Part shown: piece by piece, positions 1 to 64,000 of the stretch
Layout: each line of letters starts with the position of its first letter
Position numbering within the stretch: position 1 is the first letter of the stretch
Assembly (NCBI GenBank): GCA_017467275.1
Contig: JAFTSN010000001.1
Location: forward strand, 124,001 to 188,000
Source: Clostridia bacterium
Lineage (GTDB): Bacteria; Bacillota; Clostridia; Christensenellales; Borkfalkiaceae
Direction: 5' to 3'
Length of the DNA: 64,000 nt
Translations under genes and position numbers: made by a program
Notes under the pieces: model-generated
Seen by the model: only the letters and a program-made list of their open reading frames with translations
Told to the model about the DNA's origin: nothing
The model's database searches: none

Positions 1-437
1 CCACCCGCCGAGAATCCGACGACGAATATCTCGTCGGGATTGACCATGAACTCGTCCGCATGCTTACGAACGTAGTCCACCGCCGCGCCCAGCTCAATGA
101 GATGCTCGGGATAACAAACTTCGTCGATCTCCTCCGCGTCCTTTTCGTCTACCCAATAAAAACATTCATTCTTTCTCTCGTTCGCGTCGAACATACCGAC
201 CGTGAGATAGGTCAAAACAAAGGTCTGAAAACCGCGATTGCGGAAGTAATCGGCAACGGGCTCCCCTTCGCTTTTACTCACAAACCAATAATTCCCACCG
301 GGAACAACAATCACCGCGGGCCGACGAAAATCGGCACTAGTTGTTTCCACACTCAACGCCCTATCCCGCAGCACGCAATCCAGCTCGCCGCCCATAACCT
401 TATAATGCTCTTTAAGTTTGACTTTAAATATATTCAT
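1..437 (-). CDS. alpha/beta hydrolase (BD-FAE/acetyl-esterase-like), C-terminus outside window
   Basis: This partial gene starts at ATG 437 behind a good AAAGGAG site and runs off the left edge after about 145 codons. Residues 46-50 read PGGNY, which corresponds to the HGGG-type oxyanion-hole loop of esterases in this fold, and the visible part ends in GFSAGG, the nucleophile elbow with the catalytic serine. Asp and His of the triad would lie outside the window. There is no signal peptide, so it is probably cytoplasmic and removes acyl groups from a small substrate or sugar. It follows the LtaS-like gene by 12 bases and is probably cotranscribed. The family is clear; the substrate is unknown. 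Confidence 0.75.
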   Translation of the reverse strand, partial: MNIFKVKLKEHYKVMGGELDCVLRDRALSVETTSADFRRPAVIVVPGGNYWFVSKSEGEPVADYFRNRGFQTFVLTYLTVGMFDANERKNECFYWVDEKDAEEIDEVCYPEHLIELGAAVDYVRKHADEFMVNPDEIFVVGFSAG

Positions 438-449
438 GATTTACTCCTT

Positions 450-2741
450 TCAGGCAAGGGTGCCATTTTGTGCTTTTCTCACGAAAGAAACGCCGTCATA
501 GGTGGAAAAGATATTCCGCTTTTTAAAATAGTCCACTTTATACATCTCCTCAAGCACCGCTTGCTTTTCATAATATGCGGCGCTTTGAATGAGGAATGCC
601 TCCACCTCTTTGGGGAAACCGCCTGCCTCTTTACTCAATTCGGAGGTGTACTCATAATCGTAATGCGTCCATTTCCCTGCGGCGTCCTTCACGGAAACGG
701 TGATACCGTCGTAGTAAATATCATTTATGAATATGCCCGATTCACGGCTGATAAACACGCTTTTCTCCTCCGAGAACATACTCACGCCGTGATAGAGATG
801 GAGATTGTATTCATAACCCATCAAGTGCAGGACGGTGGGAAGCAGGTCGAACGAATTAGTAAATTTAGAGATCTGCACACCGCCCTTCAACGGACTGTCG
901 GTGTCCTCCGTCGCCTCAATCCCAAGCGCGTGATACCCGCTATACATCCCCGAAACATCTCCCGTGGATACGTCCATGCTGCCGCCATACCAAAGGAAAC
1001 AGGGAATATTATGCAGCGCGGTATTCCAAGCGTCGCCGAGCGAAACGTCCTTCAAATAATAGTTCTGATTATTGTAATAAGCGGTGTGATCCGCATAGAA
1101 AAGAAACGCCGTATCGTCGAGCTCGCCTTCTTGCTCGAGCCTAAAAATAAGCTCGTTGACCATTTCGTCAAGGTCCATCATACCCGCCTGATACCGCTTA
1201 TAGCGCAGATAGATATCCCGCGCCTTGCTCGCATTCAAGCCGTACTTCTCGTCGGCAACCGTGTCGTTAAAGTTCACTTCGTCAAAGGCACACGTTGTGG
1301 GATATGAATCGATAATCTCATAGAATTTTTCAAAGCCTTTAACGACGTAGTCAGCGGAGCGAGAGGCCTTTTCTGCCGCGGACAGTTCCTTGGTATAATC
1401 GCCGTAGAGCATCAGATCGTCGTAGTGACCGTGCGAGGTAAGGGTCATGTGCAGAGTATAAAACGCCCGATCCCCCTCGTTCTTCTGGGTGTATTGCGTG
1501 AAATAGTTCTTCACGATATCCGCATCCATATCGAAATCGTAAAAACCGTCCTTGACGATCTCCCCGTTCGCGTTGCAGCCCTTTAACGCGGGCATATCGT
1601 CGAGAAAGAGCGTGTTATCAAAACCATAGACGCCGCCCGACCCGTAGGTGACGTTGCGGCTGTAAAATTCCGCTTCGTTCGCGTGCACGTAGTTCGCAGT
1701 ATACCCCGCCTCGCCCAACAGCTTGGGCAAAGAAAATGCAAGATTGGAGTTTTTAAGCTTGGTCGATGGATCGCTCTCCACGGGATAACTGCCTAAAACA
1801 GACATCGCCTCCGAGTGATTGGTCTTATCTCGGGCGTAATATTCCGTAAATGCAATCCCCTCCGTCGCCAACGAATAAAGGGTGGGCGTATAGTCGCGGT
1901 TAATGCCGTACCACTCTCCCGATTCAACAACGATCACAACGAGGTTTTTCCCGTCGAGAGCGCCCGTGTAAGGATTGTCGCCATAGACCTCGCCGCTCAT
2001 CTTTCCCTTGGAAAAATAATTATCGATTGCGGCAACCGTCTTTTGCTCGGATGTGGGCTGATTCCTTTCGAGAATGGACTCGATCGTGTTGGACACGTTC
2101 ATGAAATAAAACCCGAAAAAGCCGAATTTTTTAAGCGCGCTTTTAGAGATAAACTGGGTCTTATAAAGATGCCCGTCGTCGTTGAAGTCATAGAGCTCGT
2201 CCGCAGTGACGGCGCTCTCAAAAGAATTGGTCGTCGCGCTATACATAATCAGCGCGGCGTTTTCCCCGATTAAGCATAAAACAAGCAACCAAATCACCGC
2301 ATGTTGCGAGAATTTTAAATGCTTGGTCGGTATTTTGACGTTGATAAAAATGCACGCCGTGATCTCCGCGCCGACAAGCAACACGAAGCCTGCACAGAAC
2401 CACCAATTCACAAAGTCCGCCGTAAATACGCCGCCGACCTCCTTAGCGAGGTTGAGCATATTGAAGCTGAACGCCATACCGCTCGAAGTGAGAAGCGCTT
2501 CGTTGATAAAAGCAACCGCCATCTGAAACACAAGGAGCACCGCGCTAACCGCGATAGAAGCCTTGCTTGAGGGTATGACAAACAATAGCACCGCGATGCC
2601 GAAAATAAAGGCGATGTCAATTCCCCAATAGGACGGGAACACGCCCAATCCCATAACCAAAAACGATATAATTTCCATGAGCAGGGCAGTGATTACGTAC
2701 AAAAGCGATATACAGCCCTTTTTTATCCAAAGCAGTTTCAT
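450..2741 (-). CDS. LtaS-like membrane sulfatase/phosphoglycerol transferase
   Basis: The 763-residue protein has about five N-terminal membrane helices (roughly 10-34, 40-58, 62-83, 112-134 and 146-168) and an extracellular alkaline-phosphatase-superfamily domain from about 265. Candidate metal and nucleophile residues match lipoteichoic acid synthase: Glu in VVESGEW (about 273), Thr in DKTNHSE (about 307), SHGHYDD near 433 and the Asp-His pair of ADHTAYY near 548. LtaS enzymes move glycerol phosphate from phosphatidylglycerol onto a glycolipid or polymer at the outer face of the membrane. It is somewhat longer than typical LtaS. No strong ribosome site precedes the ATG. It lies 44 bases after lysC. 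A role in polymer synthesis is likely, but it could instead decorate another glycan with phosphoglycerol. Confidence 0.8.
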   Translation of the reverse strand: MKLLWIKKGCISLLYVITALLMEIISFLVMGLGVFPSYWGIDIAFIFGIAVLLFVIPSSKASIAVSAVLLVFQMAVAFINEALLTSSGMAFSFNMLNLAKEVGGVFTADFVNWWFCAGFVLLVGAEITACIFINVKIPTKHLKFSQHAVIWLLVLCLIGENAALIMYSATTNSFESAVTADELYDFNDDGHLYKTQFISKSALKKFGFFGFYFMNVSNTIESILERNQPTSEQKTVAAIDNYFSKGKMSGEVYGDNPYTGALDGKNLVVIVVESGEWYGINRDYTPTLYSLATEGIAFTEYYARDKTNHSEAMSVLGSYPVESDPSTKLKNSNLAFSLPKLLGEAGYTANYVHANEAEFYSRNVTYGSGGVYGFDNTLFLDDMPALKGCNANGEIVKDGFYDFDMDADIVKNYFTQYTQKNEGDRAFYTLHMTLTSHGHYDDLMLYGDYTKELSAAEKASRSADYVVKGFEKFYEIIDSYPTTCAFDEVNFNDTVADEKYGLNASKARDIYLRYKRYQAGMMDLDEMVNELIFRLEQEGELDDTAFLFYADHTAYYNNQNYYLKDVSLGDAWNTALHNIPCFLWYGGSMDVSTGDVSGMYSGYHALGIEATEDTDSPLKGGVQISKFTNSFDLLPTVLHLMGYEYNLHLYHGVSMFSEEKSVFISRESGIFINDIYYDGITVSVKDAAGKWTHYDYEYTSELSKEAGGFPKEVEAFLIQSAAYYEKQAVLEEMYKVDYFKKRNIFSTYDGVSFVRKAQNGTLA

Positions 2742-2785
2742 TTTTCTTTATTTATTCATTACCGTTTGATATATTTTTTATTGTT

Positions 2786-4108
2786 TTAAGAGAAAAATTC
2801 GCGATAGATCGCGCGAATGCTCGTAGGCAGATCGGCGTTTGCCACACCCACGATAATATTCAACCGCCCCGAGCCCTGATCGATCATAAGGACGTGTACC
2901 CCCGCATCGGAAAGTGCCTTAAAAAGACGGGCGGGTGCGGTCACGTCACCCGCAATCCCGTGCCCCACGGTGGCGATCAGCGCCACGTCGTCGCGGGTGT
3001 GAATACGGTCGGGATGAAGTGCCTCGTCAATCTCTTTCACAAGCTCGTCAAGCTTGCCGTTTAAAAGATATTTATTATCGATGACCAAGGACATGGTGTC
3101 GATTCCCGAGGGCAAATGCTCGAATGCCACGCCGTGACGGTTCAAGATCTCCAGCATCTTCGCCGCAAAACCGATCTCGCCGTTCATCATAGATTTCTCG
3201 AGGAAAATAACCGTGAAATCTTTCTTCCCCGCAATCCCCGTGACGACCCGAGCGCCGCTCTTATGCGCGCCACTCGAAACGATCAGCGTGCCCTCGTCCT
3301 CGGGACGGAAAGTGTTGCGGATACGAATGGGAATTCCGCCGTTTCTGACGGGAAAAACGGATTCGCTATGCAAGACGGACGCCCCCATATACGAGAGCTC
3401 GCGAAGCTCGTGATAGGAGAGCTCCTCAATACACTTCGGAGACGAAACGATCTTTGGATCGCAGGCAAAAAAGCCGCTGACGTCCGTCCAATTCTCATAG
3501 AGAGACGCTTTGACGGCATACGCCACAATCGCACCCGAAATATCGCCGCCGCCGCGGGTAAACGTCTTGATTTTACCGTCGGCACCAAGTCCGTAAAAAC
3601 CGGGCACAACGGCGCGTTTATATCTTAATAGCTTCGCCGCAGTCAATTTATAGGTGACGGGATCAAGCGAGCCGTCCTCTTTAAAGCGTACGATTTCCTC
3701 CGCGTCGATAAAGGGCGCGTTCAAAAGCGCCGCGATCAGCTTTGCCGTGAAATATTCGCCGCGAGAGGCACAATAGTCCTTGCCTGCACCCGAAAGGATC
3801 TGTCTTTCCGCCTCGTCGAACGCGTCGGAAAGATCGATCGGGAGCTTTAATTCGCTCTGTATATTTGAGAAACGGTTACGCACAACGGCAAAGCGGTTTT
3901 TGAACTCCGCCTCGTCCCCCTCCTCTATCGCGGCATAGGCGTGATAGAGAAGATCGGTGACTTTCGTGTCTCCGCCAAAGCGTTTCCCCGGCGCGGACAC
4001 CACGATAAACGCACGGGTGGGATCGCTTTTTACGATCTCTTTTACGGAGAGCATAATATTTCCGTCTGCCATCGACGTGCCGCCGAATTTACATACCTTT
4101 ATTTCCAT
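2786..4108 (-). CDS. lysC: aspartate kinase
   Basis: This is a full-length 440-residue aspartokinase, the first step from aspartate to lysine, threonine, methionine and diaminopimelate. The N-terminal KFGGTSMADG motif is the ATP/aspartate-binding signature. The kinase core continues with FTRGGGDISGA and ENWTDVSGF, and two ACT-like regulatory segments follow from about residue 290 (for example GIDTMSLV and IATVGHGIAG). It is downstream of cdaA and the 35-residue peptide, separated by about 90 bases holding an imperfect GGAGT...ACTCC hairpin. I see no lysine riboswitch. The ACT domains suggest feedback inhibition by an end-product amino acid; which one cannot be read from the sequence. Confidence 0.93.
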   Translation of the reverse strand: MEIKVCKFGGTSMADGNIMLSVKEIVKSDPTRAFIVVSAPGKRFGGDTKVTDLLYHAYAAIEEGDEAEFKNRFAVVRNRFSNIQSELKLPIDLSDAFDEAERQILSGAGKDYCASRGEYFTAKLIAALLNAPFIDAEEIVRFKEDGSLDPVTYKLTAAKLLRYKRAVVPGFYGLGADGKIKTFTRGGGDISGAIVAYAVKASLYENWTDVSGFFACDPKIVSSPKCIEELSYHELRELSYMGASVLHSESVFPVRNGGIPIRIRNTFRPEDEGTLIVSSGAHKSGARVVTGIAGKKDFTVIFLEKSMMNGEIGFAAKMLEILNRHGVAFEHLPSGIDTMSLVIDNKYLLNGKLDELVKEIDEALHPDRIHTRDDVALIATVGHGIAGDVTAPARLFKALSDAGVHVLMIDQGSGRLNIIVGVANADLPTSIRAIYREFFS

Positions 4109-4199
4109 GCAAAGAACCGTCCTTACTTTTCGGAGTGTTCCCCCGCTTCGGGAGACTCCCCTTTATCTTATGCAGATATAGCCGCTTGCCGTGCGTTTT

Positions 4200-4307
4200 T
4201 TAGATATTGAGGAAAATGACCACAAAAAACGCAAGCGCAATGCAGATGAGCTTAATCCAAAGCTTTTCGATAAATACCCTTTTTAAAAATCTGCCGATCG
4301 CGTTCAT
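4200..4307 (-). CDS. 35-residue membrane peptide resembling the N-terminal helix of CdaR (YbbR)
   Basis: The ATG at 4307 directly abuts the stop codon of cdaA (TAA then ATG, no gap), and the frame closes with TAA after 35 codons. The peptide is basic at the start (MNAIGRFLKR) and then has EKLWIKLICIALAFFVV, a single membrane helix. This matches in style the start of CdaR/YbbR, which normally follows cdaA, anchors in the membrane and controls the cyclase through extracellular YbbR repeats. No YbbR repeats follow in any frame before lysC. I see a translationally coupled mini-membrane protein. That it is a CdaR remnant, or a minimal CdaA partner, is inference from position and sequence style. 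Confidence 0.6.
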   Translation of the reverse strand: MNAIGRFLKRVFIEKLWIKLICIALAFFVVIFLNI

Positions 4308-5192
4308 TTAGACGTTTCCTCCCTTATGCTTTTTCTCCCTGTCGGACAGGGGAAGCTCCTGCCAATAATAGTCGCGGAGCGCGGCGCTCAAAGCATCGTA
4401 ATCCGCATAGCGTTGCACGTTGCCTTGCTTAACGACGGAGATAATACCCGTCTCCTCGGAGACGATCAGGGAGACGACGTTACATACCTCCGTGATTCCG
4501 ATTGCCGCGCGGTGGCGCGTGCCGAACTCCTTGGGATAGCTCCCCTTTTGCGTGAGCGGCAAAAAGCATCCCGCCGCCTGTATCTGACGCCCGCGAATGA
4601 TCATCGCGCCGTCGTGCAAGGGCGCGCCGGGGAAGAAAATACCCTCGATAAGCTGGGTGGAAATATTGGAATCCAGCTTCACGCCGCTTTGCAAAACCTG
4701 TTTGGGCAGATTGCCCTTGGAAAGGACGATCAATGCACCCACGTTGTTTTTCGACATATTCTGAAGCGCACGAATGATATCCGAGATACAATGCTCAACC
4801 GTCTCTCTCGACGCGTCGGCACTGTTCGTCCAAGCCGTTTCCGTCTTCTCCTTTCGGCTCGGATGCACGTCCCAAAGACTCTTTTTGACCTCGACGTTAA
4901 AGAGAATGAGCATAAACATCGACAGCAGCACGACAAAATAGGCATAGAACTGCTGATCGAAATAAGGGAGCGCATATTCGAGATACCCCCCCACGAGAAT
5001 GAGCCCCCAATACAAAACCATCAGCTTGGTCGCATCGTTATCGCGGAGTATTTTGGAGACGTAGAATAAAAGCAGGAAGATCAAAAATATCTCCACGCCG
5101 TGAACAAATTTGAAATTGTCAAAAAATGCCGTGATACGGTTTCCCAACTGCGTGAGCGCCGACATAGCCGTCGCCAAATTGTAGGTGTGCAT
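4308..5192 (-). CDS. cdaA: membrane diadenylate cyclase (cyclic-di-AMP synthase)
   Basis: CdaA joins two ATP molecules into cyclic di-AMP, which controls potassium and osmolyte balance and wall homeostasis. The 294-residue protein has three membrane helices in roughly the first 110 residues and then a DAC domain. Both signature motifs are intact: DGAMIIRG (near 195) and RHRAAIG (near 230). Length and arrangement fit the CdaA class. The ATG at 5192 has a good GGGAGG site. The usual partner gene cdaR is replaced by a 35-residue peptide, and glmM, the usual third gene, is absent. The next complete gene is lysC. Confidence 0.95.
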   Translation of the reverse strand: MHTYNLATAMSALTQLGNRITAFFDNFKFVHGVEIFLIFLLLFYVSKILRDNDATKLMVLYWGLILVGGYLEYALPYFDQQFYAYFVVLLSMFMLILFNVEVKKSLWDVHPSRKEKTETAWTNSADASRETVEHCISDIIRALQNMSKNNVGALIVLSKGNLPKQVLQSGVKLDSNISTQLIEGIFFPGAPLHDGAMIIRGRQIQAAGCFLPLTQKGSYPKEFGTRHRAAIGITEVCNVVSLIVSEETGIISVVKQGNVQRYADYDALSAALRDYYWQELPLSDREKKHKGGNV

Positions 5193-5323
5193 AATTTCCT
5201 CCCAAGTAGCTTTGAAAAGAGACTTTTAACCTTTTATTTTATTATATAAAATATCTTCCCAAAAATAAAGCGTTTTGCGGTGTTTTTTCGCCCTTTTTCC
5301 CCTTTTTTTACATATTTTGCGTC

Positions 5324-6319
5324 CTAACCCCCGAAAAGCAGGCTTGCCGTGACCTTATCGAGCGCGGACGGCGGGGTCAATTCTCCGCTCTTGACGGCAC
5401 CGATCGCCCCGTTTACGAGACGGTAACAGCGCAACACCTCCGCTTTGCCGAGCTTTTGCGCTTGCTCCCTGCTCTTTCTAACGGCATATTCTTTCATGCC
5501 GAGTGCCGTCGCGATCTCGCGGTCTGTACCGCGGGAAACGACAACCTCATATAAGCCCTTAAAATGATAGACGAGGGAAGAGAGGAGAGACAGTTCGTCG
5601 AACCCCTTTGTCAAAAGCTCCTTTAATATCCGCATATACGCCGAATAGTTTTTCCGCGAGAGCGCCGTCGCAAGCTCATAGATCTTATATTCCGAATCGG
5701 GGTAAACGACCTCGTCCACCGTCTCGTCCGTAATCCGATCGCTACCCGTCGCGCGAGCATAAGTGATGAGCTTCTCCGTCTCTTTCGCCACGCGCGCCAT
5801 ATCCAACGTACAATAAGCGACGAGCTTCCCGCAGGTCACGCCGTCGATATAGAGTCCTGCGCGCTTTGCCGTGACGTAGATCCACTTTTTAATCGTCTCC
5901 TCGTCCGCTCTGCCACAGTCCACGTGCGTCACGTTGGGCTTATCCGAAAGCTTGATCGCCCCTTTCACGCTCTTGTTTGTGTTGACGATAAGAAAAAGCG
6001 AAAATTCGGGCGGATTTTCAAAAAGCGGCTTCAAATACCCCTCGTAATCCTTTTCCGTGGGATAAAATTCCGTCACGCGAACGACCCGCCTTTCACTCAA
6101 AAAAGGATAGGACTCCACCGCCGCAACGAGCGTTTTGATCTTCTCCCCCTTTAATGCTGCCCCATCGAAGGAGGCATAATCGAGGGTGGGCTCCATCACG
6201 TATTTCCCGACCAGCATTTCCGAGCCCTTGGTTCGGAAATACTCCTCCTCGCCCTCCAAAAGACAAATTCGGGGCGCACCGTTCTCCTCTATATATTTTC
6301 TGAAATCCACGTATTTCAT
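5324..6319 (-). CDS. holA: DNA polymerase III delta subunit (clamp-loader subunit)
   Basis: The 331-residue protein matches HolA in length and layout: an N-terminal region with LLEGEEEYF and SYPFLSERRVVRV, a central lid-like part, and a C-terminal helical collar with SRKNYSAYMRILKEL and LLSSLVYHFKGLYEV. Delta opens the sliding clamp as part of the clamp loader. It follows comEC by 26 bases, a neighbourhood conserved in Firmicutes. The rpsT gene usually found next to it is not here. The short gap upstream contains TGATATAAT, a possible extended -10 for an internal promoter. Confidence 0.9.
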   Translation of the reverse strand: MKYVDFRKYIEENGAPRICLLEGEEEYFRTKGSEMLVGKYVMEPTLDYASFDGAALKGEKIKTLVAAVESYPFLSERRVVRVTEFYPTEKDYEGYLKPLFENPPEFSLFLIVNTNKSVKGAIKLSDKPNVTHVDCGRADEETIKKWIYVTAKRAGLYIDGVTCGKLVAYCTLDMARVAKETEKLITYARATGSDRITDETVDEVVYPDSEYKIYELATALSRKNYSAYMRILKELLTKGFDELSLLSSLVYHFKGLYEVVVSRGTDREIATALGMKEYAVRKSREQAQKLGKAEVLRCYRLVNGAIGAVKSGELTPPSALDKVTASLLFGG

Positions 6320-6345
6320 AAACTCTTTCTCCGCATTATATTATA

Positions 6346-8067
6346 TCATAAAGTCCAAAAAAAGGCAAGGGATTGAGACTGCAAGATTTTTCCTTGAATA
6401 AAAGCGGTTATGCGCCCGTTCGTTTGATACATGGTACACTCCAAGGCAAATAACAGCACAAAAAACGCCGTCGCTTTCACCGTTCGGGGAAGATTTGTTT
6501 TTTTGGACAAGAGCGAAACAAGAGCGTAGTAGAGAATTGCTGACGGCAAGGAAAAGCGAACGCCCTCGAAAAGCGAAAAAGAAAAAGAAAGGCTTTGAAA
6601 GGGCAGTAGGACTGCCGAAATAAAAGCATTCGGTAAAAACAGCAAAACCGCCGCTCCGCTCGGAAATACCGTCGCTAAAAAAGCGAGCAAAAAAACGGCA
6701 GAATATACCGCGCCGACCAGCGGCACGATCAACACGTTCAAAAGAAGTCCCCAGCCCGAAAGATATCCGAATGCGTTGAGCTGAAAAGGCGCTGTGGCAA
6801 TTTGCGCGGAAAGCGTGACGGCAAGCAAGCCGATCGCGGGCTGCAAGAATCGAAAAGGCAATCTCTTTTCCGCGATCTCCTCCCTACTCAAATTCTCCCC
6901 GCCCCTATCTCCTCGAGCACTCAGAGCGAGCACAGGCGCAAGCATAACGTCGCCAAGCGTTCGCGAAAACACAAGTATCCCCGCGGCAGCGGCAAAGGAG
7001 AGCTGAAATCCAATCGCAAACAGCGACGCGGGATCGAGCAAAAGAACAATCAAGGCGGCAAAGCCCAAGCGTTCGAGCGGATCGGATTTTGTTCCGAAAA
7101 GCTCGGCGAGATAGGTTGCAAGACACATGATCGCGGCGCGGAGTACGGACGGCGAAAAGCCGCAGACGCCACTATAAAACAGGAGAATAAACGCAACGAA
7201 TAAAAATCGGGTTGTTTTACTGCCCCGTTTTAAACCCGTTTTCACGATTAATAAGCGCAAAAAGGCGTAAAGCGCGCCGATATGCAAGCCCGACACAGCG
7301 AAAATATGCGCGATTCCGCCCCTGCGGACGTTCTCGAGCAACCCCTCGTCAATCCCCGAGCTTTCCCCCGTAAGCAACGCATACGTCACGGCAGCGGTCG
7401 TTTCGTCCATACCGCGTTGCAATGCTCCGCGCAGACGGTTTGCAATCGAGCGGAATAGGTTGAATTCCGCTCCAACAACAGCCAAGCCGCTCGCCTTGTA
7501 AGCGACGTAGCGGACGTCGTCCGAAACAAGATCGGCGCGAAACTCCCCTGCAAGCGTTTGCATGCTGAAAATCTCGCAATCGAAGAACAGCTCGTCGGAC
7601 AAATTAAGTGACTGCGCCGCAACCGAAGAGAGTTGCAAACGGAGCTTGCCCGCCCTTTCCTCGCCGTTGAACGTCAAATCGCCCAACGTGAGCACGGCGT
7701 AGGAATCGCCAAGCCCGATTTTTTCAACCGTTCCGACGACGCTCGTTTCCCCGCCGATAGACCTTCCCTTCCGATAAGCGTTTAGCTGCGCACGAAAAGA
7801 GAGAGCGCCCATACCGAACGCCAACAAAAATGCCGTTAGAATAAATGGAGTGTTTTTAATTTCCCCTGAAAGCGCGCAAAGCAGAACCCCCGCGGCGAGC
7901 AAGACAAGAATAAAGGCGGCAAGCGGAAGCTCGTGCACCTCTGCCGCATACGCCCCGCCTATGCCGAGCGCAAGAGAGGAAGAAAAAAGTAGGACGGGAC
8001 GAAAATTAATTATTTTTCGTCCGTCCCGCCCGATCATTTTGTTTATCTTTTGTGCTCTCCCCGTCAT
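6346..8067 (-). CDS. comEC: ComEC/Rec2-type DNA-uptake channel lacking the metallo-beta-lactamase domain
   Basis: ComEC forms the membrane channel that brings single-stranded DNA into competent cells. This 573-residue copy has the N-terminal DUF4131-like soluble segment between early helices and the Competence-domain helices, with the typical GIAHIFAVSGLHIG signature near 245-258 and a long run of membrane helices to about 540. Full-length ComEC usually continues into a metallo-beta-lactamase domain beginning with a DVGQGD motif. Here the chain stops shortly after NGRITAF, just where that domain should begin, and holA starts 26 bases later. The gene begins 6 bases after the giant helicase gene. 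Whether the channel still works or uses a separate hydrolase is unknown. Confidence 0.88.
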   Translation of the reverse strand: MTGRAQKINKMIGRDGRKIINFRPVLLFSSSLALGIGGAYAAEVHELPLAAFILVLLAAGVLLCALSGEIKNTPFILTAFLLAFGMGALSFRAQLNAYRKGRSIGGETSVVGTVEKIGLGDSYAVLTLGDLTFNGEERAGKLRLQLSSVAAQSLNLSDELFFDCEIFSMQTLAGEFRADLVSDDVRYVAYKASGLAVVGAEFNLFRSIANRLRGALQRGMDETTAAVTYALLTGESSGIDEGLLENVRRGGIAHIFAVSGLHIGALYAFLRLLIVKTGLKRGSKTTRFLFVAFILLFYSGVCGFSPSVLRAAIMCLATYLAELFGTKSDPLERLGFAALIVLLLDPASLFAIGFQLSFAAAAGILVFSRTLGDVMLAPVLALSARGDRGGENLSREEIAEKRLPFRFLQPAIGLLAVTLSAQIATAPFQLNAFGYLSGWGLLLNVLIVPLVGAVYSAVFLLAFLATVFPSGAAVLLFLPNAFISAVLLPFQSLSFSFSLFEGVRFSLPSAILYYALVSLLSKKTNLPRTVKATAFFVLLFALECTMYQTNGRITAFIQGKILQSQSLAFFWTL

Positions 8068-8073
8068 AACCTT

Positions 8074-11000
8074 TTACGCCAAGGAAATTCTGTCCGAAAC
8101 CGAACGGACGAACAGCCCTCTCTCCTCGCCCAGGGAAATACAATCATTCACGTAGGAAACAAAACGCTCGCTTGGCCGCAAGAGCTTAAAGAGATTGGCA
8201 ATTATGATCATGATTTCGTCCATATACAGCGCGACCTTATCCTCGAGCGCACCGCGCACGAGCGCGATAATCTCATAGGGCGTGTAGTCCGTTTCGTGCT
8301 TTCTCAAAGGCTCTCCGTTCTCCACGCGGTAACGCTCGAAAGAAATGACCTTGTCCGTCTTACGGTAGAACGCCTCGCCCAAAAGCTTTTCATACTTAAA
8401 GCCGCAGAGAGCGACGAGCGCCTGCATACGGGCATCGATCTTACTGCCGTATTTTAAGATCCCCAAGCTCGAAAGACATCTCTTAACGAGGAATGAATAG
8501 GAAATGGGTTCCTCTGCCGCCACAATTGCTTTCAGTCTCGAAAGAATATCCGCATCGTTCTCGCCCGAAAGGACGTAAGCCGCGTTCTCAAAGCGTTGGG
8601 TAAGCACCGCCGCCTTATACGGCTTCTTGCCGCGGTTGAGCCATGCCCCGCCTTTCTTATCCGAGCCCGTGAGCTTATCCAAAAGGTCCTTTACCCGCTT
8701 GATCTCGCGCTTGGGATTATTATAATAATTGACCGAATACACCCTCGTCACGTTCCAATTATTGCGCTTTAAGGTCTGTATCTGGAGTACGTTACGGTCC
8801 TTAACGGAGAATTTCTCCGTGCCGTCGCACATGATGGCAAGGATATATTTGTGTTTATTCTTGGGATCGAGCACCGCAACGTCGATCTTGAAGTCGGACA
8901 CGCCCACGTCGTAGCGGCAATCGTAGCCATAAGAGGAAAGCTCCTCCGCGATATATTTTCCGATGCCCGCTTTCTTCTCCATGAGATTCTCGGAGGAAAT
9001 TGCGAGCGTCGTTCTGCCTTTCTCGGCAAACTCGAGAAACGCCTTTAAGCCCGCAACCCCTTTCGAGCCCGTCTTAGAAAGATCGATCATGCCGCCCGTC
9101 ATGGACGAGAAAATGACCATTTCCTCACGCGCGCGGGAAACCGCGACGTTCAGTCTTCGCCAACCGCCCGCCTGATTTAAAGGACCGAAATTCAACGAAA
9201 CCCTGCCCAATCTGTCAGGTCCGTAGCAGACGGAGAAGAACACGACGTCCCGCTCGTCCCCCTGCACGTTTTCAAGATTCTTAATAAAGAGAGGCTCCTC
9301 GCGATCGTAGGCAATCGCTTCGAGACGGCGTTCGGAGATTGCCGCCGTGAGCTTGCGCTCGATATAATCCTTTTGCGCCGAGCTGAAAGTAACCACGCCC
9401 ATGCTGGATTTTCGCAAGGCGGGATCGCTCAAACGACGCACGACCTCTGCGACAAGCGCGTCCCCCTCCGCTTTATTGCGTTTGGTTAAACCGCGGTCGT
9501 AAACGCCATCCTCAACAAGCACGAATTTTACGCGGCTGTCGGGTGCGTCGGGCGACGGGAAGGTGCAGAGCTTGTTCCCGTAATACATAACGTTGGAAAA
9601 GGCAATCAAGCTCTCGTGCTTGCTTCGATAATGCCAGCTTAAATGTCTGCTCGGAATCCCGAGGGCAAGACAATCGTCCAGAACGCTTTCCATATCCTCG
9701 TTTTCGAGATTGTCCTCGTCCACGTAGTTTGCATTGAAGAATGCTGTGGGCGGGAGTTGCTTGGGATCCCCCACGACGATTGCACTCTTTGCTCTTGCCA
9801 ACGAGCCGATTGCCTCCGCAGTCGGCATCTGCGACGCTTCGTCAAAGACGACGATATCAAACATGCCGCTATCCGCCTGCAAATACTGTGCAACAGTGAT
9901 CGGGCTCATGAGCATACAGGGACACAAAACTTTAAGAAGCTCGGGAATTTCCGCAAAGAATTTACGTATTCCCATGCCGCGCAGATTGGTTTTCGTCAAC
10001 CGTCTAAACGCGGCGAGCTCGAGGCTCAAGCTTCCCTCGTCCGCTTCGCTCGGAAGTCGCGTAAGAAGCCCGAAACGGATCTTTTCACGGGTAAGCTTCG
10101 TAAACTCGTCGAGCGCCAGGCGCAGAGACTCCGTGCCGTCCTCTTGCATCGTCGCGGAAAAACGGGAAAGCACGGGATCGAGCGGGATATTCGTCTGCAA
10201 GAAATTTTTATAGATATTCTTTTCAAAGCTCGCAATGATATTTTCGCCCGAAACAGCGCCGCTCTCGAGCGCGTCCGTGATAAAGGTCAACCCCGCACAG
10301 TCCAACCGTTCCGCAGTTGCACGGTACATACACCAATTCGCAAGCATGTCGATATTATCGATGAGCGCGCCCGCCTTGGAGGTGTAATAGTCGAGAATTT
10401 CCTCCTCGGGCACGCGGCTTCTCTCCCCTTTCGTGATCTCCAAGAAACTGTCCTCGGCGGCGCGGAAGCTGTCCACCGAGCTAATAAGCCCTTGCAGAAC
10501 GGGTGCAGTGTAGCCGTTTGCCGCGCGCAAGCACATACTGTTGAAGCTATCGGGGTTATAGTCCATAAACACCGAGGCGCAAAGGCGGTGAAGCGCATAG
10601 AGCTCCGTGAGGAAATTTTTCCTAGCTTCAAAATAATCCACCCGCCCGAACGCGGACGTAAACCGACGGGAAAGCGCGGTGTTCGTGCGGATCGTCTCCA
10701 TGGCGGCATAGATCTCATACACGCATTCCAAATATTTGACTGCGTCCTCCTCCCGCCATTCGCTCCTACACTGCTTCATGAGCCGCTTGGCAATCGTCGC
10801 CGCCGTCTTATCCGAAAGATAGTCCGAGCGGTTTAAATCCAACCATGCCCCCAATGCACGATACTCCTTGCTCGCATCGATGAGCTTTTTAAAGTGTCTA
10901 TCATAGTAGTCGAGACAGCTATCCAACCGCCTGTTGGCGTTAAAGAATGCGTAGAACTCTTCTTCCTTTTCGCGATAGTATTTATTGAGCGTCCCACCCA

Positions 11001-13746
11001 AGAGCAGATTGACGATCTCATAGAGCGAATCAAGCTTTTTCCGCGTGAAAGAACTGATCTTCTGACGGTAGAGCTCCAAAAAGAGCGCGATATAGTTTTT
11101 AAGGTGCTTGATCTCGACGATCATGACCTCCGACGAGCAATATACTCCGTCCCGTTTATCGAGGGTATATTCGGTGAGATTGACGTTAGAGAAGGGAGAA
11201 TTATAAACGCCGCCGCATTCCTTTGCCGCCGAAGCCGCCTGCACCATCATGGTCTCGTACGCCTCGATCTTCTCCTTGGTGAGACTGTCATAGAAGGTGC
11301 TTTCGATATTCATAACGTCGGGGGCGTTCTTGTTCTTTAAACAGATCAAAAGCGCCTCGTAGACGGAAACGCCTAAACGGCGTTTTTTATGAAGCGCGAC
11401 AAGCGGATCGGACAGGTCCTTTTTCAGCCGTTCGATATTTTCCGCCTTATCCGCCAGCGCAATGCCCTCCGCACTACCTGCAAGAGAAAGCGTGGAATTG
11501 AGTTTTTGCAAAAGCTCGGATTTACTCGCCTTTCCCGAATGAAGCTCCAAGCAGAAATCCCCAAGCCCAATCCCGTCGAGACGCTTTTTCACGACGGAGA
11601 GCGCCGCTTGCTTTTCCGCGACGAATAATATCCGCTTCCCGTCGTTTAAGGCATTGGCGATGATGTTTGTAATCGTTTGACTCTTGCCCGTTCCGGGAGG
11701 CCCGTGCAAAACAAAGCTCTTGCCCGTCCGAGAGAGCGCAATCGCCTCCCATTGCGAGGAATCGGCAGGTAAGGGCAACAGCGTATCGAGCAAAGACGCC
11801 TCGTCCTCTTTAAGCGCAAGCTCCTCCCCCTCGTTCAGTTCCGAACGGTTATGAAGCAAAGAGGAAATGAGCGCATTCTTGGAGAACTCGCCAATGTTGT
11901 TTCTGACGTCCTGCCACATTTGATATCGCGTGAAAGAAAACGCCGAAAGATAGATGTCGTCAAAAACCTCCCAACCCTTCATATTGACCACTTCCATGCG
12001 GATCATGGCAAGAATTTCGGAGATCTTGAGCCCGTGCAATGCAGCGTCGAGCCCGCGAACGTCGATATTAAATTCCTGTTTCAAAAACTCAAGCAGGGTG
12101 GAATTGACGGAAAATTCGTCGTCGGAAGCGGCAATCTCATACCCCGCACCCCCTTTCGCCCGCTTGAGCGAAACAGGCTGCAAAACGAGCGGCGCAAATT
12201 TTTCTCCGCCATCCTCGCGAGAATACCATTTGAGAAAACCCAGCGCAAGATAGAGAATTTTTGTGCCCGACTCCTCGTCTGCTTCCTTGTTTTTGCGAAT
12301 AAGGCGGGTAACCGTCTCGCCAAACTTCGTCTCGTCGGCAAAGCACCGCATTCTGCCGCCGTTAATTTCGAGCGAAACGAGCTCTCTTGCAGTCTTCAGC
12401 TCCCCGCTCAATCCGAAAGGCACCCTCTTTAAGGGAAATGAAGAGAACGCGGCACGCTCCGCAGATAAGCTCATGCTCTCCTTTTCCGAAAGTGCCGAAA
12501 GGGTCTCGTCCGCGTCCGAAGATAAGACGTGCAGGGACATTTTATCGGGCTCGAAATTGAGAAGCGTATTTTTCAAAGACAGATCGAGCAGACGGCGCTC
12601 CCACTGCTTGTTTTTCGTCTGCTTCCCTTCTAGACTCAATTTTTTTCGCTCGGTCAGCTTTTTCGGCGCGGCGTCGGGCGCACTCGCTTCTTCAGAGAGA
12701 ATCTCGTATCCCTTCAGGCTCCGTGCACGCAAAGGCAAAGGCAAGATTTTCCCTATTCTCGAACGGCGTATATCGACGTATTTATCATAATAGCTCCCCT
12801 CTGCCAGCTTCTGCTTAAAGTGCGTCTCTGAGGTGGAATACGCAACGTTCTTGTCCGAGAACAGGTCGTCAATATCAAAACAGCTTAAATTGTTGATCCC
12901 ATCCGAAATATACTTGCCGAGGCGAGCGGTATCGTCGGAAACAGCGTCGATAAAACAGCTTTCATACAGCCAAACGCCGCAGGTGATCTCCCTTTCTCCG
13001 AAAATGAGGACGGGATGTAAGGACATGCTTTCAAGCGTTGCAGCAAAAAGCAGCGCAAGCTCCAAACGGCTCGCCCGCCGCTCACTCAACAGCTTAACGC
13101 CCGCCCCCGCCTCCACGGGCTCGGAAATATTCGCCTCCTTCCTTTCAAACGCATAACGGCGCACGCAAGCAAAGAGCGCCGCCGCCGTACGACGGACGGT
13201 ATTTTTGTCGTTTCCTTCGTAGCCGACGGCGTCCGTTTTCACGTCCCATTTTTTAAGCTGGGCGGCAATCTCCGTCTGCAAACGGCTACAATCCGCTAAA
13301 CGGGGTCGGACAAAGGACGCCAATAATTCAAGGTTTCCGCCCGTCCCTTGCCAATAGTCAAATGGCAGAGCCGCCGTCACGACCCTTTCCGTCGCAATCA
13401 CAGTTTTTTCCCGCTTTAATTCGACGGTGATCGTCTCTTCGGCAATCTCCTCGGCGTTCATAAAATAGAGGGGAGAAAGAATATTTCCAAGCTCCACCTC
13501 CACCGCACTTTCAAACGGAATCTCGCCCAACGGCATATCCGTGGGCACAACAAGTCCGTTTTCGCTATAAATTGAGAGCGTGAGTCCGTCTACGACGTCC
13601 GCACCCGCATTTTTGACTTTAAGGGAAAGGAATAGCGGATTTTTCACGTAATAATCGGCATAAGAAACAGCCGTCTGCACAACGGCTTCGAGAGATAAAA
13701 ACTCGTCTTTTTTGTTTTTTGCTGCCATAATTTCCTCCCCTTCCAA
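8074..13746 (-). CDS. giant DUF4011-type superfamily 1 helicase with C-terminal Vsr-like and DUF3320 domains
   Basis: This 1890-residue protein has an N-terminal beta-rich region, a DUF4011-like motif at about 382 (RRLLDLSLKNTLLNF), Walker A GPPGTGKSQT at about 680, a Walker B/DEAD-type motif VVFDEASQMP at about 1300 and helicase motif VI LNVAVSRARE at about 1530. A Vsr/MTES_1575-like nuclease domain lies at about 1610-1690 (VGVSDFKIDVAVLDP, IMCDG, NNWNVTRVYS) and a DUF3320-like tail from about 1743. Relatives are large helicase-nuclease proteins often found in defence or accessory regions. The family usually has ECDG where this copy has MCDG, so the nuclease may be inactive. It has its own promoter and leads the comEC-holA-cdaA unit. 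The biological role is unknown; defence or DNA processing is inference. Confidence 0.85.
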   Translation of the reverse strand: MEGEEIMAAKNKKDEFLSLEAVVQTAVSYADYYVKNPLFLSLKVKNAGADVVDGLTLSIYSENGLVVPTDMPLGEIPFESAVEVELGNILSPLYFMNAEEIAEETITVELKREKTVIATERVVTAALPFDYWQGTGGNLELLASFVRPRLADCSRLQTEIAAQLKKWDVKTDAVGYEGNDKNTVRRTAAALFACVRRYAFERKEANISEPVEAGAGVKLLSERRASRLELALLFAATLESMSLHPVLIFGEREITCGVWLYESCFIDAVSDDTARLGKYISDGINNLSCFDIDDLFSDKNVAYSTSETHFKQKLAEGSYYDKYVDIRRSRIGKILPLPLRARSLKGYEILSEEASAPDAAPKKLTERKKLSLEGKQTKNKQWERRLLDLSLKNTLLNFEPDKMSLHVLSSDADETLSALSEKESMSLSAERAAFSSFPLKRVPFGLSGELKTARELVSLEINGGRMRCFADETKFGETVTRLIRKNKEADEESGTKILYLALGFLKWYSREDGGEKFAPLVLQPVSLKRAKGGAGYEIAASDDEFSVNSTLLEFLKQEFNIDVRGLDAALHGLKISEILAMIRMEVVNMKGWEVFDDIYLSAFSFTRYQMWQDVRNNIGEFSKNALISSLLHNRSELNEGEELALKEDEASLLDTLLPLPADSSQWEAIALSRTGKSFVLHGPPGTGKSQTITNIIANALNDGKRILFVAEKQAALSVVKKRLDGIGLGDFCLELHSGKASKSELLQKLNSTLSLAGSAEGIALADKAENIERLKKDLSDPLVALHKKRRLGVSVYEALLICLKNKNAPDVMNIESTFYDSLTKEKIEAYETMMVQAASAAKECGGVYNSPFSNVNLTEYTLDKRDGVYCSSEVMIVEIKHLKNYIALFLELYRQKISSFTRKKLDSLYEIVNLLLGGTLNKYYREKEEEFYAFFNANRRLDSCLDYYDRHFKKLIDASKEYRALGAWLDLNRSDYLSDKTAATIAKRLMKQCRSEWREEDAVKYLECVYEIYAAMETIRTNTALSRRFTSAFGRVDYFEARKNFLTELYALHRLCASVFMDYNPDSFNSMCLRAANGYTAPVLQGLISSVDSFRAAEDSFLEITKGERSRVPEEEILDYYTSKAGALIDNIDMLANWCMYRATAERLDCAGLTFITDALESGAVSGENIIASFEKNIYKNFLQTNIPLDPVLSRFSATMQEDGTESLRLALDEFTKLTREKIRFGLLTRLPSEADEGSLSLELAAFRRLTKTNLRGMGIRKFFAEIPELLKVLCPCMLMSPITVAQYLQADSGMFDIVVFDEASQMPTAEAIGSLARAKSAIVVGDPKQLPPTAFFNANYVDEDNLENEDMESVLDDCLALGIPSRHLSWHYRSKHESLIAFSNVMYYGNKLCTFPSPDAPDSRVKFVLVEDGVYDRGLTKRNKAEGDALVAEVVRRLSDPALRKSSMGVVTFSSAQKDYIERKLTAAISERRLEAIAYDREEPLFIKNLENVQGDERDVVFFSVCYGPDRLGRVSLNFGPLNQAGGWRRLNVAVSRAREEMVIFSSMTGGMIDLSKTGSKGVAGLKAFLEFAEKGRTTLAISSENLMEKKAGIGKYIAEELSSYGYDCRYDVGVSDFKIDVAVLDPKNKHKYILAIMCDGTEKFSVKDRNVLQIQTLKRNNWNVTRVYSVNYYNNPKREIKRVKDLLDKLTGSDKKGGAWLNRGKKPYKAAVLTQRFENAAYVLSGENDADILSRLKAIVAAEEPISYSFLVKRCLSSLGILKYGSKIDARMQALVALCGFKYEKLLGEAFYRKTDKVISFERYRVENGEPLRKHETDYTPYEIIALVRGALEDKVALYMDEIMIIIANLFKLLRPSERFVSYVNDCISLGEERGLFVRSVSDRISLA

Positions 13747-13876
13747 CAGTGGATTCCAATTCTTTTCTATTATATTAAGCCGAACCCGATTTTGCTTGGC
13801 GAATTTTGCGCCATCCAGCGTTAAAATCCTTAATAAACTCGACCGTATGATACTAACGACGAGCAGTAAAAAAGAG

Positions 13877-13948
13877 CCGTAAAGCCGCTTTTGAGGCGGG
13901 TTCGTTTTATTCCTTTATAGTATACAACATTTTCCTTTGAATTGTCAA
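13877..13948 (-). promoter_or_regulatory. helicase promoter with repeated promoter-leader element
   Basis: On the minus strand TTGACA (13943-13948) and TATACT (13919-13924) are separated by 18 bases. The -10 is followed directly by ATAAAGGAATAAAACGAA, a sequence repeated at 30378-30398 and 57473-57520. The last 48 bases (13877-13924) match the copy at 57473-57520 nearly throughout, including a small GCC-CAAAAGC-GGC hairpin. A T-run follows the hairpin about ten bases on, so weak attenuation is possible. A leader of roughly 170 bases separates this element from the helicase ATG. Confidence 0.75.
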
Positions 13949-14000
13949 GTGCCATGCGGGAAGCCGTTTGTTTTTTCTTGTCGCTTTCTGCAATAAAAAA

Positions 14001-14024
14001 CGCGCGAAATTTCTTCCACGCGCC
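14001..14024 (-). terminator. terminator after the nrnA-like gene
   Basis: Read on the minus strand, a short GC-only stem (GCGCG pairing with CGCGC around a loop of about 12 bases) is followed by TTTTTTATTG. It sits just beyond the stop of the DHH phosphoesterase gene and ahead of the helicase promoter, so it probably ends the rimP-nusA-infB operon. Confidence 0.6.
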
Positions 14025-14041
14025 TGTTTTTAAAATAAAGT

Positions 14042-15004
14042 TTACAGATACTGATAGACGGCATAGGTTAAGCGGTCGATCACTTCTTCTAGTTCGCCAA
14101 ACAGCATACATCCCGCAGCTCGGACGTGTCCACCGCCGCCAAAGGTGCCCGCGACGCCGTTTACGTCCGCATACGTTTTCGAGCGAAGCGAAATCTTATA
14201 CTGCCCCTTTTTAATTTCCATAATCGACGCGCTCACTTCAACCGTCTCCACCGTGAGCGGAAAGTCCACAAAGCCCTCCGTCATACCGACGTCCGCACCG
14301 AAGCGTTCCAGCGTTTCAAGTGGCAAGGTTATGATCGCAAGACGGTCGTCCAAAACATAGCGAATACGGTTCATGGTATGCGCGTATAATGCGGCACGCG
14401 CCTTTTTTTGCCGTTTAAAGAGATCGGAATTGAGCTTACCGACGTCCGCACCCGCTTTCACAAGCTTCGCTGCGATCAAAAAGGTTTCTTCCGTCACGTC
14501 ATCGTGGGAAAAGCTACCCGAATCGGTCAATAGTCCCATCATGAGATAATCCGCGATTTTTTGATCAAACGGCACCCCCATGGCTTCAATGAGCAGACAA
14601 ATGTTCATGGTGTTCGACGAACAGTCACGCACAAAATTATAGGTTGCATAGCGGGTGTTGGAAACGTGATGATCAATATTCACCGTCGTTTTCTTTTTAT
14701 TGGCAAGGCGGAAAGTCTCCGCAAGCGCACCCAGTCGCGCAACGTCCGCACAGTCCACTGCGACAAACAGCTCCGATGCAAGCTCGGGCTGTTTTTTAAA
14801 TTTTTCCACACCCCCGACAAAGGTTAAGTTGGAGGGAATATCCGTCTCGTCGCAAACCTCGTGAGGGATCCCCAGAATTTCCAACGCGCGGGAGAGCGCC
14901 AAGGAGCTGCCCACGGCGTCGCCGTCGGGGCGCATATGCGTGAAAACCGTCACACTCTTTGCCGATTTTATCAGCTTAGCAAGCTCCTCTATCGCCATGT
15001 TCAA
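14042..15004 (-). CDS. nrnA: DHH/DHHA1 phosphoesterase, NrnA-type oligoribonuclease/pAp phosphatase
   Basis: The 320-residue protein has the DHH signatures HMRPDGDAVGSSLAL (near 20-34), a central Asp (VAVDCAD), NIDHHVSNTRYA (near 112-123) and the DHHA1 glycine-rich GGGGHVRAAG near the end. NrnA degrades 2-5-mer RNA and 3'-phosphoadenosine 5'-phosphate with manganese. Last in the nusA-infB-rbfA operon is its usual place in Firmicutes, where truB and ribF often follow. Here those two genes lie 30 kb away behind pheT. The start lies 2 bases after the rbfA stop. Function by family is secure; the exact substrate preference is not. Confidence 0.9.
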   Translation of the reverse strand: MNMAIEELAKLIKSAKSVTVFTHMRPDGDAVGSSLALSRALEILGIPHEVCDETDIPSNLTFVGGVEKFKKQPELASELFVAVDCADVARLGALAETFRLANKKKTTVNIDHHVSNTRYATYNFVRDCSSNTMNICLLIEAMGVPFDQKIADYLMMGLLTDSGSFSHDDVTEETFLIAAKLVKAGADVGKLNSDLFKRQKKARAALYAHTMNRIRYVLDDRLAIITLPLETLERFGADVGMTEGFVDFPLTVETVEVSASIMEIKKGQYKISLRSKTYADVNGVAGTFGGGGHVRAAGCMLFGELEEVIDRLTYAVYQYL

Positions 15005-15006
15005 GG

Positions 15007-15393
15007 TTATTCCTCCTCGCCCTCGTCCTCCGCAGGGGCGTCTACGTGAATCTTCTTAAACAGCTCGTCCATCTTCGAGCCGTAAGCCATGCTCCCGTCC
15101 AACAGGAAGGTGAGAGCGGGCACAGTCCGCATACGCATGACTGCCGCAAGTTCTCGACGGATAAAGCCCGCGCTGTTTTGCAGGGCGTCGAACGTCTTTT
15201 GCTTTTCCGTCTCGTCCACCCCATAGATACTGACATAAATTTTCGCCGTTTTAAGATCGGGTGCGACGTCCGCCTCCGTCACGGAAATGAGTCCCTTTAA
15301 CTGAGGGACTCTATCCTTGAGTTTAGTGCGGATAATCTCGCTGATCTCCTTACGGTATTCGCCGTTTAAACGGGAGGTTCTCGAAACCTTCAT
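15007..15393 (-). CDS. rbfA: 30S ribosome-binding factor A
   Basis: RbfA is a small KH-fold protein that helps mature the 16S 5' end and the 30S subunit. The chosen start is ATG 15393 ([17 protein letters not shown]), which gives 128 residues, the normal size. An upstream in-frame start would add 28 residues that overlap infB and do not resemble the family. The ATG overlaps the infB stop as ATGA, showing translational coupling. Typical features are LKGLISVTEADVAPDLKTA and a Glu-rich tail. Confidence 0.93.
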   Translation of the reverse strand: MKVSRTSRLNGEYRKEISEIIRTKLKDRVPQLKGLISVTEADVAPDLKTAKIYVSIYGVDETEKQKTFDALQNSAGFIRRELAAVMRMRTVPALTFLLDGSMAYGSKMDELFKKIHVDAPAEDEGEEE

Positions 15394-18029
15394 ACCGCCT
15401 TGATCTCCTCCGTGATATAGCATTCGATAATATCGCCCACGCGAATCTCGTTGAAGCCGTCGATCGCGCAGCCACATTCAAAGCCGTAGTTGACTTCCTT
15501 GACGTCGTCCTTAAATCTCTTGAGCTGTTTCACACCGCCCTCGCAGATCAAAACGTCCTCACGATAGATACGAAGCTTCCCACCGCGAACAATCTTGCCG
15601 TCCGTGACGTAGCAACCCGCAATCGTGCCCACGCCCGTGATATTGAAGGTCTGACGGACCTCGCATTTGCCCGTGAGCGTTTCACGGAGCTTGGGCGCAA
15701 GCATACCCTTGAGCGCGGCTTCCATATCGTCGATAAGCTCATAGATAATACGATAGGAGCGAACGTCGACCTTGGAGGTCTCGGCGAGCTTCTTCGCCTT
15801 GGTATCGGGACGGACGTTAAAGCCGATGATAATCGCATTCGCACTGTCGGCAAGCATGACGTCGCTCTCGTTGATCGCGCCCGCCGCGGCGTGAATGACT
15901 TTCACACGCACTTCTTCGTTCGTAAGCTTTTCAAGAGATTGACGGACCGCTTCCACACTCCCTTGCACGTCGGCTTTCACGATTAGGTTGAGGTTCTTGA
16001 TTTTGCCCTCTTCCACCTGCGCAAACACATCGTCGAGCGTGACGCGGCTCTGCTCCTTGATCATGCTTTCGCGTTCCTTGTTCTTACGCTCCTCCTGCAC
16101 CTGCTTCATGAGCGCCTGATCGACCGCCATGATGCTGTCGCCTGCGTTGGGAACGTCCTCAAGTCCTAAAACGGAGACCGCCATAGAGGGACCTGCCGCC
16201 TTGACGGCTCTGCCCTTGTCGTCGAACATCGCGCGGACTCTACCCATTGTCGTACCCGAAATGATATTGTCGCCCGTGTGGAGCGTACCGTTTTGCACAA
16301 TGATGCTCGCAACGGGACCCTTGCCCTTATCGAGCTTGGCTTCAATGATCGTGCCCTTTGCCTGACGGTCGGGATTCGCTTTAAGCTCCTGCATTTCGGC
16401 AACGAGGTTGACCGAATCGAGCAGATCGTCGATGCCCATGCCCGTCTTTGCCGAAACGGGAACGAGCATGGTGTCGCCGCCCCATTCCTCGGGCACGAGG
16501 TTGTGCTCCAAAAGCTCCTGCTTGACTCTGTCGGGGTTAATTTCGTTCTTATCCATCTTATTCATCGCAACGACGATAGGAACGTTCGCCGCCTTTGCGT
16601 GATTGATGGCTTCAACCGTCTGGGGCATAATACCGTCGTCCGCCGCAACGACGAGGATGACGATATCCGTGACCTGCGCGCCGCGAGCACGCATAGCCGT
16701 GAATGCCGCGTGACCGGGCGTGTCGATAAACGTGATCTGTTTGCCCTTTGCCGTGACCGTGTAAGCACCGATATTCTGCGTGATACCGCCCGCCTCTCCG
16801 CTCGTGACGGAGGTAGCGCGAATCTTATCGAGCAGGGAGGTTTTACCGTGGTCAACGTGTCCCATGACCGTGACAACGGGCGCGCGGGGAACGAGCTTGG
16901 AAACGTCCTCGTCCTCCACGACGTCCTTCAAAACGTCCTCTGCCGTCTTTTCGGGCTTGTATTCAAGATCGATCCCCAGATCAAGCGCAATCAACGCGGC
17001 ATTGTCATAGTCGATCGAATCGTTAATGCTCTTCATAATGCCCTCTTTAAAGAGGCGCTTGGAAATTTCCACCGCAGAAATACCCAGCTTTTCGGAAAGA
17101 ACCTTTAAGGGAATTTCCTGCGTGGTGACCACCGCGTGGTCGATCTTGACGGTCTGAATCTCCTGACGCTTCTGCTTCTTGGGCGTGCGGAGCTTTCTAT
17201 ATCCCGACTTATCCTCGTCGAAATCCTCCACCGTCATGCCCTGCTGACGCTGAAGCGTACGCTTGGAGACGGGCTTTTTCTCCACGTAGGTCTTATCAAA
17301 GGTCTTTTTCTTCGCGGGTGCGGAGAACTGTTTACCCTCGCGCTGAGGAATGGGTGCCGCCGCAACGCCTGCCGACGTGCGGGGTTTTCCTGCTGTGCCA
17401 ACGCCCGCGCGAGGCGCCGTTCTATCCCCTTGAGGACGGGCGGGTCTGTCTCCCTGCGGACGGGAACGGTAAGTTGAAGCGCCCGTTCCTGCGTTCATAT
17501 CCACGCCGGGCTTTGCGACGTAGACGCCCATTGCCTGACCGTTGTTGAAATATCTGGGAGCGCGCTTTTGCGGCGCAGCCGTAGTCGAAGGCGCAGCCGC
17601 AGGAGAAGCTACGGGCTCTACAGGCGTTTCGGGAGGGATCGCCTGCTCTTCCTTTACCTCTGTTTTTTCTTCCTTGACGGGCTCCGCGACGCTTTCCTCT
17701 GCCTTTTCTGCTATCGGCTCCTCTTTAGGCTCTACCTTTTTGGCTTTGGTCGCCTTTTTCGCGGCTTTTTCCGCTTCTTTCGCCGCCTTTTCCGCTTCTT
17801 CAGCCGCCGCTTTCTCCGCCGCCTCTTGCGCTTCACGCGCCGCTCTTTCGGCAGCCTCTGCTTCCGCTCTCTCCGCTTCCTCTCTCAGGATAGCGGCTTC
17901 GCGTTCCTTTTCGGCTTCAATCACGGAAAGCTTCTTTAAAACGTCCGACAGCATTTTCTCTGTGGACGAAAGACGTTTTTGCAAGCCGCCGAGCTTATCT
18001 TCGCCCAACAGCTTGGTTACGTTTTCCAC
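15390..18029 (-). CDS. infB: translation initiation factor IF-2
   Basis: IF-2 is the GTPase that brings initiator tRNA to the 30S subunit. The N-terminal third is a charged Ala/Glu/Lys-rich segment, then an Arg/Pro/Gly-rich linker with [12 protein letters not shown]-type repeats, an IF2_N helix region near 310-350 and the G domain. G motifs are intact: [17 protein letters not shown] and NKMD. Domains II-IV follow. The frame is 879 residues from GTG 18029, but that GTG has no ribosome site. In-frame ATT 18050, with GGGAGGAG 14 bases further upstream, is another candidate start and would add seven residues. The gene follows ylxQ closely and overlaps rbfA. Confidence 0.95.
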
Positions 18030-18054
18030 ATATTCGTATTTCTTTGCAATAAAT

Positions 18055-18372
18055 TCAGTTCTCTCCTCCCGAATATATTTTAAATTGCGCGTCGCAAGCG
18101 GCTTCGGATAAAATCGCCGCCGCGAGATTTGGTTCTTTAACAGCCGCCGCCTTGACCGCAGGGCGGTCGATTAGCTCGCCGAGAACACCGTCGCCCGTGA
18201 ACACGAGCGGACACCCCAGCCGTTCCCGATTAGAAAAAAGCTGCTTCCTCGAACTATCCCCAATCGCGCCGTCCGCAATCAACAGAGCAACGCCCTTTCT
18301 TTGCTTCTCTATATTATCCACACCGAACACGAGCTTGCCCGAGCGGATACAAAAACCGAGATAGGTTTTCAT
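18055..18372 (-). CDS. ylxQ: L7Ae/L30e-family RNA-binding protein YlxQ
   Basis: This is a 105-residue protein of the L7Ae/L30e fold that sits between ylxR and infB in many Firmicutes. MKTYLGFCIRSGKLVFGVDNIE is the typical start, with the RNA-binding GK segment, then ALLIADGAIGDSSRKQL and VKEPNLAAAIL. I chose ATG 18372 because the earlier in-frame start would overlap ylxR and add 19 non-homologous residues. Members bind kink-turn RNA, but the cellular target of YlxQ is not established. Confidence 0.88.
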   Translation of the reverse strand: MKTYLGFCIRSGKLVFGVDNIEKQRKGVALLIADGAIGDSSRKQLFSNRERLGCPLVFTGDGVLGELIDRPAVKAAAVKEPNLAAAILSEAACDAQFKIYSGGEN

Positions 18373-18373
18373 T

Positions 18374-18646
18374 TTACTTCTTTGCAAGGATAGCCTCCTC
18401 CAGACGGGTATAGACCTCCTCGGGAACATCCGCCGAAAAAGCCCTGTTCAAAAGTCGGTTTTTCTTGAGTCTCGCAAAGCAGTCCGCGCTCGTGCAGACG
18501 TAAGCCCCGCGCCCCGCCGCCTTGCCCGAAAAGTCAGGGAATATCTCTCCCTCTTTCGTTTTGACGATACGCACGAGCGTCTTTTTATCCTGCGTTTCTC
18601 GGCACGCAACGCACGTTCTCAAAGGCGTTTTTCTCTCTTTCGGCAT
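18374..18646 (-). CDS. ylxR: YlxR/DUF448 protein
   Basis: The 90-residue protein shows the YlxR signature: MPKERKTPLRTCVACRE at the start, KKTLVRIV, then GRGAYVC and CFARLKKNRLLNRAF. The family sits between nusA and infB and folds as a small basic RNA-binding-like protein. In some bacteria it has been linked to RNase P or to regulation. It ends one base before ylxQ begins. Confidence 0.9.
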   Translation of the reverse strand: MPKERKTPLRTCVACRETQDKKTLVRIVKTKEGEIFPDFSGKAAGRGAYVCTSADCFARLKKNRLLNRAFSADVPEEVYTRLEEAILAKK

Positions 18647-18661
18647 TCCTTGGCTCCTTTT

Positions 18662-19786
18662 TTATTCCTCAGTCGACTCCGAGCTCTCCTCGCTCTCCGC
18701 GTACTCTTCCTCGTATTCCTCTTCCGTCACCAGAAGATTGAGCTTCTCTGCCGCCGAAGCGCTCTTCACATCGATCTTCCAACCCGTGAGACGCGCCGCA
18801 AGGCGAGCGTTCTGCCCGTCGCGACCGATTGCAAGAGAAAGCTTGTCGTCGGGAACGACCGCAATCGCCGTGCGTTCGCCCGTTTCCGTGACGGAGATGA
18901 CCGTTGCGGGAGAAAGCGCCTTTGCGATAAACTCAAGCGGATTCTCGCTCCAAAGGATAATATCGATCTTTTCTCCGCCGAGTTCCTCGACGACGGCATT
19001 CACGCGCGAGCCTCTGTTGCCAACGCAAGCGCCGACTGCGTCCACTCTCTCGTCGAGCGAGCAGATTGCCATTTTCGTTCTGTGACCCGCTTCACGGGAC
19101 ACCGCCTTGATCTCCACAAGCCCCTGCTTGACCTCGGGCACCTGCTCCTCGAAGAGCTTTCTCACAAGCCCGGGTGCGGCGCGCGAAACGAGGATCTGGG
19201 AATTCTTACCGCTGTTTTTAACGCGGCGCACGAACACCTTGAGTTTGTCGCCCGCGAAATATTTTTCATTGGGAGTCTGATCCTGCGGAAGCATGACGCC
19301 CTCGATCTTCTTTTCGCTCAGTTCCACGTATACGTTCTTTTCGTCCGTCTTGCGGATTGTGCCCTCCATGAGCTCTCCCTCCTTATCGGAGAACGCCGAG
19401 AACGTGCTGTCACGCTCCAATTCGTGCAGCTTTTGCAAGATGACCTGCTTCGCCGTCTGTGCAGCAATACGTCCGAAATCCTTGGTGGGAACGAAGCTTC
19501 TGACGATCTCGTCACCCTCTTTATAGGAGGGATCGATCTCCTGTGCGTCCTCAACGGAAATTTCCTTGTCTCTGTCGACGACCTCGGCGACCACGCGGCG
19601 AACAGCCTTAAAACGGATGGTGCCCTTTTCGGGATCGAGCTCGACGAATACTTCCGCGCCGCCCTCGTACTGCTTCTTATAAGCGGACGTGAGCGCGTTC
19701 TTTAAGGTTTCGAGAAACACCTCTTCGCTGATACCCTTTTCCTTGACCAGATCGGCAAGCGCCGCAAAAAACTCCTTGTTTTCCAT
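18662..19786 (-). CDS. nusA: transcription termination/antitermination factor NusA
   Basis: NusA binds RNA polymerase and nascent RNA to control pausing, termination and antitermination. The 374-residue protein has an N-terminal RNA-polymerase-binding domain, an S1 domain (near 135-200, MEGTIRKTDEKNVYVEL) and two KH domains, including VGACVGNRGSRV and LAIGRDGQNARLAARLTGW. The tail is short and acidic (EEEYEEEYAESEES). There is no C-terminal repeat domain as in E. coli, which is normal for Gram-positive bacteria. It lies between rimP and ylxR. Confidence 0.96.
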   Translation of the reverse strand: MENKEFFAALADLVKEKGISEEVFLETLKNALTSAYKKQYEGGAEVFVELDPEKGTIRFKAVRRVVAEVVDRDKEISVEDAQEIDPSYKEGDEIVRSFVPTKDFGRIAAQTAKQVILQKLHELERDSTFSAFSDKEGELMEGTIRKTDEKNVYVELSEKKIEGVMLPQDQTPNEKYFAGDKLKVFVRRVKNSGKNSQILVSRAAPGLVRKLFEEQVPEVKQGLVEIKAVSREAGHRTKMAICSLDERVDAVGACVGNRGSRVNAVVEELGGEKIDIILWSENPLEFIAKALSPATVISVTETGERTAIAVVPDDKLSLAIGRDGQNARLAARLTGWKIDVKSASAAEKLNLLVTEEEYEEEYAESEESSESTEE

Positions 19787-19831
19787 TTTATTTTATTCTC
19801 CTGTTTGTTTTTCGGATTTATTTTTTCTTAT

Positions 19832-20296
19832 TTATTCGTCGAACACGATCGCCACACTGACCTTTGCGATCTTGCTCTGCTCGATCTTGAATTCCTCGCC
19901 GTTTTCCTCGAAGAACACGCAATTCCCGTCGTAGCCTTTGAGCGTGGCTTCCAAATACTTTTTCCCTTTCATGGGCGCGAACAGCTTAATCTCCATTCTT
20001 TCCCCCAAGTGCCGCTCGAAATCGCGGGCGGTCTTTAAGGGACGGTCGAGCCCCGGGCTCGAAACGTTTAAGGTGTAAGGTGCGCCGAAGGTCGGGTCGA
20101 GCGCGTCGAGCGGCTCGTCGATCGCGCGGTGGAATTTTTCGCAGGTGTCGAGATCGACGCCACCGTCGGTGTCGATATACACCGTCAAAGCAGGTGTGTG
20201 CCCCTGCTTAAATTCGATTTCCACGAGCTCAATATTCATTTCGTCAGCAATCGGCTGCAAGACTTCCTGTATTTCCGATATGGGTTTGATTTTCAT
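19832..20296 (-). CDS. rimP: ribosome maturation factor RimP
   Basis: RimP supports 30S subunit maturation. The 154-residue protein is of normal length and shows MNIELVEIEFKQG, a DTDGGVDLDTCEKFHR segment and the strongly conserved LNVSSPGLDRPLKTARDF, followed by the C-terminal SH3-like half. It is the first gene of the nusA-infB operon, 35 bases before nusA's ribosome-binding region, and is preceded by a leader with a perfect 12-bp hairpin and a clear promoter. Confidence 0.94.
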   Translation of the reverse strand: MKIKPISEIQEVLQPIADEMNIELVEIEFKQGHTPALTVYIDTDGGVDLDTCEKFHRAIDEPLDALDPTFGAPYTLNVSSPGLDRPLKTARDFERHLGERMEIKLFAPMKGKKYLEATLKGYDGNCVFFEENGEEFKIEQSKIAKVSVAIVFDE

Positions 20297-20328
20297 ACTT
20301 GACCTCTACATTATCCCCTAATATGAAT

Positions 20329-20358
20329 TATTGAGAGTGGCGCAGACCACTCTCAATA
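20329..20358 (-). promoter_or_regulatory. perfect 12-bp hairpin in the rimP-nusA-infB leader
   Basis: TATTGAGAGTGG and its exact complement CCACTCTCAATA enclose a 6-base loop. The stem lies between the promoter and the rimP start. No T-run follows, so it is not a simple terminator. A protein-binding or RNA-stability role is possible. The nusA operon is often autoregulated in bacteria, but no specific link can be shown here. Confidence 0.6.
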
Positions 20359-20384
20359 CTCATTACTGATTATTAAGCATATTC

Positions 20385-20413
20385 ATTATACCATTATTTT
20401 TTGCAATTTGCAA
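20385..20413 (-). promoter_or_regulatory. sigma-A promoter of the rimP-nusA-infB operon
   Basis: On the minus strand TTGCAA (20408-20413), a 17-base spacer and TATAAT (20385-20390) form a near-consensus promoter. Transcription would start near 20378, giving a leader of about 80 bases that contains the hairpin at 20329-20358. Confidence 0.75.
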
Positions 20414-20445
20414 CTGTTTTAATTGACTTTTGCCAATTTTTCTCT

Positions 20446-21567
20446 TCAAAGAAGCCCTTCTTCGCGCAAATCTTCGTAGAGCGCTTTTTGAATCTCGGCG
20501 AATTTACCATTGGTTTCGGTCGGTCCCGCGTGGAGGTGCCGCCCGATCACAACAGAAATTTTATTCACGGGATCGACCATGATATCCGAGCCCGCTGCGC
20601 CCGTCCATCCGTATTCACCCGCAGGCAAGCCCCAAGCGCTATCCTTGAGACGAACGCGCACGCCGAGCCCGTAGGCGTAGTCGTCGCCCAAGACCCGCGT
20701 GATCGCATTATCGGGCGTTAAAAGCTTATATTGCGGCTCTCGGATCAAAGCAAGCGTTTCCTCGCCGATGATCCGTTTTCCGTTCTCCCCCACACCGCCT
20801 TGCGCGAGCGCGCAGGCAAAGCGGGACATTCCGTCCACACCGCCGACAAGCCCTGCGCCGCCGCTATCGTAATTCTCGCCGAGAAAGAGCTTGACGTGCG
20901 GCTCACATTCGCAGTAGGAGTCCCCTCTATAGCTATACATCTGCGTTATGCCCCGATACTTATGAAAGCCGAGATCGGTAATACCGAGCGGCGCAAAAAT
21001 ACGCTCCTCCATATACTCGGAAAAACGCCTCCCGCTTACAACCTCCACCACTGCGGCGAGGACGTCGAGACAGACGCTGTATTCATAGCGAGTGCTCGGC
21101 TCGAATTTAAGGGGCAGACCCGCAAATGCGTTCGCGAGCTCCACCGTGCCCGCCTTGCCGCCCGAGCGCTCCACAATATCGCGGATATGAGGGGTTACAA
21201 TCATATCGTAAGAGAGTCCGCCCGACATGGTGAACAGATCGTGTACGGTCATCTTGTTTTTCGTCGGCTTTTTATTCCCCTCCCCGTCCAAAAGAAAGGT
21301 GTTTTTATATTCGGGAAGATACTTCGAGACCTCGTCGCTCAATTTAAGCTTTCCCTCGCCGATAAGCTGCAAAGCGCAAACGGCAGTGAACACTTTCGTA
21401 CAGGAATATAAGTACAGCCGTTCCTTTCCCGTCGCCTCAAACTCTCCGCTCTTATAATAGCGGAAAAGCCGCTCGCTTCCCTTTGTCAAAATCACATCGA
21501 GATAGGGCTCTTTCTTGCTTTCGATAAGCTCGTTAATACACTTCTTCGTTCTTTCGCCTCTGATCAT
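20446..21567 (-). CDS. serine hydrolase of the beta-lactamase/class C PBP fold
   Basis: The 373-residue protein has the catalytic SxxK motif SCTK at residues 55-58, the Tyr region RYEYSVCLDVL near 160, and a later GLGVRVRLKDSAWGLPAG...GWTGAAGSD segment like the third motif of class C enzymes. No signal peptide is visible, so it is probably a cytoplasmic esterase or peptidase rather than a resistance beta-lactamase. It lies between rimP and the PolC-like gene, where the polC gene would normally continue. It has its own promoter. The substrate cannot be told from sequence. Confidence 0.82.
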   Translation of the reverse strand: MIRGERTKKCINELIESKKEPYLDVILTKGSERLFRYYKSGEFEATGKERLYLYSCTKVFTAVCALQLIGEGKLKLSDEVSKYLPEYKNTFLLDGEGNKKPTKNKMTVHDLFTMSGGLSYDMIVTPHIRDIVERSGGKAGTVELANAFAGLPLKFEPSTRYEYSVCLDVLAAVVEVVSGRRFSEYMEERIFAPLGITDLGFHKYRGITQMYSYRGDSYCECEPHVKLFLGENYDSGGAGLVGGVDGMSRFACALAQGGVGENGKRIIGEETLALIREPQYKLLTPDNAITRVLGDDYAYGLGVRVRLKDSAWGLPAGEYGWTGAAGSDIMVDPVNKISVVIGRHLHAGPTETNGKFAEIQKALYEDLREEGLL

Positions 21568-21604
21568 AACAAAACTCCTTCAAGCGTTTTTCAACGTCTC
21601 ATTT

Positions 21605-21633
21605 ATTCTAGCATATACGACCTCAAAACGCAA
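21605..21633 (-). promoter_or_regulatory. promoter of the serine hydrolase gene
   Basis: On the minus strand TTGCGT (21628-21633), a 17-base spacer and TAGAAT (21605-21610) form a plausible sigma-A promoter 38 bases before the start codon. It overlaps the terminator-like stem of the upstream gene. Confidence 0.55.
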
Positions 21634-21657
21634 AGGTTGAATTTTCAAAACCTTGCG
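21629..21657 (-). terminator. terminator-like stem after the PolC-like gene
   Basis: On the minus strand CGCAAGGTT and AACCTTTGCG pair around a TTGAAAATTC loop and are followed by TTTT. The T-run is short, so termination may be partial. Confidence 0.45.
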
Positions 21658-21664
21658 CCGCCTT

Positions 21665-23200
21665 TTAAAGTCTGCCCTTCGCCTTTATCAGCTCGATAAA
21701 GATTTTCGCCGTCGTGAGCGCGTCGTCAAACGCGCGATGATGATTGAACGTGAAACCATAGTGATCGGCGATCGTGTTAAGCTTGTAATTCGCGAGCTGT
21801 CCGCGCAAAATCTCCTGCGCGAGATTGAGCGTGTCGAGCGTCGTGTGCTCGAAGAAGAAACGACACTCCTCACCGTAGTATTTCACGAAACGGAAGTCAA
21901 ATTGCACGTTGTGCCCGACAAGATACGCCCCGTCCGCAAATTTATAGAAATCGGCAAGCACCTTATCCACCGTGGGCGCACCGATCAGGTCCTCGTCGCG
22001 GATTCCCGTCAACTCCACAATTTCTGGGGAAAGTCGGTCGGGACAGGCGACGAAAGAGGAGAATTTCTCCGTGACCGTTCCGTTCACGATCTTCACGGCA
22101 CCCAGCTCGATAATGCGGTCCATTTTGCCCATAGCAGGCTGGTTATTCAGCCCCGTTGTCTCGAGGTCAAACACAACGAAAACATTGTTTTTCAGCTCAT
22201 CGGGCTTACTCAGATCGTCGAAAAAGCCCGCTTGCGTATAGTCCTCATAAGGCTCGGGGAAGACCACGTGATAGGCATTCGGAACAGGTCTGCCCTCCCT
22301 CTTTTCGGGAACAAAGCCCTCGGGCGGCGTACCGAAATTAATCTTCTTTGCCGTGTAGGAAAGATTGCCGTTAAACTCCTCGTTGGCACCGCTTAAAACC
22401 ACCCAATCCCCCGTTTTCAGCTCCCGTATCCGTTCAACGGTCGCCTTTTTAGGGAAATAGGAAACACGAATGGTCCCCGTCCCGTCCGAAAGCGTAATCG
22501 TATAATACGCCTTGCCCTTTTTAGACTCGCGCTCTTGAATAAAACCGATTGCGCCGCAGAGGGTCAGATCGTCCTCCTTTTCGTTCACGTCAGCGATATA
22601 TTTCGCAAATTTGGGCGTTTCGTCCACGCCGTCCAGCTTTTTAAAATTCACAATCGGGAAATAGCGAGCTCTTAACGCCTCTTCCTCCTCCACGATCGGC
22701 GCGTCGTTTAAAAGAGAATCGTCGCGTTCCTGTTCGACAATCCTTACGTTCCCGTAGAACGAGCCGCAATAAACCGTCTTTAAATAGGCGCTGACCTCGT
22801 CGAGAATCTTCCCCGAACCGAAAAGTTCCTGCTCGCCCGAGGCGACGTCAAAACAGAAGTTTGCGCCGCTGGAAAGCATCTCGATCTCGATATCCTCCTC
22901 CTTTAAAAACGCCGCAGCAGCAGGAAAACGGGCGGTCATGAAATCAAAAATACGCTTTCTCAATATCTCGGCGTCAGGCACGCGCTTGACAATCTTAAGC
23001 CGCGGAGAAAAAGCCGCGGGAAGATACTTTCCCGTGATCTGCTCCGCCTGCGTCGCTTCGGCAGACGTATACGCCTTATCCGTGATAAGGGTAAATTCCG
23101 CGCTCATAACCTTTCTTTCAACGGCAATCCCGCCAATAATCGCATTTTTGAGTCCGTCGAGGGCGCGTATTTCGTTTAAGTATTCCTGTGTTTTATTCAT
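21665..23200 (-). CDS. PolC-derived protein: N-terminal domain, OB fold and 3'-5' exonuclease, no polymerase
   Basis: The 511-residue protein looks like the front of a Gram-positive PolC replicase. It has an N-terminal region, an OB-fold segment at about 215-290 (CGAIGFIQERESKKGKAYY, GDWVVLSGANEEFNG) and a DEDDh exonuclease at about 335-505 with FDLETTGLN, VGHNVQFDFRFV and HHRAFDDALTT. The PHP domain, palm, fingers and C-terminal parts of PolC (normally about 1,400 residues) are absent. The locus, ispG upstream and rimP downstream, is where polC sits in many Firmicutes. I therefore read it as PolC cut down to a proofreading-type nuclease. The catalytic residues are intact, so it is probably functional and not a pseudogene. 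Another replicative polymerase must be encoded elsewhere. Confidence 0.85.
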   Translation of the reverse strand: MNKTQEYLNEIRALDGLKNAIIGGIAVERKVMSAEFTLITDKAYTSAEATQAEQITGKYLPAAFSPRLKIVKRVPDAEILRKRIFDFMTARFPAAAAFLKEEDIEIEMLSSGANFCFDVASGEQELFGSGKILDEVSAYLKTVYCGSFYGNVRIVEQERDDSLLNDAPIVEEEEALRARYFPIVNFKKLDGVDETPKFAKYIADVNEKEDDLTLCGAIGFIQERESKKGKAYYTITLSDGTGTIRVSYFPKKATVERIRELKTGDWVVLSGANEEFNGNLSYTAKKINFGTPPEGFVPEKREGRPVPNAYHVVFPEPYEDYTQAGFFDDLSKPDELKNNVFVVFDLETTGLNNQPAMGKMDRIIELGAVKIVNGTVTEKFSSFVACPDRLSPEIVELTGIRDEDLIGAPTVDKVLADFYKFADGAYLVGHNVQFDFRFVKYYGEECRFFFEHTTLDTLNLAQEILRGQLANYKLNTIADHYGFTFNHHRAFDDALTTAKIFIELIKAKGRL

Positions 23201-24254
23201 CTAAAAGCTTCCTTAATTGGAGGAAAAATTCCTCCTCCGCACACTCTGCGGACACCTTTTTAAAGGGCTGTCCCTTTTTAAACAGCACGCAAGAGCCGTC
23301 GCCGCCCGCAATACCGAGATCGGCGTCCTTTGCCTCGCCCGGTCCGTTGACCACACAGCCCATAACCGCCACCTTCGCCTTTTTCTTGTACGGACGAACA
23401 AATTCCGTCACCTTATCGGCGAGCGCCATGCTCTCCCAACGGCACCTGCCGCAGGTCGGACAGGCAACCACCTCCACGAATTCTTTTTCCAAACCGACGG
23501 CACGCAAAATGTTCTGCGCGGCATATACCTCTTTCACGGGATCATCGGTGAGCGAAACGCGAATGGTGTCGCCAATTCCTTTCAGTAAAAGGCTGCCGAT
23601 CCCGACCGCGCTTTTCACAATGCCCGCCTCCGTCGTTCCCGCCTCTGTCACCCCGACGTGCAGGGGATAATCCGAGCGCCGAGCAAGAAGCTCGTAAGCT
23701 TTCACTGTCAGCGAAACGTCGGACGCCTTGACGGAAATGACGATATCGTTCACCCCCTGTTTCTCAAGAAGGGCGACGTTATAGAGGGCGCTTTCAACGA
23801 GCGCCTCCGCACTTCTACCGTATTTTTCGAGAAAGTTTTTTTCGATACTGCCCGTATTCGCGCCCACGCGCACGGGAACTTTATGCGCCTTGATGCAGTC
23901 CGCAACGTAGGCAATCTCCCGTTCGCCGCCGATGTTCCCTGGGTTTATCCGAACCTTATCGGCGCCGCTCTCAATCGACATGACCGCAAGCCTAGGCGAA
24001 AAATGGATATCCGCGACAAGCGGCAGAGAAATCCGCTCCTTGACCGCTTTAATCGCAAGCGCGTCCGCTTCGTCTGAAACCGCCACGCGCACGATCTCAC
24101 ACCCCGCCCTTTCGAGCGCGGCAATCTGCGCGACCGTCTCCTCGATTTTGGCGGTCTTTTTCGTCGTCATGGATTGAATCTTAATAGGCGAGCCGCCGCC
24201 CACGAGCACGCCGCCGATATTCACGGTTTTCGTTGTCTTTCGCTGTGCATCCAC
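23193..24254 (-). CDS. ispG: 4-hydroxy-3-methylbut-2-en-1-yl diphosphate synthase
   Basis: IspG makes HMBPP in the MEP isoprenoid pathway using a 4Fe-4S cluster. The 353-residue protein begins with TKTVNIGGVLVGGGSPIKIQSM, has RVNPGNIGG-like KVRINPGNIGGER, and ends with the cluster motif CPTCGRC and GCVVNGPGEA. Length is normal. It overlaps the PolC-like gene by 8 bases and begins immediately after the nrdR stop, which preserves the ispG-polC neighbourhood. Confidence 0.95.
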   Translation of the reverse strand: MDAQRKTTKTVNIGGVLVGGGSPIKIQSMTTKKTAKIEETVAQIAALERAGCEIVRVAVSDEADALAIKAVKERISLPLVADIHFSPRLAVMSIESGADKVRINPGNIGGEREIAYVADCIKAHKVPVRVGANTGSIEKNFLEKYGRSAEALVESALYNVALLEKQGVNDIVISVKASDVSLTVKAYELLARRSDYPLHVGVTEAGTTEAGIVKSAVGIGSLLLKGIGDTIRVSLTDDPVKEVYAAQNILRAVGLEKEFVEVVACPTCGRCRWESMALADKVTEFVRPYKKKAKVAVMGCVVNGPGEAKDADLGIAGGDGSCVLFKKGQPFKKVSAECAEEEFFLQLRKLLDE

Positions 24255-24728
24255 TTATTTGACCTCTTTTCCTTTATCCGCCGCCATCATCTGCTGAAGC
24301 TCCGCCATAAACGAGGAAATATCCTTAAAGGAGCGGTAGACGGAAGCGTAACGGACGTAGGCAACCTCGTCCGCTTTTTTCAAGCGCTCCATGACCATTT
24401 CACCGATTTGCTTGGAGGAGATTTCACTCTCCATGCTGTTATAGACCTGCTTGGAGATATCCGCAACGATATCGTCGATAACCGCCATCGGCACGGGACG
24501 TTTTTCGCAGGACTTGATAATCCCGTTTCGCACCTTTTCCGCATTAAAAGATTGGCGAGTGCCGTTGTTTTTGACCACGAGGACGGGAATCACTTCGATC
24601 GTCTCATAAGTCGTAAACCGTCTGCCGCACCCCACACACTCACGGCGACGGCGAATGGTTCTGTCGTCGTCGGCGGAGCGGGAATCGATCACCTTACTTT
24701 CCGTGCAGTCACAATATAAGCATTTCAT
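24255..24728 (-). CDS. nrdR: transcriptional repressor NrdR
   Basis: NrdR represses ribonucleotide reductase genes in response to ATP/dATP. The 157-residue protein has an N-terminal zinc ribbon (CLYCDC...CVGCGRRFTTYE) and a C-terminal ATP-cone (PVLVVKNNGTRQSFNAEKVRNGI). It sits between rarA and ispG, all on the minus strand with short gaps. No nrd genes are in this window, so its targets lie elsewhere. Confidence 0.95.
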   Translation of the reverse strand: MKCLYCDCTESKVIDSRSADDDRTIRRRRECVGCGRRFTTYETIEVIPVLVVKNNGTRQSFNAEKVRNGIIKSCEKRPVPMAVIDDIVADISKQVYNSMESEISSKQIGEMVMERLKKADEVAYVRYASVYRSFKDISSFMAELQQMMAADKGKEVK

Positions 24729-24743
24729 TTCTTTTTTCTCCCG

Positions 24744-26051
24744 TCAATCTTTTTTACCCTTTCTTTCGCGAATCCTTTTGACCTCGCTTTCATAGCCCCT
24801 GTCCGAGGGAACGTAGTATCTTCTGTCCTTTAAGGAATCGGGCAGATATTGCTGCTCGACGTAGCCGCCGTAGTTATGCGGATACTTATATTTCGCCGAT
24901 TGCGCCTTGTCCTCTTTAGAGCCGAAAGAATTGTCCTTTAAGTAAGGAGGAACGTTGTCGTCGCGCACCGTTCTCGCATCGTTTTGCGCGGCGTGCATGG
25001 CGTTCACGACTGAATTGCTCTTCTCCGCCTCGCAGACGTAGACGATTGCCTCAGAGAGTGGAATGAGCGCTTCGGGATAACCGATTTTTTCAAGCGCATA
25101 CATTGCGGAAGTCGCAATCTGAAGCGCACGGGGGTCCGCCATGCCGACGTCCTCCGCCGAATGCACGACGAGCCGACGCGCCACCAGCATGGGGTCCGCA
25201 CCGCCCTCTATGAGCCGCATGGCATAATACAGCGCGGCGTTCGCGTCGCTGCCCCGCAAAGATTTACAGAATGCGGATAAAAAGTCGTAATAAGCGTCCT
25301 CGTTATAGGAGAGCGCCTTGCGCTGAATGGACTGTTCCGCGTCCGCAAGCGTGATATGCACCTTACCGTTGGAATCGGGCGGGGTCGTGAGCGCGGCAAG
25401 CTCGAGCGCATTATACGCCGTCCGAAGATCGCCGCCCGCCATTCTCGCCATGTGTAAAAGCGCTTCCTTTTCTGCCGTCACGCCCATCTTTCCAAGCCCT
25501 TTATGGCGGTTGGTAAGCGCCGCCTCAAGCGCACCGAAAATATCCTCTTCCGTCAGCCTTTTGAACTCGAAAACACGGCATCTTGAAACAATAGCGGGGG
25601 TCATCGACGCATACGGATTTTCTGTCGTCGAGCCGATAAAGACGATCGTCCCCTGTTCGATTGCGGGAAGCAGGGAATCGCTTTGCGTCTTATTAAAGCG
25701 GTGGCACTCGTCGAGCATGAGATAGGTGCGCTTTCCGTAGAGCTTGAGATTTTCCCGCGCCTTTTCAACCGCCTTTTTAACGTCCGCAACGCCCGCGTTG
25801 ACGGCGTTGAGCTTAATAAACTCGCCGTTTGTCCCGAGCGCGACGATATTGGCGAGCGTGGTTTTCCCGCAACCTGGCGGTCCCCAAAATATGCAGCTCC
25901 CCAGCCTGTCCGTCGCAATCGCGCGGCGAAGCAGAGAGTTTTCCGAGACGATATGCTTCTGCCCGATAAACTCGTCGAGACGGTTTGCCCGCATGCGCTC
26001 GGCAAGCGGCTTTGCCGCCGTTTCGTTTCCCGTAAAATCGAATAAATCCAT
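24744..26051 (-). CDS. rarA: replication-associated recombination protein RarA (MgsA family AAA+ ATPase)
   Basis: The 435-residue protein has PLAERMRANRLDEFIGQKHI at the start, Walker A GPPGCGKTT near 58-66, Walker B LMLDECHRF near 115, a sensor GSTTENPYAS and the C-terminal MgsA tetramerisation part with ALYYAMRLIEGGADPMLVARRLV. RarA acts at stalled replication forks. The start has a normal family N-terminus. It lies between a patatin gene and nrdR. Confidence 0.94.
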   Translation of the reverse strand: MDLFDFTGNETAAKPLAERMRANRLDEFIGQKHIVSENSLLRRAIATDRLGSCIFWGPPGCGKTTLANIVALGTNGEFIKLNAVNAGVADVKKAVEKARENLKLYGKRTYLMLDECHRFNKTQSDSLLPAIEQGTIVFIGSTTENPYASMTPAIVSRCRVFEFKRLTEEDIFGALEAALTNRHKGLGKMGVTAEKEALLHMARMAGGDLRTAYNALELAALTTPPDSNGKVHITLADAEQSIQRKALSYNEDAYYDFLSAFCKSLRGSDANAALYYAMRLIEGGADPMLVARRLVVHSAEDVGMADPRALQIATSAMYALEKIGYPEALIPLSEAIVYVCEAEKSNSVVNAMHAAQNDARTVRDDNVPPYLKDNSFGSKEDKAQSAKYKYPHNYGGYVEQQYLPDSLKDRRYYVPSDRGYESEVKRIRERKGKKD

Positions 26052-26066
26052 GCTTTCCCTTTCGCG

Positions 26067-26855
26067 TTATATTAACGCTTTGATTTCTTTTGCGTATTTC
26101 TCCCCCGATTGATAGCCTTTCCCATAAGCAAATCCGATCTGCTTTAGGGAATACGGGTTCATATCTTTCAGCTCGGGCTCAATCCAAAGATCGATGTCCT
26201 TTCCGCTCTCCTCGCGGCGGCGCATCGTGCGGTAATTATCCATCACGTCGATCACTTGGAGCAGCATACCCAGCATCCTCGGGCACTTTTTCGTGCATTC
26301 CCGATACCCCAAAACGTCGACGGCAACCACCTTATCGGCACCCATGTCCTTGACGAAACGCGCGGGAACGCGTTCCAAAACACCGCCATCGACAAGGCGC
26401 ATACCCTCCTTTTCCGTCGGCTTGAACACGGCGGGAATCGCGGAAGATGCAACCACGGCGTCCACAACCGAGCCCGTTTTGAATTCCACGATTTCCTGTG
26501 TGTACAGGTCCACCGCCACGCACGAAAACGGGATTTTCAGCTCCTCAAAGGAAATATCCCCGAGATACCGAACGAGAAGATCGCGGATCTTCTGTGTGTC
26601 GAACAGCCCGCCCGCACGGCGGGAAAGATGCATCAAATCGAGCAAACGGAGCTTTTTTATCGCCGCCATAATCTCCTTGGGCGCAAGCCCCGCAGCATAC
26701 GCCGCACCCACAACCGAGCCCATGGAACACCCTGAAATATAATCGGGCTTTATGCCGTTTTCCCCCATCGCTTGCAAAAAGCCGATATGCGCCACACCGC
26801 GGCTACCGCCCGCGCCCAGCGCAAAGCCGAGTTTTTTCGCCTTACGTTTCATCAT
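26067..26855 (-). CDS. patatin-like phospholipase (RssA/YlbK family)
   Basis: The 262-residue protein has the patatin fold signatures: the GAGGSRGVAHIGFLQA oxyanion segment near 14-29, the nucleophile elbow GCSMGS near 42-47 and the catalytic Asp in VDGGV near 170. Such cytoplasmic enzymes hydrolyse acyl esters, often phospholipids. YlbK-like members sit near coaD/rsmD in Firmicutes, as here. The ATG at 26855 is behind GGGAGG. Substrate unknown. Confidence 0.88.
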   Translation of the reverse strand: MMKRKAKKLGFALGAGGSRGVAHIGFLQAMGENGIKPDYISGCSMGSVVGAAYAAGLAPKEIMAAIKKLRLLDLMHLSRRAGGLFDTQKIRDLLVRYLGDISFEELKIPFSCVAVDLYTQEIVEFKTGSVVDAVVASSAIPAVFKPTEKEGMRLVDGGVLERVPARFVKDMGADKVVAVDVLGYRECTKKCPRMLGMLLQVIDVMDNYRTMRRREESGKDIDLWIEPELKDMNPYSLKQIGFAYGKGYQSGEKYAKEIKALI

Positions 26856-26902
26856 TTATCCTCCCTGACTATGTAAACATCAGCCAAGGCGGGGGAAATG
26901 GA

Positions 26903-27379
26903 TCAGCTGAGGATATCCGAAATGTAGGCCTTTACCTCCTCGCTCACGTAGCCGTCCAAGGGCTTGGAGAATTTGAGGAGGGTCCGAACGGTGGTCGAGC
27001 TCACGTGCAAAAGCTCCTGCGGACAAGGGATATAAAACACGTTCAACGTTTGATCGAGCTTGCGGCTCGCGTAAAAATTATAATTTTCGTACTCTGCGTC
27101 CTGACCGCCGCGAATCCCGCGGACGTAGACGTCTGCATTTTCCTTTTTCATAAGCTCCGCCGCCGTGCCCGAAAAGGAGACGAATTTAAGCCGATCCGTC
27201 TCGGGATACATGAGACGGAACATCTCCTCTCTTTCCTTGCGAGAAAAAAGGGGCGTCTTTTCAGGATTTTTCAAAAAAGCGACCACCACCTCGTCAAAGA
27301 CGGCAAGACAGCTGTCGATCACGGATTTATGCCCGAGAGTAGGCGGGTCAAACGTGCCCGCAAACACGCATTTTTTCAT
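26903..27379 (-). CDS. coaD: phosphopantetheine adenylyltransferase
   Basis: CoaD carries out the fourth step of coenzyme A synthesis. The 158-residue protein has GTFDPPTLGHKSVI (nucleotidyltransferase T/HxGH motif), the RGIRGGQDAEYE loop and the C-terminal HVSSTTVRTL motif. It follows rsmD by four bases, a common Firmicutes pair. Confidence 0.94.
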   Translation of the reverse strand: MKKCVFAGTFDPPTLGHKSVIDSCLAVFDEVVVAFLKNPEKTPLFSRKEREEMFRLMYPETDRLKFVSFSGTAAELMKKENADVYVRGIRGGQDAEYENYNFYASRKLDQTLNVFYIPCPQELLHVSSTTVRTLLKFSKPLDGYVSEEVKAYISDILS

Positions 27380-27383
27380 GTTT

Positions 27384-27926
27384 TTACTCCTTTGTAAAAA
27401 AGGTTAGATAGGTCTTGCCGTATTTTCGCTCATCGTATTTATAAAGCCCCTCGACCGACCCCTCGAAAGGGCGGTCACGCTCGCAAACAGCTATGCCGTT
27501 CTCACTTAAAAGCTTGCAGCTTGCAATGATTTCAAGCGCCTGTTTGCCATAGTCGAAGCGATAGGGCGGGTCGAGAAAAATGACGTCGAACTCCCCTCTC
27601 ATCACTCCAAGACAAGCGACAAAATCGAGATTGTAGACCTTTGCCTCCTCCCCTTTTTTCACCTTTAAAAGAGCTAAATTCTTTTCAAGAATCTTAACGC
27701 TATCTTTGGAGGCGTCGTTAAAAACGACCTCTTTTGCGCCGCGCGAAAGACATTCTATTCCCAACGCGCCGCTCCCCGAAAACAAGTCGAGAACCCTTGC
27801 GCCGATAAGCTTTAAAGAGAGGATATTGAACAGGGATTCCTTAACCCTGTCTGCCGTCGGGCGGACCTCCTCGCCCTTAAATTCGACGAGCACCCGACTT
27901 CTGAATTTTCCGCCGATAATTCTCAT
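27384..27926 (-). CDS. rsmD: 16S rRNA (guanine966-N2)-methyltransferase
   Basis: The 180-residue protein starts MRIIGGKFRSRVL, has PTADRVKESLFNIL, the SAM-binding VLDLFSGSGALGIECLSRGA and the catalytic DPPY motif (DVIFLDPPYRF). These are RsmD hallmarks. The gene is directly upstream of coaD in the same unit. It begins 9 bases after a small membrane-protein gene. Confidence 0.93.
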   Translation of the reverse strand: MRIIGGKFRSRVLVEFKGEEVRPTADRVKESLFNILSLKLIGARVLDLFSGSGALGIECLSRGAKEVVFNDASKDSVKILEKNLALLKVKKGEEAKVYNLDFVACLGVMRGEFDVIFLDPPYRFDYGKQALEIIASCKLLSENGIAVCERDRPFEGSVEGLYKYDERKYGKTYLTFFTKE

Positions 27927-27935
27927 ACCGCGCGG

Positions 27936-28685
27936 TTATCTACGCTTTCTGGGCTTGGTACCGGGCAAGCCGCCGTAGTTAATTTTCTTGGGCTTTGCCT
28001 GTGCCTCGAGCGCCTGTTTTGCCGCGATTTCCTGTTCGCGGAGCCGCTTGCTTCTGCGCTTATACGCACCCGCGATATACAGCCCGCCCGAAACGGCAAT
28101 GGGAATCAAGGCAAAGAGGGAAAGAAGATAGAAGTTGACGGACGCCCCCATTCTCGCAGCCATCTGGAAGGGCAGAATAATCCAGCCCGCCAACAGGTCG
28201 AAAATAATGACGAACGCACTCAACGCGCCGTTCATTTCCCCCGCAGCGATCGCTTGACTGTTCGCGCCGAACAGGATCGAAGAAACGATAATCGCGCCCG
28301 AGATGATCCCGCCCATCACAAAGCCTTTCCAAGGGCGGTATTCCTTTTCGATCTTATATGCCGAAATATTCAGTTCGTCGCCGTATTGCATCGCGGAACG
28401 GCGTTTCATGTTGCCCGAAACGAGCATCTCATAGTGCGAACCGCCGCAAGAGAACATCAAAAGCCCGTTATAGGCGACCGAAACGATCCCGCAGACAATC
28501 GTCCACGTCACGAGCGAATTCATATTGATGTCGAGCTCTGTGCTCTCGCCGTCACCCATGCGGGCAAGCACGAGCATTAAAACCGCACTCGAAACGAAAT
28601 ACATCACCGACGGCGTGATCGCCTGCTTGAAGCATTCCCAAAAAATGCGCCAGACGGTTTTTGCTTTTGTTTTGATCACAGACAT
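27936..28685 (-). CDS. membrane protein of unknown function
   Basis: I do not recognise this 249-residue protein. It has about five to six membrane helices (near 22-42, 52-80, 118-142, 150-172 and 180-205) and a strongly basic tail from about 207 with Lys/Arg/Gln-rich sequence and PGTKPRKRR at the end. The tail lies on one side and could bind nucleic acid or the ribosome. The early segment SCGGSHYEMLVSGNMKRRSAMQYGD is cytoplasmic-loop-like. It sits between the 5-FCL gene and rsmD in the same unit. Confidence 0.65.
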   Translation of the reverse strand: MSVIKTKAKTVWRIFWECFKQAITPSVMYFVSSAVLMLVLARMGDGESTELDINMNSLVTWTIVCGIVSVAYNGLLMFSCGGSHYEMLVSGNMKRRSAMQYGDELNISAYKIEKEYRPWKGFVMGGIISGAIIVSSILFGANSQAIAAGEMNGALSAFVIIFDLLAGWIILPFQMAARMGASVNFYLLSLFALIPIAVSGGLYIAGAYKRRSKRLREQEIAAKQALEAQAKPKKINYGGLPGTKPRKRR

Positions 28686-28703
28686 AGTTTCCTCCGATTT
28701 TGA

Positions 28704-29291
28704 TTATTTACTCACTCTTATAATTTGTTTATCGGTTATAATCAACCTTGCGGGAATATCCCAAGGCTCGCTCGGCACGCTTTCCGTAAGCTGGAAATCA
28801 TAGCACCACGCAACGGGCAGGGCTTCAGGGTGCTCCGCCAAAAAACGGTCGTAGTACCCGCCGCCGTAGCCGAGACGGTTTCCCTTTTTATCGATTGCAA
28901 GAAGAGGCAAAACGACGACGTCAATTCCGCCTGCGTAAACCTCTCCGACAGGCTCCCGAATTCCGAGAGAGGAAAGGGAAAAATCCTCTCCGATTGGTAC
29001 GGCAAACATTTTTCCACCCTCGAGCCTAGGACAGTACACGGCTTTGCCCGACTCTTGTAAGCGGGCGATCAGCTTGTCCGTCGGCGCCTCACCCGAAAAA
29101 GAAAGATAGACGAAATAGCGCGCTTTATCCCCCGCGGACGAAGAAAAAAACTTCTCGATAAGCGCGGCTTCTTTTAAATCGCGGTTTTCGTTTTCAGCGC
29201 GACGGCATTTCATAAAAAGACGCAAACTTCGCTTCCGCTCTGCCGCCGTTTTCCTTTCTTTCGGTAGAATAGAAAAATTACTCGTATTCAT
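28704..29291 (-). CDS. 5-formyltetrahydrofolate cyclo-ligase
   Basis: This enzyme converts 5-formyl-THF to 5,10-methenyl-THF with ATP. The motif GNRLGYGGGYYDRFL near 145-158 is diagnostic, with the N-terminal Lys/Arg segment (KERKTAAERKRSLRLFMK) and VVLPLLAIDKKG. I chose ATG 29291, which overlaps the end of alr by 14 bases and has a GGAG site, giving 195 residues. A longer upstream start inside alr would add 41 residues that do not fit the family. Confidence 0.88.
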   Translation of the reverse strand: MNTSNFSILPKERKTAAERKRSLRLFMKCRRAENENRDLKEAALIEKFFSSSAGDKARYFVYLSFSGEAPTDKLIARLQESGKAVYCPRLEGGKMFAVPIGEDFSLSSLGIREPVGEVYAGGIDVVVLPLLAIDKKGNRLGYGGGYYDRFLAEHPEALPVAWCYDFQLTESVPSEPWDIPARLIITDKQIIRVSK

Positions 29292-30339
29292 AGACAAACT
29301 CCGCGCGACGGGTCGCCGCACACAAGACCTCATAGGAGATCGTTCCCTCCCGCGCCGCCGATTCGTTCGCGTCCGAGAGAACGGGCACAAGCGCACCCCG
29401 CTCTTTTTTGCCACGCATTAACGCGACGTCCATGCAAAGATTGTTCAAGCCCTTTTTATCTAGCGCGCCGCTCCGTTTTCCGTCACGGAGAAAGCCGTCG
29501 GCATAGCCCACGCGAAGAGCGGTGATTTGCTCTCCCCGTTCAGGTTGTCTCATTTCCGCCGAGTCATACCCCGCGCCGCCAAAGGAATATTTCCTCGTCG
29601 AGACGGCATAGGCAAGCACTGTCATGGCTTTTTTGAGTGGAGGCAAAGCGGAAATCCCCGCTTCTTTACCGATAGGCAAATAGCCGTAAAGCCCTAGCCC
29701 CACGCGCACCATGTCCAAAGCGAACGCTTTGCCAAGCAGTGCGCCGTAGGTTGCCGAAAGGTGGCAACAGAGCACGGGATAATAGCGCGCCGCAACTGCT
29801 TTCATGCGCAAAAACAGACGGAGCTGATTTTGCGATTCAGCGAGCTCTTGGGTGTAGAGATGAGAATATAATCCCTCCACGAGGACGAACTGCTCCCGTT
29901 TCAAAAAGGTACACACCCTGCCGAGCATGGACGCATTCATACCGTAACGGTTCATGCCCGTATTGACTTTTAAATGTACACTGACCGACCGTTTTAGGTC
30001 CGTTGCCGCGTTTGCCATAAGCCGTGCCGTGAATAGGTCGGGCACCGTGGCAATCAAGCCGCTTTGAACGATCGCCCTCGCCTCCGTCGCCGTGACAGGC
30101 GGAGTTAAAACAAGAATGGGCTTTCCGCATGCCGCCGTCCGAATCGCCAAGCCCTCGCTCAACAGCGCGACGGCAAACATATCCGCCTCTGCCTCGAGCG
30201 CGCAGACCACTCGCTCCGCGCCGTGACCGTAGGCGTCCGCTTTCACGACCGCGCAGAGCTTCGTTTTTGTAAGCTCCTTAAATGCGGCGGCGTTTTCTTT
30301 GATTGCTTTTAAATTGACTCTTGCGATTACTTTTTGCAC
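29278..30339 (-). CDS. alr: alanine racemase
   Basis: Alr makes D-alanine for peptidoglycan. The 353-residue protein has the PLP-lysine motif VVKADAYGHG near 32-41, the HLKVNTGMNRYG strand and the C-terminal RVGYADGFLR region. The N-terminus MQKVIARVNLKAIKENA is typical. It starts about 40 bases downstream of the repeated promoter element at 30378-30398 and overlaps the folate gene downstream. Confidence 0.94.
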   Translation of the reverse strand: MQKVIARVNLKAIKENAAAFKELTKTKLCAVVKADAYGHGAERVVCALEAEADMFAVALLSEGLAIRTAACGKPILVLTPPVTATEARAIVQSGLIATVPDLFTARLMANAATDLKRSVSVHLKVNTGMNRYGMNASMLGRVCTFLKREQFVLVEGLYSHLYTQELAESQNQLRLFLRMKAVAARYYPVLCCHLSATYGALLGKAFALDMVRVGLGLYGYLPIGKEAGISALPPLKKAMTVLAYAVSTRKYSFGGAGYDSAEMRQPERGEQITALRVGYADGFLRDGKRSGALDKKGLNNLCMDVALMRGKKERGALVPVLSDANESAAREGTISYEVLCAATRRAEFVYEYE

Positions 30340-30377
30340 CCTTTATTATATGCCGCGAACGGGTAAAAAAGGTGTGT

Positions 30378-30398
30378 GTTTTATTCCTTTATAGTATA
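30378..30398 (-). promoter_or_regulatory. repeated promoter-leader element upstream of alr
   Basis: The minus-strand -10 TATACT is followed by ATAAAGGAATAAAAC, identical to the copies ahead of the giant helicase and the beta-propeller glycosidase. No consensus -35 is visible at 17-18 bases. Beyond the shared stretch the leader differs (ACACACC then TTTTTT). It lies 12 bases beyond the end of the zinc-ribbon gene upstream. Confidence 0.65.
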
Positions 30399-30409
30399 GA
30401 TAAGAAAAC

Positions 30410-31111
30410 TTACTCTCCGTAGAGGATTCTGTGACAGCTGTCGCACTCGATCGTCGAGCCTGCGGTGAGCTTGTTGACCGCCGCAAGAGGCGGCTCCATG
30501 CCGCAGTAGGGACAGCGCTTATCGTGTAATTGTCCCACGACGGGGAATATCTTCTCCTTTCGCTTATTTAAGTATCGCTCCATGGTTTCGGGAGACACAT
30601 CCTTTTTCGCTTCCTTAAGCCGCGCCTCGATTGCCTGCCGTTCTTCCTCTCTCGAATCCTTAACGGCGGCATATTTCTCCTGCGCCTCTTTATACTGCTT
30701 CTGCATAGTCAGAACCTGCTTTTTCAGCTTTTTATATTCCTCGTCCGTGGCGTTGATTGTCGCAATCAGCGCATTCAAACTTGCCTTGAGCTTTTTAAAC
30801 TGCTCCAAGAGCGCAAGCGCATTTTTCTTATAGAACGCGACGTCCGCACCGTTTTCCATGAGCTCGTCGACGTTGGAGAAATCCTTGAGCGTCTCCTCTG
30901 CCTCCGCCGCTTTTTTTGCCAACGCAGCCACCTCTCCCTCGAGCTGTTTTGCTTTCACGTCGAGAAGATCGAGCTTCTCCGCTGCGCTCATGAGGAATTT
31001 TTTCGCCTGCACGTATTCCTTACGCTCCTTACTCGAGGAAAGCTCGCGCTCTAAAGCGTAGAGCTCCTCGTCGATCTTCTGATAGTTTAAAATAGCCTGT
31101 AACTGTGACAT
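30410..31111 (-). CDS. coiled-coil protein with C-terminal C4 zinc ribbon (CT398/YbgG-like)
   Basis: The 233-residue protein is mostly a long coiled coil (about 10-180, Lys/Glu/Ala-rich) followed by a zinc ribbon with CPYCG and CDSCHRIL near the C-terminus. This layout is the C4-type zinc ribbon family (CT398-like), which often sits next to nif3. I chose ATG 31111 behind a strong GGAGGAGG site; the upstream alternative overlaps nif3. The function is not known; nucleic-acid binding or a link to secretion has been proposed for relatives. Confidence 0.82.
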   Translation of the reverse strand: MSQLQAILNYQKIDEELYALERELSSSKERKEYVQAKKFLMSAAEKLDLLDVKAKQLEGEVAALAKKAAEAEETLKDFSNVDELMENGADVAFYKKNALALLEQFKKLKASLNALIATINATDEEYKKLKKQVLTMQKQYKEAQEKYAAVKDSREEERQAIEARLKEAKKDVSPETMERYLNKRKEKIFPVVGQLHDKRCPYCGMEPPLAAVNKLTAGSTIECDSCHRILYGE

Positions 31112-31125
31112 AAGTCCTCCTCCCG

Positions 31126-31968
31126 TTAAAGCAGCTCCGTATCCGTGAAAAGTTCGCACGGAAGTTCTGTCTGCCGACGGATTTTATCATAATATTTTTC
31201 AAAGCCGTAAGCCTCGGACGCATAATGCGTGAGCGCGATCACGGCGATTCCTTGCTCTTTTGCCGCGGCAAGGACGTGGTGTTTGAAATCGGACGAAATC
31301 AAAACGTCCGCTTTTGTTTTGACGGCAAAGGCGAGTCCTTCCTCGTCGCCGCCCGCGCCGCAAAAGCTTGCCGCTTTTTTTACGGCGGTCTTTCCGTTTT
31401 TATAAACGCTTACCCGCTCGGTGGAAAACTCCTGCTTAATTGCATCTACCAACCCGTCTAGGTCGCATTCGGGCACGGAATAGCTTCTGCCGTAACCGCC
31501 CTTCGCCTCGCCCGCGGCAAGCGTTATCATAATCTCAGGCTCCGCTTCGATCGCTTTCCCTGCCACGCAGGTTGCGGCCCTCAAAACACCCTGCATCAGA
31601 CTCTCGTCTGTGCCGCCTGCGGCGCCGTCGAGATTCAAGTGCATGGAGATGACGGAAATGCCGTTTTTGATACATTCCATGAGCTTATCGCCCGTTTTTA
31701 AAGGGTCGCGCCCGCTCTCCACGCAAAGATTGCCAAGCTTTGCATAAATGGCGGGATGATGAGTCACGACCAAATTTTTCCCCGTCTCTTTCGCCCGCCT
31801 AATCGCCGCCGAGGACAGATCTAGGGAAAATATCACGCCCGTGATCTCCGCGCCAACGTCGACGAGAATTCCGCTATTGTCGTATGCCCCGTGAGAAGCA
31901 CAGAACGCGTCGCTCAACGCCTTGGGGGCAAACCGATCGAGAAGTTTATAAAATTCACTTAATTTCAC
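31126..31968 (-). CDS. Nif3-like dinuclear metal-centre protein (DUF34)
   Basis: The 280-residue protein has the Nif3/YqfO fold markers: early SHGAYDNSGILVDVG, metal ligands in VVTHHPAIY near 70, ISMHLNLD near 110 and SSDFKHHVLAAAKEQ with ALTHYASE near the end. Members form hexamers with two metals. The substrate is debated (GTP cyclohydrolase I type 2 is one common annotation). It overlaps trmK by 14 bases, as in the standard rpoD-trmK-nif3 order. Confidence 0.9.
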   Translation of the reverse strand: MKLSEFYKLLDRFAPKALSDAFCASHGAYDNSGILVDVGAEITGVIFSLDLSSAAIRRAKETGKNLVVTHHPAIYAKLGNLCVESGRDPLKTGDKLMECIKNGISVISMHLNLDGAAGGTDESLMQGVLRAATCVAGKAIEAEPEIMITLAAGEAKGGYGRSYSVPECDLDGLVDAIKQEFSTERVSVYKNGKTAVKKAASFCGAGGDEEGLAFAVKTKADVLISSDFKHHVLAAAKEQGIAVIALTHYASEAYGFEKYYDKIRRQTELPCELFTDTELL

Positions 31969-32644
31969 CGCTCAACACTCCTTTGAGTTTCTCTGCGCGT
32001 TCCTCAAACGCCGTTCGGCTTTTTTCCTTTAGCGACGTTCCCGCTTCAACGATATACCGCTCGATATCTAAGAGCTTCTTTTGCAACCACTCCAAAAACG
32101 CTTGAGGTCTCTCACGAATATTATCCCGACCGAACTCGAGCTCTGCCGCGGAATAGCTCTGCGGCGTTTCGCCCTCTTTTCGTCTGTGCCCGACGATAAG
32201 ATCGTAAAATTTCCCGTCGCGAAAGGTGAAATCCCGTTCGATATACCCGCCGTTTTCCAAAAGATACCGACGAAGCCGCTCGCTGTCGTGCATGGGCTGA
32301 AAAACAAAAGTTTCAGGCAGAAAGCCGTGCGTTTCGTCGGATAAGATTTTCACAATCTCAAAGCCGCCCATACCCGCAATCAAGACCTCGTCCGTTTCCC
32401 GTCCGATTCCCGCAAAGCCGTCGCCGACCACGCCGCGCGCCCTGCCTGCCTTGACGTAGGGCATTAATAACGTTTCTGCTTTTTTAAGACTCTGCGCGCT
32501 GATATCGGAAAAAATCGCAAATTCGCAAAGCCCGTTTTTGAGCGCATATTCGCTGCAATAGCCGTGATCGCACCCGACGTCGGCAAAAATTTTCGCCCTT
32601 TTGAGGTGAGCGCAGACGGTCTCGATGCGCTTTTCGCGGCGCAT
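31955..32644 (-). CDS. trmK: tRNA (adenine22-N1)-methyltransferase
   Basis: The 229-residue protein has the Rossmann SAM motif FADVGCDHGYCSEYAL near 17-32 and GGFEIVKIL, with VLIAGMGG as the second motif. TrmK methylates A22 of tRNA. Its start codon shares one base with the stop of rpoD (TAATG), the usual Firmicutes arrangement. Confidence 0.92.
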   Translation of the reverse strand: MRREKRIETVCAHLKRAKIFADVGCDHGYCSEYALKNGLCEFAIFSDISAQSLKKAETLLMPYVKAGRARGVVGDGFAGIGRETDEVLIAGMGGFEIVKILSDETHGFLPETFVFQPMHDSERLRRYLLENGGYIERDFTFRDGKFYDLIVGHRRKEGETPQSYSAAELEFGRDNIRERPQAFLEWLQKKLLDIERYIVEAGTSLKEKSRTAFEERAEKLKGVLSGEIK

Positions 32645-33696
32645 TAAAGGAAATCCTTTAATTTCTTACTTCTCGAGGGGTGACGGAGCTTTCTGAGCGC
32701 CTTTGCCTCGATCTGACGGATACGCTCACGCGTGACGTTGAACTCCTTGCCCACTTCTTCAAGCGTGCGGGGCTTGCCGTCGTCGATACCGTAGCGAAGC
32801 CGCAACACCTTTTCTTCTCGGGGCGTGAGCGTGTCGAGCACGTGGAAAAGCTGCTTTCGGAGCATATCCCCCGCCACGTAATCGCTGGGCGTGATTGCCT
32901 TGTCGTCCTCGATAAAGTCGCCAAGATGGCTGTCCTCCTCCTCGCCGATCGGGGTCTCGAGGGAGACGGGATCCTGCGCGATCTTTTGAATCTCGCCGAC
33001 GCGCTCCACCGATACGCCCATTCTCTCGGCAAGCTCCTCCATCGTGGGCTCTCTGCCAAGCTCCTGAAGCAGGATTCGCTGTTCGCGCGTGAGTTTATTG
33101 ATCGTCTCCACCATGTGCACGGGGATACGGATCGTACGCGCCTGATCGGCGATCGCACGGGTAATGGACTGACGAATCCACCACGTCGCGTAGGTCGAGA
33201 ACTTGAACCCCTTTTGATAGTCGAATTTTTCAACCGCTTTCATAAGCCCCATATTTCCCTCTTGAATGAGGTCCAAAAAGAGCATACCGCGACCGACGTA
33301 ACGCTTTGCAATCGACACGACGAGACGTAAGTTTGCTTCGGAGAGCCGCTTTTTCGCCGCCTCGTCCCCCTCCTGCATACGCTGGGCAAGCTCAATCTCC
33401 TCGTCCGCGGACAACAGGGGCACCTTACCGATGTCTTTCAAATACATCTTGACGGGGTCGTCGAGACCGATATCGGAGAGCGCCTGCTCAAAGAGCTCAC
33501 GCTCGCGCTCGTCCTCGTCGACGATCTGAATCCCCGCTTCGCCGAGCGACTTATAAATATAGTCGATCTGATTGGGGTTGGTGTCGAGTTTTTCCAGAAT
33601 ATCGCAGAGTGCGTTCGTGGAAATGGAGCCCTTCATCTTATAGTTGTCGATGATGCCCTTCAACACTTCGTTGAGTTTTTGCTCGGATATATTCAC
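32644..33696 (-). CDS. rpoD: primary sigma factor (sigma-A)
   Basis: The 350-residue protein starts at GTG 33696 behind CGGAGGA. It has a region 1.1-like N-terminus, region 1.2 ([26 protein letters not shown]), region 2 ([37 protein letters not shown]), region 3 ([11 protein letters not shown]) and region 4 with the helix-turn-helix [20 protein letters not shown]. It directs transcription of most genes, in line with the TTGACA/TATAAT boxes seen throughout this window. It lies between dnaG and trmK. A palindrome (33723-33739) sits just upstream. Confidence 0.97.
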
Positions 33697-33722
33697 TGTT
33701 TTATCCTCCGTTTATACCCTAT

Positions 33723-33739
33723 ATACGGAATTACCGTAT
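33723..33739. promoter_or_regulatory. short inverted repeat between dnaG and rpoD
   Basis: ATACGG and CCGTAT enclose AATTA, just past the dnaG stop and before the rpoD ribosome site. On the plus strand it is followed by a T-run, but no plus-strand transcript needs ending here. On the minus strand it may be a small leader hairpin. Weak evidence. Confidence 0.35.
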
Positions 33740-33746
33740 TTTTTCT

Positions 33747-35516
33747 TTATTTAGAAAGTTTTGTGTAATACGCGATCTTTTGCGCGAGCTCCTTACGCTT
33801 CGCACTGTCGCGCTCCTCTGAAAATAGCCTCGTATACTCCCGCGCAAGTCGGGCGTTCTTCTCCTTTTCGAGCGTTCTCACGCTGTCGAGGAAAAACCGC
33901 TCCGCCGTGGGGCCCGAGAGCTTGTCCCCATAGTTGAGATCAAGAATCTCGTTGAACTCCGCGCAATCCTCCTCGAGAATCTCAAAAAGCTCGCTCGGCC
34001 GCGCTCGCTCGCCCGCACGTTCGTGCTCTATAACATATTCGGCGATCAGCTTATGCACGCTGTTTTCAAAGTCAATTCCGCTTAAGTCAAGATCCTTGGC
34101 ATAGGGTGCGGAAAAGAGCTTTGCCGCCAAAATGAAACGCTCTGCCTTGCGGTATTTATCCGTTCCCGCTTCCTTCGCCTCGGGCTTTGCAATCTCCACA
34201 GGCTTTTCCGCAGGCAAATTATGAAGATCTCGCTCAAGAGACTGATAGGTGATGCCCGTCTTATCCCGAAGCTTTTTCAAAAGTTCTTCCTTTTCGCTCT
34301 CGCTCTCCGCCGTCCTGACCACCTTCAACGCCTCGGCTAGGAACGCCCGCTTTTCCTCCGTCCTTGAAAGGTCGTATTTGCTCTCAAGGGAATGAAGCTT
34401 ATAGTCAATGAGCGGCATAGCGGCGTCAAGACACGCCTGATACGCCTCCTTGCCCTGCTTTGCCACGTCGTCGGGATCAAGTCCGTCGGGCAAGGGCACG
34501 ACGCGCACGTTCAAATGCTCGTCCTTTAATATTTCAAGCCCTCTCAAATCGGCTTTCCGACCCGCGAAATCCCCGTCGTAGCTAATGAGCACGTTCTCCG
34601 AATAGCGTTTCACAAGCCGTGCTTGATCTTTCGTGAGCGAAGTACCCATGGACGCGACGACGTTCGTAAAACCCGCCTGATAGAGAGAGATCGTATCCAT
34701 ATACCCCTCGACGATAATAACCTCTTTTAAGGGAGACGTACGCTTGAGTTTTTTAAGCAGATTGATATTATAGAGGGTCTTGCTCTTATTAAACAGCAAG
34801 GACTCCTTGGTGTTTTTGTATTTGGCGAAATCGGACTTTTCAAGAAGTCTGCCGCCGAAGCCGATCACTTCGTCAAATGCGTTGATAATCGGGAAAATGA
34901 GCCGCCCCGCCTGCGTGTCTACAAGCTTGCCGTTTTTGGATTCGGTCAGAACGCCGCTGTCAATGAGATCGGCGCGAGAATAGCCTTTCCCCGCAAGGTA
35001 GTCGGGTAAAGAGAAGAAGTCGAGAGAGGCGCCCAACCCGAATTTTTTAACCGTCGTGGGCGCAAGCGCACGGTTGGATATATACTGAAGATGCGCTTCC
35101 GCTTCCCCCGAATAGAGGTTGGCAAGATAGAATCGCGCACTATCCAGTAAAATCTTGACGTGATTATCTCTGCGCCGTTTCTGTTCAGCCGCCTTTTCCG
35201 TGTCGAAATTAGATTCAGGCACTTCCATTTTCGCGCGCGCCGCCAAAATACGCACCGCGCCCATGAAGTCCGTGGATTCAATCTCCTGCACAAACTTGAC
35301 GACGTCACCCGAAACGCCGCAACCGAAGCAGTGATAGAACTGCTCGGCTTCATTGACTGCAAAGGACGGGGTCCGCTCGTGGTGGAAGGGACAGCACGCC
35401 CAATGGGTGTTCCCCTTTTTATCGAGAGAGGCGTAGCCCGCGATGACTTCCACAATATTATTTTTCGCTTTCAATTCCTGCATGAACTGTGCGTCCACGC
35501 CGCGGGAAATGCTCAT
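33747..35516 (-). CDS. dnaG: DNA primase
   Basis: DnaG lays RNA primers on the lagging strand. The 589-residue protein has an N-terminal CHC2 zinc finger (CCPFHHE...YHCFGCG, near 41-66), the RNA polymerase core with the TOPRIM motif VIIVEGYMDT near 266, YDGDFAG, and a C-terminal helicase-interacting part. The start overlaps the dgt stop as ATGA. dgt-dnaG-rpoD is a conserved macromolecular synthesis cluster in Firmicutes. Confidence 0.96.
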   Translation of the reverse strand: MSISRGVDAQFMQELKAKNNIVEVIAGYASLDKKGNTHWACCPFHHERTPSFAVNEAEQFYHCFGCGVSGDVVKFVQEIESTDFMGAVRILAARAKMEVPESNFDTEKAAEQKRRRDNHVKILLDSARFYLANLYSGEAEAHLQYISNRALAPTTVKKFGLGASLDFFSLPDYLAGKGYSRADLIDSGVLTESKNGKLVDTQAGRLIFPIINAFDEVIGFGGRLLEKSDFAKYKNTKESLLFNKSKTLYNINLLKKLKRTSPLKEVIIVEGYMDTISLYQAGFTNVVASMGTSLTKDQARLVKRYSENVLISYDGDFAGRKADLRGLEILKDEHLNVRVVPLPDGLDPDDVAKQGKEAYQACLDAAMPLIDYKLHSLESKYDLSRTEEKRAFLAEALKVVRTAESESEKEELLKKLRDKTGITYQSLERDLHNLPAEKPVEIAKPEAKEAGTDKYRKAERFILAAKLFSAPYAKDLDLSGIDFENSVHKLIAEYVIEHERAGERARPSELFEILEEDCAEFNEILDLNYGDKLSGPTAERFFLDSVRTLEKEKNARLAREYTRLFSEERDSAKRKELAQKIAYYTKLSK

Positions 35517-36553
35517 ACCGTCACACCTCCCAAGGAAAACGTTGAAGGAATGAATAAACTCTCGAACACGCTGATTGCATAGCGGTCGGTCATGCCCGAA
35601 AGGTAGTCGCAGACGATCTGCTCCTTCCCCGCCTCCCGCTCGTGCAGCAGATAAGTCTTGGGCAGCTTATCCACGTTTTTCATAAAATATTCATACATCT
35701 GCGTAAGCATGCGCTCCGCTCTTTCCTGCATGGATTTATTGGCAAGCACGTACACTCTTTTGAACATGAACGCGCGAAGCTCGTTCGTCGCCGACATGAC
35801 CTCGTCGGACATCTTCACCTCGTTTTTGCCGAGGGAATTGACGTAGATATCCGTGATTGCGGTGTTAATGCGCTCCTTGGTCGCCCTGCCCAGCACCGAA
35901 ACGGCGGTTTTGGGAAGATCCTCCGCCTTAAATATCCCCGCGCGGATAGCGTCCTCTATATCGTGATTGATATACGCGATCCGATCGGCAAGAGAGACCG
36001 CCGCGCCCTCGAGCGTGGCGGGATTTCCGTCGCTCTTATGCTGCAAAATGCCGTCCCTGACTTCTGCCGTGAGGTTGAGACCTTTGCCTTCTTTTTCGAG
36101 AACGTCCACCACACGCAGAGATTGGACGTTGTGTTCAAACCCATTCGGATTAAGCTTGTCCAAAACCCGTTCACCGACATGTCCGAAGGGGGTATGTCCG
36201 AGATCATGCCCAAGCGCAATGGCTTCCGCAAGATCCTCGTTCAAGGCGAGTGCGCGAGCGATTGAGCGGGCGATCTGCGAGACGTCGAAGGTATGCGTCA
36301 ATCGGGTGATATAATGATCCCCCTCAGGCGCAAAAAACACCTGCGTTTTGTTTTTTAAGCGTTTAAAGGAATTGCTGTAAATAATTCTGTCACGGTCGCG
36401 CTGGAAATCGGTGCGGAACGCGCAAGGCTTTTCCTCTCTCGCTCTGCCTGCCGTTTGGGAGGATTTTTTTGCATACGGCGAAAGGTATTTTTCTTCCGTC
36501 TCGAAAATGCGGGCTTTCGCCGAAGTCATGCCCGTCTTTTTAAGCTCGTCCAT
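35513..36553 (-). CDS. dgt: dGTP triphosphohydrolase-like HD protein
   Basis: The 346-residue protein has HD-domain metal ligands in HTFDVSQIARSIAR (His), GHDLGHTPFGHVGE (His-Asp) and the later DRIAYINHDIEDA (Asp). TDFQRDRDRIIYSNSFKRLKNKTQVF at the start is typical of the Dgt/deoxyguanosinetriphosphate triphosphohydrolase family. These enzymes cleave dNTPs to deoxynucleoside and triphosphate. It is the first gene of the dnaG-rpoD unit; an AT-rich leader precedes it with TATAAT near 36590. Confidence 0.9.
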   Translation of the reverse strand: MDELKKTGMTSAKARIFETEEKYLSPYAKKSSQTAGRAREEKPCAFRTDFQRDRDRIIYSNSFKRLKNKTQVFFAPEGDHYITRLTHTFDVSQIARSIARALALNEDLAEAIALGHDLGHTPFGHVGERVLDKLNPNGFEHNVQSLRVVDVLEKEGKGLNLTAEVRDGILQHKSDGNPATLEGAAVSLADRIAYINHDIEDAIRAGIFKAEDLPKTAVSVLGRATKERINTAITDIYVNSLGKNEVKMSDEVMSATNELRAFMFKRVYVLANKSMQERAERMLTQMYEYFMKNVDKLPKTYLLHEREAGKEQIVCDYLSGMTDRYAISVFESLFIPSTFSLGGVTV

Positions 36554-36674
36554 TGCTTTCCTCCCTCGTTTTTATTTCTATATTATATATTCGACGTTTT
36601 TTTCGGATTTCCTCTTTTTTTACGAAAATTTTCCGAATTTTTTTCATTCTGAAGCTTTTTAAGCCAAAAAAAGC

Positions 36675-36703
36675 AAAAACGGCGTCGACCGACACCGTTT
36701 TTA
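36675..36703 (-). terminator. rho-independent terminator after the COG2509 flavoprotein gene
   Basis: On the minus strand AAAAACGGTGTC and GACGCCGTTTTT pair around GGTC, with the T-run continuing as GCTTTTTTT. It separates the flavoprotein gene from dgt. Confidence 0.8.
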
Positions 36704-36722
36704 TACCCGCTTTTGCTTGATT

Positions 36723-38117
36723 TTAAACGAGCTTGCGCCCCATGAGTACACCCATGACGGAAGCCATCATCAACCCGCGCGTCCAGCCGCTTGAATCGCC
36801 GAGACAGTGCAAGCCCTTCACGTTCGTGTTGAAATCCGCGTCCATTTTCACGCGATTGCTGTAAAATTTGAGTTCGGGGGAATAGAGCAGCGTTTCGCTC
36901 GCCGCAAACCCCGGCACAACCTGATCGACTGCATGCATGAAGTTTATAATGTTCATCATAGTGCGATAAGGCATTGCCGCCGTGATATCTCCCGCTACCG
37001 CGTCCTTTAACGTGGGTCGTATATTCGAGCGAGAGAGCTCCTTATCCCACGTCCGCTTGCCGTCGAGAATATCCCCGAAGCGTTGAACGAGAATGTGCCC
37101 CGCACCCAGCATATTCGTGAGCTCGCCGATCTTCTGCGCGTAGGCGATCGGCTGGTTAAAGGGGTAGGAAAAATTATGCGAGCAGAGAATGGAAACGTTG
37201 GTGTTCTCCGTCTTTAAATCCTTATAGCTGTGCCCGTTGACCACGGCGAGGTTGTTATCGTAATTTTCCTGCGAAACGAACCCGCCCGGGTTTTGGCAAA
37301 ACGTTCTGACCTTGTTTTTGAAGGGCTTCGGATAACCGATCAGCTTGGATTCGTAGAGGACCTTGTTGACCGTCTCCATGACCTCGTTTCTCACTTCCAC
37401 GCGAACGCCGATATCAACGGTCGAGGGCACGTGCTCCACGCCGTATTTCGCACAGATCTTTTCCAGCCAATCCGCACCGCGGCGACCCGTCGCAACGACG
37501 GTGTTATCCGCAAAAATATCGATTGATTTCGAGCCGTCCGCTTTGGTAACGGACGCGCCCTTACACTCGCCGCCGTCGATAATGAGCGTGGTACATTCGT
37601 AGTCAAACAAAATCTCCACGCCGTTTTCCTGAAGATATTTCTCAATGGAAAGATAGATGCTTTGCGCTTTTTCCGTGCCCATATGACGAATAGGACAGTC
37701 CACGAGCTTCAGCCCCGCATAGATGGCGCGTTTTCTGATCTCCTTAACCTCTTCCGTCACGTTGATGCCCTCGATGTGCTCGTCTGCACCGAACTCGAGA
37801 TAAATCTTATCGGCATAGTGAATGGTCTCCTGCGCGAGCTCCTCGCCAATCAGTTGAGGAAGATCGCCGCCCACCTCTGCGCTCAAAGAAAGCTTGCCGT
37901 CCGAAAAAGCACCCGCGCCCGAAAAGCCCGTCGTAATATGGCAATAGGGTTTACAGTTCACACATTTGCCAACGAGGGATTTAGGACAACGGCGATCCTC
38001 CACCGCCTTGCCTTTTTCCACGATGACGATTTTTTTCTTGCTTCCCTTTCTGAGCATTTCCAGCGCGGTAAAGATCCCCGCAGGTCCCGCGCCGATAATA
38101 ACGACGTCTGTTTTCAT
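36723..38117 (-). CDS. FAD-dependent oxidoreductase of the COG2509 type
   Basis: The 464-residue protein begins with the dinucleotide-binding motif DVVIIGAGPAGIFTALEML. The segment CPKSLVGKCVNCKPYCHITTGFSGAGAFSDGKLSL is typical of the uncharacterised FAD-dependent dehydrogenases of COG2509, with cysteines that could bind metal or be redox active. A C-terminal FAD motif GLHCLGDSSGWTRGLMMASV follows. The enzyme reaction is not known for the family. It shares a run of short gaps with two lipid-type membrane enzymes upstream, so a link to membrane lipids or isoprenoids is possible but unproven. Confidence 0.85.
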   Translation of the reverse strand: MKTDVVIIGAGPAGIFTALEMLRKGSKKKIVIVEKGKAVEDRRCPKSLVGKCVNCKPYCHITTGFSGAGAFSDGKLSLSAEVGGDLPQLIGEELAQETIHYADKIYLEFGADEHIEGINVTEEVKEIRKRAIYAGLKLVDCPIRHMGTEKAQSIYLSIEKYLQENGVEILFDYECTTLIIDGGECKGASVTKADGSKSIDIFADNTVVATGRRGADWLEKICAKYGVEHVPSTVDIGVRVEVRNEVMETVNKVLYESKLIGYPKPFKNKVRTFCQNPGGFVSQENYDNNLAVVNGHSYKDLKTENTNVSILCSHNFSYPFNQPIAYAQKIGELTNMLGAGHILVQRFGDILDGKRTWDKELSRSNIRPTLKDAVAGDITAAMPYRTMMNIINFMHAVDQVVPGFAASETLLYSPELKFYSNRVKMDADFNTNVKGLHCLGDSSGWTRGLMMASVMGVLMGRKLV

Positions 38118-38135
38118 TTTTTTATCCTCCGTAGT

Positions 38136-38774
38136 TTATTTCCCTTTTTCCATATCCGAAGCGTCGGTTGCCGCCGCCTCCTCCATCGCTTTTTGTACCC
38201 GTGCACGCGCCGCTTTTTTTTCGTTGCTCTTATAGAGCACCTCCAATTTATAGGAGTTATAGCGCAAAATACAGATAGACGGGAGATTAAGAATCAAATT
38301 GACGATCGCAACGGGCAGTCCGACCGTCAGCGCAAATTCCATAAAAATCAGCATAACCAAGAAGCCCGAAATCATGGAAAGAATATGCACGAATTGCCCG
38401 TAGCATATCTCAAGCAGGAACCGACCGACGTATTCGTTATTCGTTGGCTCGGCGACTTTGTCTTTCCGAAATCCGCCGAGCGCTCCGAGCTCGGGAATCC
38501 TGTCTTTCCACTTACGAATCCCCAGCTTTTCATAAAATTTCTTTTCTTTCGCCGAAACCGTGAAAAACTTCTTCTTATGATCAAACGGTTTTTCGGGCAG
38601 TCGGTTAACCAACCATGCCGTAACCCCGTCTATAAGTATGACGAGCACAACGCTTGCCACCGTCGCAAAAACGGTAAACGGCGCCCCCCTGCCAAGCGCG
38701 GGCGCAACGAAAAACACGTTTAAAACGGCAATAACGACCGTCGCGATCGTTATAACCGTCAAATAAAGCAACAT
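38136..38774 (-). CDS. small integral-membrane acyltransferase-like protein (CrtO type)
   Basis: The 212-residue protein has two early membrane helices (about 2-28 and 37-57), a cytoplasmic segment with the motif KWKDRIPELGALGGFRKDK near 88-106, then two more helices (near 125-165) and a basic tail. A short four-helix protein with a KW-K-xxPE motif is the pattern of the CrtO (glycosyl-diaponeurosporenoate acyltransferase) family. No carotenoid genes are near, so I call it CrtO-like only. It lies 18 bases upstream of the flavoprotein gene and 27 bases downstream of a PlsC-like acyltransferase. Confidence 0.65.
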   Translation of the reverse strand: MLLYLTVITIATVVIAVLNVFFVAPALGRGAPFTVFATVASVVLVILIDGVTAWLVNRLPEKPFDHKKKFFTVSAKEKKFYEKLGIRKWKDRIPELGALGGFRKDKVAEPTNNEYVGRFLLEICYGQFVHILSMISGFLVMLIFMEFALTVGLPVAIVNLILNLPSICILRYNSYKLEVLYKSNEKKAARARVQKAMEEAAATDASDMEKGK

Positions 38775-38801
38775 ATTGTTTTCTCCTTTGATCGTGAAAT
38801 T

Positions 38802-39641
38802 CTACGGCTCGTAGTTGAGCGGCTCGCCGTAGACCTCCTCGTATTTCGCCTTATAGAGTGCGAACGTCTCCTCCATGAGTTTTTGTGCGCCCAGCTTTTC
38901 CCCGAGCGTAAGATCGGGATAAACGGGGGGCATGATATGCACGGTGTGGCGTTGCAAGGGATAGCCGTCGGCGTCCTTTTTCGTCTCGTCATGCTTCATC
39001 GTGATAAACGCAGGCACGACAGGCACGTTCGCCCGATATGCCATTTTAAAGCCGCCCACCTTAAAAGGGCGAGGCTTACGGTAGTTCCACCACATATTCT
39101 GTTCAGGATAAATAAGTATGGTCTTGCCCTGCTTTAAAAGCGTGTTGACTGCGGAAAGAAGATTCATCATCGTGCGACGGTTTCTCGATAAGGGCAACGT
39201 GTTACAGTTGCGAAAGAGAAAACCGTAGAGCCCGGGGAAATTCGTGTAATTACCCTCGCGAATAATCTTATAGAGCAGTCCGCCGTTGATGTGCTTTCTA
39301 ATGCAATGGAAAAGGATATAATTATCGGCGGGAGCAAAGTGGTTGCAAGTCACGATCGCGCCCTTTTCAAAAGCGGAGAAATATTCCGAACCCTCTACGC
39401 CGTCAATGATAATCTCTCCCTTTTTAATCTGACCTTTAAAGAAGCGGTCCCCCACGAAATTAGCCGCGCGAGTCTTGATCTTGCTCGACAGTTTCTTATC
39501 GAGATAGTCCACGTCCTCGGGCAAAAGTTCTTTACAGGGCGGGTCCTCCTCCACCGCTTCGTCAAAGCGGCCCTCGCGCTCGTATTCGGCTATTTTTTCA
39601 AGCACTGCACGGCGGGCAGGAGATACGTTCGTCAAATCCAT
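38802..39641 (-). CDS. lysophospholipid/1-acylglycerol-3-phosphate acyltransferase family protein
   Basis: The 279-residue protein has the acyltransferase block NHFAPADN (HxxxxD catalytic pair) near 97-104, a glycine/Arg strand near 150-157 (LSRNRRTMM), and the third motif YPEQNMWW near 180-187 with RANVPVVPAFI. These enzymes move a fatty acyl chain onto a lysophospholipid at the membrane surface. The N-terminal 60 residues are charged and do not belong to the core. Next to the CrtO-like gene, so the pair may act on the same lipid. Confidence 0.85.
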   Translation of the reverse strand: MDLTNVSPARRAVLEKIAEYEREGRFDEAVEEDPPCKELLPEDVDYLDKKLSSKIKTRAANFVGDRFFKGQIKKGEIIIDGVEGSEYFSAFEKGAIVTCNHFAPADNYILFHCIRKHINGGLLYKIIREGNYTNFPGLYGFLFRNCNTLPLSRNRRTMMNLLSAVNTLLKQGKTILIYPEQNMWWNYRKPRPFKVGGFKMAYRANVPVVPAFITMKHDETKKDADGYPLQRHTVHIMPPVYPDLTLGEKLGAQKLMEETFALYKAKYEEVYGEPLNYEP

Positions 39642-39706
39642 GGTTGCCTCCTTCCGAGAAAATCCGACCGATTTTACTCTCGGTCGGCGTTTTCATTTCT
39701 TTTCGA

Positions 39707-40789
39707 TCAGTTGTTTTTTCCAAGAGTGCGGATATAGTTGTTTTCATTCTCCGCTTCGCTTTGCGCAAGGGCGATCAGCTTCGCGCCGCCCTCCTCGTCG
39801 CGCTTTGCCATCTCAGGCGTGAACGCCGCTCGGTTTTCAAGGATACGCTCAAAAAACGCCGTCTCTTTGGCATATTCCCAGAAAATCTCCTCGTAGGCAA
39901 CGCCCTCATAATGCCAAGGCTTTTGCGCGAGATTATAGTGAACGATCTTGGGCGTGTTTCCGCAAACGCCTAAAATGGGCATCTTATTCCAATCGCTCGA
40001 AAAATATTTCACCTTACCCTTACAGAGCAGATTCAAGCAATCCTGATCGGGCGCAACGATAAAGGAATAGCTCGAAAGAACGGAATAAAACTTCTCGTAG
40101 AAATTCTCCTCGCGGAACTTTTTAAGGTTCATGAGAATCACGCCCGAGTTGAAATATTTTTCCGCTTCAATTCCAAGCGCATTCTTGGTATAATCTCTAA
40201 ACGCGGGAACCGCAGCCACCGCCTGATCGGAAATCGCGCCGATAAAGTTATTTCCAAGCTCCGTCGAATAAAGCTCCGCCACGTCGCCCAAAACGACCAA
40301 GTCACTGTCGAGATAAAGCGCCTTGTCGTATTCGGGGAACATACCGACGATAAACAGACGGTAGTAGATCGCGTCCGTGTAATAGTCGCGCAGGTGCAGG
40401 AAATGCGCCACACGCTTGATATGCTCCGAAACGTCGACAAACTTGACCTCAAACCAATCCTCGGAAAGATCCATAAGCGTCTCGGCATCCTTGCCATTTA
40501 AGCCAGAATGAAGAACGTAGACCTTATAATCGAAGCTCTTTGACGCATTTTTCTTCATGGAATGAATCGCGACCGTCAAAAAGGGCACGTAGTTATCGTC
40601 CGAGGCAAAAAAGACGGGGACAGTTTTTCTCGCTTTTGTGTTTCTTGTATTTTTCATGCGTTGCTTTCTTTTCGTATTGAACACCGAATTCTGCTGCATA
40701 ACCTCAGCCGCGCTGTTGGCATAGGAGCGGGAAACGATTTCCAAAAGGTTGCTTTCGGGATTTACCCCGACGGTTTTTGTGTTTTTCAT
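39707..40789 (-). CDS. glycosyltransferase family 8 protein
   Basis: The 360-residue protein has the GT8 pattern: FFASDDNYVPFLTVAIHSM near 60-78, the metal-binding DSD in YLDSDLVVLGDVAELY near 155-170, FNSGVILMNLKKFRE, and DQDCLNLLCKG. GT8 enzymes transfer a sugar (glucose or galactose in known cases) from UDP-sugar with retention. I chose ATG 40789, which has an AAAGG site. A second ATG 44 codons in has no ribosome site, so the N-terminal extension is probably real. A promoter precedes it at 40855-40883. Confidence 0.88.
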   Translation of the reverse strand: MKNTKTVGVNPESNLLEIVSRSYANSAAEVMQQNSVFNTKRKQRMKNTRNTKARKTVPVFFASDDNYVPFLTVAIHSMKKNASKSFDYKVYVLHSGLNGKDAETLMDLSEDWFEVKFVDVSEHIKRVAHFLHLRDYYTDAIYYRLFIVGMFPEYDKALYLDSDLVVLGDVAELYSTELGNNFIGAISDQAVAAVPAFRDYTKNALGIEAEKYFNSGVILMNLKKFREENFYEKFYSVLSSYSFIVAPDQDCLNLLCKGKVKYFSSDWNKMPILGVCGNTPKIVHYNLAQKPWHYEGVAYEEIFWEYAKETAFFERILENRAAFTPEMAKRDEEGGAKLIALAQSEAENENNYIRTLGKNN

Positions 40790-41216
40790 ATAATTTACCT
40801 TTTAAATTGTTTTCGGAATTTTAAGCGCAAGCCCCTTAAAAAGCTTACAACAATATTTTATACCGAAAAGCAAAAAAACACAACCTATTCAAAGCCCTTT
40901 TGGCTCTATTTGCCAAAACAGCACTCTATCAATTTTTTTATTAACTCTACCCAGAGTTCTGGTTTGCATATTTATGCGAAATACGGTTATTTTTAATCGG
41001 TTATATTTGTATAATTTTAATTTTTATGCAAACAATTTCTTTGTAATCCGCAAGGGAAATATCATAGATTTTTATGACAAAACCACCGAGAATGGACAAA
41101 AAATACGTTAATTCCACTGTGAGTAGAGTTGGTTTCCCTTTTTTCCTTTCTGAAAACACCCTCTAAATAAGATTAAAAACGGATATCAATGAGCAAAAAA
41201 CGAGAATAAAAAACGA
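40790..41216. other. AT-rich 427-base intergenic region
   Basis: No convincing gene lies here on either strand. The left end holds the promoter of the GT8 gene. The rest is AT-rich with a short inverted repeat AACTCT-ACCC-AGAGTT near 40943 and TTTGCATA/TATGCAAA copies that could be protein-binding sites. The PhnP-like gene to the right ends at 41217 with no clear terminator. Confidence 0.5.
40855..40883 (-). promoter_or_regulatory. promoter of the family 8 glycosyltransferase gene
   Basis: On the minus strand TTGTGT (40878-40883), a 17-base spacer and TAAAAT (40855-40860) give a reasonable sigma-A promoter with a leader of about 60 bases. Confidence 0.5.
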
Positions 41217-42062
41217 CTAAAAAGAAAGGGACAAGCCGTCGTAAGAGGCAATATAACCGTAATCCGCTTCCACACTTTCTAATCTTTCTTTAAGCGGCGC
41301 GCCGTTATGCGAGAAATGCGTGATAGCATATTGGGTGCGCCCGTCGACGATTCCCCGACGGATAAATTCATCCTGCATTGCCTTATTGTCGCCAAGCCCC
41401 ATATGCCGAGAGATTTCTCCCGCTGTGTAAAAAAGGAAGGTGCAATCAAAGGTTACAAAATCCACTCGCTTTACATGCTTCGCCCACGCCTCCAGCCAAT
41501 CGAGCGTCTCCACGGGAAGCCGACCGCTGTCCGTCAAATGTAAATAGCTTTTCCCCTCCCGTTCTATGAGATAGACGTAAGCTTCCTCCGCATTACCGTG
41601 CTGCGCTTTAAGTGCGGTTGCGACGTAGTCCCCAAAGCGAAAAGGCTCAAAGGGCGGGACGACCGTCACTTCAATCAGCGAAGAAACCGCCTCTCGCATT
41701 TCCCGACGAGTACATTCGTCGAACACCTTTTTGACCTCTCCGTTTCCAAATATTTGCAGTTTTGTTTTGATGGGAGAAGCGTATTTATAGCCGCGCAGGA
41801 TAAAATCATGGGCGTAAAAATGGTCCATGTGACTGTGCGTGACAAGAAGATAGCGTATAGCCGAAAGATCCACTCCGAAACGTAAGGAATGATAATACGC
41901 GTCGGGCGGAAAATCGATGCATACCTCCCCGTCGATCAAAAGCTGTGCGCGCGTTCGGAACGCCGACTCTCCGCGGCGACGCACCTCTCTACACGTCTCG
42001 CAACCGCAAAATACGGCGGGCACGCCTTCCGCCGCGCCCGTACCCAAAAACGTAAGCTTCAT
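41217..42062 (-). CDS. metallo-beta-lactamase-fold hydrolase, PhnP-like
   Basis: The 281-residue protein has the metal motif HSHMDH at 76-81 and an early CGCETCREVRR segment like the PhnP (phosphoribosyl cyclic phosphodiesterase) family. Later ligands are in HLTDSGRL and THFSHNG. PhnP-type enzymes cleave cyclic phosphates. It is not fused to a membrane channel and lacks DVGQGD, so it is not the missing ComEC hydrolase domain. Follows dtd by 29 bases and is likely in the same unit. Confidence 0.85.
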   Translation of the reverse strand: MKLTFLGTGAAEGVPAVFCGCETCREVRRRGESAFRTRAQLLIDGEVCIDFPPDAYYHSLRFGVDLSAIRYLLVTHSHMDHFYAHDFILRGYKYASPIKTKLQIFGNGEVKKVFDECTRREMREAVSSLIEVTVVPPFEPFRFGDYVATALKAQHGNAEEAYVYLIEREGKSYLHLTDSGRLPVETLDWLEAWAKHVKRVDFVTFDCTFLFYTAGEISRHMGLGDNKAMQDEFIRRGIVDGRTQYAITHFSHNGAPLKERLESVEADYGYIASYDGLSLSF

Positions 42063-42091
42063 TTTTCTTCTTCCGTGTGTATGTTCCTATT

Positions 42092-42538
42092 TTATTTACC
42101 GTCAGCATCAAGCAGAATCGTGACGGGGCCGTCGTTGAGCTGTTCGATCTTCATATCCGCGCCAAATACGCCGAGCTTAACGGGCACACCGTTTTCCGCA
42201 AGCTTTTCCGCCGCATATAAATACAGCGGTTCCGCCTCCTCAGGACGGGCAGCTTGCGTGAAACTCGGTCTATTCCCATGCGACGCGTCCCCATAGAGCG
42301 TGAATTGTGACACAAACAGGACCTCCCCGCCAACGTCCTTGACGGACAAATTCATTTTTCCGTTTCCGTCCTCAAAAATACGGAGCGCCGCAATCTTTTT
42401 CGCAAGATATTCCGCTTGCGCTTTGGTGTCTCCCATCATAACGCCGAAAAAGACCGTGAGCCCGAACGGGATCTCGGAAATCAATTCGCCGTCTACCTTA
42501 AGCGTGGTTTTTTTGACCCGCTGTACAACCGCTTTCAT
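42092..42538 (-). CDS. dtd: D-aminoacyl-tRNA deacylase
   Basis: Dtd removes D-amino acids (and glycine from tRNA-Ala) from tRNA. From ATG 42538 (MKAVVQRVKKTTLKVDGE) it has 148 residues, the usual size, with the SQFTLYGD motif near 79 and the C-terminal LNDGPVTILLD motif. An upstream start would add 18 unrelated residues inside the terminator region. The ribosome site AGAGGAAAG is well placed. Confidence 0.93.
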   Translation of the reverse strand: MKAVVQRVKKTTLKVDGELISEIPFGLTVFFGVMMGDTKAQAEYLAKKIAALRIFEDGNGKMNLSVKDVGGEVLFVSQFTLYGDASHGNRPSFTQAARPEEAEPLYLYAAEKLAENGVPVKLGVFGADMKIEQLNDGPVTILLDADGK

Positions 42539-42560
42539 ATTCTTTCCTCTAAAAACACAC

Positions 42561-42592
42561 AACAAAACGCAGGATCGAAAACAATCCTGCAT
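42561..42592 (-). terminator. terminator after efp
   Basis: On the minus strand GCAGGAT and ATCCTGC pair around an 8-base loop, followed by GTTTTGTTGT. It lies 26 bases past the efp stop and before dtd. Confidence 0.7.
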
Positions 42593-42617
42593 TCTGTTTT
42601 TCTTTTTGGTTTATAAA

Positions 42618-43181
42618 TTAAACGCGGCTCATGTATTCGCCGGTACGGGTGTCGATACGAATGGTATCGCCCTCTTCGACGAACATGGGGACCTGAATGG
42701 TTGCGCCCGTTTCCACTTTCGCGGCTTTCATGACGTTGGTCGCCGTCTTACCCTTAACGCCGGGCTCTGCCTCAATGATCTTGAGCTCAACGAAGTTTTC
42801 GGGCTCAACGGAGAACGCCGTGCCATAAAGGAACTTCACCGTGACCATATCGTTTTCCTTGATATACTTAAGCGCTTCCTCCACCTGATCGTAGGTGAGC
42901 ATGGTCTGGTTGTACTCCTCGTCCATGAACACGTAGAACTCGCCGTCGAAATAGGAATAGGTCATTTTCTTCGTCTCAACCTGCGCCGTTTCGAGCTTGG
43001 TGGTGGGGTTGAAGGTTTCATTGGAAAGGACCTGTCCCGTAACCACGTTCTTAAGGGTCGTTCTAACGAACGCCGCGCCCTTACCGGGCTTTACGTGCTG
43101 GAAGTCCGTGACGGTGTAAACGCCGCTCTTGTACTCAAACGTGACGCCTTTACGAATGTCGCCTGCCAAAATTTGTGCCAT
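42618..43181 (-). CDS. efp: elongation factor P
   Basis: EF-P relieves ribosome stalling at proline runs. From ATG 43181 ([15 protein letters not shown]) the protein has 187 residues and three beta-barrel domains. The tip loop has [16 protein letters not shown] with Lys as the modifiable residue near 33-36, and the C-terminal [27 protein letters not shown] motif is complete. No modification gene is in the window. It follows the Xaa-Pro peptidase gene, a common pair in Firmicutes. Confidence 0.95.
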
Positions 43182-43250
43182 ACTTGTTTTCTCCTTATGG
43201 TTTGCTTTTTTATTTAACTCACGCACGCCCCGAAAAGCGCGCTCTATTGG

Positions 43251-44306
43251 TTACAAAATGATAAGATTTCTGTCCGTTTTATGCATGAAGCTCTTGATCT
43301 TCCCGTTTTCGAGCGTGACCGTGTCCTCAATACGGATTCCGTATTCCCCCGCGACGTAAACGCCGGGTTCGTCCGAAAAGACCATGCCGTTTTCCAGCGT
43401 CTTTTCTCCTTTCGGGCTGAGTCTCGGGTTTTCGTGTACTCTCAATCCGATCCCGTGCCCCAAGGAATGGGTAAACAGCTTCCCGTAGCCGTTTTCCGCA
43501 AGATAGTCTCTTGCAATCGCGTCCGCTTCCCGTCCGCTCATGCCCGCCACAATTTTCTCTTTTGCCAGCTCGTGCGCTTTCAAAACATGGGCATATGCCT
43601 TTTTAAATTCCTCATGCTTGCCGTCGTCACCGAAGAGGAAGGTGCGCGTGATGTCCGAACAATACCCGTCCACTCGACAACCGAAGTCAATCAGCACCTC
43701 GTCGCCGAACGCAAGCTTGGTGGCGCCCGTTTCGTGATGCGGCACCGCCGCATGTGCGCCGAATGCCACGATCGTTTCAAACGCAAGCCCTTGCGCGCCC
43801 AATTTTCGCATGTTATATTCAAGAAGCGCGGCGACCTCTGTCTCCGTCATACCCTCTTTAATCTCAGGCAGAAGCAGGTTGAACGCGTCCTCTGCGATCT
43901 CGCATGCCCGTTGAACGCAGGAAAGCTCCCAAGCGTTTTTCACGCTCATCGCCTCCTCCAACGCCTCGTCGATATTGACGAGCTTTACGCCCGCCTTTTC
44001 AAGCGCGAGATACTCCACGTGCGGCGTTTCGTTAAAGGAAATACCCACCGACGCATAGCCCGCAAGTCTTTCCAAAACCTCTTTTTGCGAATAGAGAACG
44101 GGTGTGACGTCACTTCCTGTAGCAAGCTTCTGCGCAGCTTCCATATAGCGGTTATCCGTGTAGAGCGTGATCCCGTTTTTATCCGCAATCGCGCAACCGT
44201 TCTCCGCAACGAAGCCCGTGATATAACGGAGCAAATACTCGCTCGAAGCGTAAACTGCCTCAAGAGAGCAAAATTCAAGCACTCTTTTTCCGTTCGTCTG
44301 CAACAT
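43251..44306 (-). CDS. Xaa-Pro peptidase of the M24 family
   Basis: The 351-residue protein has a creatinase-type N-terminal domain and a pita-bread C-terminal domain with the five metal ligands: Asp in IDFGCRVDGYCSDITRTF, His in HSLGHGIG, Glu in FSDEPGVYV and Glu in IRIEDTV. Such enzymes remove the residue before proline. Directly upstream of efp. It has a strong promoter at 44327-44355 under an inverted repeat. Confidence 0.9.
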   Translation of the reverse strand: MLQTNGKRVLEFCSLEAVYASSEYLLRYITGFVAENGCAIADKNGITLYTDNRYMEAAQKLATGSDVTPVLYSQKEVLERLAGYASVGISFNETPHVEYLALEKAGVKLVNIDEALEEAMSVKNAWELSCVQRACEIAEDAFNLLLPEIKEGMTETEVAALLEYNMRKLGAQGLAFETIVAFGAHAAVPHHETGATKLAFGDEVLIDFGCRVDGYCSDITRTFLFGDDGKHEEFKKAYAHVLKAHELAKEKIVAGMSGREADAIARDYLAENGYGKLFTHSLGHGIGLRVHENPRLSPKGEKTLENGMVFSDEPGVYVAGEYGIRIEDTVTLENGKIKSFMHKTDRNLIIL

Positions 44307-44326
44307 CTTCTCTGTCCTCTTTTTCT

Positions 44327-44355
44327 ATTTTAACAAAATTTTTGCCGTTCGTCAA
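44327..44355 (-). promoter_or_regulatory. sigma-A promoter of the Xaa-Pro peptidase-efp unit
   Basis: On the minus strand TTGACG (44350-44355), a 17-base spacer and TAAAAT (44327-44332) form a strong promoter. TGCCGT and ACGGCA (44343-44348 and 44360-44365) form an inverted repeat centred on the -35, which could be an operator. Confidence 0.7.
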
Positions 44356-44405
44356 GTATACGGCAAGCATAATAAACATTTTTCCCCGCTCTTTGTGCGG
44401 ATTTT

Positions 44406-45251
44406 TCAAAGACCAAGGTAAATTTTCTTCATTTCCGCGGCGTCCGCGATCTGGGTTCCCGCCGACTCACTCACGATATAAGGCTCTAATTTCAGCTCCT
44501 TGAGCGCGACGGCGAGCGGGTAGAACTCGGGACCGTAGACGATATCCTCAAACGTTAAATGCTTAATCTCACCCTTTGTTGAATACATAATTTTGGAAAA
44601 ATGCGCGTGGAAATGCTTCATACGATCATAGCCGAGCGCGTCAATCATATATTCGAGGCGGTTCTTATAATCCTCCACCGTCTTTAAAGAGCCCTGTTCG
44701 CGGGCGTTCACGTGACCGAAGTCGATACAAGGCGTGTAAACGGGATCGATCAAACAAAAACGCGCAATCTCCTCAACCGTCCCGATTTGGGCGAGCTTGC
44801 CCATGGTCTCGGGGCAGAACTTCATATCCTGCAAGCCGTTCAAATAGATATAATCACGCAAGATCTTGAGCCTATCCTCCGTCTTTTCCACCGCCTCTTC
44901 ACGGCTCGCCTTGCCTTGCGCGGCGGGATGGAATACCACCCGTGTTCCGCCCATCAAACGAAGCATTTTTGCGGAGTCGAGCACGTAGCCGTAGGATTTT
45001 GCCGCCATTTCGTCGTCGGGATTGGCAAAATTGATAAAATACGGCGCATGCGCGGAAATCTCCACGCCCTGTCCCAAAAAAGCCTCTCCGATTGAAATCG
45101 CCTTATCCTCGCTCATGCGTACCCCACGCCCGAACGAATACTCAAAACAGTCAAGTCCTCTGTCCTTGACGAAAAACGCCGCCTCCTCCGTGTGGGAAAA
45201 GCCTGCCGCGTAGAAGCTTTCCGAATTGCCGCTCGGTCCAAATTTAATCAT
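44406..45251 (-). CDS. nfo: endonuclease IV-type AP endonuclease
   Basis: The 281-residue TIM-barrel protein has the metal ligands of endonuclease IV: HAPYFINFAN, VFHPAA, CPETMG, DFGHVNA, FHAHFS and a final Glu in VSESAG. It cuts at abasic sites in base-excision repair. It overlaps ribF by 8 bases and is the last gene of the T-box-led pheST operon. Confidence 0.92.
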   Translation of the reverse strand: MIKFGPSGNSESFYAAGFSHTEEAAFFVKDRGLDCFEYSFGRGVRMSEDKAISIGEAFLGQGVEISAHAPYFINFANPDDEMAAKSYGYVLDSAKMLRLMGGTRVVFHPAAQGKASREEAVEKTEDRLKILRDYIYLNGLQDMKFCPETMGKLAQIGTVEEIARFCLIDPVYTPCIDFGHVNAREQGSLKTVEDYKNRLEYMIDALGYDRMKHFHAHFSKIMYSTKGEIKHLTFEDIVYGPEFYPLAVALKELKLEPYIVSESAGTQIADAAEMKKIYLGL

Positions 45252-46113
45252 GGGTCCTCACCCTCCTTATGTCCTCGTTAAGCTGTGCCTTGAGCTCGTC
45301 GATACTCCCAAATTTTTTCACGTCCCGAAGCCGACGGACGAACACGACCTTGAGCGTTTTTCCATAGAGCTCGCCCGAAAAGCCGTCAATATAGGTCTCC
45401 GTCGTTTTAACCTCGTTTAAAAAAGTCGGGCGCGCGCCGTAAGTGGTGATCGCGCGATACGTTTTCCCGTCCACAAAAACGCTCGTTTCGTAGACGCCCT
45501 CTTTTAAGGGGAATTTATCCTTGTGCCACGGGATATTCGCCGTCGGAAAAGCGAGCGTTCTGCCCACGCCGCGGTCCTTAACGACCTCGCCTTTTAAAAA
45601 ATACCTCTCCGAAAGAAGGACGTTCGCCCCCTCGACGTCGCCTGCCGCTATGCAGCTTTTGACGGAAGAAGTACTCACCTTTTCGCCGTCGATCGAAAGC
45701 AGCTTTTCAACCTCGACCCTCGAGCAGGCAAGCTCTTTTAAGGTCTCGGGCGTGCCGCTCGCACCGTTCCCGAAACGAAAATCCTCACCGCAAATAAACA
45801 ACGCGGGGATAAACTCCGATCTTAAAAGCGAAATAAACTCTTGCGGAGAGAGGTGGCAAATTTCCGAAAACGGAAGCTCAAACACGCAGTCCGCACCGAG
45901 CGAGGAAAAAATCTCCTCTCGCTCGGAAAAGGTGAACAGGTTTTTCCCGTCCTTTCCCCCGCCGATCGTGAGAATCACAACGGGCAAGCCCTCATTTTTC
46001 GCCCGCTCCATAAGACGCAGATGTCCCTTGTGCATCCCGTCAAAACCGCCGAGGAGCAAAACACAGGGCTTTTCTCGATTGAATTTTTCCGAAAGCACTA
46101 CTGTTTTCAACAT
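45244..46113 (-). CDS. ribF: bifunctional riboflavin kinase / FAD synthetase
   Basis: RibF makes FMN and FAD from riboflavin. The 289-residue protein has the FAD synthetase nucleotide motif LGGFDGMHKGHL near 21-32 and CGEDFRFGNGA, then the C-terminal kinase domain with VGRTLAFPTANI and ETYIDGFSGELYGK. It overlaps truB by 7 bases (ATGTTGA) and nfo by 8 bases. Confidence 0.95.
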   Translation of the reverse strand: MLKTVVLSEKFNREKPCVLLLGGFDGMHKGHLRLMERAKNEGLPVVILTIGGGKDGKNLFTFSEREEIFSSLGADCVFELPFSEICHLSPQEFISLLRSEFIPALFICGEDFRFGNGASGTPETLKELACSRVEVEKLLSIDGEKVSTSSVKSCIAAGDVEGANVLLSERYFLKGEVVKDRGVGRTLAFPTANIPWHKDKFPLKEGVYETSVFVDGKTYRAITTYGARPTFLNEVKTTETYIDGFSGELYGKTLKVVFVRRLRDVKKFGSIDELKAQLNEDIRRVRTHD

Positions 46114-46964
46114 AATTTCGTGGCAATTTTCGCCCTGCCGTCCTTGATCAAAGCAATCCCGTAAAAGATGCCGTCGCGATAAGCCTTATATTCGCCGTCC
46201 GCCCGATCGACGCGGGCGGGAATCCCGTTAAAAATACGGTTTTCCGTGGCAAAGTCCAGCCGCTCGAAAGGCAACAACTCTTCCGTCGGCACAATATAGT
46301 CTGTGATATTTTCCGCCGTTAAATGCTCGAACGGCACGGCGTTTTCTATTTCAAAGGCACCGCTTTTTGTGCGGCGAAGCGCACTCATGACCGCTTTCGT
46401 TTCAAGCGCTGCCGCCATATCTCGGGCAATCGAACGGATATACGTTCCCCCGCCGCATTCAATGCGGAATCGGTAGACGTTTTCCGCCTGCGCTTTTCCA
46501 AGCAGCTCGATTGAATAGACGTTTACCTTCTTTGGCGGAAGCTCGAACTCCACGCCTGCTCTGGCAAGCTCATAACCCCGTCTGCCGCCGACGTTTTTCG
46601 CACTGTATTTGGGTGGGATTTGCAAAACCTCGCCCGTAAGAGAGGACAAAACCCCTTCAATTTCTTTAGCGGTGGGAACGGAGCCTCCAAAAACAAGCTC
46701 GCCCGTCGAATCCAAAGTGTCGGAATCGACGCCGAACGTGAATTCAGATTCGTAAACCTTTCGCTTTTCAAGAAAGTAGTTGAAAAGGCGGGTGGCGTTC
46801 CCGACGCCCACAGGCAACACACCGCTGGCGAGCGGGTCCAACGTGCCCATGTGCCCTGAAGGAAGCCCCGTGAGCCGCTTAATTTTATTGACGACAACCG
46901 AGGAGCTTAAGCCCGAGGGCTTATCCGCGTTGACGAAACCGAGTGGAATCTTTTTCGTTTCCAT
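46107..46964 (-). CDS. truB: tRNA pseudouridine55 synthase
   Basis: TruB makes pseudouridine 55 in the tRNA T-loop. The 285-residue protein shows NADKPSGLSSSVVVNKIKR and GHMGTLDPLASGVLP with the catalytic Asp, RRGYELAR and CGGGTYIRSIARD. TruB and RibF usually follow rbfA or the DHH gene in this phylum. Here they follow pheT and probably use its T-box-controlled transcript. Confidence 0.95.
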   Translation of the reverse strand: METKKIPLGFVNADKPSGLSSSVVVNKIKRLTGLPSGHMGTLDPLASGVLPVGVGNATRLFNYFLEKRKVYESEFTFGVDSDTLDSTGELVFGGSVPTAKEIEGVLSSLTGEVLQIPPKYSAKNVGGRRGYELARAGVEFELPPKKVNVYSIELLGKAQAENVYRFRIECGGGTYIRSIARDMAAALETKAVMSALRRTKSGAFEIENAVPFEHLTAENITDYIVPTEELLPFERLDFATENRIFNGIPARVDRADGEYKAYRDGIFYGIALIKDGRAKIATKLC

Positions 46965-46974
46965 GACCGCCCTT

Positions 46975-49413
46975 TTAACGAAGCTCGATTCCGAGCTTGA
47001 ATTTGAGATTGCCGAGAATCTTCTTCACGAACCCGTCGAGCACCTCGGGCGTGAATGCTTTTTCCGCATCCGCAGGGGGCGTGAACGTGAGCGTAAACGC
47101 CATACTCTTCTTCCCCTCGGGAATCTGTCCGCCACGGTAGACGTCGAAAAGCCGTGCTTTCGTGACGTATTTCGAGGAACGGAGCAAGACCTCCTCCACC
47201 TCTGCGCAAGTAAGCTTCTCGTCCGCAATCAATGCAAGGTCGCGCTCCATGGCGGGGAACTTAGGTAAATTTGTGAAATGCACAGCGGTGTCCGCTTCGC
47301 CGTAAATCTCGTCCATGAACAGCTCGGCGAGATAAACTTTTTTGTCTAACCCGAGCGAAAGGGCGATAGCAGGGTCGAGTTCACCGAGATATCCAACCGC
47401 CTTTTCGCCGAGAAGTACGTTAGCCGAAATGCCAGGATGCAAGAAAGCTTTACCGCCCTTAACAAAGGTCAGCTTTATATGGAACGTCTCGGCGAGAGCC
47501 TCCACCGCACCCTTGATATCAAAGAAGTCGCATTTCGCCCCCCAGACGCCGAGCACGAGACGGCGCTTTTCCGTGGGCTGTTCTTTTAAGGGAAGCTCAC
47601 AAGCAAAATAGGCGTTTGCCAGCTCGAACTCTCTGCCCTCGTCGTTACCGCGACGAATATTTCTGACCGCATTTTGCAGCATGGAGGGGCAAAGGAAGGT
47701 CCGCATCACGGATAATTCCTCGCTGATGGGATTTAAAACCGTGATCGCATTCCGCTCCTGCGCGTCCTCGGGCAACTTCATTAAATCGAAGTCCTTGGGA
47801 GAATAGAAGGAATAGTTATACGCTTCAAGGAAGCCCTGCTCCTTTAACACGTCCTTTAAAAGATTCTCTCTCTTTTGCTCGTCTGTGAGCCCGCCGCCCG
47901 TCACGCTTGCCTTCTCGAGGAAGGTGGGTGTGAGACGGTCGTAGCCATACATACGGATAATCTCCTCCGCAAGATCGGGATAGCCGTCGATATCGTCGCG
48001 ATAACCCGGGACCTCCACCGTGAGAATATCCCCGTCGATCACGGGCTTAAATTCGAGACGGGTCAAAATGTCCTCTATTGCCGCATTCGGCACCGTGATC
48101 CCCAAAAGCGCATTGATTTTCGCTATACTCGCCGTCATTTTGCGGGGCTCGAGCGAAACGGCGCAGACGTCGCACTTCATTGCCGTGACTCTGCCGCAAC
48201 CGAGCTCCTCGATAAGATGCAGGGCACGCGCCATGCCGTAAGCGGTCGTGTAGGCGTCCACTCCCTTTTCAAAGCGGAAAGAGGAATCCGAGCTCTGTCC
48301 CAAGGCGCGGGCGGTCTTACGCACGCTGTCGCGGGCAAATTTTGCCGCCTCAAAATAGACGTTTTTCGTCGTGGGTTTAATCTCGCTGTTCAAGCCGCCC
48401 ATAATCCCCGCGAGCGCGACGGGCTTTTCGCCGTCACAAATGACGAGGTTGTTTTCGGTAAGCGAAAACTCCTTTTCATCGAGCGTGACGATTTTCTCAC
48501 CGTTGTTTGCGCGGCGAACGACGATCTTCCTACCGCCGAGCTCGTCCGCGTCGAACGCGTGCATGGGCTGTCCCATTTCAAGGAGTACGAAATTGGTGAT
48601 ATCGACAATCGGGGAAATGGAGCGAATGCCCGAGAGGGCGAGCCGCTTTCTCATCCATGCGGGCGTTTCGCCGCCGATTGCATTTTCCACGTAGTGCCCC
48701 ATATACCGCGGGCAAAGCTCGGGCGCAAGCACCTCCACCTCGATCTCCGCCTCTTTCGTTTCCTGCTCCGTGTAGGAATAGTCGGGCGCCTTAAAGGGCT
48801 TGCCGAGCACCGCCGCCACCTCACGGGCAATCCCGACAATACACTGACAATCAGGTCGGTTTGCCGTCACGGAAATATCAAAAATCCAATCGTCCAGCCC
48901 GACCACCTTTTTAATATCCTCGCCGACGACCGTTTCCTTGCCGAGATCGAGAAGTCCGTTGACCTCCGCACCCGCGTAGAAATCGTCGTTGATGCCGAGC
49001 TCCTCACCCGAACAGAGCATACCGAAGGACTCCACGCCACGAAGCTTGCCTTTTTTGATCTTCTTCACGCCGTCGGGATTCTTTTCGAGCATGGCGGGGT
49101 TGGTCTCGCAAACGGTCGAATTATCGAGGGCAACAGGCGTCTTCATACCCACATAGACGTTAGGCGCGCCCGTCACAATCTGAATTTCCCTGCCATACTC
49201 CTCGCCGCAGTCCACCACACAAACCTGCATATGATCGCTATCGGGATGGGGCGTGAGCGCTTTAACCTCGCCGACCACCACGCGCGAAATCTTTTCACCG
49301 AGATAGACGATCTCCTCCACTTCAAAGCCACAGGAAAAGAGCTTTTCCGCAAGCTCCTCCGCGGTGACGTCTATATCCACATAATCTTTTAACCAGCTGA
49401 AAGGTGCTTTCAT
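46975..49413 (-). CDS. pheT: phenylalanine-tRNA ligase beta subunit
   Basis: The 812-residue subunit has an N-terminal tRNA-binding OB domain (VVVGEVKALTPHPDSDHMQVC), B3/B4 editing and B5 domains (GYRDDIDGYPDLAEEIIRMYGYD), the catalytic-like core and a C-terminal FDX-ACB anticodon domain (KFPAMERDLALIADEKL). Length is normal. It follows pheS by 14 bases. Confidence 0.96.
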   Translation of the reverse strand: MKAPFSWLKDYVDIDVTAEELAEKLFSCGFEVEEIVYLGEKISRVVVGEVKALTPHPDSDHMQVCVVDCGEEYGREIQIVTGAPNVYVGMKTPVALDNSTVCETNPAMLEKNPDGVKKIKKGKLRGVESFGMLCSGEELGINDDFYAGAEVNGLLDLGKETVVGEDIKKVVGLDDWIFDISVTANRPDCQCIVGIAREVAAVLGKPFKAPDYSYTEQETKEAEIEVEVLAPELCPRYMGHYVENAIGGETPAWMRKRLALSGIRSISPIVDITNFVLLEMGQPMHAFDADELGGRKIVVRRANNGEKIVTLDEKEFSLTENNLVICDGEKPVALAGIMGGLNSEIKPTTKNVYFEAAKFARDSVRKTARALGQSSDSSFRFEKGVDAYTTAYGMARALHLIEELGCGRVTAMKCDVCAVSLEPRKMTASIAKINALLGITVPNAAIEDILTRLEFKPVIDGDILTVEVPGYRDDIDGYPDLAEEIIRMYGYDRLTPTFLEKASVTGGGLTDEQKRENLLKDVLKEQGFLEAYNYSFYSPKDFDLMKLPEDAQERNAITVLNPISEELSVMRTFLCPSMLQNAVRNIRRGNDEGREFELANAYFACELPLKEQPTEKRRLVLGVWGAKCDFFDIKGAVEALAETFHIKLTFVKGGKAFLHPGISANVLLGEKAVGYLGELDPAIALSLGLDKKVYLAELFMDEIYGEADTAVHFTNLPKFPAMERDLALIADEKLTCAEVEEVLLRSSKYVTKARLFDVYRGGQIPEGKKSMAFTLTFTPPADAEKAFTPEVLDGFVKKILGNLKFKLGIELR

Positions 49414-49427
49414 ATCCGTCTCCTCCC

Positions 49428-50441
49428 TCAGTTCCCGAACTGTTCCAAAAAGCGCACGTCGTTTTCAAAGAGCGCCTTAATGTTGTTGATGCCGTATTTA
49501 AGCATGGCGATTCGCTCCACGCCCATGCCGAAAGCAAAGCCCGTATATACGTCGGGATCCACGCCGCAATTTTCGAGCACGCGACGGTTGACCATACCCG
49601 CGCCGAGCACCTCGATCCAGCCCGTACCCTTGCAGAGCCGACAACCCTTGCCACCGCATTCCGAGCAACTTAAATCAACCTCCACACTCGGCTCGGTGAA
49701 CGGGAAATAGGAAGGGCGCAGACGCACCTTCGTCGAGGACGTGAACATTCTCTTTGCGAACTCGGCAAGCATACCTTGAAGATCGCAGAGCGTGATCCCC
49801 TTATCCACGACCAGCCCCTCCATCTGGTGGAACATGGGCGAATGGGTCGCGTCGTCGTCCGAACGGAACACTCTGCCCGGGGACAGAATCTTAATGGGCG
49901 GCGATTGCTTTTCCATGACGCGAATCTGCCCTGCCGAGGTCTGCGTGCGAAGAAGCAGCTTTTCGGCAAGATAGAAGGTATCCTGCATATCGCGCGCGGG
50001 ATGATCCTCGGGCGTGTTGAGCGCGGTAAAGTTATAATAATCCGTCTCAATCTCGGGACCCTCGAACACCTTAAAGCCCATGCCCGCAAAAACGTCGATG
50101 AGCTGATTTTTCACGAGCGTGATGGGATGAAGCGCGCCCGCCTTATATTTCCTGCCCGGCATTGTGACGTCCACCTGCTCGGCGGCGTATTTTTTCTCCA
50201 TCTCTTTCTTGCGGACAATCTCGGCGTAACGCTCAAACTCCGCCTCCATACCCTGCTTGAACTCGTTGACAATCTTCCCGAACGCGGGACGGTCCTCTTT
50301 CGCGAGATCTTTCATGCCGCTCATAATCTCTTTGAGAGCGGACTGAAAATACATTTTGAGTTCATAGAGCTCTCTACCCGTTTCACGAGTCTTAAGCTTT
50401 TCCTCAATCTCGGCTTTCAGCTTCGCAATTTTTGCCTGCAT
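49428..50441 (-). CDS. pheS: phenylalanine-tRNA ligase alpha subunit
   Basis: The 337-residue catalytic subunit has an N-terminal coiled coil ([16 protein letters not shown]) and class II motifs: [42 protein letters not shown] and [15 protein letters not shown] chose ATG 50441, behind CGGAGG; the longer open frame upstream runs through the T-box leader and is not coding. Transcription is controlled by the T-box at 50480-50753. Confidence 0.96.
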
Positions 50442-50479
50442 AACCTTGTCTTTCCTCCGATTTTTTGGTTTGTTTAATT

Positions 50480-50753
50480 TAATAAAATAGCCCTGCGGAC
50501 AAACCAAGCTTGTCCGCAGGGCGTTAAAAACGCTGTACCACCTGCATTCACGCACGCAATCATGCGCGCGCCTCAAACCCGCTATAACGCGCGGACCGCG
50601 CCAAACGCTACCCACGGAAAAAAACCGCTTCACGTTCGGGGCTCCAAAGCGAAAGGGATATTCAAACCGTCTATGCGCCTTTCAGCCCATGGGCGCGACT
50701 CTCTGAAAAACGGTGTTTCTTGAATAACCCGACTTTATCGTAGCCGTATTTAT
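50480..50753 (-). ncRNA. T-box leader of pheST
   Basis: Read on the minus strand this leader has the T-box sequence AATGCAGGTGGTACAGCG at 50531-50548 and a strong terminator whose GCCCTGCGGACA and TGTCCGCAGGGC arms (50490-50522) are followed by TATTTTATT. A long upstream stem region with AGAGAG and GGAGCC elements makes up the stem I part. Uncharged tRNA-Phe is expected to bind and favour the antiterminator. The amino acid is inferred from pheS; I did not fix the specifier codon with certainty. Confidence 0.88.
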
Positions 50754-50759
50754 GAACTT

Positions 50760-50788
50760 ATTATACCTGTTTTTTAAGCGGAAGTCAA
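50760..50788 (-). promoter_or_regulatory. sigma-A promoter of the pheST-truB-ribF-nfo operon
   Basis: On the minus strand TTGACT (50783-50788), a 17-base spacer and TATAAT (50760-50765) form a near-consensus promoter. Transcription would start near 50753, at the left end of the T-box leader. Confidence 0.8.
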
Positions 50789-50816
50789 CCGAAAACCGCC
50801 CCAAAGAGAGGGATTG

Positions 50817-51494
50817 TCAAGCTTTTTTGAGTAAATCGCGGATTTCCTCCAAAAGACGGGTGTTCGCCGTTGCCTTTTCTTCGGCAATTTTCGCTTCCTC
50901 TGCCGCCTTTTCCGCCGCAATGCGCGCCTCTTCCGCCGCCGCAGCCTCCGCAGCTGCCTTTTCCGCGGCAACGTCCTTTGCGTACTGCTCGCGCGCCTGC
51001 TTTTTGGTCAGCCCCTGCTTGCGGTATTTTTTCATAATCTCTTTTTCCGTCTTAAAGCCTTGGGCGACCTTTTCCTGCGCCTCGGCAATTCTGTTCATGA
51101 GCTTGACGATCGAGAACAGCACGAATGCTATCAACAGGAAATTGATGATCGCACTGATAAACGAACCCCAATCGATATAGATCGAATTAGCAAGATCGAT
51201 CTCCGATTTCATGATCGCCGCGCCTGCCGCGTCAACTGTGCCCGTATCCACCAGCTTATACGCTTTGGACAGGAACGTGACCGCACCCGTAAGCCCCTCC
51301 TTACCGAGCACCAACGCAATCAACCAATTAATAATGGGCTTTAAAATAAAGTTGCTCAAACCGTTGACAATCGCCGTGAATGCGCCGCCAACGATAACAC
51401 CGACTGCCATGTCAAGGACGTTCCCACGCGTGATAAACTTCTTGAACTCCTCGAAAAACTTCTTCATTCTACTTTCCTTTTTCTCTTTTGCCAT
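50817..51494 (-). CDS. mscL: large-conductance mechanosensitive channel with long C-terminal coiled coil
   Basis: MscL opens under membrane tension to release osmolytes. The 225-residue protein has the S1 helix FKKFITRGNVLDMAVGVIVGG near 17-37, a pore helix with FTAIVNGL, an enlarged extracellular loop (about 60-108) and a second helix FISAIINFLLIAFVLFSIV near 112-130. The tail from about 145 is a long Ala/Glu/Lys coiled coil ending in RLLEEIRDLLKKA. Family members usually have about 130-150 residues, so this tail adds about 70. Confidence 0.9.
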   Translation of the reverse strand: MAKEKKESRMKKFFEEFKKFITRGNVLDMAVGVIVGGAFTAIVNGLSNFILKPIINWLIALVLGKEGLTGAVTFLSKAYKLVDTGTVDAAGAAIMKSEIDLANSIYIDWGSFISAIINFLLIAFVLFSIVKLMNRIAEAQEKVAQGFKTEKEIMKKYRKQGLTKKQAREQYAKDVAAEKAAAEAAAAEEARIAAEKAAEEAKIAEEKATANTRLLEEIRDLLKKA

Positions 51495-51568
51495 ATAAGC
51501 TTCCTCCGTTTTTCTTTCGTGCGTTCCGAAGCCGTTTTGCCCGCTTCAAAAACCGCTCCACGGGTTTT

Positions 51569-51577
51569 ATTATAGCA
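51569..51577 (-). promoter_or_regulatory. extended -10 promoter of mscL
   Basis: On the minus strand TATAAT (51569-51574) is preceded by TGC, giving an extended -10 (ATGCTATAAT). The hexamer at the -35 position (TATACA) is weak. The leader to the ATG at 51494 is about 70 bases. Confidence 0.55.
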
Positions 51578-51663
51578 TAAACGGAGGAAAATGTATAGCG
51601 TTTCGCCACCCCATTTCCCTCCGCCCGAGAAAAAGTTTTTTCCTGTTTTGTTAAAACGCCGCC

Positions 51664-51876
51664 TTAATTTCCTTGCGAGGCGCTTAAAACGTCACGAAGA
51701 AAAAACACGTCCTCCGCCACCTTTGCAATGCAATCGCAAAGAAAACGCCTCGTCTCCTTTCTCTCGATTTTAAAAAGCGCGGAGACGTAATCGTTTAAAA
51801 GCGCCTTTTCCGCTGTGAGTAAATCCTGAATACTATCCTTTTCGTTGAGCGTGATCTCGCGTTTACTGTTTTTCAC
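51664..51876 (-). CDS. small CotF-like helical protein
   Basis: This 70-residue protein starts at GTG 51876, which overlaps the stop of the upstream 82-residue gene as GTGA. The sequence KDSIQDLLTAEKALLNDYVSALF followed by RRFLCDCIAKVAEDVFFLRDVL resembles the helix pair of the spore-coat CotF/ferritin-like family (dLL..EK.L...Y). Similarity is by pattern only. It may be a spore-associated or small structural protein. Uncertain. Confidence 0.5.
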   Translation of the reverse strand: MKNSKREITLNEKDSIQDLLTAEKALLNDYVSALFKIERKETRRFLCDCIAKVAEDVFFLRDVLSASQGN

Positions 51877-52121
51877 TCCTCGCCACCCTCCTCTTTCTTC
51901 TCAGGCTTTTCGCATTCCTGCCCCGAAAAAGAATTTAAGCCCGCTTTTCGCTCGGCGTGACGGATGGCAACCGTCTCCATATCCTCGGCAAGCGATTGAT
52001 CGGTCAACAGGCGCGAATAAATCTTCGCTTTCTTTTCAATTAAGTCCTCCGCTTCGGCAAGCTCGCGCAAAACAGACTTCTCCGAGCCGCAATCTAATGC
52101 GCGCTCCTCGTTTCTTCCCAT
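51873..52121 (-). CDS. small charged protein of unknown function
   Basis: I do not recognise this 82-residue protein. It is highly charged with a helical middle (SVLRELAEAEDLIEKKAKIYSRLL) and an acidic lysine-rich C-terminus. The ATG at 52121 has a GGGGAGG site. It is translationally coupled to the CotF-like gene by GTGA, so the two probably act together. The segment from about residue 20 looks like a coiled-coil helix. Confidence 0.55.
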   Translation of the reverse strand: MGRNEERALDCGSEKSVLRELAEAEDLIEKKAKIYSRLLTDQSLAEDMETVAIRHAERKAGLNSFSGQECEKPEKKEEGGEE

Positions 52122-52141
52122 AAAAAACCTCCCCTGATCCG

Positions 52142-52166
52142 CATATTACGGTCTAGCCGTAATATG
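52142..52166. promoter_or_regulatory. perfect 10-bp inverted repeat upstream of the small gene pair
   Basis: CATATTACGG and CCGTAATATG enclose TCTAG in the 67-base gap between nth and the 82-residue gene. No T-run follows on the minus strand, so a terminator is unlikely. An operator or leader hairpin for the small gene pair is possible. Confidence 0.5.
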
Positions 52167-52188
52167 TGAAAAAAGGAGAGGTCTTATT

Positions 52189-52818
52189 CTATTTTCTCTT
52201 ATAATGATCGCAGAAGCCGCTCAACGTGCAAACGCCGCATTCGGGCTTTTGGGAATGGCAAACCCTCCGACCGTGATAAATAAGCCAATGATGCGCTTTC
52301 GACCAATCGGCTTTGGGGATTGCCTTATTCAATCCCGCCTCCACCTCCAGCGGCGTTTTACCCTTGGCAAGTCCCAAACGGTTGCTCACGCGAAAGACGT
52401 GAGTGTCGACCGCGATCGCGTCCCCGCCGAATGCCACCGAATACACGACGTTCGCCGTCTTTTTCCCCACGCCTGCAAGACTCATTAATTCCTCTATGGT
52501 CGAGGGCACCTCGCCACCGAACCGCTCCACAATATCTTCCGTTGCGGACAGGATATGCGCCGCCTTCGCGCGGTAGAAGCCGCAGGAATAAATGTAGGTT
52601 TCCAGCTCCGCTTGGGAAAGCTCCAGCATGGTTTGAGGGGTATTGTGCCGCTCAAAGAGCTTTTCCGTCACCTTGTTAACCCGCTCGTCCGTGCACTGTG
52701 CAGAAAGCACCACTGCGACCAACAGCTCGTAGGGTGAGGAATAGCGAAGCGCGGGCTTCGCGTCGGGATATAATCTTTCAAGCTCCGCAAGAGCCTCTTT
52801 TTTTGCCTGCTTATTCAT
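52189..52818 (-). CDS. nth: endonuclease III
   Basis: Nth removes oxidised pyrimidines and cuts the abasic site. The 209-residue protein has the helix-hairpin-helix LMSLAGVGKKTANVV with catalytic Lys, Asp in VDTHVFRVSNRL, and the 4Fe-4S motif C-x6-C-x2-C-x5-C (CHSQKPECGVCTLSGFC). The N-terminus MNKQAKKEALAELERLYPDA aligns in style with E. coli Nth. The ATG lies only 9 bases after the -10 box, with no ribosome site, so the mRNA is probably leaderless. Confidence 0.95.
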   Translation of the reverse strand: MNKQAKKEALAELERLYPDAKPALRYSSPYELLVAVVLSAQCTDERVNKVTEKLFERHNTPQTMLELSQAELETYIYSCGFYRAKAAHILSATEDIVERFGGEVPSTIEELMSLAGVGKKTANVVYSVAFGGDAIAVDTHVFRVSNRLGLAKGKTPLEVEAGLNKAIPKADWSKAHHWLIYHGRRVCHSQKPECGVCTLSGFCDHYKRK

Positions 52819-52827
52819 AACGAAACC

Positions 52828-52856
52828 ATTATAGCATTTTTTTATAAAAAGCGCAA
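52828..52856 (-). promoter_or_regulatory. promoter immediately upstream of nth
   Basis: On the minus strand TTGCGC (52851-52856), a 17-base spacer and TATAAT (52828-52833, preceded by TGC) form a strong extended promoter. Only 9 bases separate the -10 from the ATG, so transcription would begin at or within two or three bases of the start codon. Confidence 0.75.
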
Positions 52857-52952
52857 CTCTTTTTTATGGAAAGGAAAGCCGCCTAAAACCGCTTCCCGCC
52901 CTTTACCCGTCGCCACGGCTCACGGAAGCATACCGCTTTTATCTTCGACAAA

Positions 52953-55655
52953 TTATTCTATATCTAAATTTAAAAAATGCTTTAAAGTTTTATCTAATTG
53001 ATGGTCTATATCATCTTCAAATTGATTCAAAGAAGCAAACAGTTCATTTAATGTGTTTTGTTTAAAATCCCTCAATTTCTTATAATATTCAATAAATCTG
53101 CATTGCATATTTTGATCTATTTTCCCATCTTTTACAGGTACACATATTACAATTTGATCCAAATAGCTATTATTGGCTTTGAACCTAAAATCCAAAGAGT
53201 ACTGTTTTTTCATGTCCTGTATATAGTAATATACATATAAAGGATTAATTTCTGGATTTTTAACTAAAAACACTCTTCTGGAGGTGTTTATATAAAAGGG
53301 CGATTGGTGATAAAAAATATTTGTTCCCGCCGTACCGTCGCCATCTGAAGCAAAGGAAATTAATGGAGCCTCTTTAGAACAAGCTATTGGGTCAGTTTTA
53401 AAACCGTTAAAATACGCTACGGGCTTTCTAGCCGCCGTATATACGGGAATATCCTCAGAATTCTTTGTATCCAAAACAGCATATTGTTTTCTTGTAAGTC
53501 CTAATCCAAAAGGAATAAATTCAAAATTATCCTCATCGGTCAGAGAGAATTCTTTATATTCTGTATCATCGGCTTTAATTTCACTAATTAATCCCAGTAA
53601 GGAGGTTTTAACATGATCGAATCTTTGAACAATATAATTTATTTCTTCTATCATATCATCTGAGGTTAATTCTCGCTCTTCTGCCTTTACCCCCAACGAC
53701 ACTAATTCATTACTACTCCAATAATTTTCAACCAACCAATTTAAATTGGATTCTAATTTATCAAATTTAATCAACTTAATTCTAGCACTTGACGATTGAT
53801 AAGAGGTACTATCAAAAGCAAATTTTTTATACTCTTTTGATATTTCCAACAAATCATTTTCCGTGCTCGGAATTCTATCCGCGTCTAAAGTTTCTCCAAT
53901 TTGACTAACCAACCCAACAAAAACAGGAGTTTGTTGTATTGCTTCAGGCGCACTCTTTTTTGTGAGACACAAAATATATGTTTTTTTGCTGGTAGCATAA
54001 AAAGTTTTCGACGGCAAAGATATTATACCGTTAATAAAACATTCGGAAATAATTTTCTTTTTTAAGTCATTATCCGTTGGCCTATAAAAAAATCCGTCCG
54101 GTAAAACAACGAAAGCTTTTCCGTTTGGTTTTAATTCAGCTATTATTTTCTGCAAAAATAATCCTTCTTTCCCGATTGCTGTTGTGTTATAATATTTTTT
54201 TAATCCCTGTCTTTCGTCTATATATTTTGTATACAAGCCTTTCCCTGAAGAAATATATGGCGGATTTGACATTATTAAATCATATTGAGCTTCTTTTACT
54301 GTCTCCAAAGAACCGATAATACTTTTATTATGCAATTCAAAAACACTTGAAAAAATTTTAGAAAATTTTTCCGTCAAGGAAGCATTTTTTGCAACTAATT
54401 CTATCAATGTTATCAAATAATTTGCTTTCGCTAATATAATGGTTAACTCATCATAGTCTGTCCCTCGATAATCAATCGAAGTTAATATTTCCCCATTTTT
54501 TACACTATAATCACATATACCATTAGCCCTTCTATTTAAAACTGCTTCCGAAATAAACCCTCCTACTCCGCATGCAGGATCGCAAACAGAAGAGCCGTTA
54601 GGCAAATTTTTCACGTTTGCCATTTCAACAATAGCTTTTACAACATTCCTAGGCGTAAAAAACTGAGCCAACTGTTTTTTACCTGTTGTGCTTTTTAAGA
54701 AGTCTTCAAACAATCTGCTTTTAAAGGCTGGGTCTATATTATCCAATCGCCCATTTTCTTTAAATGCCTTCAACACGTCAAAAAACAATTCGTCTTGGTT
54801 TTGATCTTTCTTAAGACTCAATCCATTAATTATAGTGGTTCCATCTTCTCCAACAGGAAAAAGCTTCTTAATATATGGACGAACGTTAGTAAGATAATAT
54901 TTTAAACAAAAACTTTTTCCCTTATCGTAAACTGTTTCAAAATCAATTGCATTGCCGTTATCATCATATTTTAATATTTTTTTGTCACTTAAAAATTTAA
55001 AAATAAACAATTCCGTAAAAGTCATTAAACACTTTTTCGGATCGTCTCCTGTAGACATATAAACTGATTGCCAAACCTTTTTTGCCAATACAGAAGGAGA
55101 AACCATTTGAGCAGGTCTAATCAAATGATTTATTTCAGTGATTGTATCAGAAAGAAGATCGATTGTATTAATTGATTCAGCCGATGTAGAATCAAAGTAT
55201 TCCTTAAAACACGTATTGTTTTCATTTCGAATAAACGAAAACCCCCGCTCCGTCTTTGCGTCCGCATCAAAATATTTATAATCCCAATCATTCCTATTGG
55301 CTCTAGGGTTTAACCAATAAAAATCGCTTCCGTCGGTTATAATACAAATTTTCGCATTACACACTTGAGCATAATTGTTACATTGTTCAAATGCAATATA
55401 TTTTTTATGTTCGGTGTTAAATTCACTCGGCTGTTTATATTCTATAACGCAAATTACAACAGGGTGTTGTTTATTTCTTCTGTCACAAATAAGTGCATCC
55501 GGGGCTTTTCTTTTATATTTTCCCCAATTCATTTTAGGGACTATTAAATGTTTTTCAAGGTCCTCAAAATTGGTTTTTCCTATATTATAGTACTCATATT
55601 CGCCAAAACGGTCCCCATGCTTTAAATATCCCTTCTGTATCAACTCTTCACTCAT
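52953..55655 (-). CDS. single-chain restriction-modification enzyme (nuclease-methylase-specificity fusion)
   Basis: The 900-residue protein has three parts. An N-terminal PD-(D/E)xK-like nuclease domain shows PDALI (Asp 53) and IEYK (Glu 72, Lys 74). A type I-type adenine methylase has an HsdM-like helical region (about 180-330), SAM motif DPACGVGGF near 355-363 and catalytic NPPY near 462. A C-terminal HsdS-like specificity domain (about 715-870) is followed by a coiled-coil tail. This is the layout of type IIG or type I-like single-polypeptide enzymes. Base composition is much more AT-rich than the neighbours, which points to horizontal transfer. The start overlaps the RHH gene by 8 bases. 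Cleavage activity is inferred. Confidence 0.82.
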   Translation of the reverse strand: MSEELIQKGYLKHGDRFGEYEYYNIGKTNFEDLEKHLIVPKMNWGKYKRKAPDALICDRRNKQHPVVICVIEYKQPSEFNTEHKKYIAFEQCNNYAQVCNAKICIITDGSDFYWLNPRANRNDWDYKYFDADAKTERGFSFIRNENNTCFKEYFDSTSAESINTIDLLSDTITEINHLIRPAQMVSPSVLAKKVWQSVYMSTGDDPKKCLMTFTELFIFKFLSDKKILKYDDNGNAIDFETVYDKGKSFCLKYYLTNVRPYIKKLFPVGEDGTTIINGLSLKKDQNQDELFFDVLKAFKENGRLDNIDPAFKSRLFEDFLKSTTGKKQLAQFFTPRNVVKAIVEMANVKNLPNGSSVCDPACGVGGFISEAVLNRRANGICDYSVKNGEILTSIDYRGTDYDELTIILAKANYLITLIELVAKNASLTEKFSKIFSSVFELHNKSIIGSLETVKEAQYDLIMSNPPYISSGKGLYTKYIDERQGLKKYYNTTAIGKEGLFLQKIIAELKPNGKAFVVLPDGFFYRPTDNDLKKKIISECFINGIISLPSKTFYATSKKTYILCLTKKSAPEAIQQTPVFVGLVSQIGETLDADRIPSTENDLLEISKEYKKFAFDSTSYQSSSARIKLIKFDKLESNLNWLVENYWSSNELVSLGVKAEERELTSDDMIEEINYIVQRFDHVKTSLLGLISEIKADDTEYKEFSLTDEDNFEFIPFGLGLTRKQYAVLDTKNSEDIPVYTAARKPVAYFNGFKTDPIACSKEAPLISFASDGDGTAGTNIFYHQSPFYINTSRRVFLVKNPEINPLYVYYYIQDMKKQYSLDFRFKANNSYLDQIVICVPVKDGKIDQNMQCRFIEYYKKLRDFKQNTLNELFASLNQFEDDIDHQLDKTLKHFLNLDIE

Positions 55656-55830
55656 GATGCGTCTCCTTCAAATCCTTTGAAAGTATTTCCGTTAAATACT
55701 GATTAACGCTATATCCGCGTTCATTCTTCTTTCTCTTGTGTACCTCTTCCATCATCTGGTCATAAATTTTCGGTGGTAGTCGCAAGGGAATCATTATTTT
55801 CTGATATGTTGGGGTGTCCGATTTATTCAC
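55648..55830 (-). CDS. ribbon-helix-helix regulator
   Basis: This 60-residue protein starts at GTG 55830 behind AGGAG. The segment KIMIPLRLPPKIYDQMMEEVHKRKK followed by SVNQYLTEIL fits a ribbon-helix-helix DNA-binding fold (strand, two helices). RHH proteins often repress their own operons or act as antitoxins. It lies directly before the restriction-modification gene with an 8-base overlap, and its promoter carries palindromes. There is no toxin gene beside it, so I favour a regulator of the R-M gene. Confidence 0.7.
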   Translation of the reverse strand: MNKSDTPTYQKIMIPLRLPPKIYDQMMEEVHKRKKNERGYSVNQYLTEILSKDLKETHHE

Positions 55831-55848
55831 AATTTTTTCTCCTATTTT

Positions 55849-55899
55849 GATATCATAATATTTTTATATCATGATATCATATTAATTTAAAAAAGTCAA
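55849..55899 (-). promoter_or_regulatory. promoter and palindromic operator of the RHH/R-M operon
   Basis: On the minus strand TTGACT (55894-55899), a 17-base spacer and TATCAT (55871-55876) form the promoter. ATGATATCAT, a perfect palindrome, covers the -10 (55871-55880), and GATATCAT recurs at 55849-55856 with another ATATCAT between. Spaced palindromes over and after a -10 are typical of RHH self-repression. Confidence 0.65.
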
Positions 55900-56020
55900 G
55901 AGTTTTTAACCAAAAAAACTTTGGAAAAACAAGGCTTTTTGAGGAAGTATTTTATTAAACATTTTTTGTTGAGCAGTTTACACTGTGTCGAAAAATTTTA
56001 ACAAAAATGAACTCTAAATT

Positions 56021-57244
56021 TTACTTAACAGCATCCGCTTGTTTCTCTTTCGGTTCTTTCTTTTTTAAAACAAGCGTGAACCAAACGGAAGAAACGGCAA
56101 AACACCCGCCCGTAAGGATCATTACGCCAAAGGTACCGATCAAGGAGAACAGTCCGTTCATGAAAAATCCCGGCAATGCCTGCCCTAAGGTAAAGATCAT
56201 CATACGTAGAGACGTATACGTTCCCATCATCTCATAAGGCACACACTCATAAACAAGCATAGGCACGCACATATTGACAACCGTCAAAAGCGTGTAGCCT
56301 GAAAAATAGACGATATAAAATACGATCAGGTTTTTAAAAACCGTCATAAACGGCAACAGCACGACCATAAGGATTCCGAAAGCCGCCAACGTATTGCCTA
56401 TACGGAAAAACTTCTCTGTCAAGAGATACAAAACGTAACCCACAATCGTGGCAAGGCTGGTAAATACCGTCATATACGTGGACGTTTTCGTGTTAAGAAT
56501 CCCATCCGAGGTCCCGATCACAACGGCAAGCGAAAGAATTCCCACCCCCACGCCGCGCAAAATGTGCGGAACCGCCGTCTTATAGAAAAGCGGATGCTTC
56601 AAAACCTCGACCACCGCGCGCAAGCGATTTTCAGGCACATGCGGGAGCGATTCGGGGTCTTTTACCCGATAGGAATGATTCACGAGCGCCGCCCCCAACC
56701 AAAGCACCGTTCCGATCGAAAAGGCGACGGACATAACGATTTGATAATTATAATTTTTGACAAAAAAGGATAACAGGGCCGTTGCGCCGATTCCGATTGA
56801 ACCCGAGAGAATTCCGCTGACCGACCCAAGTTTACCGTAATCACGCATATCCATGATAAAATAAGGCATTTTATAACAAATAATATTATACAGTCCCAAC
56901 GCAAAATTAGAAACAATGCTACCGATAAGCACCACGCCGTATATCCGTCCCGCGCCCCCGATTCCAAAAATCAAGACCGCCAGCTCGGATATAAAGATTA
57001 CGGGAAAGATAAAGAACAAAACGGTTAAGAATTTTTTGATATTCTTTACGCCGTCGCCGAAAAACAGGCAAAAACACATTGCAGCAACCTGTATCACCTG
57101 CACCAAAGACGCGTACACGGATACCCTCTCCGCACTCACGCCCATTGTCAGAAAAAACGTCTGCACAATTGCGCCCGAAGAAAACAGGATTGCCGTATTA
57201 TGTAAAACGGAAAGAATAATATATTTAATATGATTGATCTTCAT
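56021..57244 (-). CDS. MFS-type transporter
   Basis: The 407-residue membrane protein has about twelve hydrophobic segments and a central loop near 190-220 (VNHSYRVKDPESLPHVPENRL), the two-halves layout of the major facilitator superfamily. The tail is lysine-rich (KKKEPKEKQADAVK). I chose ATG 57244 (MKINHIKYI), behind GGGGAG; an earlier start lacks a ribosome site. It is divergent from the glycosidase gene and so may import its sugar product, but the substrate is unknown. Confidence 0.8.
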   Translation of the reverse strand: MKINHIKYIILSVLHNTAILFSSGAIVQTFFLTMGVSAERVSVYASLVQVIQVAAMCFCLFFGDGVKNIKKFLTVLFFIFPVIFISELAVLIFGIGGAGRIYGVVLIGSIVSNFALGLYNIICYKMPYFIMDMRDYGKLGSVSGILSGSIGIGATALLSFFVKNYNYQIVMSVAFSIGTVLWLGAALVNHSYRVKDPESLPHVPENRLRAVVEVLKHPLFYKTAVPHILRGVGVGILSLAVVIGTSDGILNTKTSTYMTVFTSLATIVGYVLYLLTEKFFRIGNTLAAFGILMVVLLPFMTVFKNLIVFYIVYFSGYTLLTVVNMCVPMLVYECVPYEMMGTYTSLRMMIFTLGQALPGFFMNGLFSLIGTFGVMILTGGCFAVSSVWFTLVLKKKEPKEKQADAVK

Positions 57245-57303
57245 AAAATTCCGCTCCCCATCGTTTTTTCGTTCAATTTTCAAAAACGATTTCTCTCTTT
57301 TTT

Positions 57304-57332
57304 ATTTTACTACAATCTCCTTTACCCGTCAA
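57304..57332 (-). promoter_or_regulatory. promoter of the MFS transporter gene
   Basis: On the minus strand TTGACG (57327-57332), a 17-base spacer and TAAAAT (57304-57309) make a strong sigma-A promoter about 60 bases before the chosen ATG. It faces away from the plus-strand glycosidase promoter at 57451-57520. Confidence 0.7.
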
Positions 57333-57450
57333 CATGATTTTTCTTTTCTTATTTGCATTTTTTGATATTTTTCGTTTCCCCCTAGCAAGATCGCCTTTTT
57401 TCTTAAAACAAAAAAAGCAAAAAATAAGACAAGCAGGTCATATATTTTGA

Positions 57451-57520
57451 TTGAAAATTATTTTTTTTCTGTTATACTATAAAGGAATAAAACGAAACAG
57501 CCCCAAAAGCGGCTTTTCGG
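57451..57520 (+). promoter_or_regulatory. glycosidase promoter with repeated promoter-leader element
   Basis: TTGAAA (57451-57456) and TATACT (57473-57478) are 16 bases apart. The -10 is followed by ATAAAGGAATAAAACGAA and a small AGCC-CCAAAAGC-GGCT hairpin. About 48 bases (57473-57520) match the element before the giant helicase on the opposite strand, and the first 21 bases match that before alr. GGGAGGAT follows as the ribosome site for the ATG at 57533. Confidence 0.75.
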
Positions 57521-57532
57521 GAGGATAACATC

Positions 57533-58954
57533 ATGAGCAGAAAATATGTCTTTGTGGATTGGAACGATATCGAAGCGGGCTACGGGGTTGACCTCGAAGG
57601 CTACGTTCCGCATAACGGCTCGCCCTACGGCGTTAAAATCGTGGGTCATCAGCCCTATATTGATCCGAATCCCATCATCTTTGCGGACACGCCTTGGGAA
57701 ACTAGCCGCGCGGGCGTATTTGCCTCTTTCGTCAAAATCGACGGAAAATACCACGCATGGTACGACGCAATCGGTCCCCGCATCAAGCTTGCCTATGCCA
57801 CGAGCGACGACGGAATCCATTGGGTAAAGCCCCATCTTGGAATCGTTGAATTTAACGGCTCGCGCGAAAATAATATCGTCGTAAACAACGACGTTCCCAA
57901 TCAAGTAGACGAGGGCTGGGCGGTGATCTATCAACCCGAAGCCCCCGAGAGTGAGCGCTTTAAAATGGTGTTTACCCGCGTTTTTTACGAGGACGGAAAT
58001 CAGCATGACGTTTGGCAGATGGGCGCGGTCTCTCCCGACGGTATCAATTGGAAAGAGACGGGTAAGCTCTTTAAGGGCGGCGACACGCAAAGCAGTCTCG
58101 TCTACGATAAAAAGAGAAAGAAATACGTGGTAATGACCAAGGCGCAAGACGGGGAAAATATTGCCCGCCGTACTCTGATTTGTGCCGAAAGCGACGACTT
58201 TAAAACGTTCCGCACCCCTTACTACGTTCTGCACGGCGACGTAAACGACGATCCCGACACCGACTATTACACCCCCTCCTATCATCTTTGGAAGGGCGCG
58301 GAGAACGCGCACGTTCTCTTTCCCACCCGCTTCCACCGCACGGAGGATTTCACAGAAATTCAGATCGCCGTAAGCCGCGACCTGCACACGTGGAGCAAGC
58401 CGAACAACGGAAAAGTTATTATCGGTCCCAACCAAACGGACCGTCTCTCCAACTATGCCGATCTCGGCATGACCGAGGACGGAAACGGAAATTGGGTGCA
58501 CTATTTCGGCTCGACCACGGCGGGTCACAACGGTAGCCGCGCGCCCTTGCAAAAACCGAACGTGCAAGGTATTTACCGCTTCGTATTCCGCGAGGACGGC
58601 TATACCTCTTTAAAAGCGGAATCTCACGGCGGCTTTACAACGTTGGGGATCGATCTTGGAAAAGGGCTGAAAATCAATGCGGATATTCAGTTCTACGGCT
58701 ATATTAAGATCGCCGTCACCGATTGGAAAACGAACGAGCCGATCGAGGGCTACGGCTTTGAAGAATGCAAGCTCGAAAAGCTCGACAACAATTCCTACGC
58801 CGTCACGTGGGCAAAGCCCGTTTGCGAGCTTCCTAAAAATAGAAACGTGCGCTTAAAATTTGAAATGTTTAAAGCCGATCTGTATTCCTACACAGTGGAG
58901 ACGGAGGAAAACGCCTCCTCGGACGCGCCCGTTCCTTACGTCGTCGCACTTTAA
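57533..58954 (+). CDS. five-bladed beta-propeller glycoside hydrolase-like protein
   Basis: The 473-residue cytoplasmic protein (no signal peptide) has blade-like repeats: ASFVKIDGKYHAWYDAI, KLAYATSDDGIHWVKP, WQMGAVSPDGINWKETG, YVVMTKAQDGENIARRTLICAESDDFKTF and IQIAVSRDLHTWSKP. The S-x-DG-x-xW pattern is that of GH43/GH32/GH130-type five-bladed propellers. A C-terminal beta-sandwich-like part follows from about 370. It is the only plus-strand gene in the window. Catalytic acids cannot be assigned safely. Substrate unknown; likely an oligosaccharide taken up by the neighbouring MFS protein. Confidence 0.75.
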   Translation: MSRKYVFVDWNDIEAGYGVDLEGYVPHNGSPYGVKIVGHQPYIDPNPIIFADTPWETSRAGVFASFVKIDGKYHAWYDAIGPRIKLAYATSDDGIHWVKPHLGIVEFNGSRENNIVVNNDVPNQVDEGWAVIYQPEAPESERFKMVFTRVFYEDGNQHDVWQMGAVSPDGINWKETGKLFKGGDTQSSLVYDKKRKKYVVMTKAQDGENIARRTLICAESDDFKTFRTPYYVLHGDVNDDPDTDYYTPSYHLWKGAENAHVLFPTRFHRTEDFTEIQIAVSRDLHTWSKPNNGKVIIGPNQTDRLSNYADLGMTEDGNGNWVHYFGSTTAGHNGSRAPLQKPNVQGIYRFVFREDGYTSLKAESHGGFTTLGIDLGKGLKINADIQFYGYIKIAVTDWKTNEPIEGYGFEECKLEKLDNNSYAVTWAKPVCELPKNRNVRLKFEMFKADLYSYTVETEENASSDAPVPYVVAL

Positions 58955-58986
58955 TAAAACGACCGAAAAAACAACCGCATATAACG

Positions 58987-59014
58987 AAAAACCCTGCCGT
59001 CGGCAGGGTTTTTT
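58987..59014. terminator. bidirectional rho-independent terminator
   Basis: AAAACCCTGCC and GGCAGGGTTTTTT pair around GTC. On the plus strand the T-run ends the glycosidase transcript; on the minus strand TTTT after the stem could end the SGNH esterase transcript coming from the right (its gene ends at 59070). Confidence 0.85.
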
Positions 59015-59069
59015 GATTTCACCAAATGAATATAACCGATCTTTGTTTTAAGAAGCGAATTTAAGGTCC

Positions 59070-60650
59070 TCAAGCATGATCGTTCTTTTTCCTTGTAAGC
59101 ACGAAGCACCCGACAAGCACAACCGTTCCCGCACTCAATCCGCCAATGAAAGAACCGCAGCCGCCTTTCTTCTCTTTCTTTCCGCCTTCGTCCTTAGGCA
59201 TCGTCTCGTCGCCCTTAAAGACCACCTCGAAAACGTTTTCGCCGTCCACAACAGTGATCGCATACTTCCCGTTCGCGTTTGCGGACACTTCATTTCCTGC
59301 AAACAACACCTTTTCCACCTCGTAACCCTCTTTGGGCTTCACAGTGAAAATGACCTCTTGCCCCGCATAATATTTGGGATAGTAGATGTTTTTAGCAATG
59401 CTTGCCTTCTCTCTGTCGCATTTTACGGTAAGCGCATACTTTTCCGCCTGCGAGAACTCGGCAATCAACCTCACCGACTCGTCCGTTTCCGTGACGGTAT
59501 AGCTGTTTCCGTTCATATTCGCCGTAACGTCGACGCCGTTTTTCGTCAGCTTTTTAAACACCCGATATTGGTCGGGCGTGAACGTGACGGTTACGGGCTC
59601 GCCCGTCAACACCTGATAGAGAATATTTGCCGACCCGTCGCCCTCAATATAGACCTCGAGCGCGGGAACGCTGTATTTCAGGATACACTCTGCCACCTCG
59701 TGTCCGATCGAAATCATATCGTCCGCACTGAAATGATACCTGTCGTAGCAACCGTCCGCAATCTGATTGGTGTTTGGATCGACGATATAATAATCCTTGG
59801 TCTCCACCGTGTACGCCTTATTCACGGAATATTCTCCCGTGGGGCTTGCCACCAAGTCTTGCGCCGCACGAATCTGCTCCACACCTGCACCGCCCCCTGC
59901 AAAGGTGGAAGCGATCTTACCGATAACAAAGGGCGCATTCGCCACATCGTTATCGAACGTCTCCGCGAGATCCTCCCGCATATCGTTGATAAACGCTTTT
60001 AAGTGCTGGGCATACCCCTCGGTGGAAATCGCACCGTTCTCCGCTTCGCCCTGCATCCAGAACGTGCCTTTGAGATTCACAGTGTAGCCCTCCGTCTGAT
60101 AATGCGAAACGGCATTTTGCACCAGCGAAATAAACCCGTCGTAGAGAATCCCCGTCAAGCCCTCCTTTGCCGAAGACGTTCGCATCGAGGGCGGGCACCA
60201 GTTCCCGTAGGCAACGGAAACGCTGTGCGTTTGATTATCGATCAGATACGAACCGCCGATCGCATAACGCAGGATCACCGCCTGACCGCCTTGATTTTCC
60301 TCGCTGATCACCTCAGCCATACCGACCTCTGCCCCAAAATACGCCGTGCCCCTGCCCATTCCGAGAGCAACGGGCGTTTCATATCCCGAAATCACGTTTT
60401 CTTCCGATCTGCCGTGATACCAGACTTTGGAATAGCCCTCGGTGTATTCCGCTTTTTTTTCTTCCGAGCAGGTCAAATTCTCGTTCTTGGAAAATCCTGC
60501 GGCGTTCGATTGCCCCGCAATCAAATACACCGTCAACACGCCCTTATCGGCAGCGTCGGTTTGCTTGGTTTGCATGGGAAATAAAGCCAACGAAAAAACC
60601 AATGCCGTCAATCCGCAAAAAATCTTTTTCAATAAACCGAATTTTTTCAT
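59070..60650 (-). CDS. secreted SGNH (sialate O-acetylesterase-type) esterase with C-terminal membrane tail
   Basis: The 526-residue protein begins at ATG 60650 behind AAAAGGAG, with a signal peptide (KKFGLLKKIFCGLTALVFSLAL, cut near residue 34). Next is the SGNH nucleophile motif VYLIAGQSNAAG (Ser 48) and WMQGEAENG, and the catalytic DRYHFSADD pair near residue 300, as in the SASA family that removes O-acetyl groups from sugars. A divergent InlB-type beta repeat lies at about 430-500, and the tail GGCGSFIGGLSAGTVVLVGCFVLTRKK is a membrane helix with a basic end. It acts outside the cell on a glycan. Substrate is inferred from the family. Confidence 0.85.
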   Translation of the reverse strand: MKKFGLLKKIFCGLTALVFSLALFPMQTKQTDAADKGVLTVYLIAGQSNAAGFSKNENLTCSEEKKAEYTEGYSKVWYHGRSEENVISGYETPVALGMGRGTAYFGAEVGMAEVISEENQGGQAVILRYAIGGSYLIDNQTHSVSVAYGNWCPPSMRTSSAKEGLTGILYDGFISLVQNAVSHYQTEGYTVNLKGTFWMQGEAENGAISTEGYAQHLKAFINDMREDLAETFDNDVANAPFVIGKIASTFAGGGAGVEQIRAAQDLVASPTGEYSVNKAYTVETKDYYIVDPNTNQIADGCYDRYHFSADDMISIGHEVAECILKYSVPALEVYIEGDGSANILYQVLTGEPVTVTFTPDQYRVFKKLTKNGVDVTANMNGNSYTVTETDESVRLIAEFSQAEKYALTVKCDREKASIAKNIYYPKYYAGQEVIFTVKPKEGYEVEKVLFAGNEVSANANGKYAITVVDGENVFEVVFKGDETMPKDEGGKKEKKGGCGSFIGGLSAGTVVLVGCFVLTRKKNDHA

Positions 60651-60720
60651 CTTTTCTCCTTTTAAAATCGCATAGAGGGAGACAGCCGTCGAGTTTCGGC
60701 GGCTGTCCGCGCCTTTTATT

Positions 60721-63700
60721 TTAGTTTTCGACAAACAAGGATTTTCTCGAAACGAGAATACTTCCCTTCACGCTCTTCTGCACCAGATTCGCCACGCTCA
60801 TCGCGGAATTTTCAGACGCGGAAGAAGCGGACAAGCCGAGGTTTGCATACGTCGAATTGCTCTTAAGCTCATTCAGCGCGGCTTCCCCATAGAGCCTCGT
60901 CACAACGTTGAATTTAGGCGTCCACATATACGTTCCGTTCGCACAGATACCGAACTTAAAGGTGTCCGTTGCGCTGTAAGCCGTGGAAATCTGCTTTCCG
61001 TCAAGCGTATAAGTCGTACTCAAAAGCGCGTCCGTCTGCGCCCAGCTGTAAATAAACACGCCGTCGCTATAGGCATAGAACCTATGATTATAGAGCACCA
61101 CCGTCAAATTGGCGGTTCCTTTCGTCGCCGAGAACGGCGCGTTTGCAATTGCATAACCCGAGACGCTCACGCAATCTCTGCCCTTATTCTTCAACCCGTC
61201 GATATAGGAACAAAGTGTTCCCGTTCCGTCAGTAAGCTGGAAGAACATGATCTGCGAAGATTGATACTCCCCGGGCGTAACCTGCGAGGTTGCCGCCGCA
61301 TACGTTCCCTTCAAAAGCGCACCGTTCGTAACCGTAATCCCAACGCGGGGACGAACGATCGTCTCATAAATTTCCGCAACGGGCATGGTAATATCCACCG
61401 AGAACACAACGGTATCGCTCTGCCCGTCAAAATATTGATACGCCATGCCGCCGGCAGTGGTACTCTCCCAATACAAGGAATAGCTGCCGTCGCTATTCGC
61501 CGTGGCGCTTCTCGATTCAATGGGCGTGGGATTTGCCCATTCGTCGTAATGGATTGCCGACCAATACAGATCGGTAGCCTGAATTTCCGTCTTTGCAAAC
61601 GAGCCGTACACTTCCTTCACAACCTTTGCTTTCACCGTACATTCGTCGGCAAGGTTCGCCGCCGAAACGCCGAAAACAAGCTTATCGTTCAGATCGAACG
61701 TAACGTTCTCGTTGTTCCCGTTTTTATAATCCAAAACGCCATCGTCCAACGAGATCGAATTGATATAAACGCCGTCAAGGAAGATATAGAGCAAGTTCTC
61801 ATAAAACACCACGGTAAGATTGCTCGCAGTCAAACCGTTTTGCAACGCCGTTCCGAGGTTGGGCCAAGTCGTAGCGGAATAATTCTTCGCCGCCGACAAA
61901 CCGCCCGAGGTCACGGCAAGATGGCTACCGTTGAAGCCGATCGCCGCGCCCGAATAGTAATTCGTGCAGCCTGAGCCTCTCTTATTTTTACGCTCCGTAT
62001 CTCCGTAGGCATACCAATAATCGGAGCCCATCGTCTTGCCGTTCGAGAATGCAATACCCGCATTCCCTGCCCAACCATTCGAGCCCTTGCAACCGTTCAC
62101 GGCGGTGAAATCCACCGAATAGATCGCTGCGTCCGTGAGCGTCGTCGTGGTGTAGGCATAGCCGTAGTTCATCCAGCCCGTAGGCATCACGTATTCGCCT
62201 TGTGCGTTTTTCGTCATACGGATATTGGAGGGCTGAATTGCTTCCTTATAAACGGAATTGTCCGCAATTTCAGTAAGGGCGTCGTTTCCGTAGAGCTCTT
62301 TCACGACTCGAATGGAAACGGGCGTCTGCGCAGAGAGGTTAAACGCCCCCACGCCGAACATAAATTTATCCCCCTCGGAGAACTTGGCATTGACCGTATC
62401 GTTATTGTCCTTCTTATTCGGTGTGAAGAGAGAATCGCTCACCTTCCAACCGCCCATATAAGCGTCCTCCATAAACAGATAGAACATATCGTCGATAAGG
62501 AGCAGAGTAAGCGTCTTGGTAGGATTCTCCACGCTCGGAATCTTCACGTTGCGGTTAATATTGTTATTCATATTCATATTAAAGCCGCTATACACGATAA
62601 TGCCCGTGGTGGTATCAAAACCAAAGAGCGCGTTGTGATAGTTGTTTGAAGGAATATTTCTTGCGTTACCGAGAGTATCGATGTATTTCGTTCCCGTAAT
62701 CTTGTTTCCGTTACTTACCATAATGCCGACGCCCGTCCAGCCCCAATCAGAGAACTGAATACCGTTCTTCGCCGTAACCTCAACGGAGAACACCGCCGCG
62801 TCCGCTTTATTGTTTTCGTTTAAGTAAACCACGCTGTGCTTCATCCAACCGCTGTCGGGAACATAGGACACGTCGCCGTTCGCCGCCGTGAAAGAATCCA
62901 TCTCGTTCGCCTCCACCTTACGAAGCTGGAAGTCAACGCCCTCCACGTCCTCGCCGCTACTGGGAATGGTCACGTATTTTTCGATGCCGTGGTATCCCGT
63001 GGCGTCTGCCGAAATCCTATACTGTCCGTCGAAGTTGAATTGTCTGCCGCCGAGCTCGAATTCGCCCGTCTTGGGCAATCCGATTCGATAGCCGCCCACC
63101 GAAGTAACGCCCGATTCGATATGATACATACCCGCAAGATCGTCCACGCTTATAATCGCGCTTCCTATAATCTCGTCCGTCGTACTTCTCACTCTGCCCT
63201 TCACATAGACAAGCAGATTATTCGTGATACGGGTAAACTCTGCGTCGATAACAAGCGAACGGGAAACGCCCTCGAACACGTACACGCCGCCCGACATTCC
63301 TCTCATTATCTCATTATAATAATCCTCTCCGTTCACGGTAAAGCCCGTGAGAAGATATCCGCTCTCGGGGATAATGGAAATTTCCACGTCTCCCCCATCG
63401 TCCACGGCGCCCGTCGACGAGCGCACAATGCCGCCTTCCGTATCGGTATTGACGTCCACCATATAGCAGTCGTACTCTTCAAGCATCTTGACAAGCCCCT
63501 CGGGATCATCTGAGAAATCAGTAAGGGAATAATCAAAGAATTCCACCTCGGAGTCGAGCGCAAAAAATCCAGGACAGCTCGCGCCGTTCAAATAGCTCAC
63601 GTATTCGGTGTAGAGCATCTGTCCGTTCACGATATAATAGAAATTCCCTCCGTTTTTAAGGCAGGTAAAAGTCACCGTGGACAATTCTTTATATGCCACG

Positions 63701-64000
63701 TTTCTCATCATTCCCAGCTCAGTGTTTTTCCATCCTCCCCGTCCATTCACGTAGAAAGAAAGGGTACCGTAATTTATCGAAGGGCTTTGCTCGAAAATAT
63801 CGCTTGCCTTCATCTTGAACGTATTGAAAGAAATCTCGTCCACCATATTCACGATACCAACCGCCGAGGGCACTTTTTTCGTTTCAGTGGGCAATCCGTT
63901 GGAGTCATTCATGTAGCCGACCCCGCCTTTCACCTTTGCTTTTACTTCAAACGCATACGCGTCCGAATATACGTCTCTAATAAAAATCGCCTGCGAGTTA
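60721..64000 (-). CDS. large modular secreted protein with three tandem modules, 5' end outside window
   Basis: The frame is open from the right edge to the stop at 60721, more than 1,090 codons visible, so the true start and signal peptide lie outside. From the visible N-terminus: a module with NGGNFYYIVNGQMLYTEY, an InlB-like segment (TDTEGGIVRSST, SGYLLTGFTVNGEDYY), a carboxypeptidase-regulatory-like domain (LLVYVKGRVRSTTDEIIG...GQYRISADATGYHG), then three modules at about 344-560, 569-790 and 809-1018 (numbered from the GTG at 63933). Each module has a DG/DAY strand and a CAxxV-LYG end (KELYGNDAL, KEVYGSFAK, TRLYGEAAL). The modules look like lectin-type beta-sandwiches. Adhesion or carbohydrate binding is inferred. 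Confidence 0.75.
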   Translation of the reverse strand, partial: NSQAIFIRDVYSDAYAFEVKAKVKGGVGYMNDSNGLPTETKKVPSAVGIVNMVDEISFNTFKMKASDIFEQSPSINYGTLSFYVNGRGGWKNTELGMMRNVAYKELSTVTFTCLKNGGNFYYIVNGQMLYTEYVSYLNGASCPGFFALDSEVEFFDYSLTDFSDDPEGLVKMLEEYDCYMVDVNTDTEGGIVRSSTGAVDDGGDVEISIIPESGYLLTGFTVNGEDYYNEIMRGMSGGVYVFEGVSRSLVIDAEFTRITNNLLVYVKGRVRSTTDEIIGSAIISVDDLAGMYHIESGVTSVGGYRIGLPKTGEFELGGRQFNFDGQYRISADATGYHGIEKYVTIPSSGEDVEGVDFQLRKVEANEMDSFTAANGDVSYVPDSGWMKHSVVYLNENNKADAAVFSVEVTAKNGIQFSDWGWTGVGIMVSNGNKITGTKYIDTLGNARNIPSNNYHNALFGFDTTTGIIVYSGFNMNMNNNINRNVKIPSVENPTKTLTLLLIDDMFYLFMEDAYMGGWKVSDSLFTPNKKDNNDTVNAKFSEGDKFMFGVGAFNLSAQTPVSIRVVKELYGNDALTEIADNSVYKEAIQPSNIRMTKNAQGEYVMPTGWMNYGYAYTTTTLTDAAIYSVDFTAVNGCKGSNGWAGNAGIAFSNGKTMGSDYWYAYGDTERKNKRGSGCTNYYSGAAIGFNGSHLAVTSGGLSAAKNYSATTWPNLGTALQNGLTASNLTVVFYENLLYIFLDGVYINSISLDDGVLDYKNGNNENVTFDLNDKLVFGVSAANLADECTVKAKVVKEVYGSFAKTEIQATDLYWSAIHYDEWANPTPIESRSATANSDGSYSLYWESTTAGGMAYQYFDGQSDTVVFSVDITMPVAEIYETIVRPRVGITVTNGALLKGTYAAATSQVTPGEYQSSQIMFFQLTDGTGTLCSYIDGLKNKGRDCVSVSGYAIANAPFSATKGTANLTVVLYNHRFYAYSDGVFIYSWAQTDALLSTTYTLDGKQISTAYSATDTFKFGICANGTYMWTPKFNVVTRLYGEAALNELKSNSTYANLGLSASSASENSAMSVANLVQKSVKGSILVSRKSLFVEN

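Follow-up and report, generated by a model that had tools for sequence, protein, structure and literature searches.

A PolC remnant with N-terminal, OB and exonuclease domains at the polC place in an order of Clostridia

Surveys of the bacterial C-family DNA polymerases describe three systems, and among the Clostridia they record exonuclease-less PolCs as well as some genomes with DnaE1 only (PMC3919608, PMC12926913). PolCs without the exonuclease insert make up 6% of the PolCs surveyed there and are found in Clostridia (PMC3919608). A contact between the N-terminal region of PolC and the clamp loader has been proposed (PMC3919608). The clamp motif of PolC is C-terminal in B. subtilis, QxxLF being the common motif of this kind (PMC12309361). 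In E. coli, a clamp motif located beside the catalytic domain of epsilon stabilises Pol III on the clamp (PMC3642679).

Here we describe a gene from a draft genome of the Clostridia in which the N-terminal domains, the OB fold and the DEDDh exonuclease of PolC form a protein of their own, referred to below as reduced PolC. The portions of PMC3919608 and PMC12926913 available to us, and the titles and abstracts retrieved by term searches, hold no mention that we could find of a PolC-derived stand-alone subunit made of N-terminal and exonuclease parts, which is not proof of novelty. We propose, with a probability of roughly 0.7, that this polC remnant now proofreads in trans for DnaE1, the sole replicase, as an epsilon-like subunit tethered to the clamp.

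The locus and its gene

The window, that is, the whole stretch of 64,000 nucleotides analyzed, is a portion of contig C13 of a draft genome of 1.55 Mb. The features of the locus are collected in Table 1. The gene is an intact open reading frame with an ATG start. A preliminary description had placed it between ispG and rimP, with a beta-lactamase-fold gene downstream, and had read its product as a PolC-like N-terminal region and OB fold joined to a complete DEDDh exonuclease, without PHP domain, polymerase core or C-terminal parts. Each of these observations is confirmed.

Table 1. Features of the reduced PolC locus, in window coordinates
Feature	Position	Strand	Evidence
nusA, downstream flank	18662..19786	-	ORF list; synteny
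rimP, downstream flank of the polC place	19832..20296	-	ORF list; synteny
Serine-hydrolase/beta-lactamase family gene between reduced PolC and rimP; outside the system	20446..21567	-	PF00144, 154 bits
Reduced PolC (N-terminal domains, OB fold, linker, DEDDh exonuclease), 511 aa	21665..23200	-	ORF, Pfam, NCBIfam, genus-wide search, profile comparison, tree
3'-5' exonuclease domain, residues 342-501; DEDDh = D345, E347, D435, H488, D493	21698..22177	-	PF00929 (RNase_T), 118 bits; catalytic alignment columns
Linker, residues 298-340, replacing the N-terminal half of the PHP domain	22181..22309	-	Alignment; hhalign against PolC PHP-N, probability 0.4
Beta-clamp-binding-type pentapeptide QAGFF, residues 323-327	22220..22234	-	Read from the translation; Qxx[LMIF][FL] pattern
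OB fold, residues 219-287	22340..22546	-	PF01336, 36.3 bits; hhalign against PolC OB, probability 99.1
PolC-type N-terminal region, residues 1-196	22613..23200	-	hhalign against PolC N-terminal profile, probability 97.7, E 2.3e-12; no single-sequence Pfam match
ispG, upstream flank of the polC place; overlaps reduced PolC by 8 bases	23193..24254	-	ORF list; synteny

The neighborhood recurs in related genomes. With flanks of roughly 1.5 kb, ispG adjoins the reduced gene directly upstream in all 30 loci of the genus (L002-L031, among them that of the window). It does so too in 10 of 10 loci from other families. The PF00144 gene is present between the reduced gene and rimP in 5 of the 30, that of the window included. 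rimP follows in seven of the ten loci from other families; in two of the other three, no rimP match appears over several kilobases of downstream sequence, and the third ends. Among eight full-length PolC loci of the order, the arrangement ispG-polC-rimP-nusA is complete in four, and ispG alone is present in two (L078, without rimP downstream, and L077, too short to judge); L079 and L080 have neither ispG nor rimP. The polC place is common to the reduced form and to PolC, but it is not universal for PolC.

The two NCBIfam models that score highest with the 511-residue protein are PolC models, at 160.8 bits (cut-off 873) and 149.3 bits (cut-off 1043). These scores are far under the cut-offs, which are set for full-length PolC. 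The sole model among the 25 listed to pass its cut-off is TIGR00573, a broad family of epsilon subunit exonucleases (92.1 bits against 71.5), and the DnaQ equivalogs NF004316 and TIGR01406 remain below theirs at 82.8 and 81.3 bits. Among solved structures, the best matches are to PolC exonucleases, namely 2p1j (E 1.4e-27) and that of the full-length PolC 9qpc (E 4.6e-17). No PHP or polymerase family is found among the Pfam matches of the protein, and no helicase family among the five Pfam matches of the search that included it. In the alignment, the protein stops after the exonuclease, so that the C-terminal clamp motif of PolC is absent.

A similar picture could arise from an incomplete draft in which polC is broken or wrongly assembled, and the window genome is 79% complete. 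However, all 37 searched genomes of the genus carry reduced PolC, the 36 other proteins being 58-68% identical to that of the window, and 128 of the 198 order genomes surveyed have the same gene with one architecture. An artefact is refuted by this recurrence, and we give it practically no weight. One same-genus copy, that of G020, is divided between two contigs.

Descent from PolC and distribution in the order

We set profile A2, built from 34 reduced proteins, against profile A3, built from 27 PolC N-terminal halves. The two align across 500 columns with a probability of 100 (E 5.7e-88). Compared by piece with hhalign, the exonuclease reaches a probability of 100 (E 5.6e-79), in addition to the values for the N-terminal region and the OB fold in Table 1, and six column-shuffled profiles used as controls for the N-terminal region all gave 0.0. 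The linker does not match the half of the PolC PHP domain that it replaces. The Pfam models of the PolC N-terminal region, NI and NII, match 16 and 14 of the 27 PolC halves, respectively, and the PHP domain PF02811 matches all 27; for the 34 reduced proteins, none of the three appears among the 25 of 27 families listed. By these measures, the PolC-like N-terminal region is real yet faint, and the relation is visible only when profile is set against profile.

The phylogeny points in the same direction. In a tree of 442 columns covering the N-terminal region, OB fold and exonuclease, with linker and PHP excluded, 21 reduced forms make up one clade (100/100). This clade shares a branch (94/94) with ten PolCs of its own order. 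The 17 PolCs of named records, whose hosts may include members of the order, lie apart from that branch. The placement within PolC that the preliminary description had anticipated is thus recovered from the long alignment. A tree of the exonuclease by itself (168 columns), in which small DEDDh proteins, DEDDh domains carried by helicases and E. coli DnaQ were included, was too short to place the reduced forms, long branches falling amid them, and it was set aside. The host polymerase was also placed: in a DnaE tree of 57 genomes, built by a quick method, a single branch (SH-aLRT 100; stem near 0.35) sets the DnaE of the 24 reduced-form hosts apart amid that of PolC-bearing relatives. The simplest history compatible with these trees is one loss of the polymerase. 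On the combined profile and tree evidence, the 511-residue gene is PolC by descent, minus the PHP domain, the polymerase core and the C-terminus.

We surveyed 198 genomes of the order with the PolC model, a reduced-form profile (A1) and the palm model PF07733; 14 genomes were searched more closely. The set is an even sample of a larger group, with 197 genomes that are at least 90% complete and the window's own. PolC is present in 69 genomes (66 above the cut-off and three with lower-scoring fragments, G124, G091 and G080), the reduced form in 128, both in none and neither in one. By family, 15 have the reduced form and 12 have PolC, uniformly except for G071. Searches with the PolC model and PF07733 found no PolC in the 128 genomes with the reduced form, which are mostly drafts. 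The suggestion made in the preliminary description, that the lineage lost the PolC polymerase and kept its nuclease, is supported by this mutual exclusion and by the grouping with PolCs of the same order.

The window genome has one C-family polymerase match with PF07733, which is a DnaE in a frame of 1216 aa. The 129 PolC-less genomes have one PF07733 match each, apart from G093, G107, G108, G193 and G234, which have two, and G073 and G143, which have none. One same-genus genome, contaminated at 6%, has a partial PF07733 match in a 271-aa frame besides its first (G016:C22:18545-18901, L192).

The reduced matches of the 128 genomes are mostly in frames of 489-759 aa. That of G055 is cut at a contig end, and those of G227, G114 and G191 each contain one stop. 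In families f16 and f19 and in part of f29, the matches to the reduced profile stop short within the exonuclease, and the closer search of G051 revealed a reduced copy without DEDDh. The single genome of the 198 with neither form, G071, belongs to the PolC-bearing family f11; its best match is a DEDDh protein of 301 aa (L239), and it represents either an independent loss or a draft gap. In the same family, G132, G144, G156, G168 and G188 have PolC without a match to profile A1 at E 1e-20, apparently an exonuclease-less PolC. The named relatives of the reduced form are mostly 'uncultured Clostridia' assemblies, together with Candidatus Coproplasma stercoripullorum, whose genus we take to be placed in Christensenellales by GTDB.

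We also searched the class as a whole, using 393 genomes of which 369 lie outside the order, at a threshold of E 1e-45, which diverged reduced forms could escape. No reduced form outside the order was found among the matches listed; each is in a frame of 986-1630 aa and covers the exonuclease end of the profile. The opposite direction of change, in which the stand-alone form is ancestral and PolC a later fusion of it to a polymerase, draws on the mere existence of both forms and nothing more. It is at odds with the nesting of host DnaE among PolC-bearing lineages, with the grouping of reduced forms with the PolCs of their own order and with the long frames of all the outside matches listed, and we regard it as highly improbable.

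A clamp-type motif in the linker and copies without the nuclease

We aligned 120 distinct reduced proteins (30 same-genus, 34 from named records and 56 from other genomes of the order), and all five DEDDh residues are present in 107 of them. The pattern Qxx[LMIF][FL] occurs in the linker of 103 of these 107 DEDDh-intact copies. Shuffled linkers gave a mean of 2.87 and a maximum of 8 (200 rounds), and nine other 43-column windows of the same proteins gave 0-7, both being controls that leave the relatedness among copies in place. The same pattern was found in the PHP half of none of 27 PolCs. The distance from the motif glutamine to the first catalytic aspartate is 19-26 residues (22-23 in 89 of 103), and Q323 and F327 are nearly invariant amid variable linker residues. 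Four DEDDh-intact copies, including that of G041, have no such motif. In the PolCs of the order, the clamp motif lies within the last 10 residues in all eight that were checked.

The linker motif is conserved and of the clamp-binding type, and it is likely a clamp-docking element, although a match to so short a pattern is no proof of binding. Its arrangement looks like a convergent counterpart of that in E. coli epsilon. The motif, the clade-wide extent of the reduced form and the lineages with a dead exonuclease all go beyond the preliminary description.

The other 13 of the 120 distinct copies are without DEDDh (L070, L229-L233, L235-L238, L241, L244 and L245). They are full length and come from families f16, f19 and f29; 13 of 120 is not a rate, as most such genomes were chosen for odd matches and some short-match f19 genomes were left out. 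The strict motif is present in none of the 13, and a relaxed clamp-type form in nine (shuffles: mean 2.5, maximum 7). Because such copies persist, the protein can outlive its nuclease, and a structural role is likely too. Judging from these sequences, proofreading is neither the sole nor the universal use of reduced PolC, and in some lineages a structural or tethering role probably exists beside it.

A stronger version of this idea makes the protein mainly a structural part of the replisome, a clamp and clamp-loader adaptor for DnaE1 in which the nuclease is secondary. The persistence of full-length DEDDh-less copies in three families, the relaxed motif in most of them and the clamp-loader contact proposed for the PolC N-terminal region (PMC3919608) are in line with such a role. 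However, DEDDh is complete in the large majority of copies, and the invariant columns of the reduced form are nearly all within the exonuclease, and we regard a mainly structural protein as quite improbable.

The host polymerase and the proposed mechanism

The PHP metal residues, defined by the motif in PMC12926913, are intact in 24 of 24 host DnaE proteins. All 24 likewise keep the palm aspartates, and 19 of them have a clamp motif that fits the pattern searched. The idea that reduced PolC is needed because the DnaE PHP domain is dead was rejected on these grounds; a host DnaE with an intact PHP domain may proofread alone. The DnaE of the clade (e.g., L081) also has inserts at reference residues ~475-507 and 1019-1022 that are mostly missing from PolC-bearing relatives.

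Many clamp-binding proteins are repair enzymes. The nuclease of reduced PolC could thus serve repair or nucleic-acid clean-up at the clamp and not replicative proofreading, and both the intact PHP domain of DnaE and the loss of DEDDh in 13 copies would fit such a use. Conversely, the protein has retained the N-terminal and OB parts of PolC and the polC place, and it replaces PolC strictly, both forms occurring together in 0 of 198 genomes. We consider a repair function unlikely in view of these features.

Other DEDDh proteins of the hosts were also searched. With PF00929 at E 1e-5 in 18 reduced-form genomes, reduced PolC is the only match in five (G062, G138, G150, G049 and G059), three of which are rated 100% complete at 0.9-1.2 Mb. 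Twelve have additional matches, and in G147, where DEDDh is lost, only another protein matches. The window genome has two other DEDDh proteins. One is an 899-aa UvrD-type helicase with a DEDDh exonuclease inserted at 531-689 (G000:C9:22326-22826; L189:1715-4411); an assignment of this helicase-borne exonuclease to DinG was rejected, the helicase being of the UvrD type. The second is a 323-aa protein with an N-terminal exonuclease, a possible replicative epsilon. In G038, a DEDDh exonuclease of 194 aa (G038:C8:74585-75091, L182) is 51% identical to residues 337-506 of the window protein, and reduced PolC is also present.

The proofreading role that we favor would have arisen as follows. The ancestor of a large clade of uncultured gut bacteria within one order of Clostridia would have lost the PolC polymerase, leaving DnaE1 as the only replicase. 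What remained of PolC at the locus would be its N-terminal domains, its OB fold and its exonuclease. The PHP domain, in both its halves, would have been lost together with all that follows it, including the C-terminal clamp motif of PolC, and a new clamp-type motif would have arisen in the linker just ahead of the exonuclease. Reduced PolC is predicted to dock on the beta clamp via Qxx(L/F)F; its tau-like N-terminal domains may contact the clamp loader, and its OB fold may bind DNA. The DEDDh 3'-5' exonuclease would thereby be presented to the primer end made by DnaE1, working like the E. coli epsilon subunit and descending from PolC. We infer the partnership with a DnaE-type replicase, which the clamp-type motif and the single-DnaE background strengthen.

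More tentatively, and at slightly less than even odds, the arrangement could be regarded as a third kind of Pol III core, composed of DnaE1 and a subunit of PolC descent with a tether to the clamp and perhaps also to the clamp loader. Such a subunit would proofread in trans in most lineages and be purely structural in some, and an epsilon-like subunit would have been invented independently by stripping a rival polymerase.

Comparison with known systems

The locus offers a clean case in which a replicative polymerase was lost and its nuclease kept and, in our reading, re-wired, within a large bacterial clade. Since sister families keep PolC, the order is a natural experiment on the role of PolC. 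It could be used to ask whether PolC shapes strand-biased gene order and purine asymmetry, and how work is divided in the PolC plus DnaE1 system, a question described as in need of experiment (PMC3919608).

Several known systems show partial resemblance. Exonuclease-less PolCs, here apparently those of the five f11 genomes, are also PolCs of Clostridia minus one function; they are the opposite case, with the polymerase kept and the exonuclease lost. In bacteria without Pol I, stand-alone Pol I-type 5'-3' exonucleases likewise represent a nuclease surviving alone after loss of its polymerase, but they belong to a FEN-like family with another function (PMC12926913). DinG-type exonuclease-helicases have the DEDDh domain in common with the reduced form, which lacks the helicase part; DinG models match the window protein only through their exonuclease part.

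The closest relative is PolC, the C-family polymerase of Firmicutes, which the reduced form resembles in its N-terminal domains, OB fold, DEDDh exonuclease and place beside ispG. In contrast to PolC, the reduced form has no PHP domain, polymerase core or C-terminal clamp motif, and it has a new clamp-type motif in the linker between OB fold and exonuclease. Because its defining parts are absent, it is not a PolC polymerase.

The closest counterpart in function would be DnaQ/epsilon of E. coli Pol III, also a separate DEDDh protein beside a DnaE-only replicase, with a clamp-type motif adjoining its catalytic domain (PMC3642679). Unlike epsilon, the reduced form is PolC-derived and retains the PolC N-terminal and OB parts, its motif stands before and not after the exonuclease, and its partnership with DnaE is a prediction. 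Its closest sequence relatives are the PolC models (160.8 and 149.3 bits) and not DnaQ. By closest kinship, the reduced form is thus not a DnaQ, but it probably works in an epsilon-like manner.
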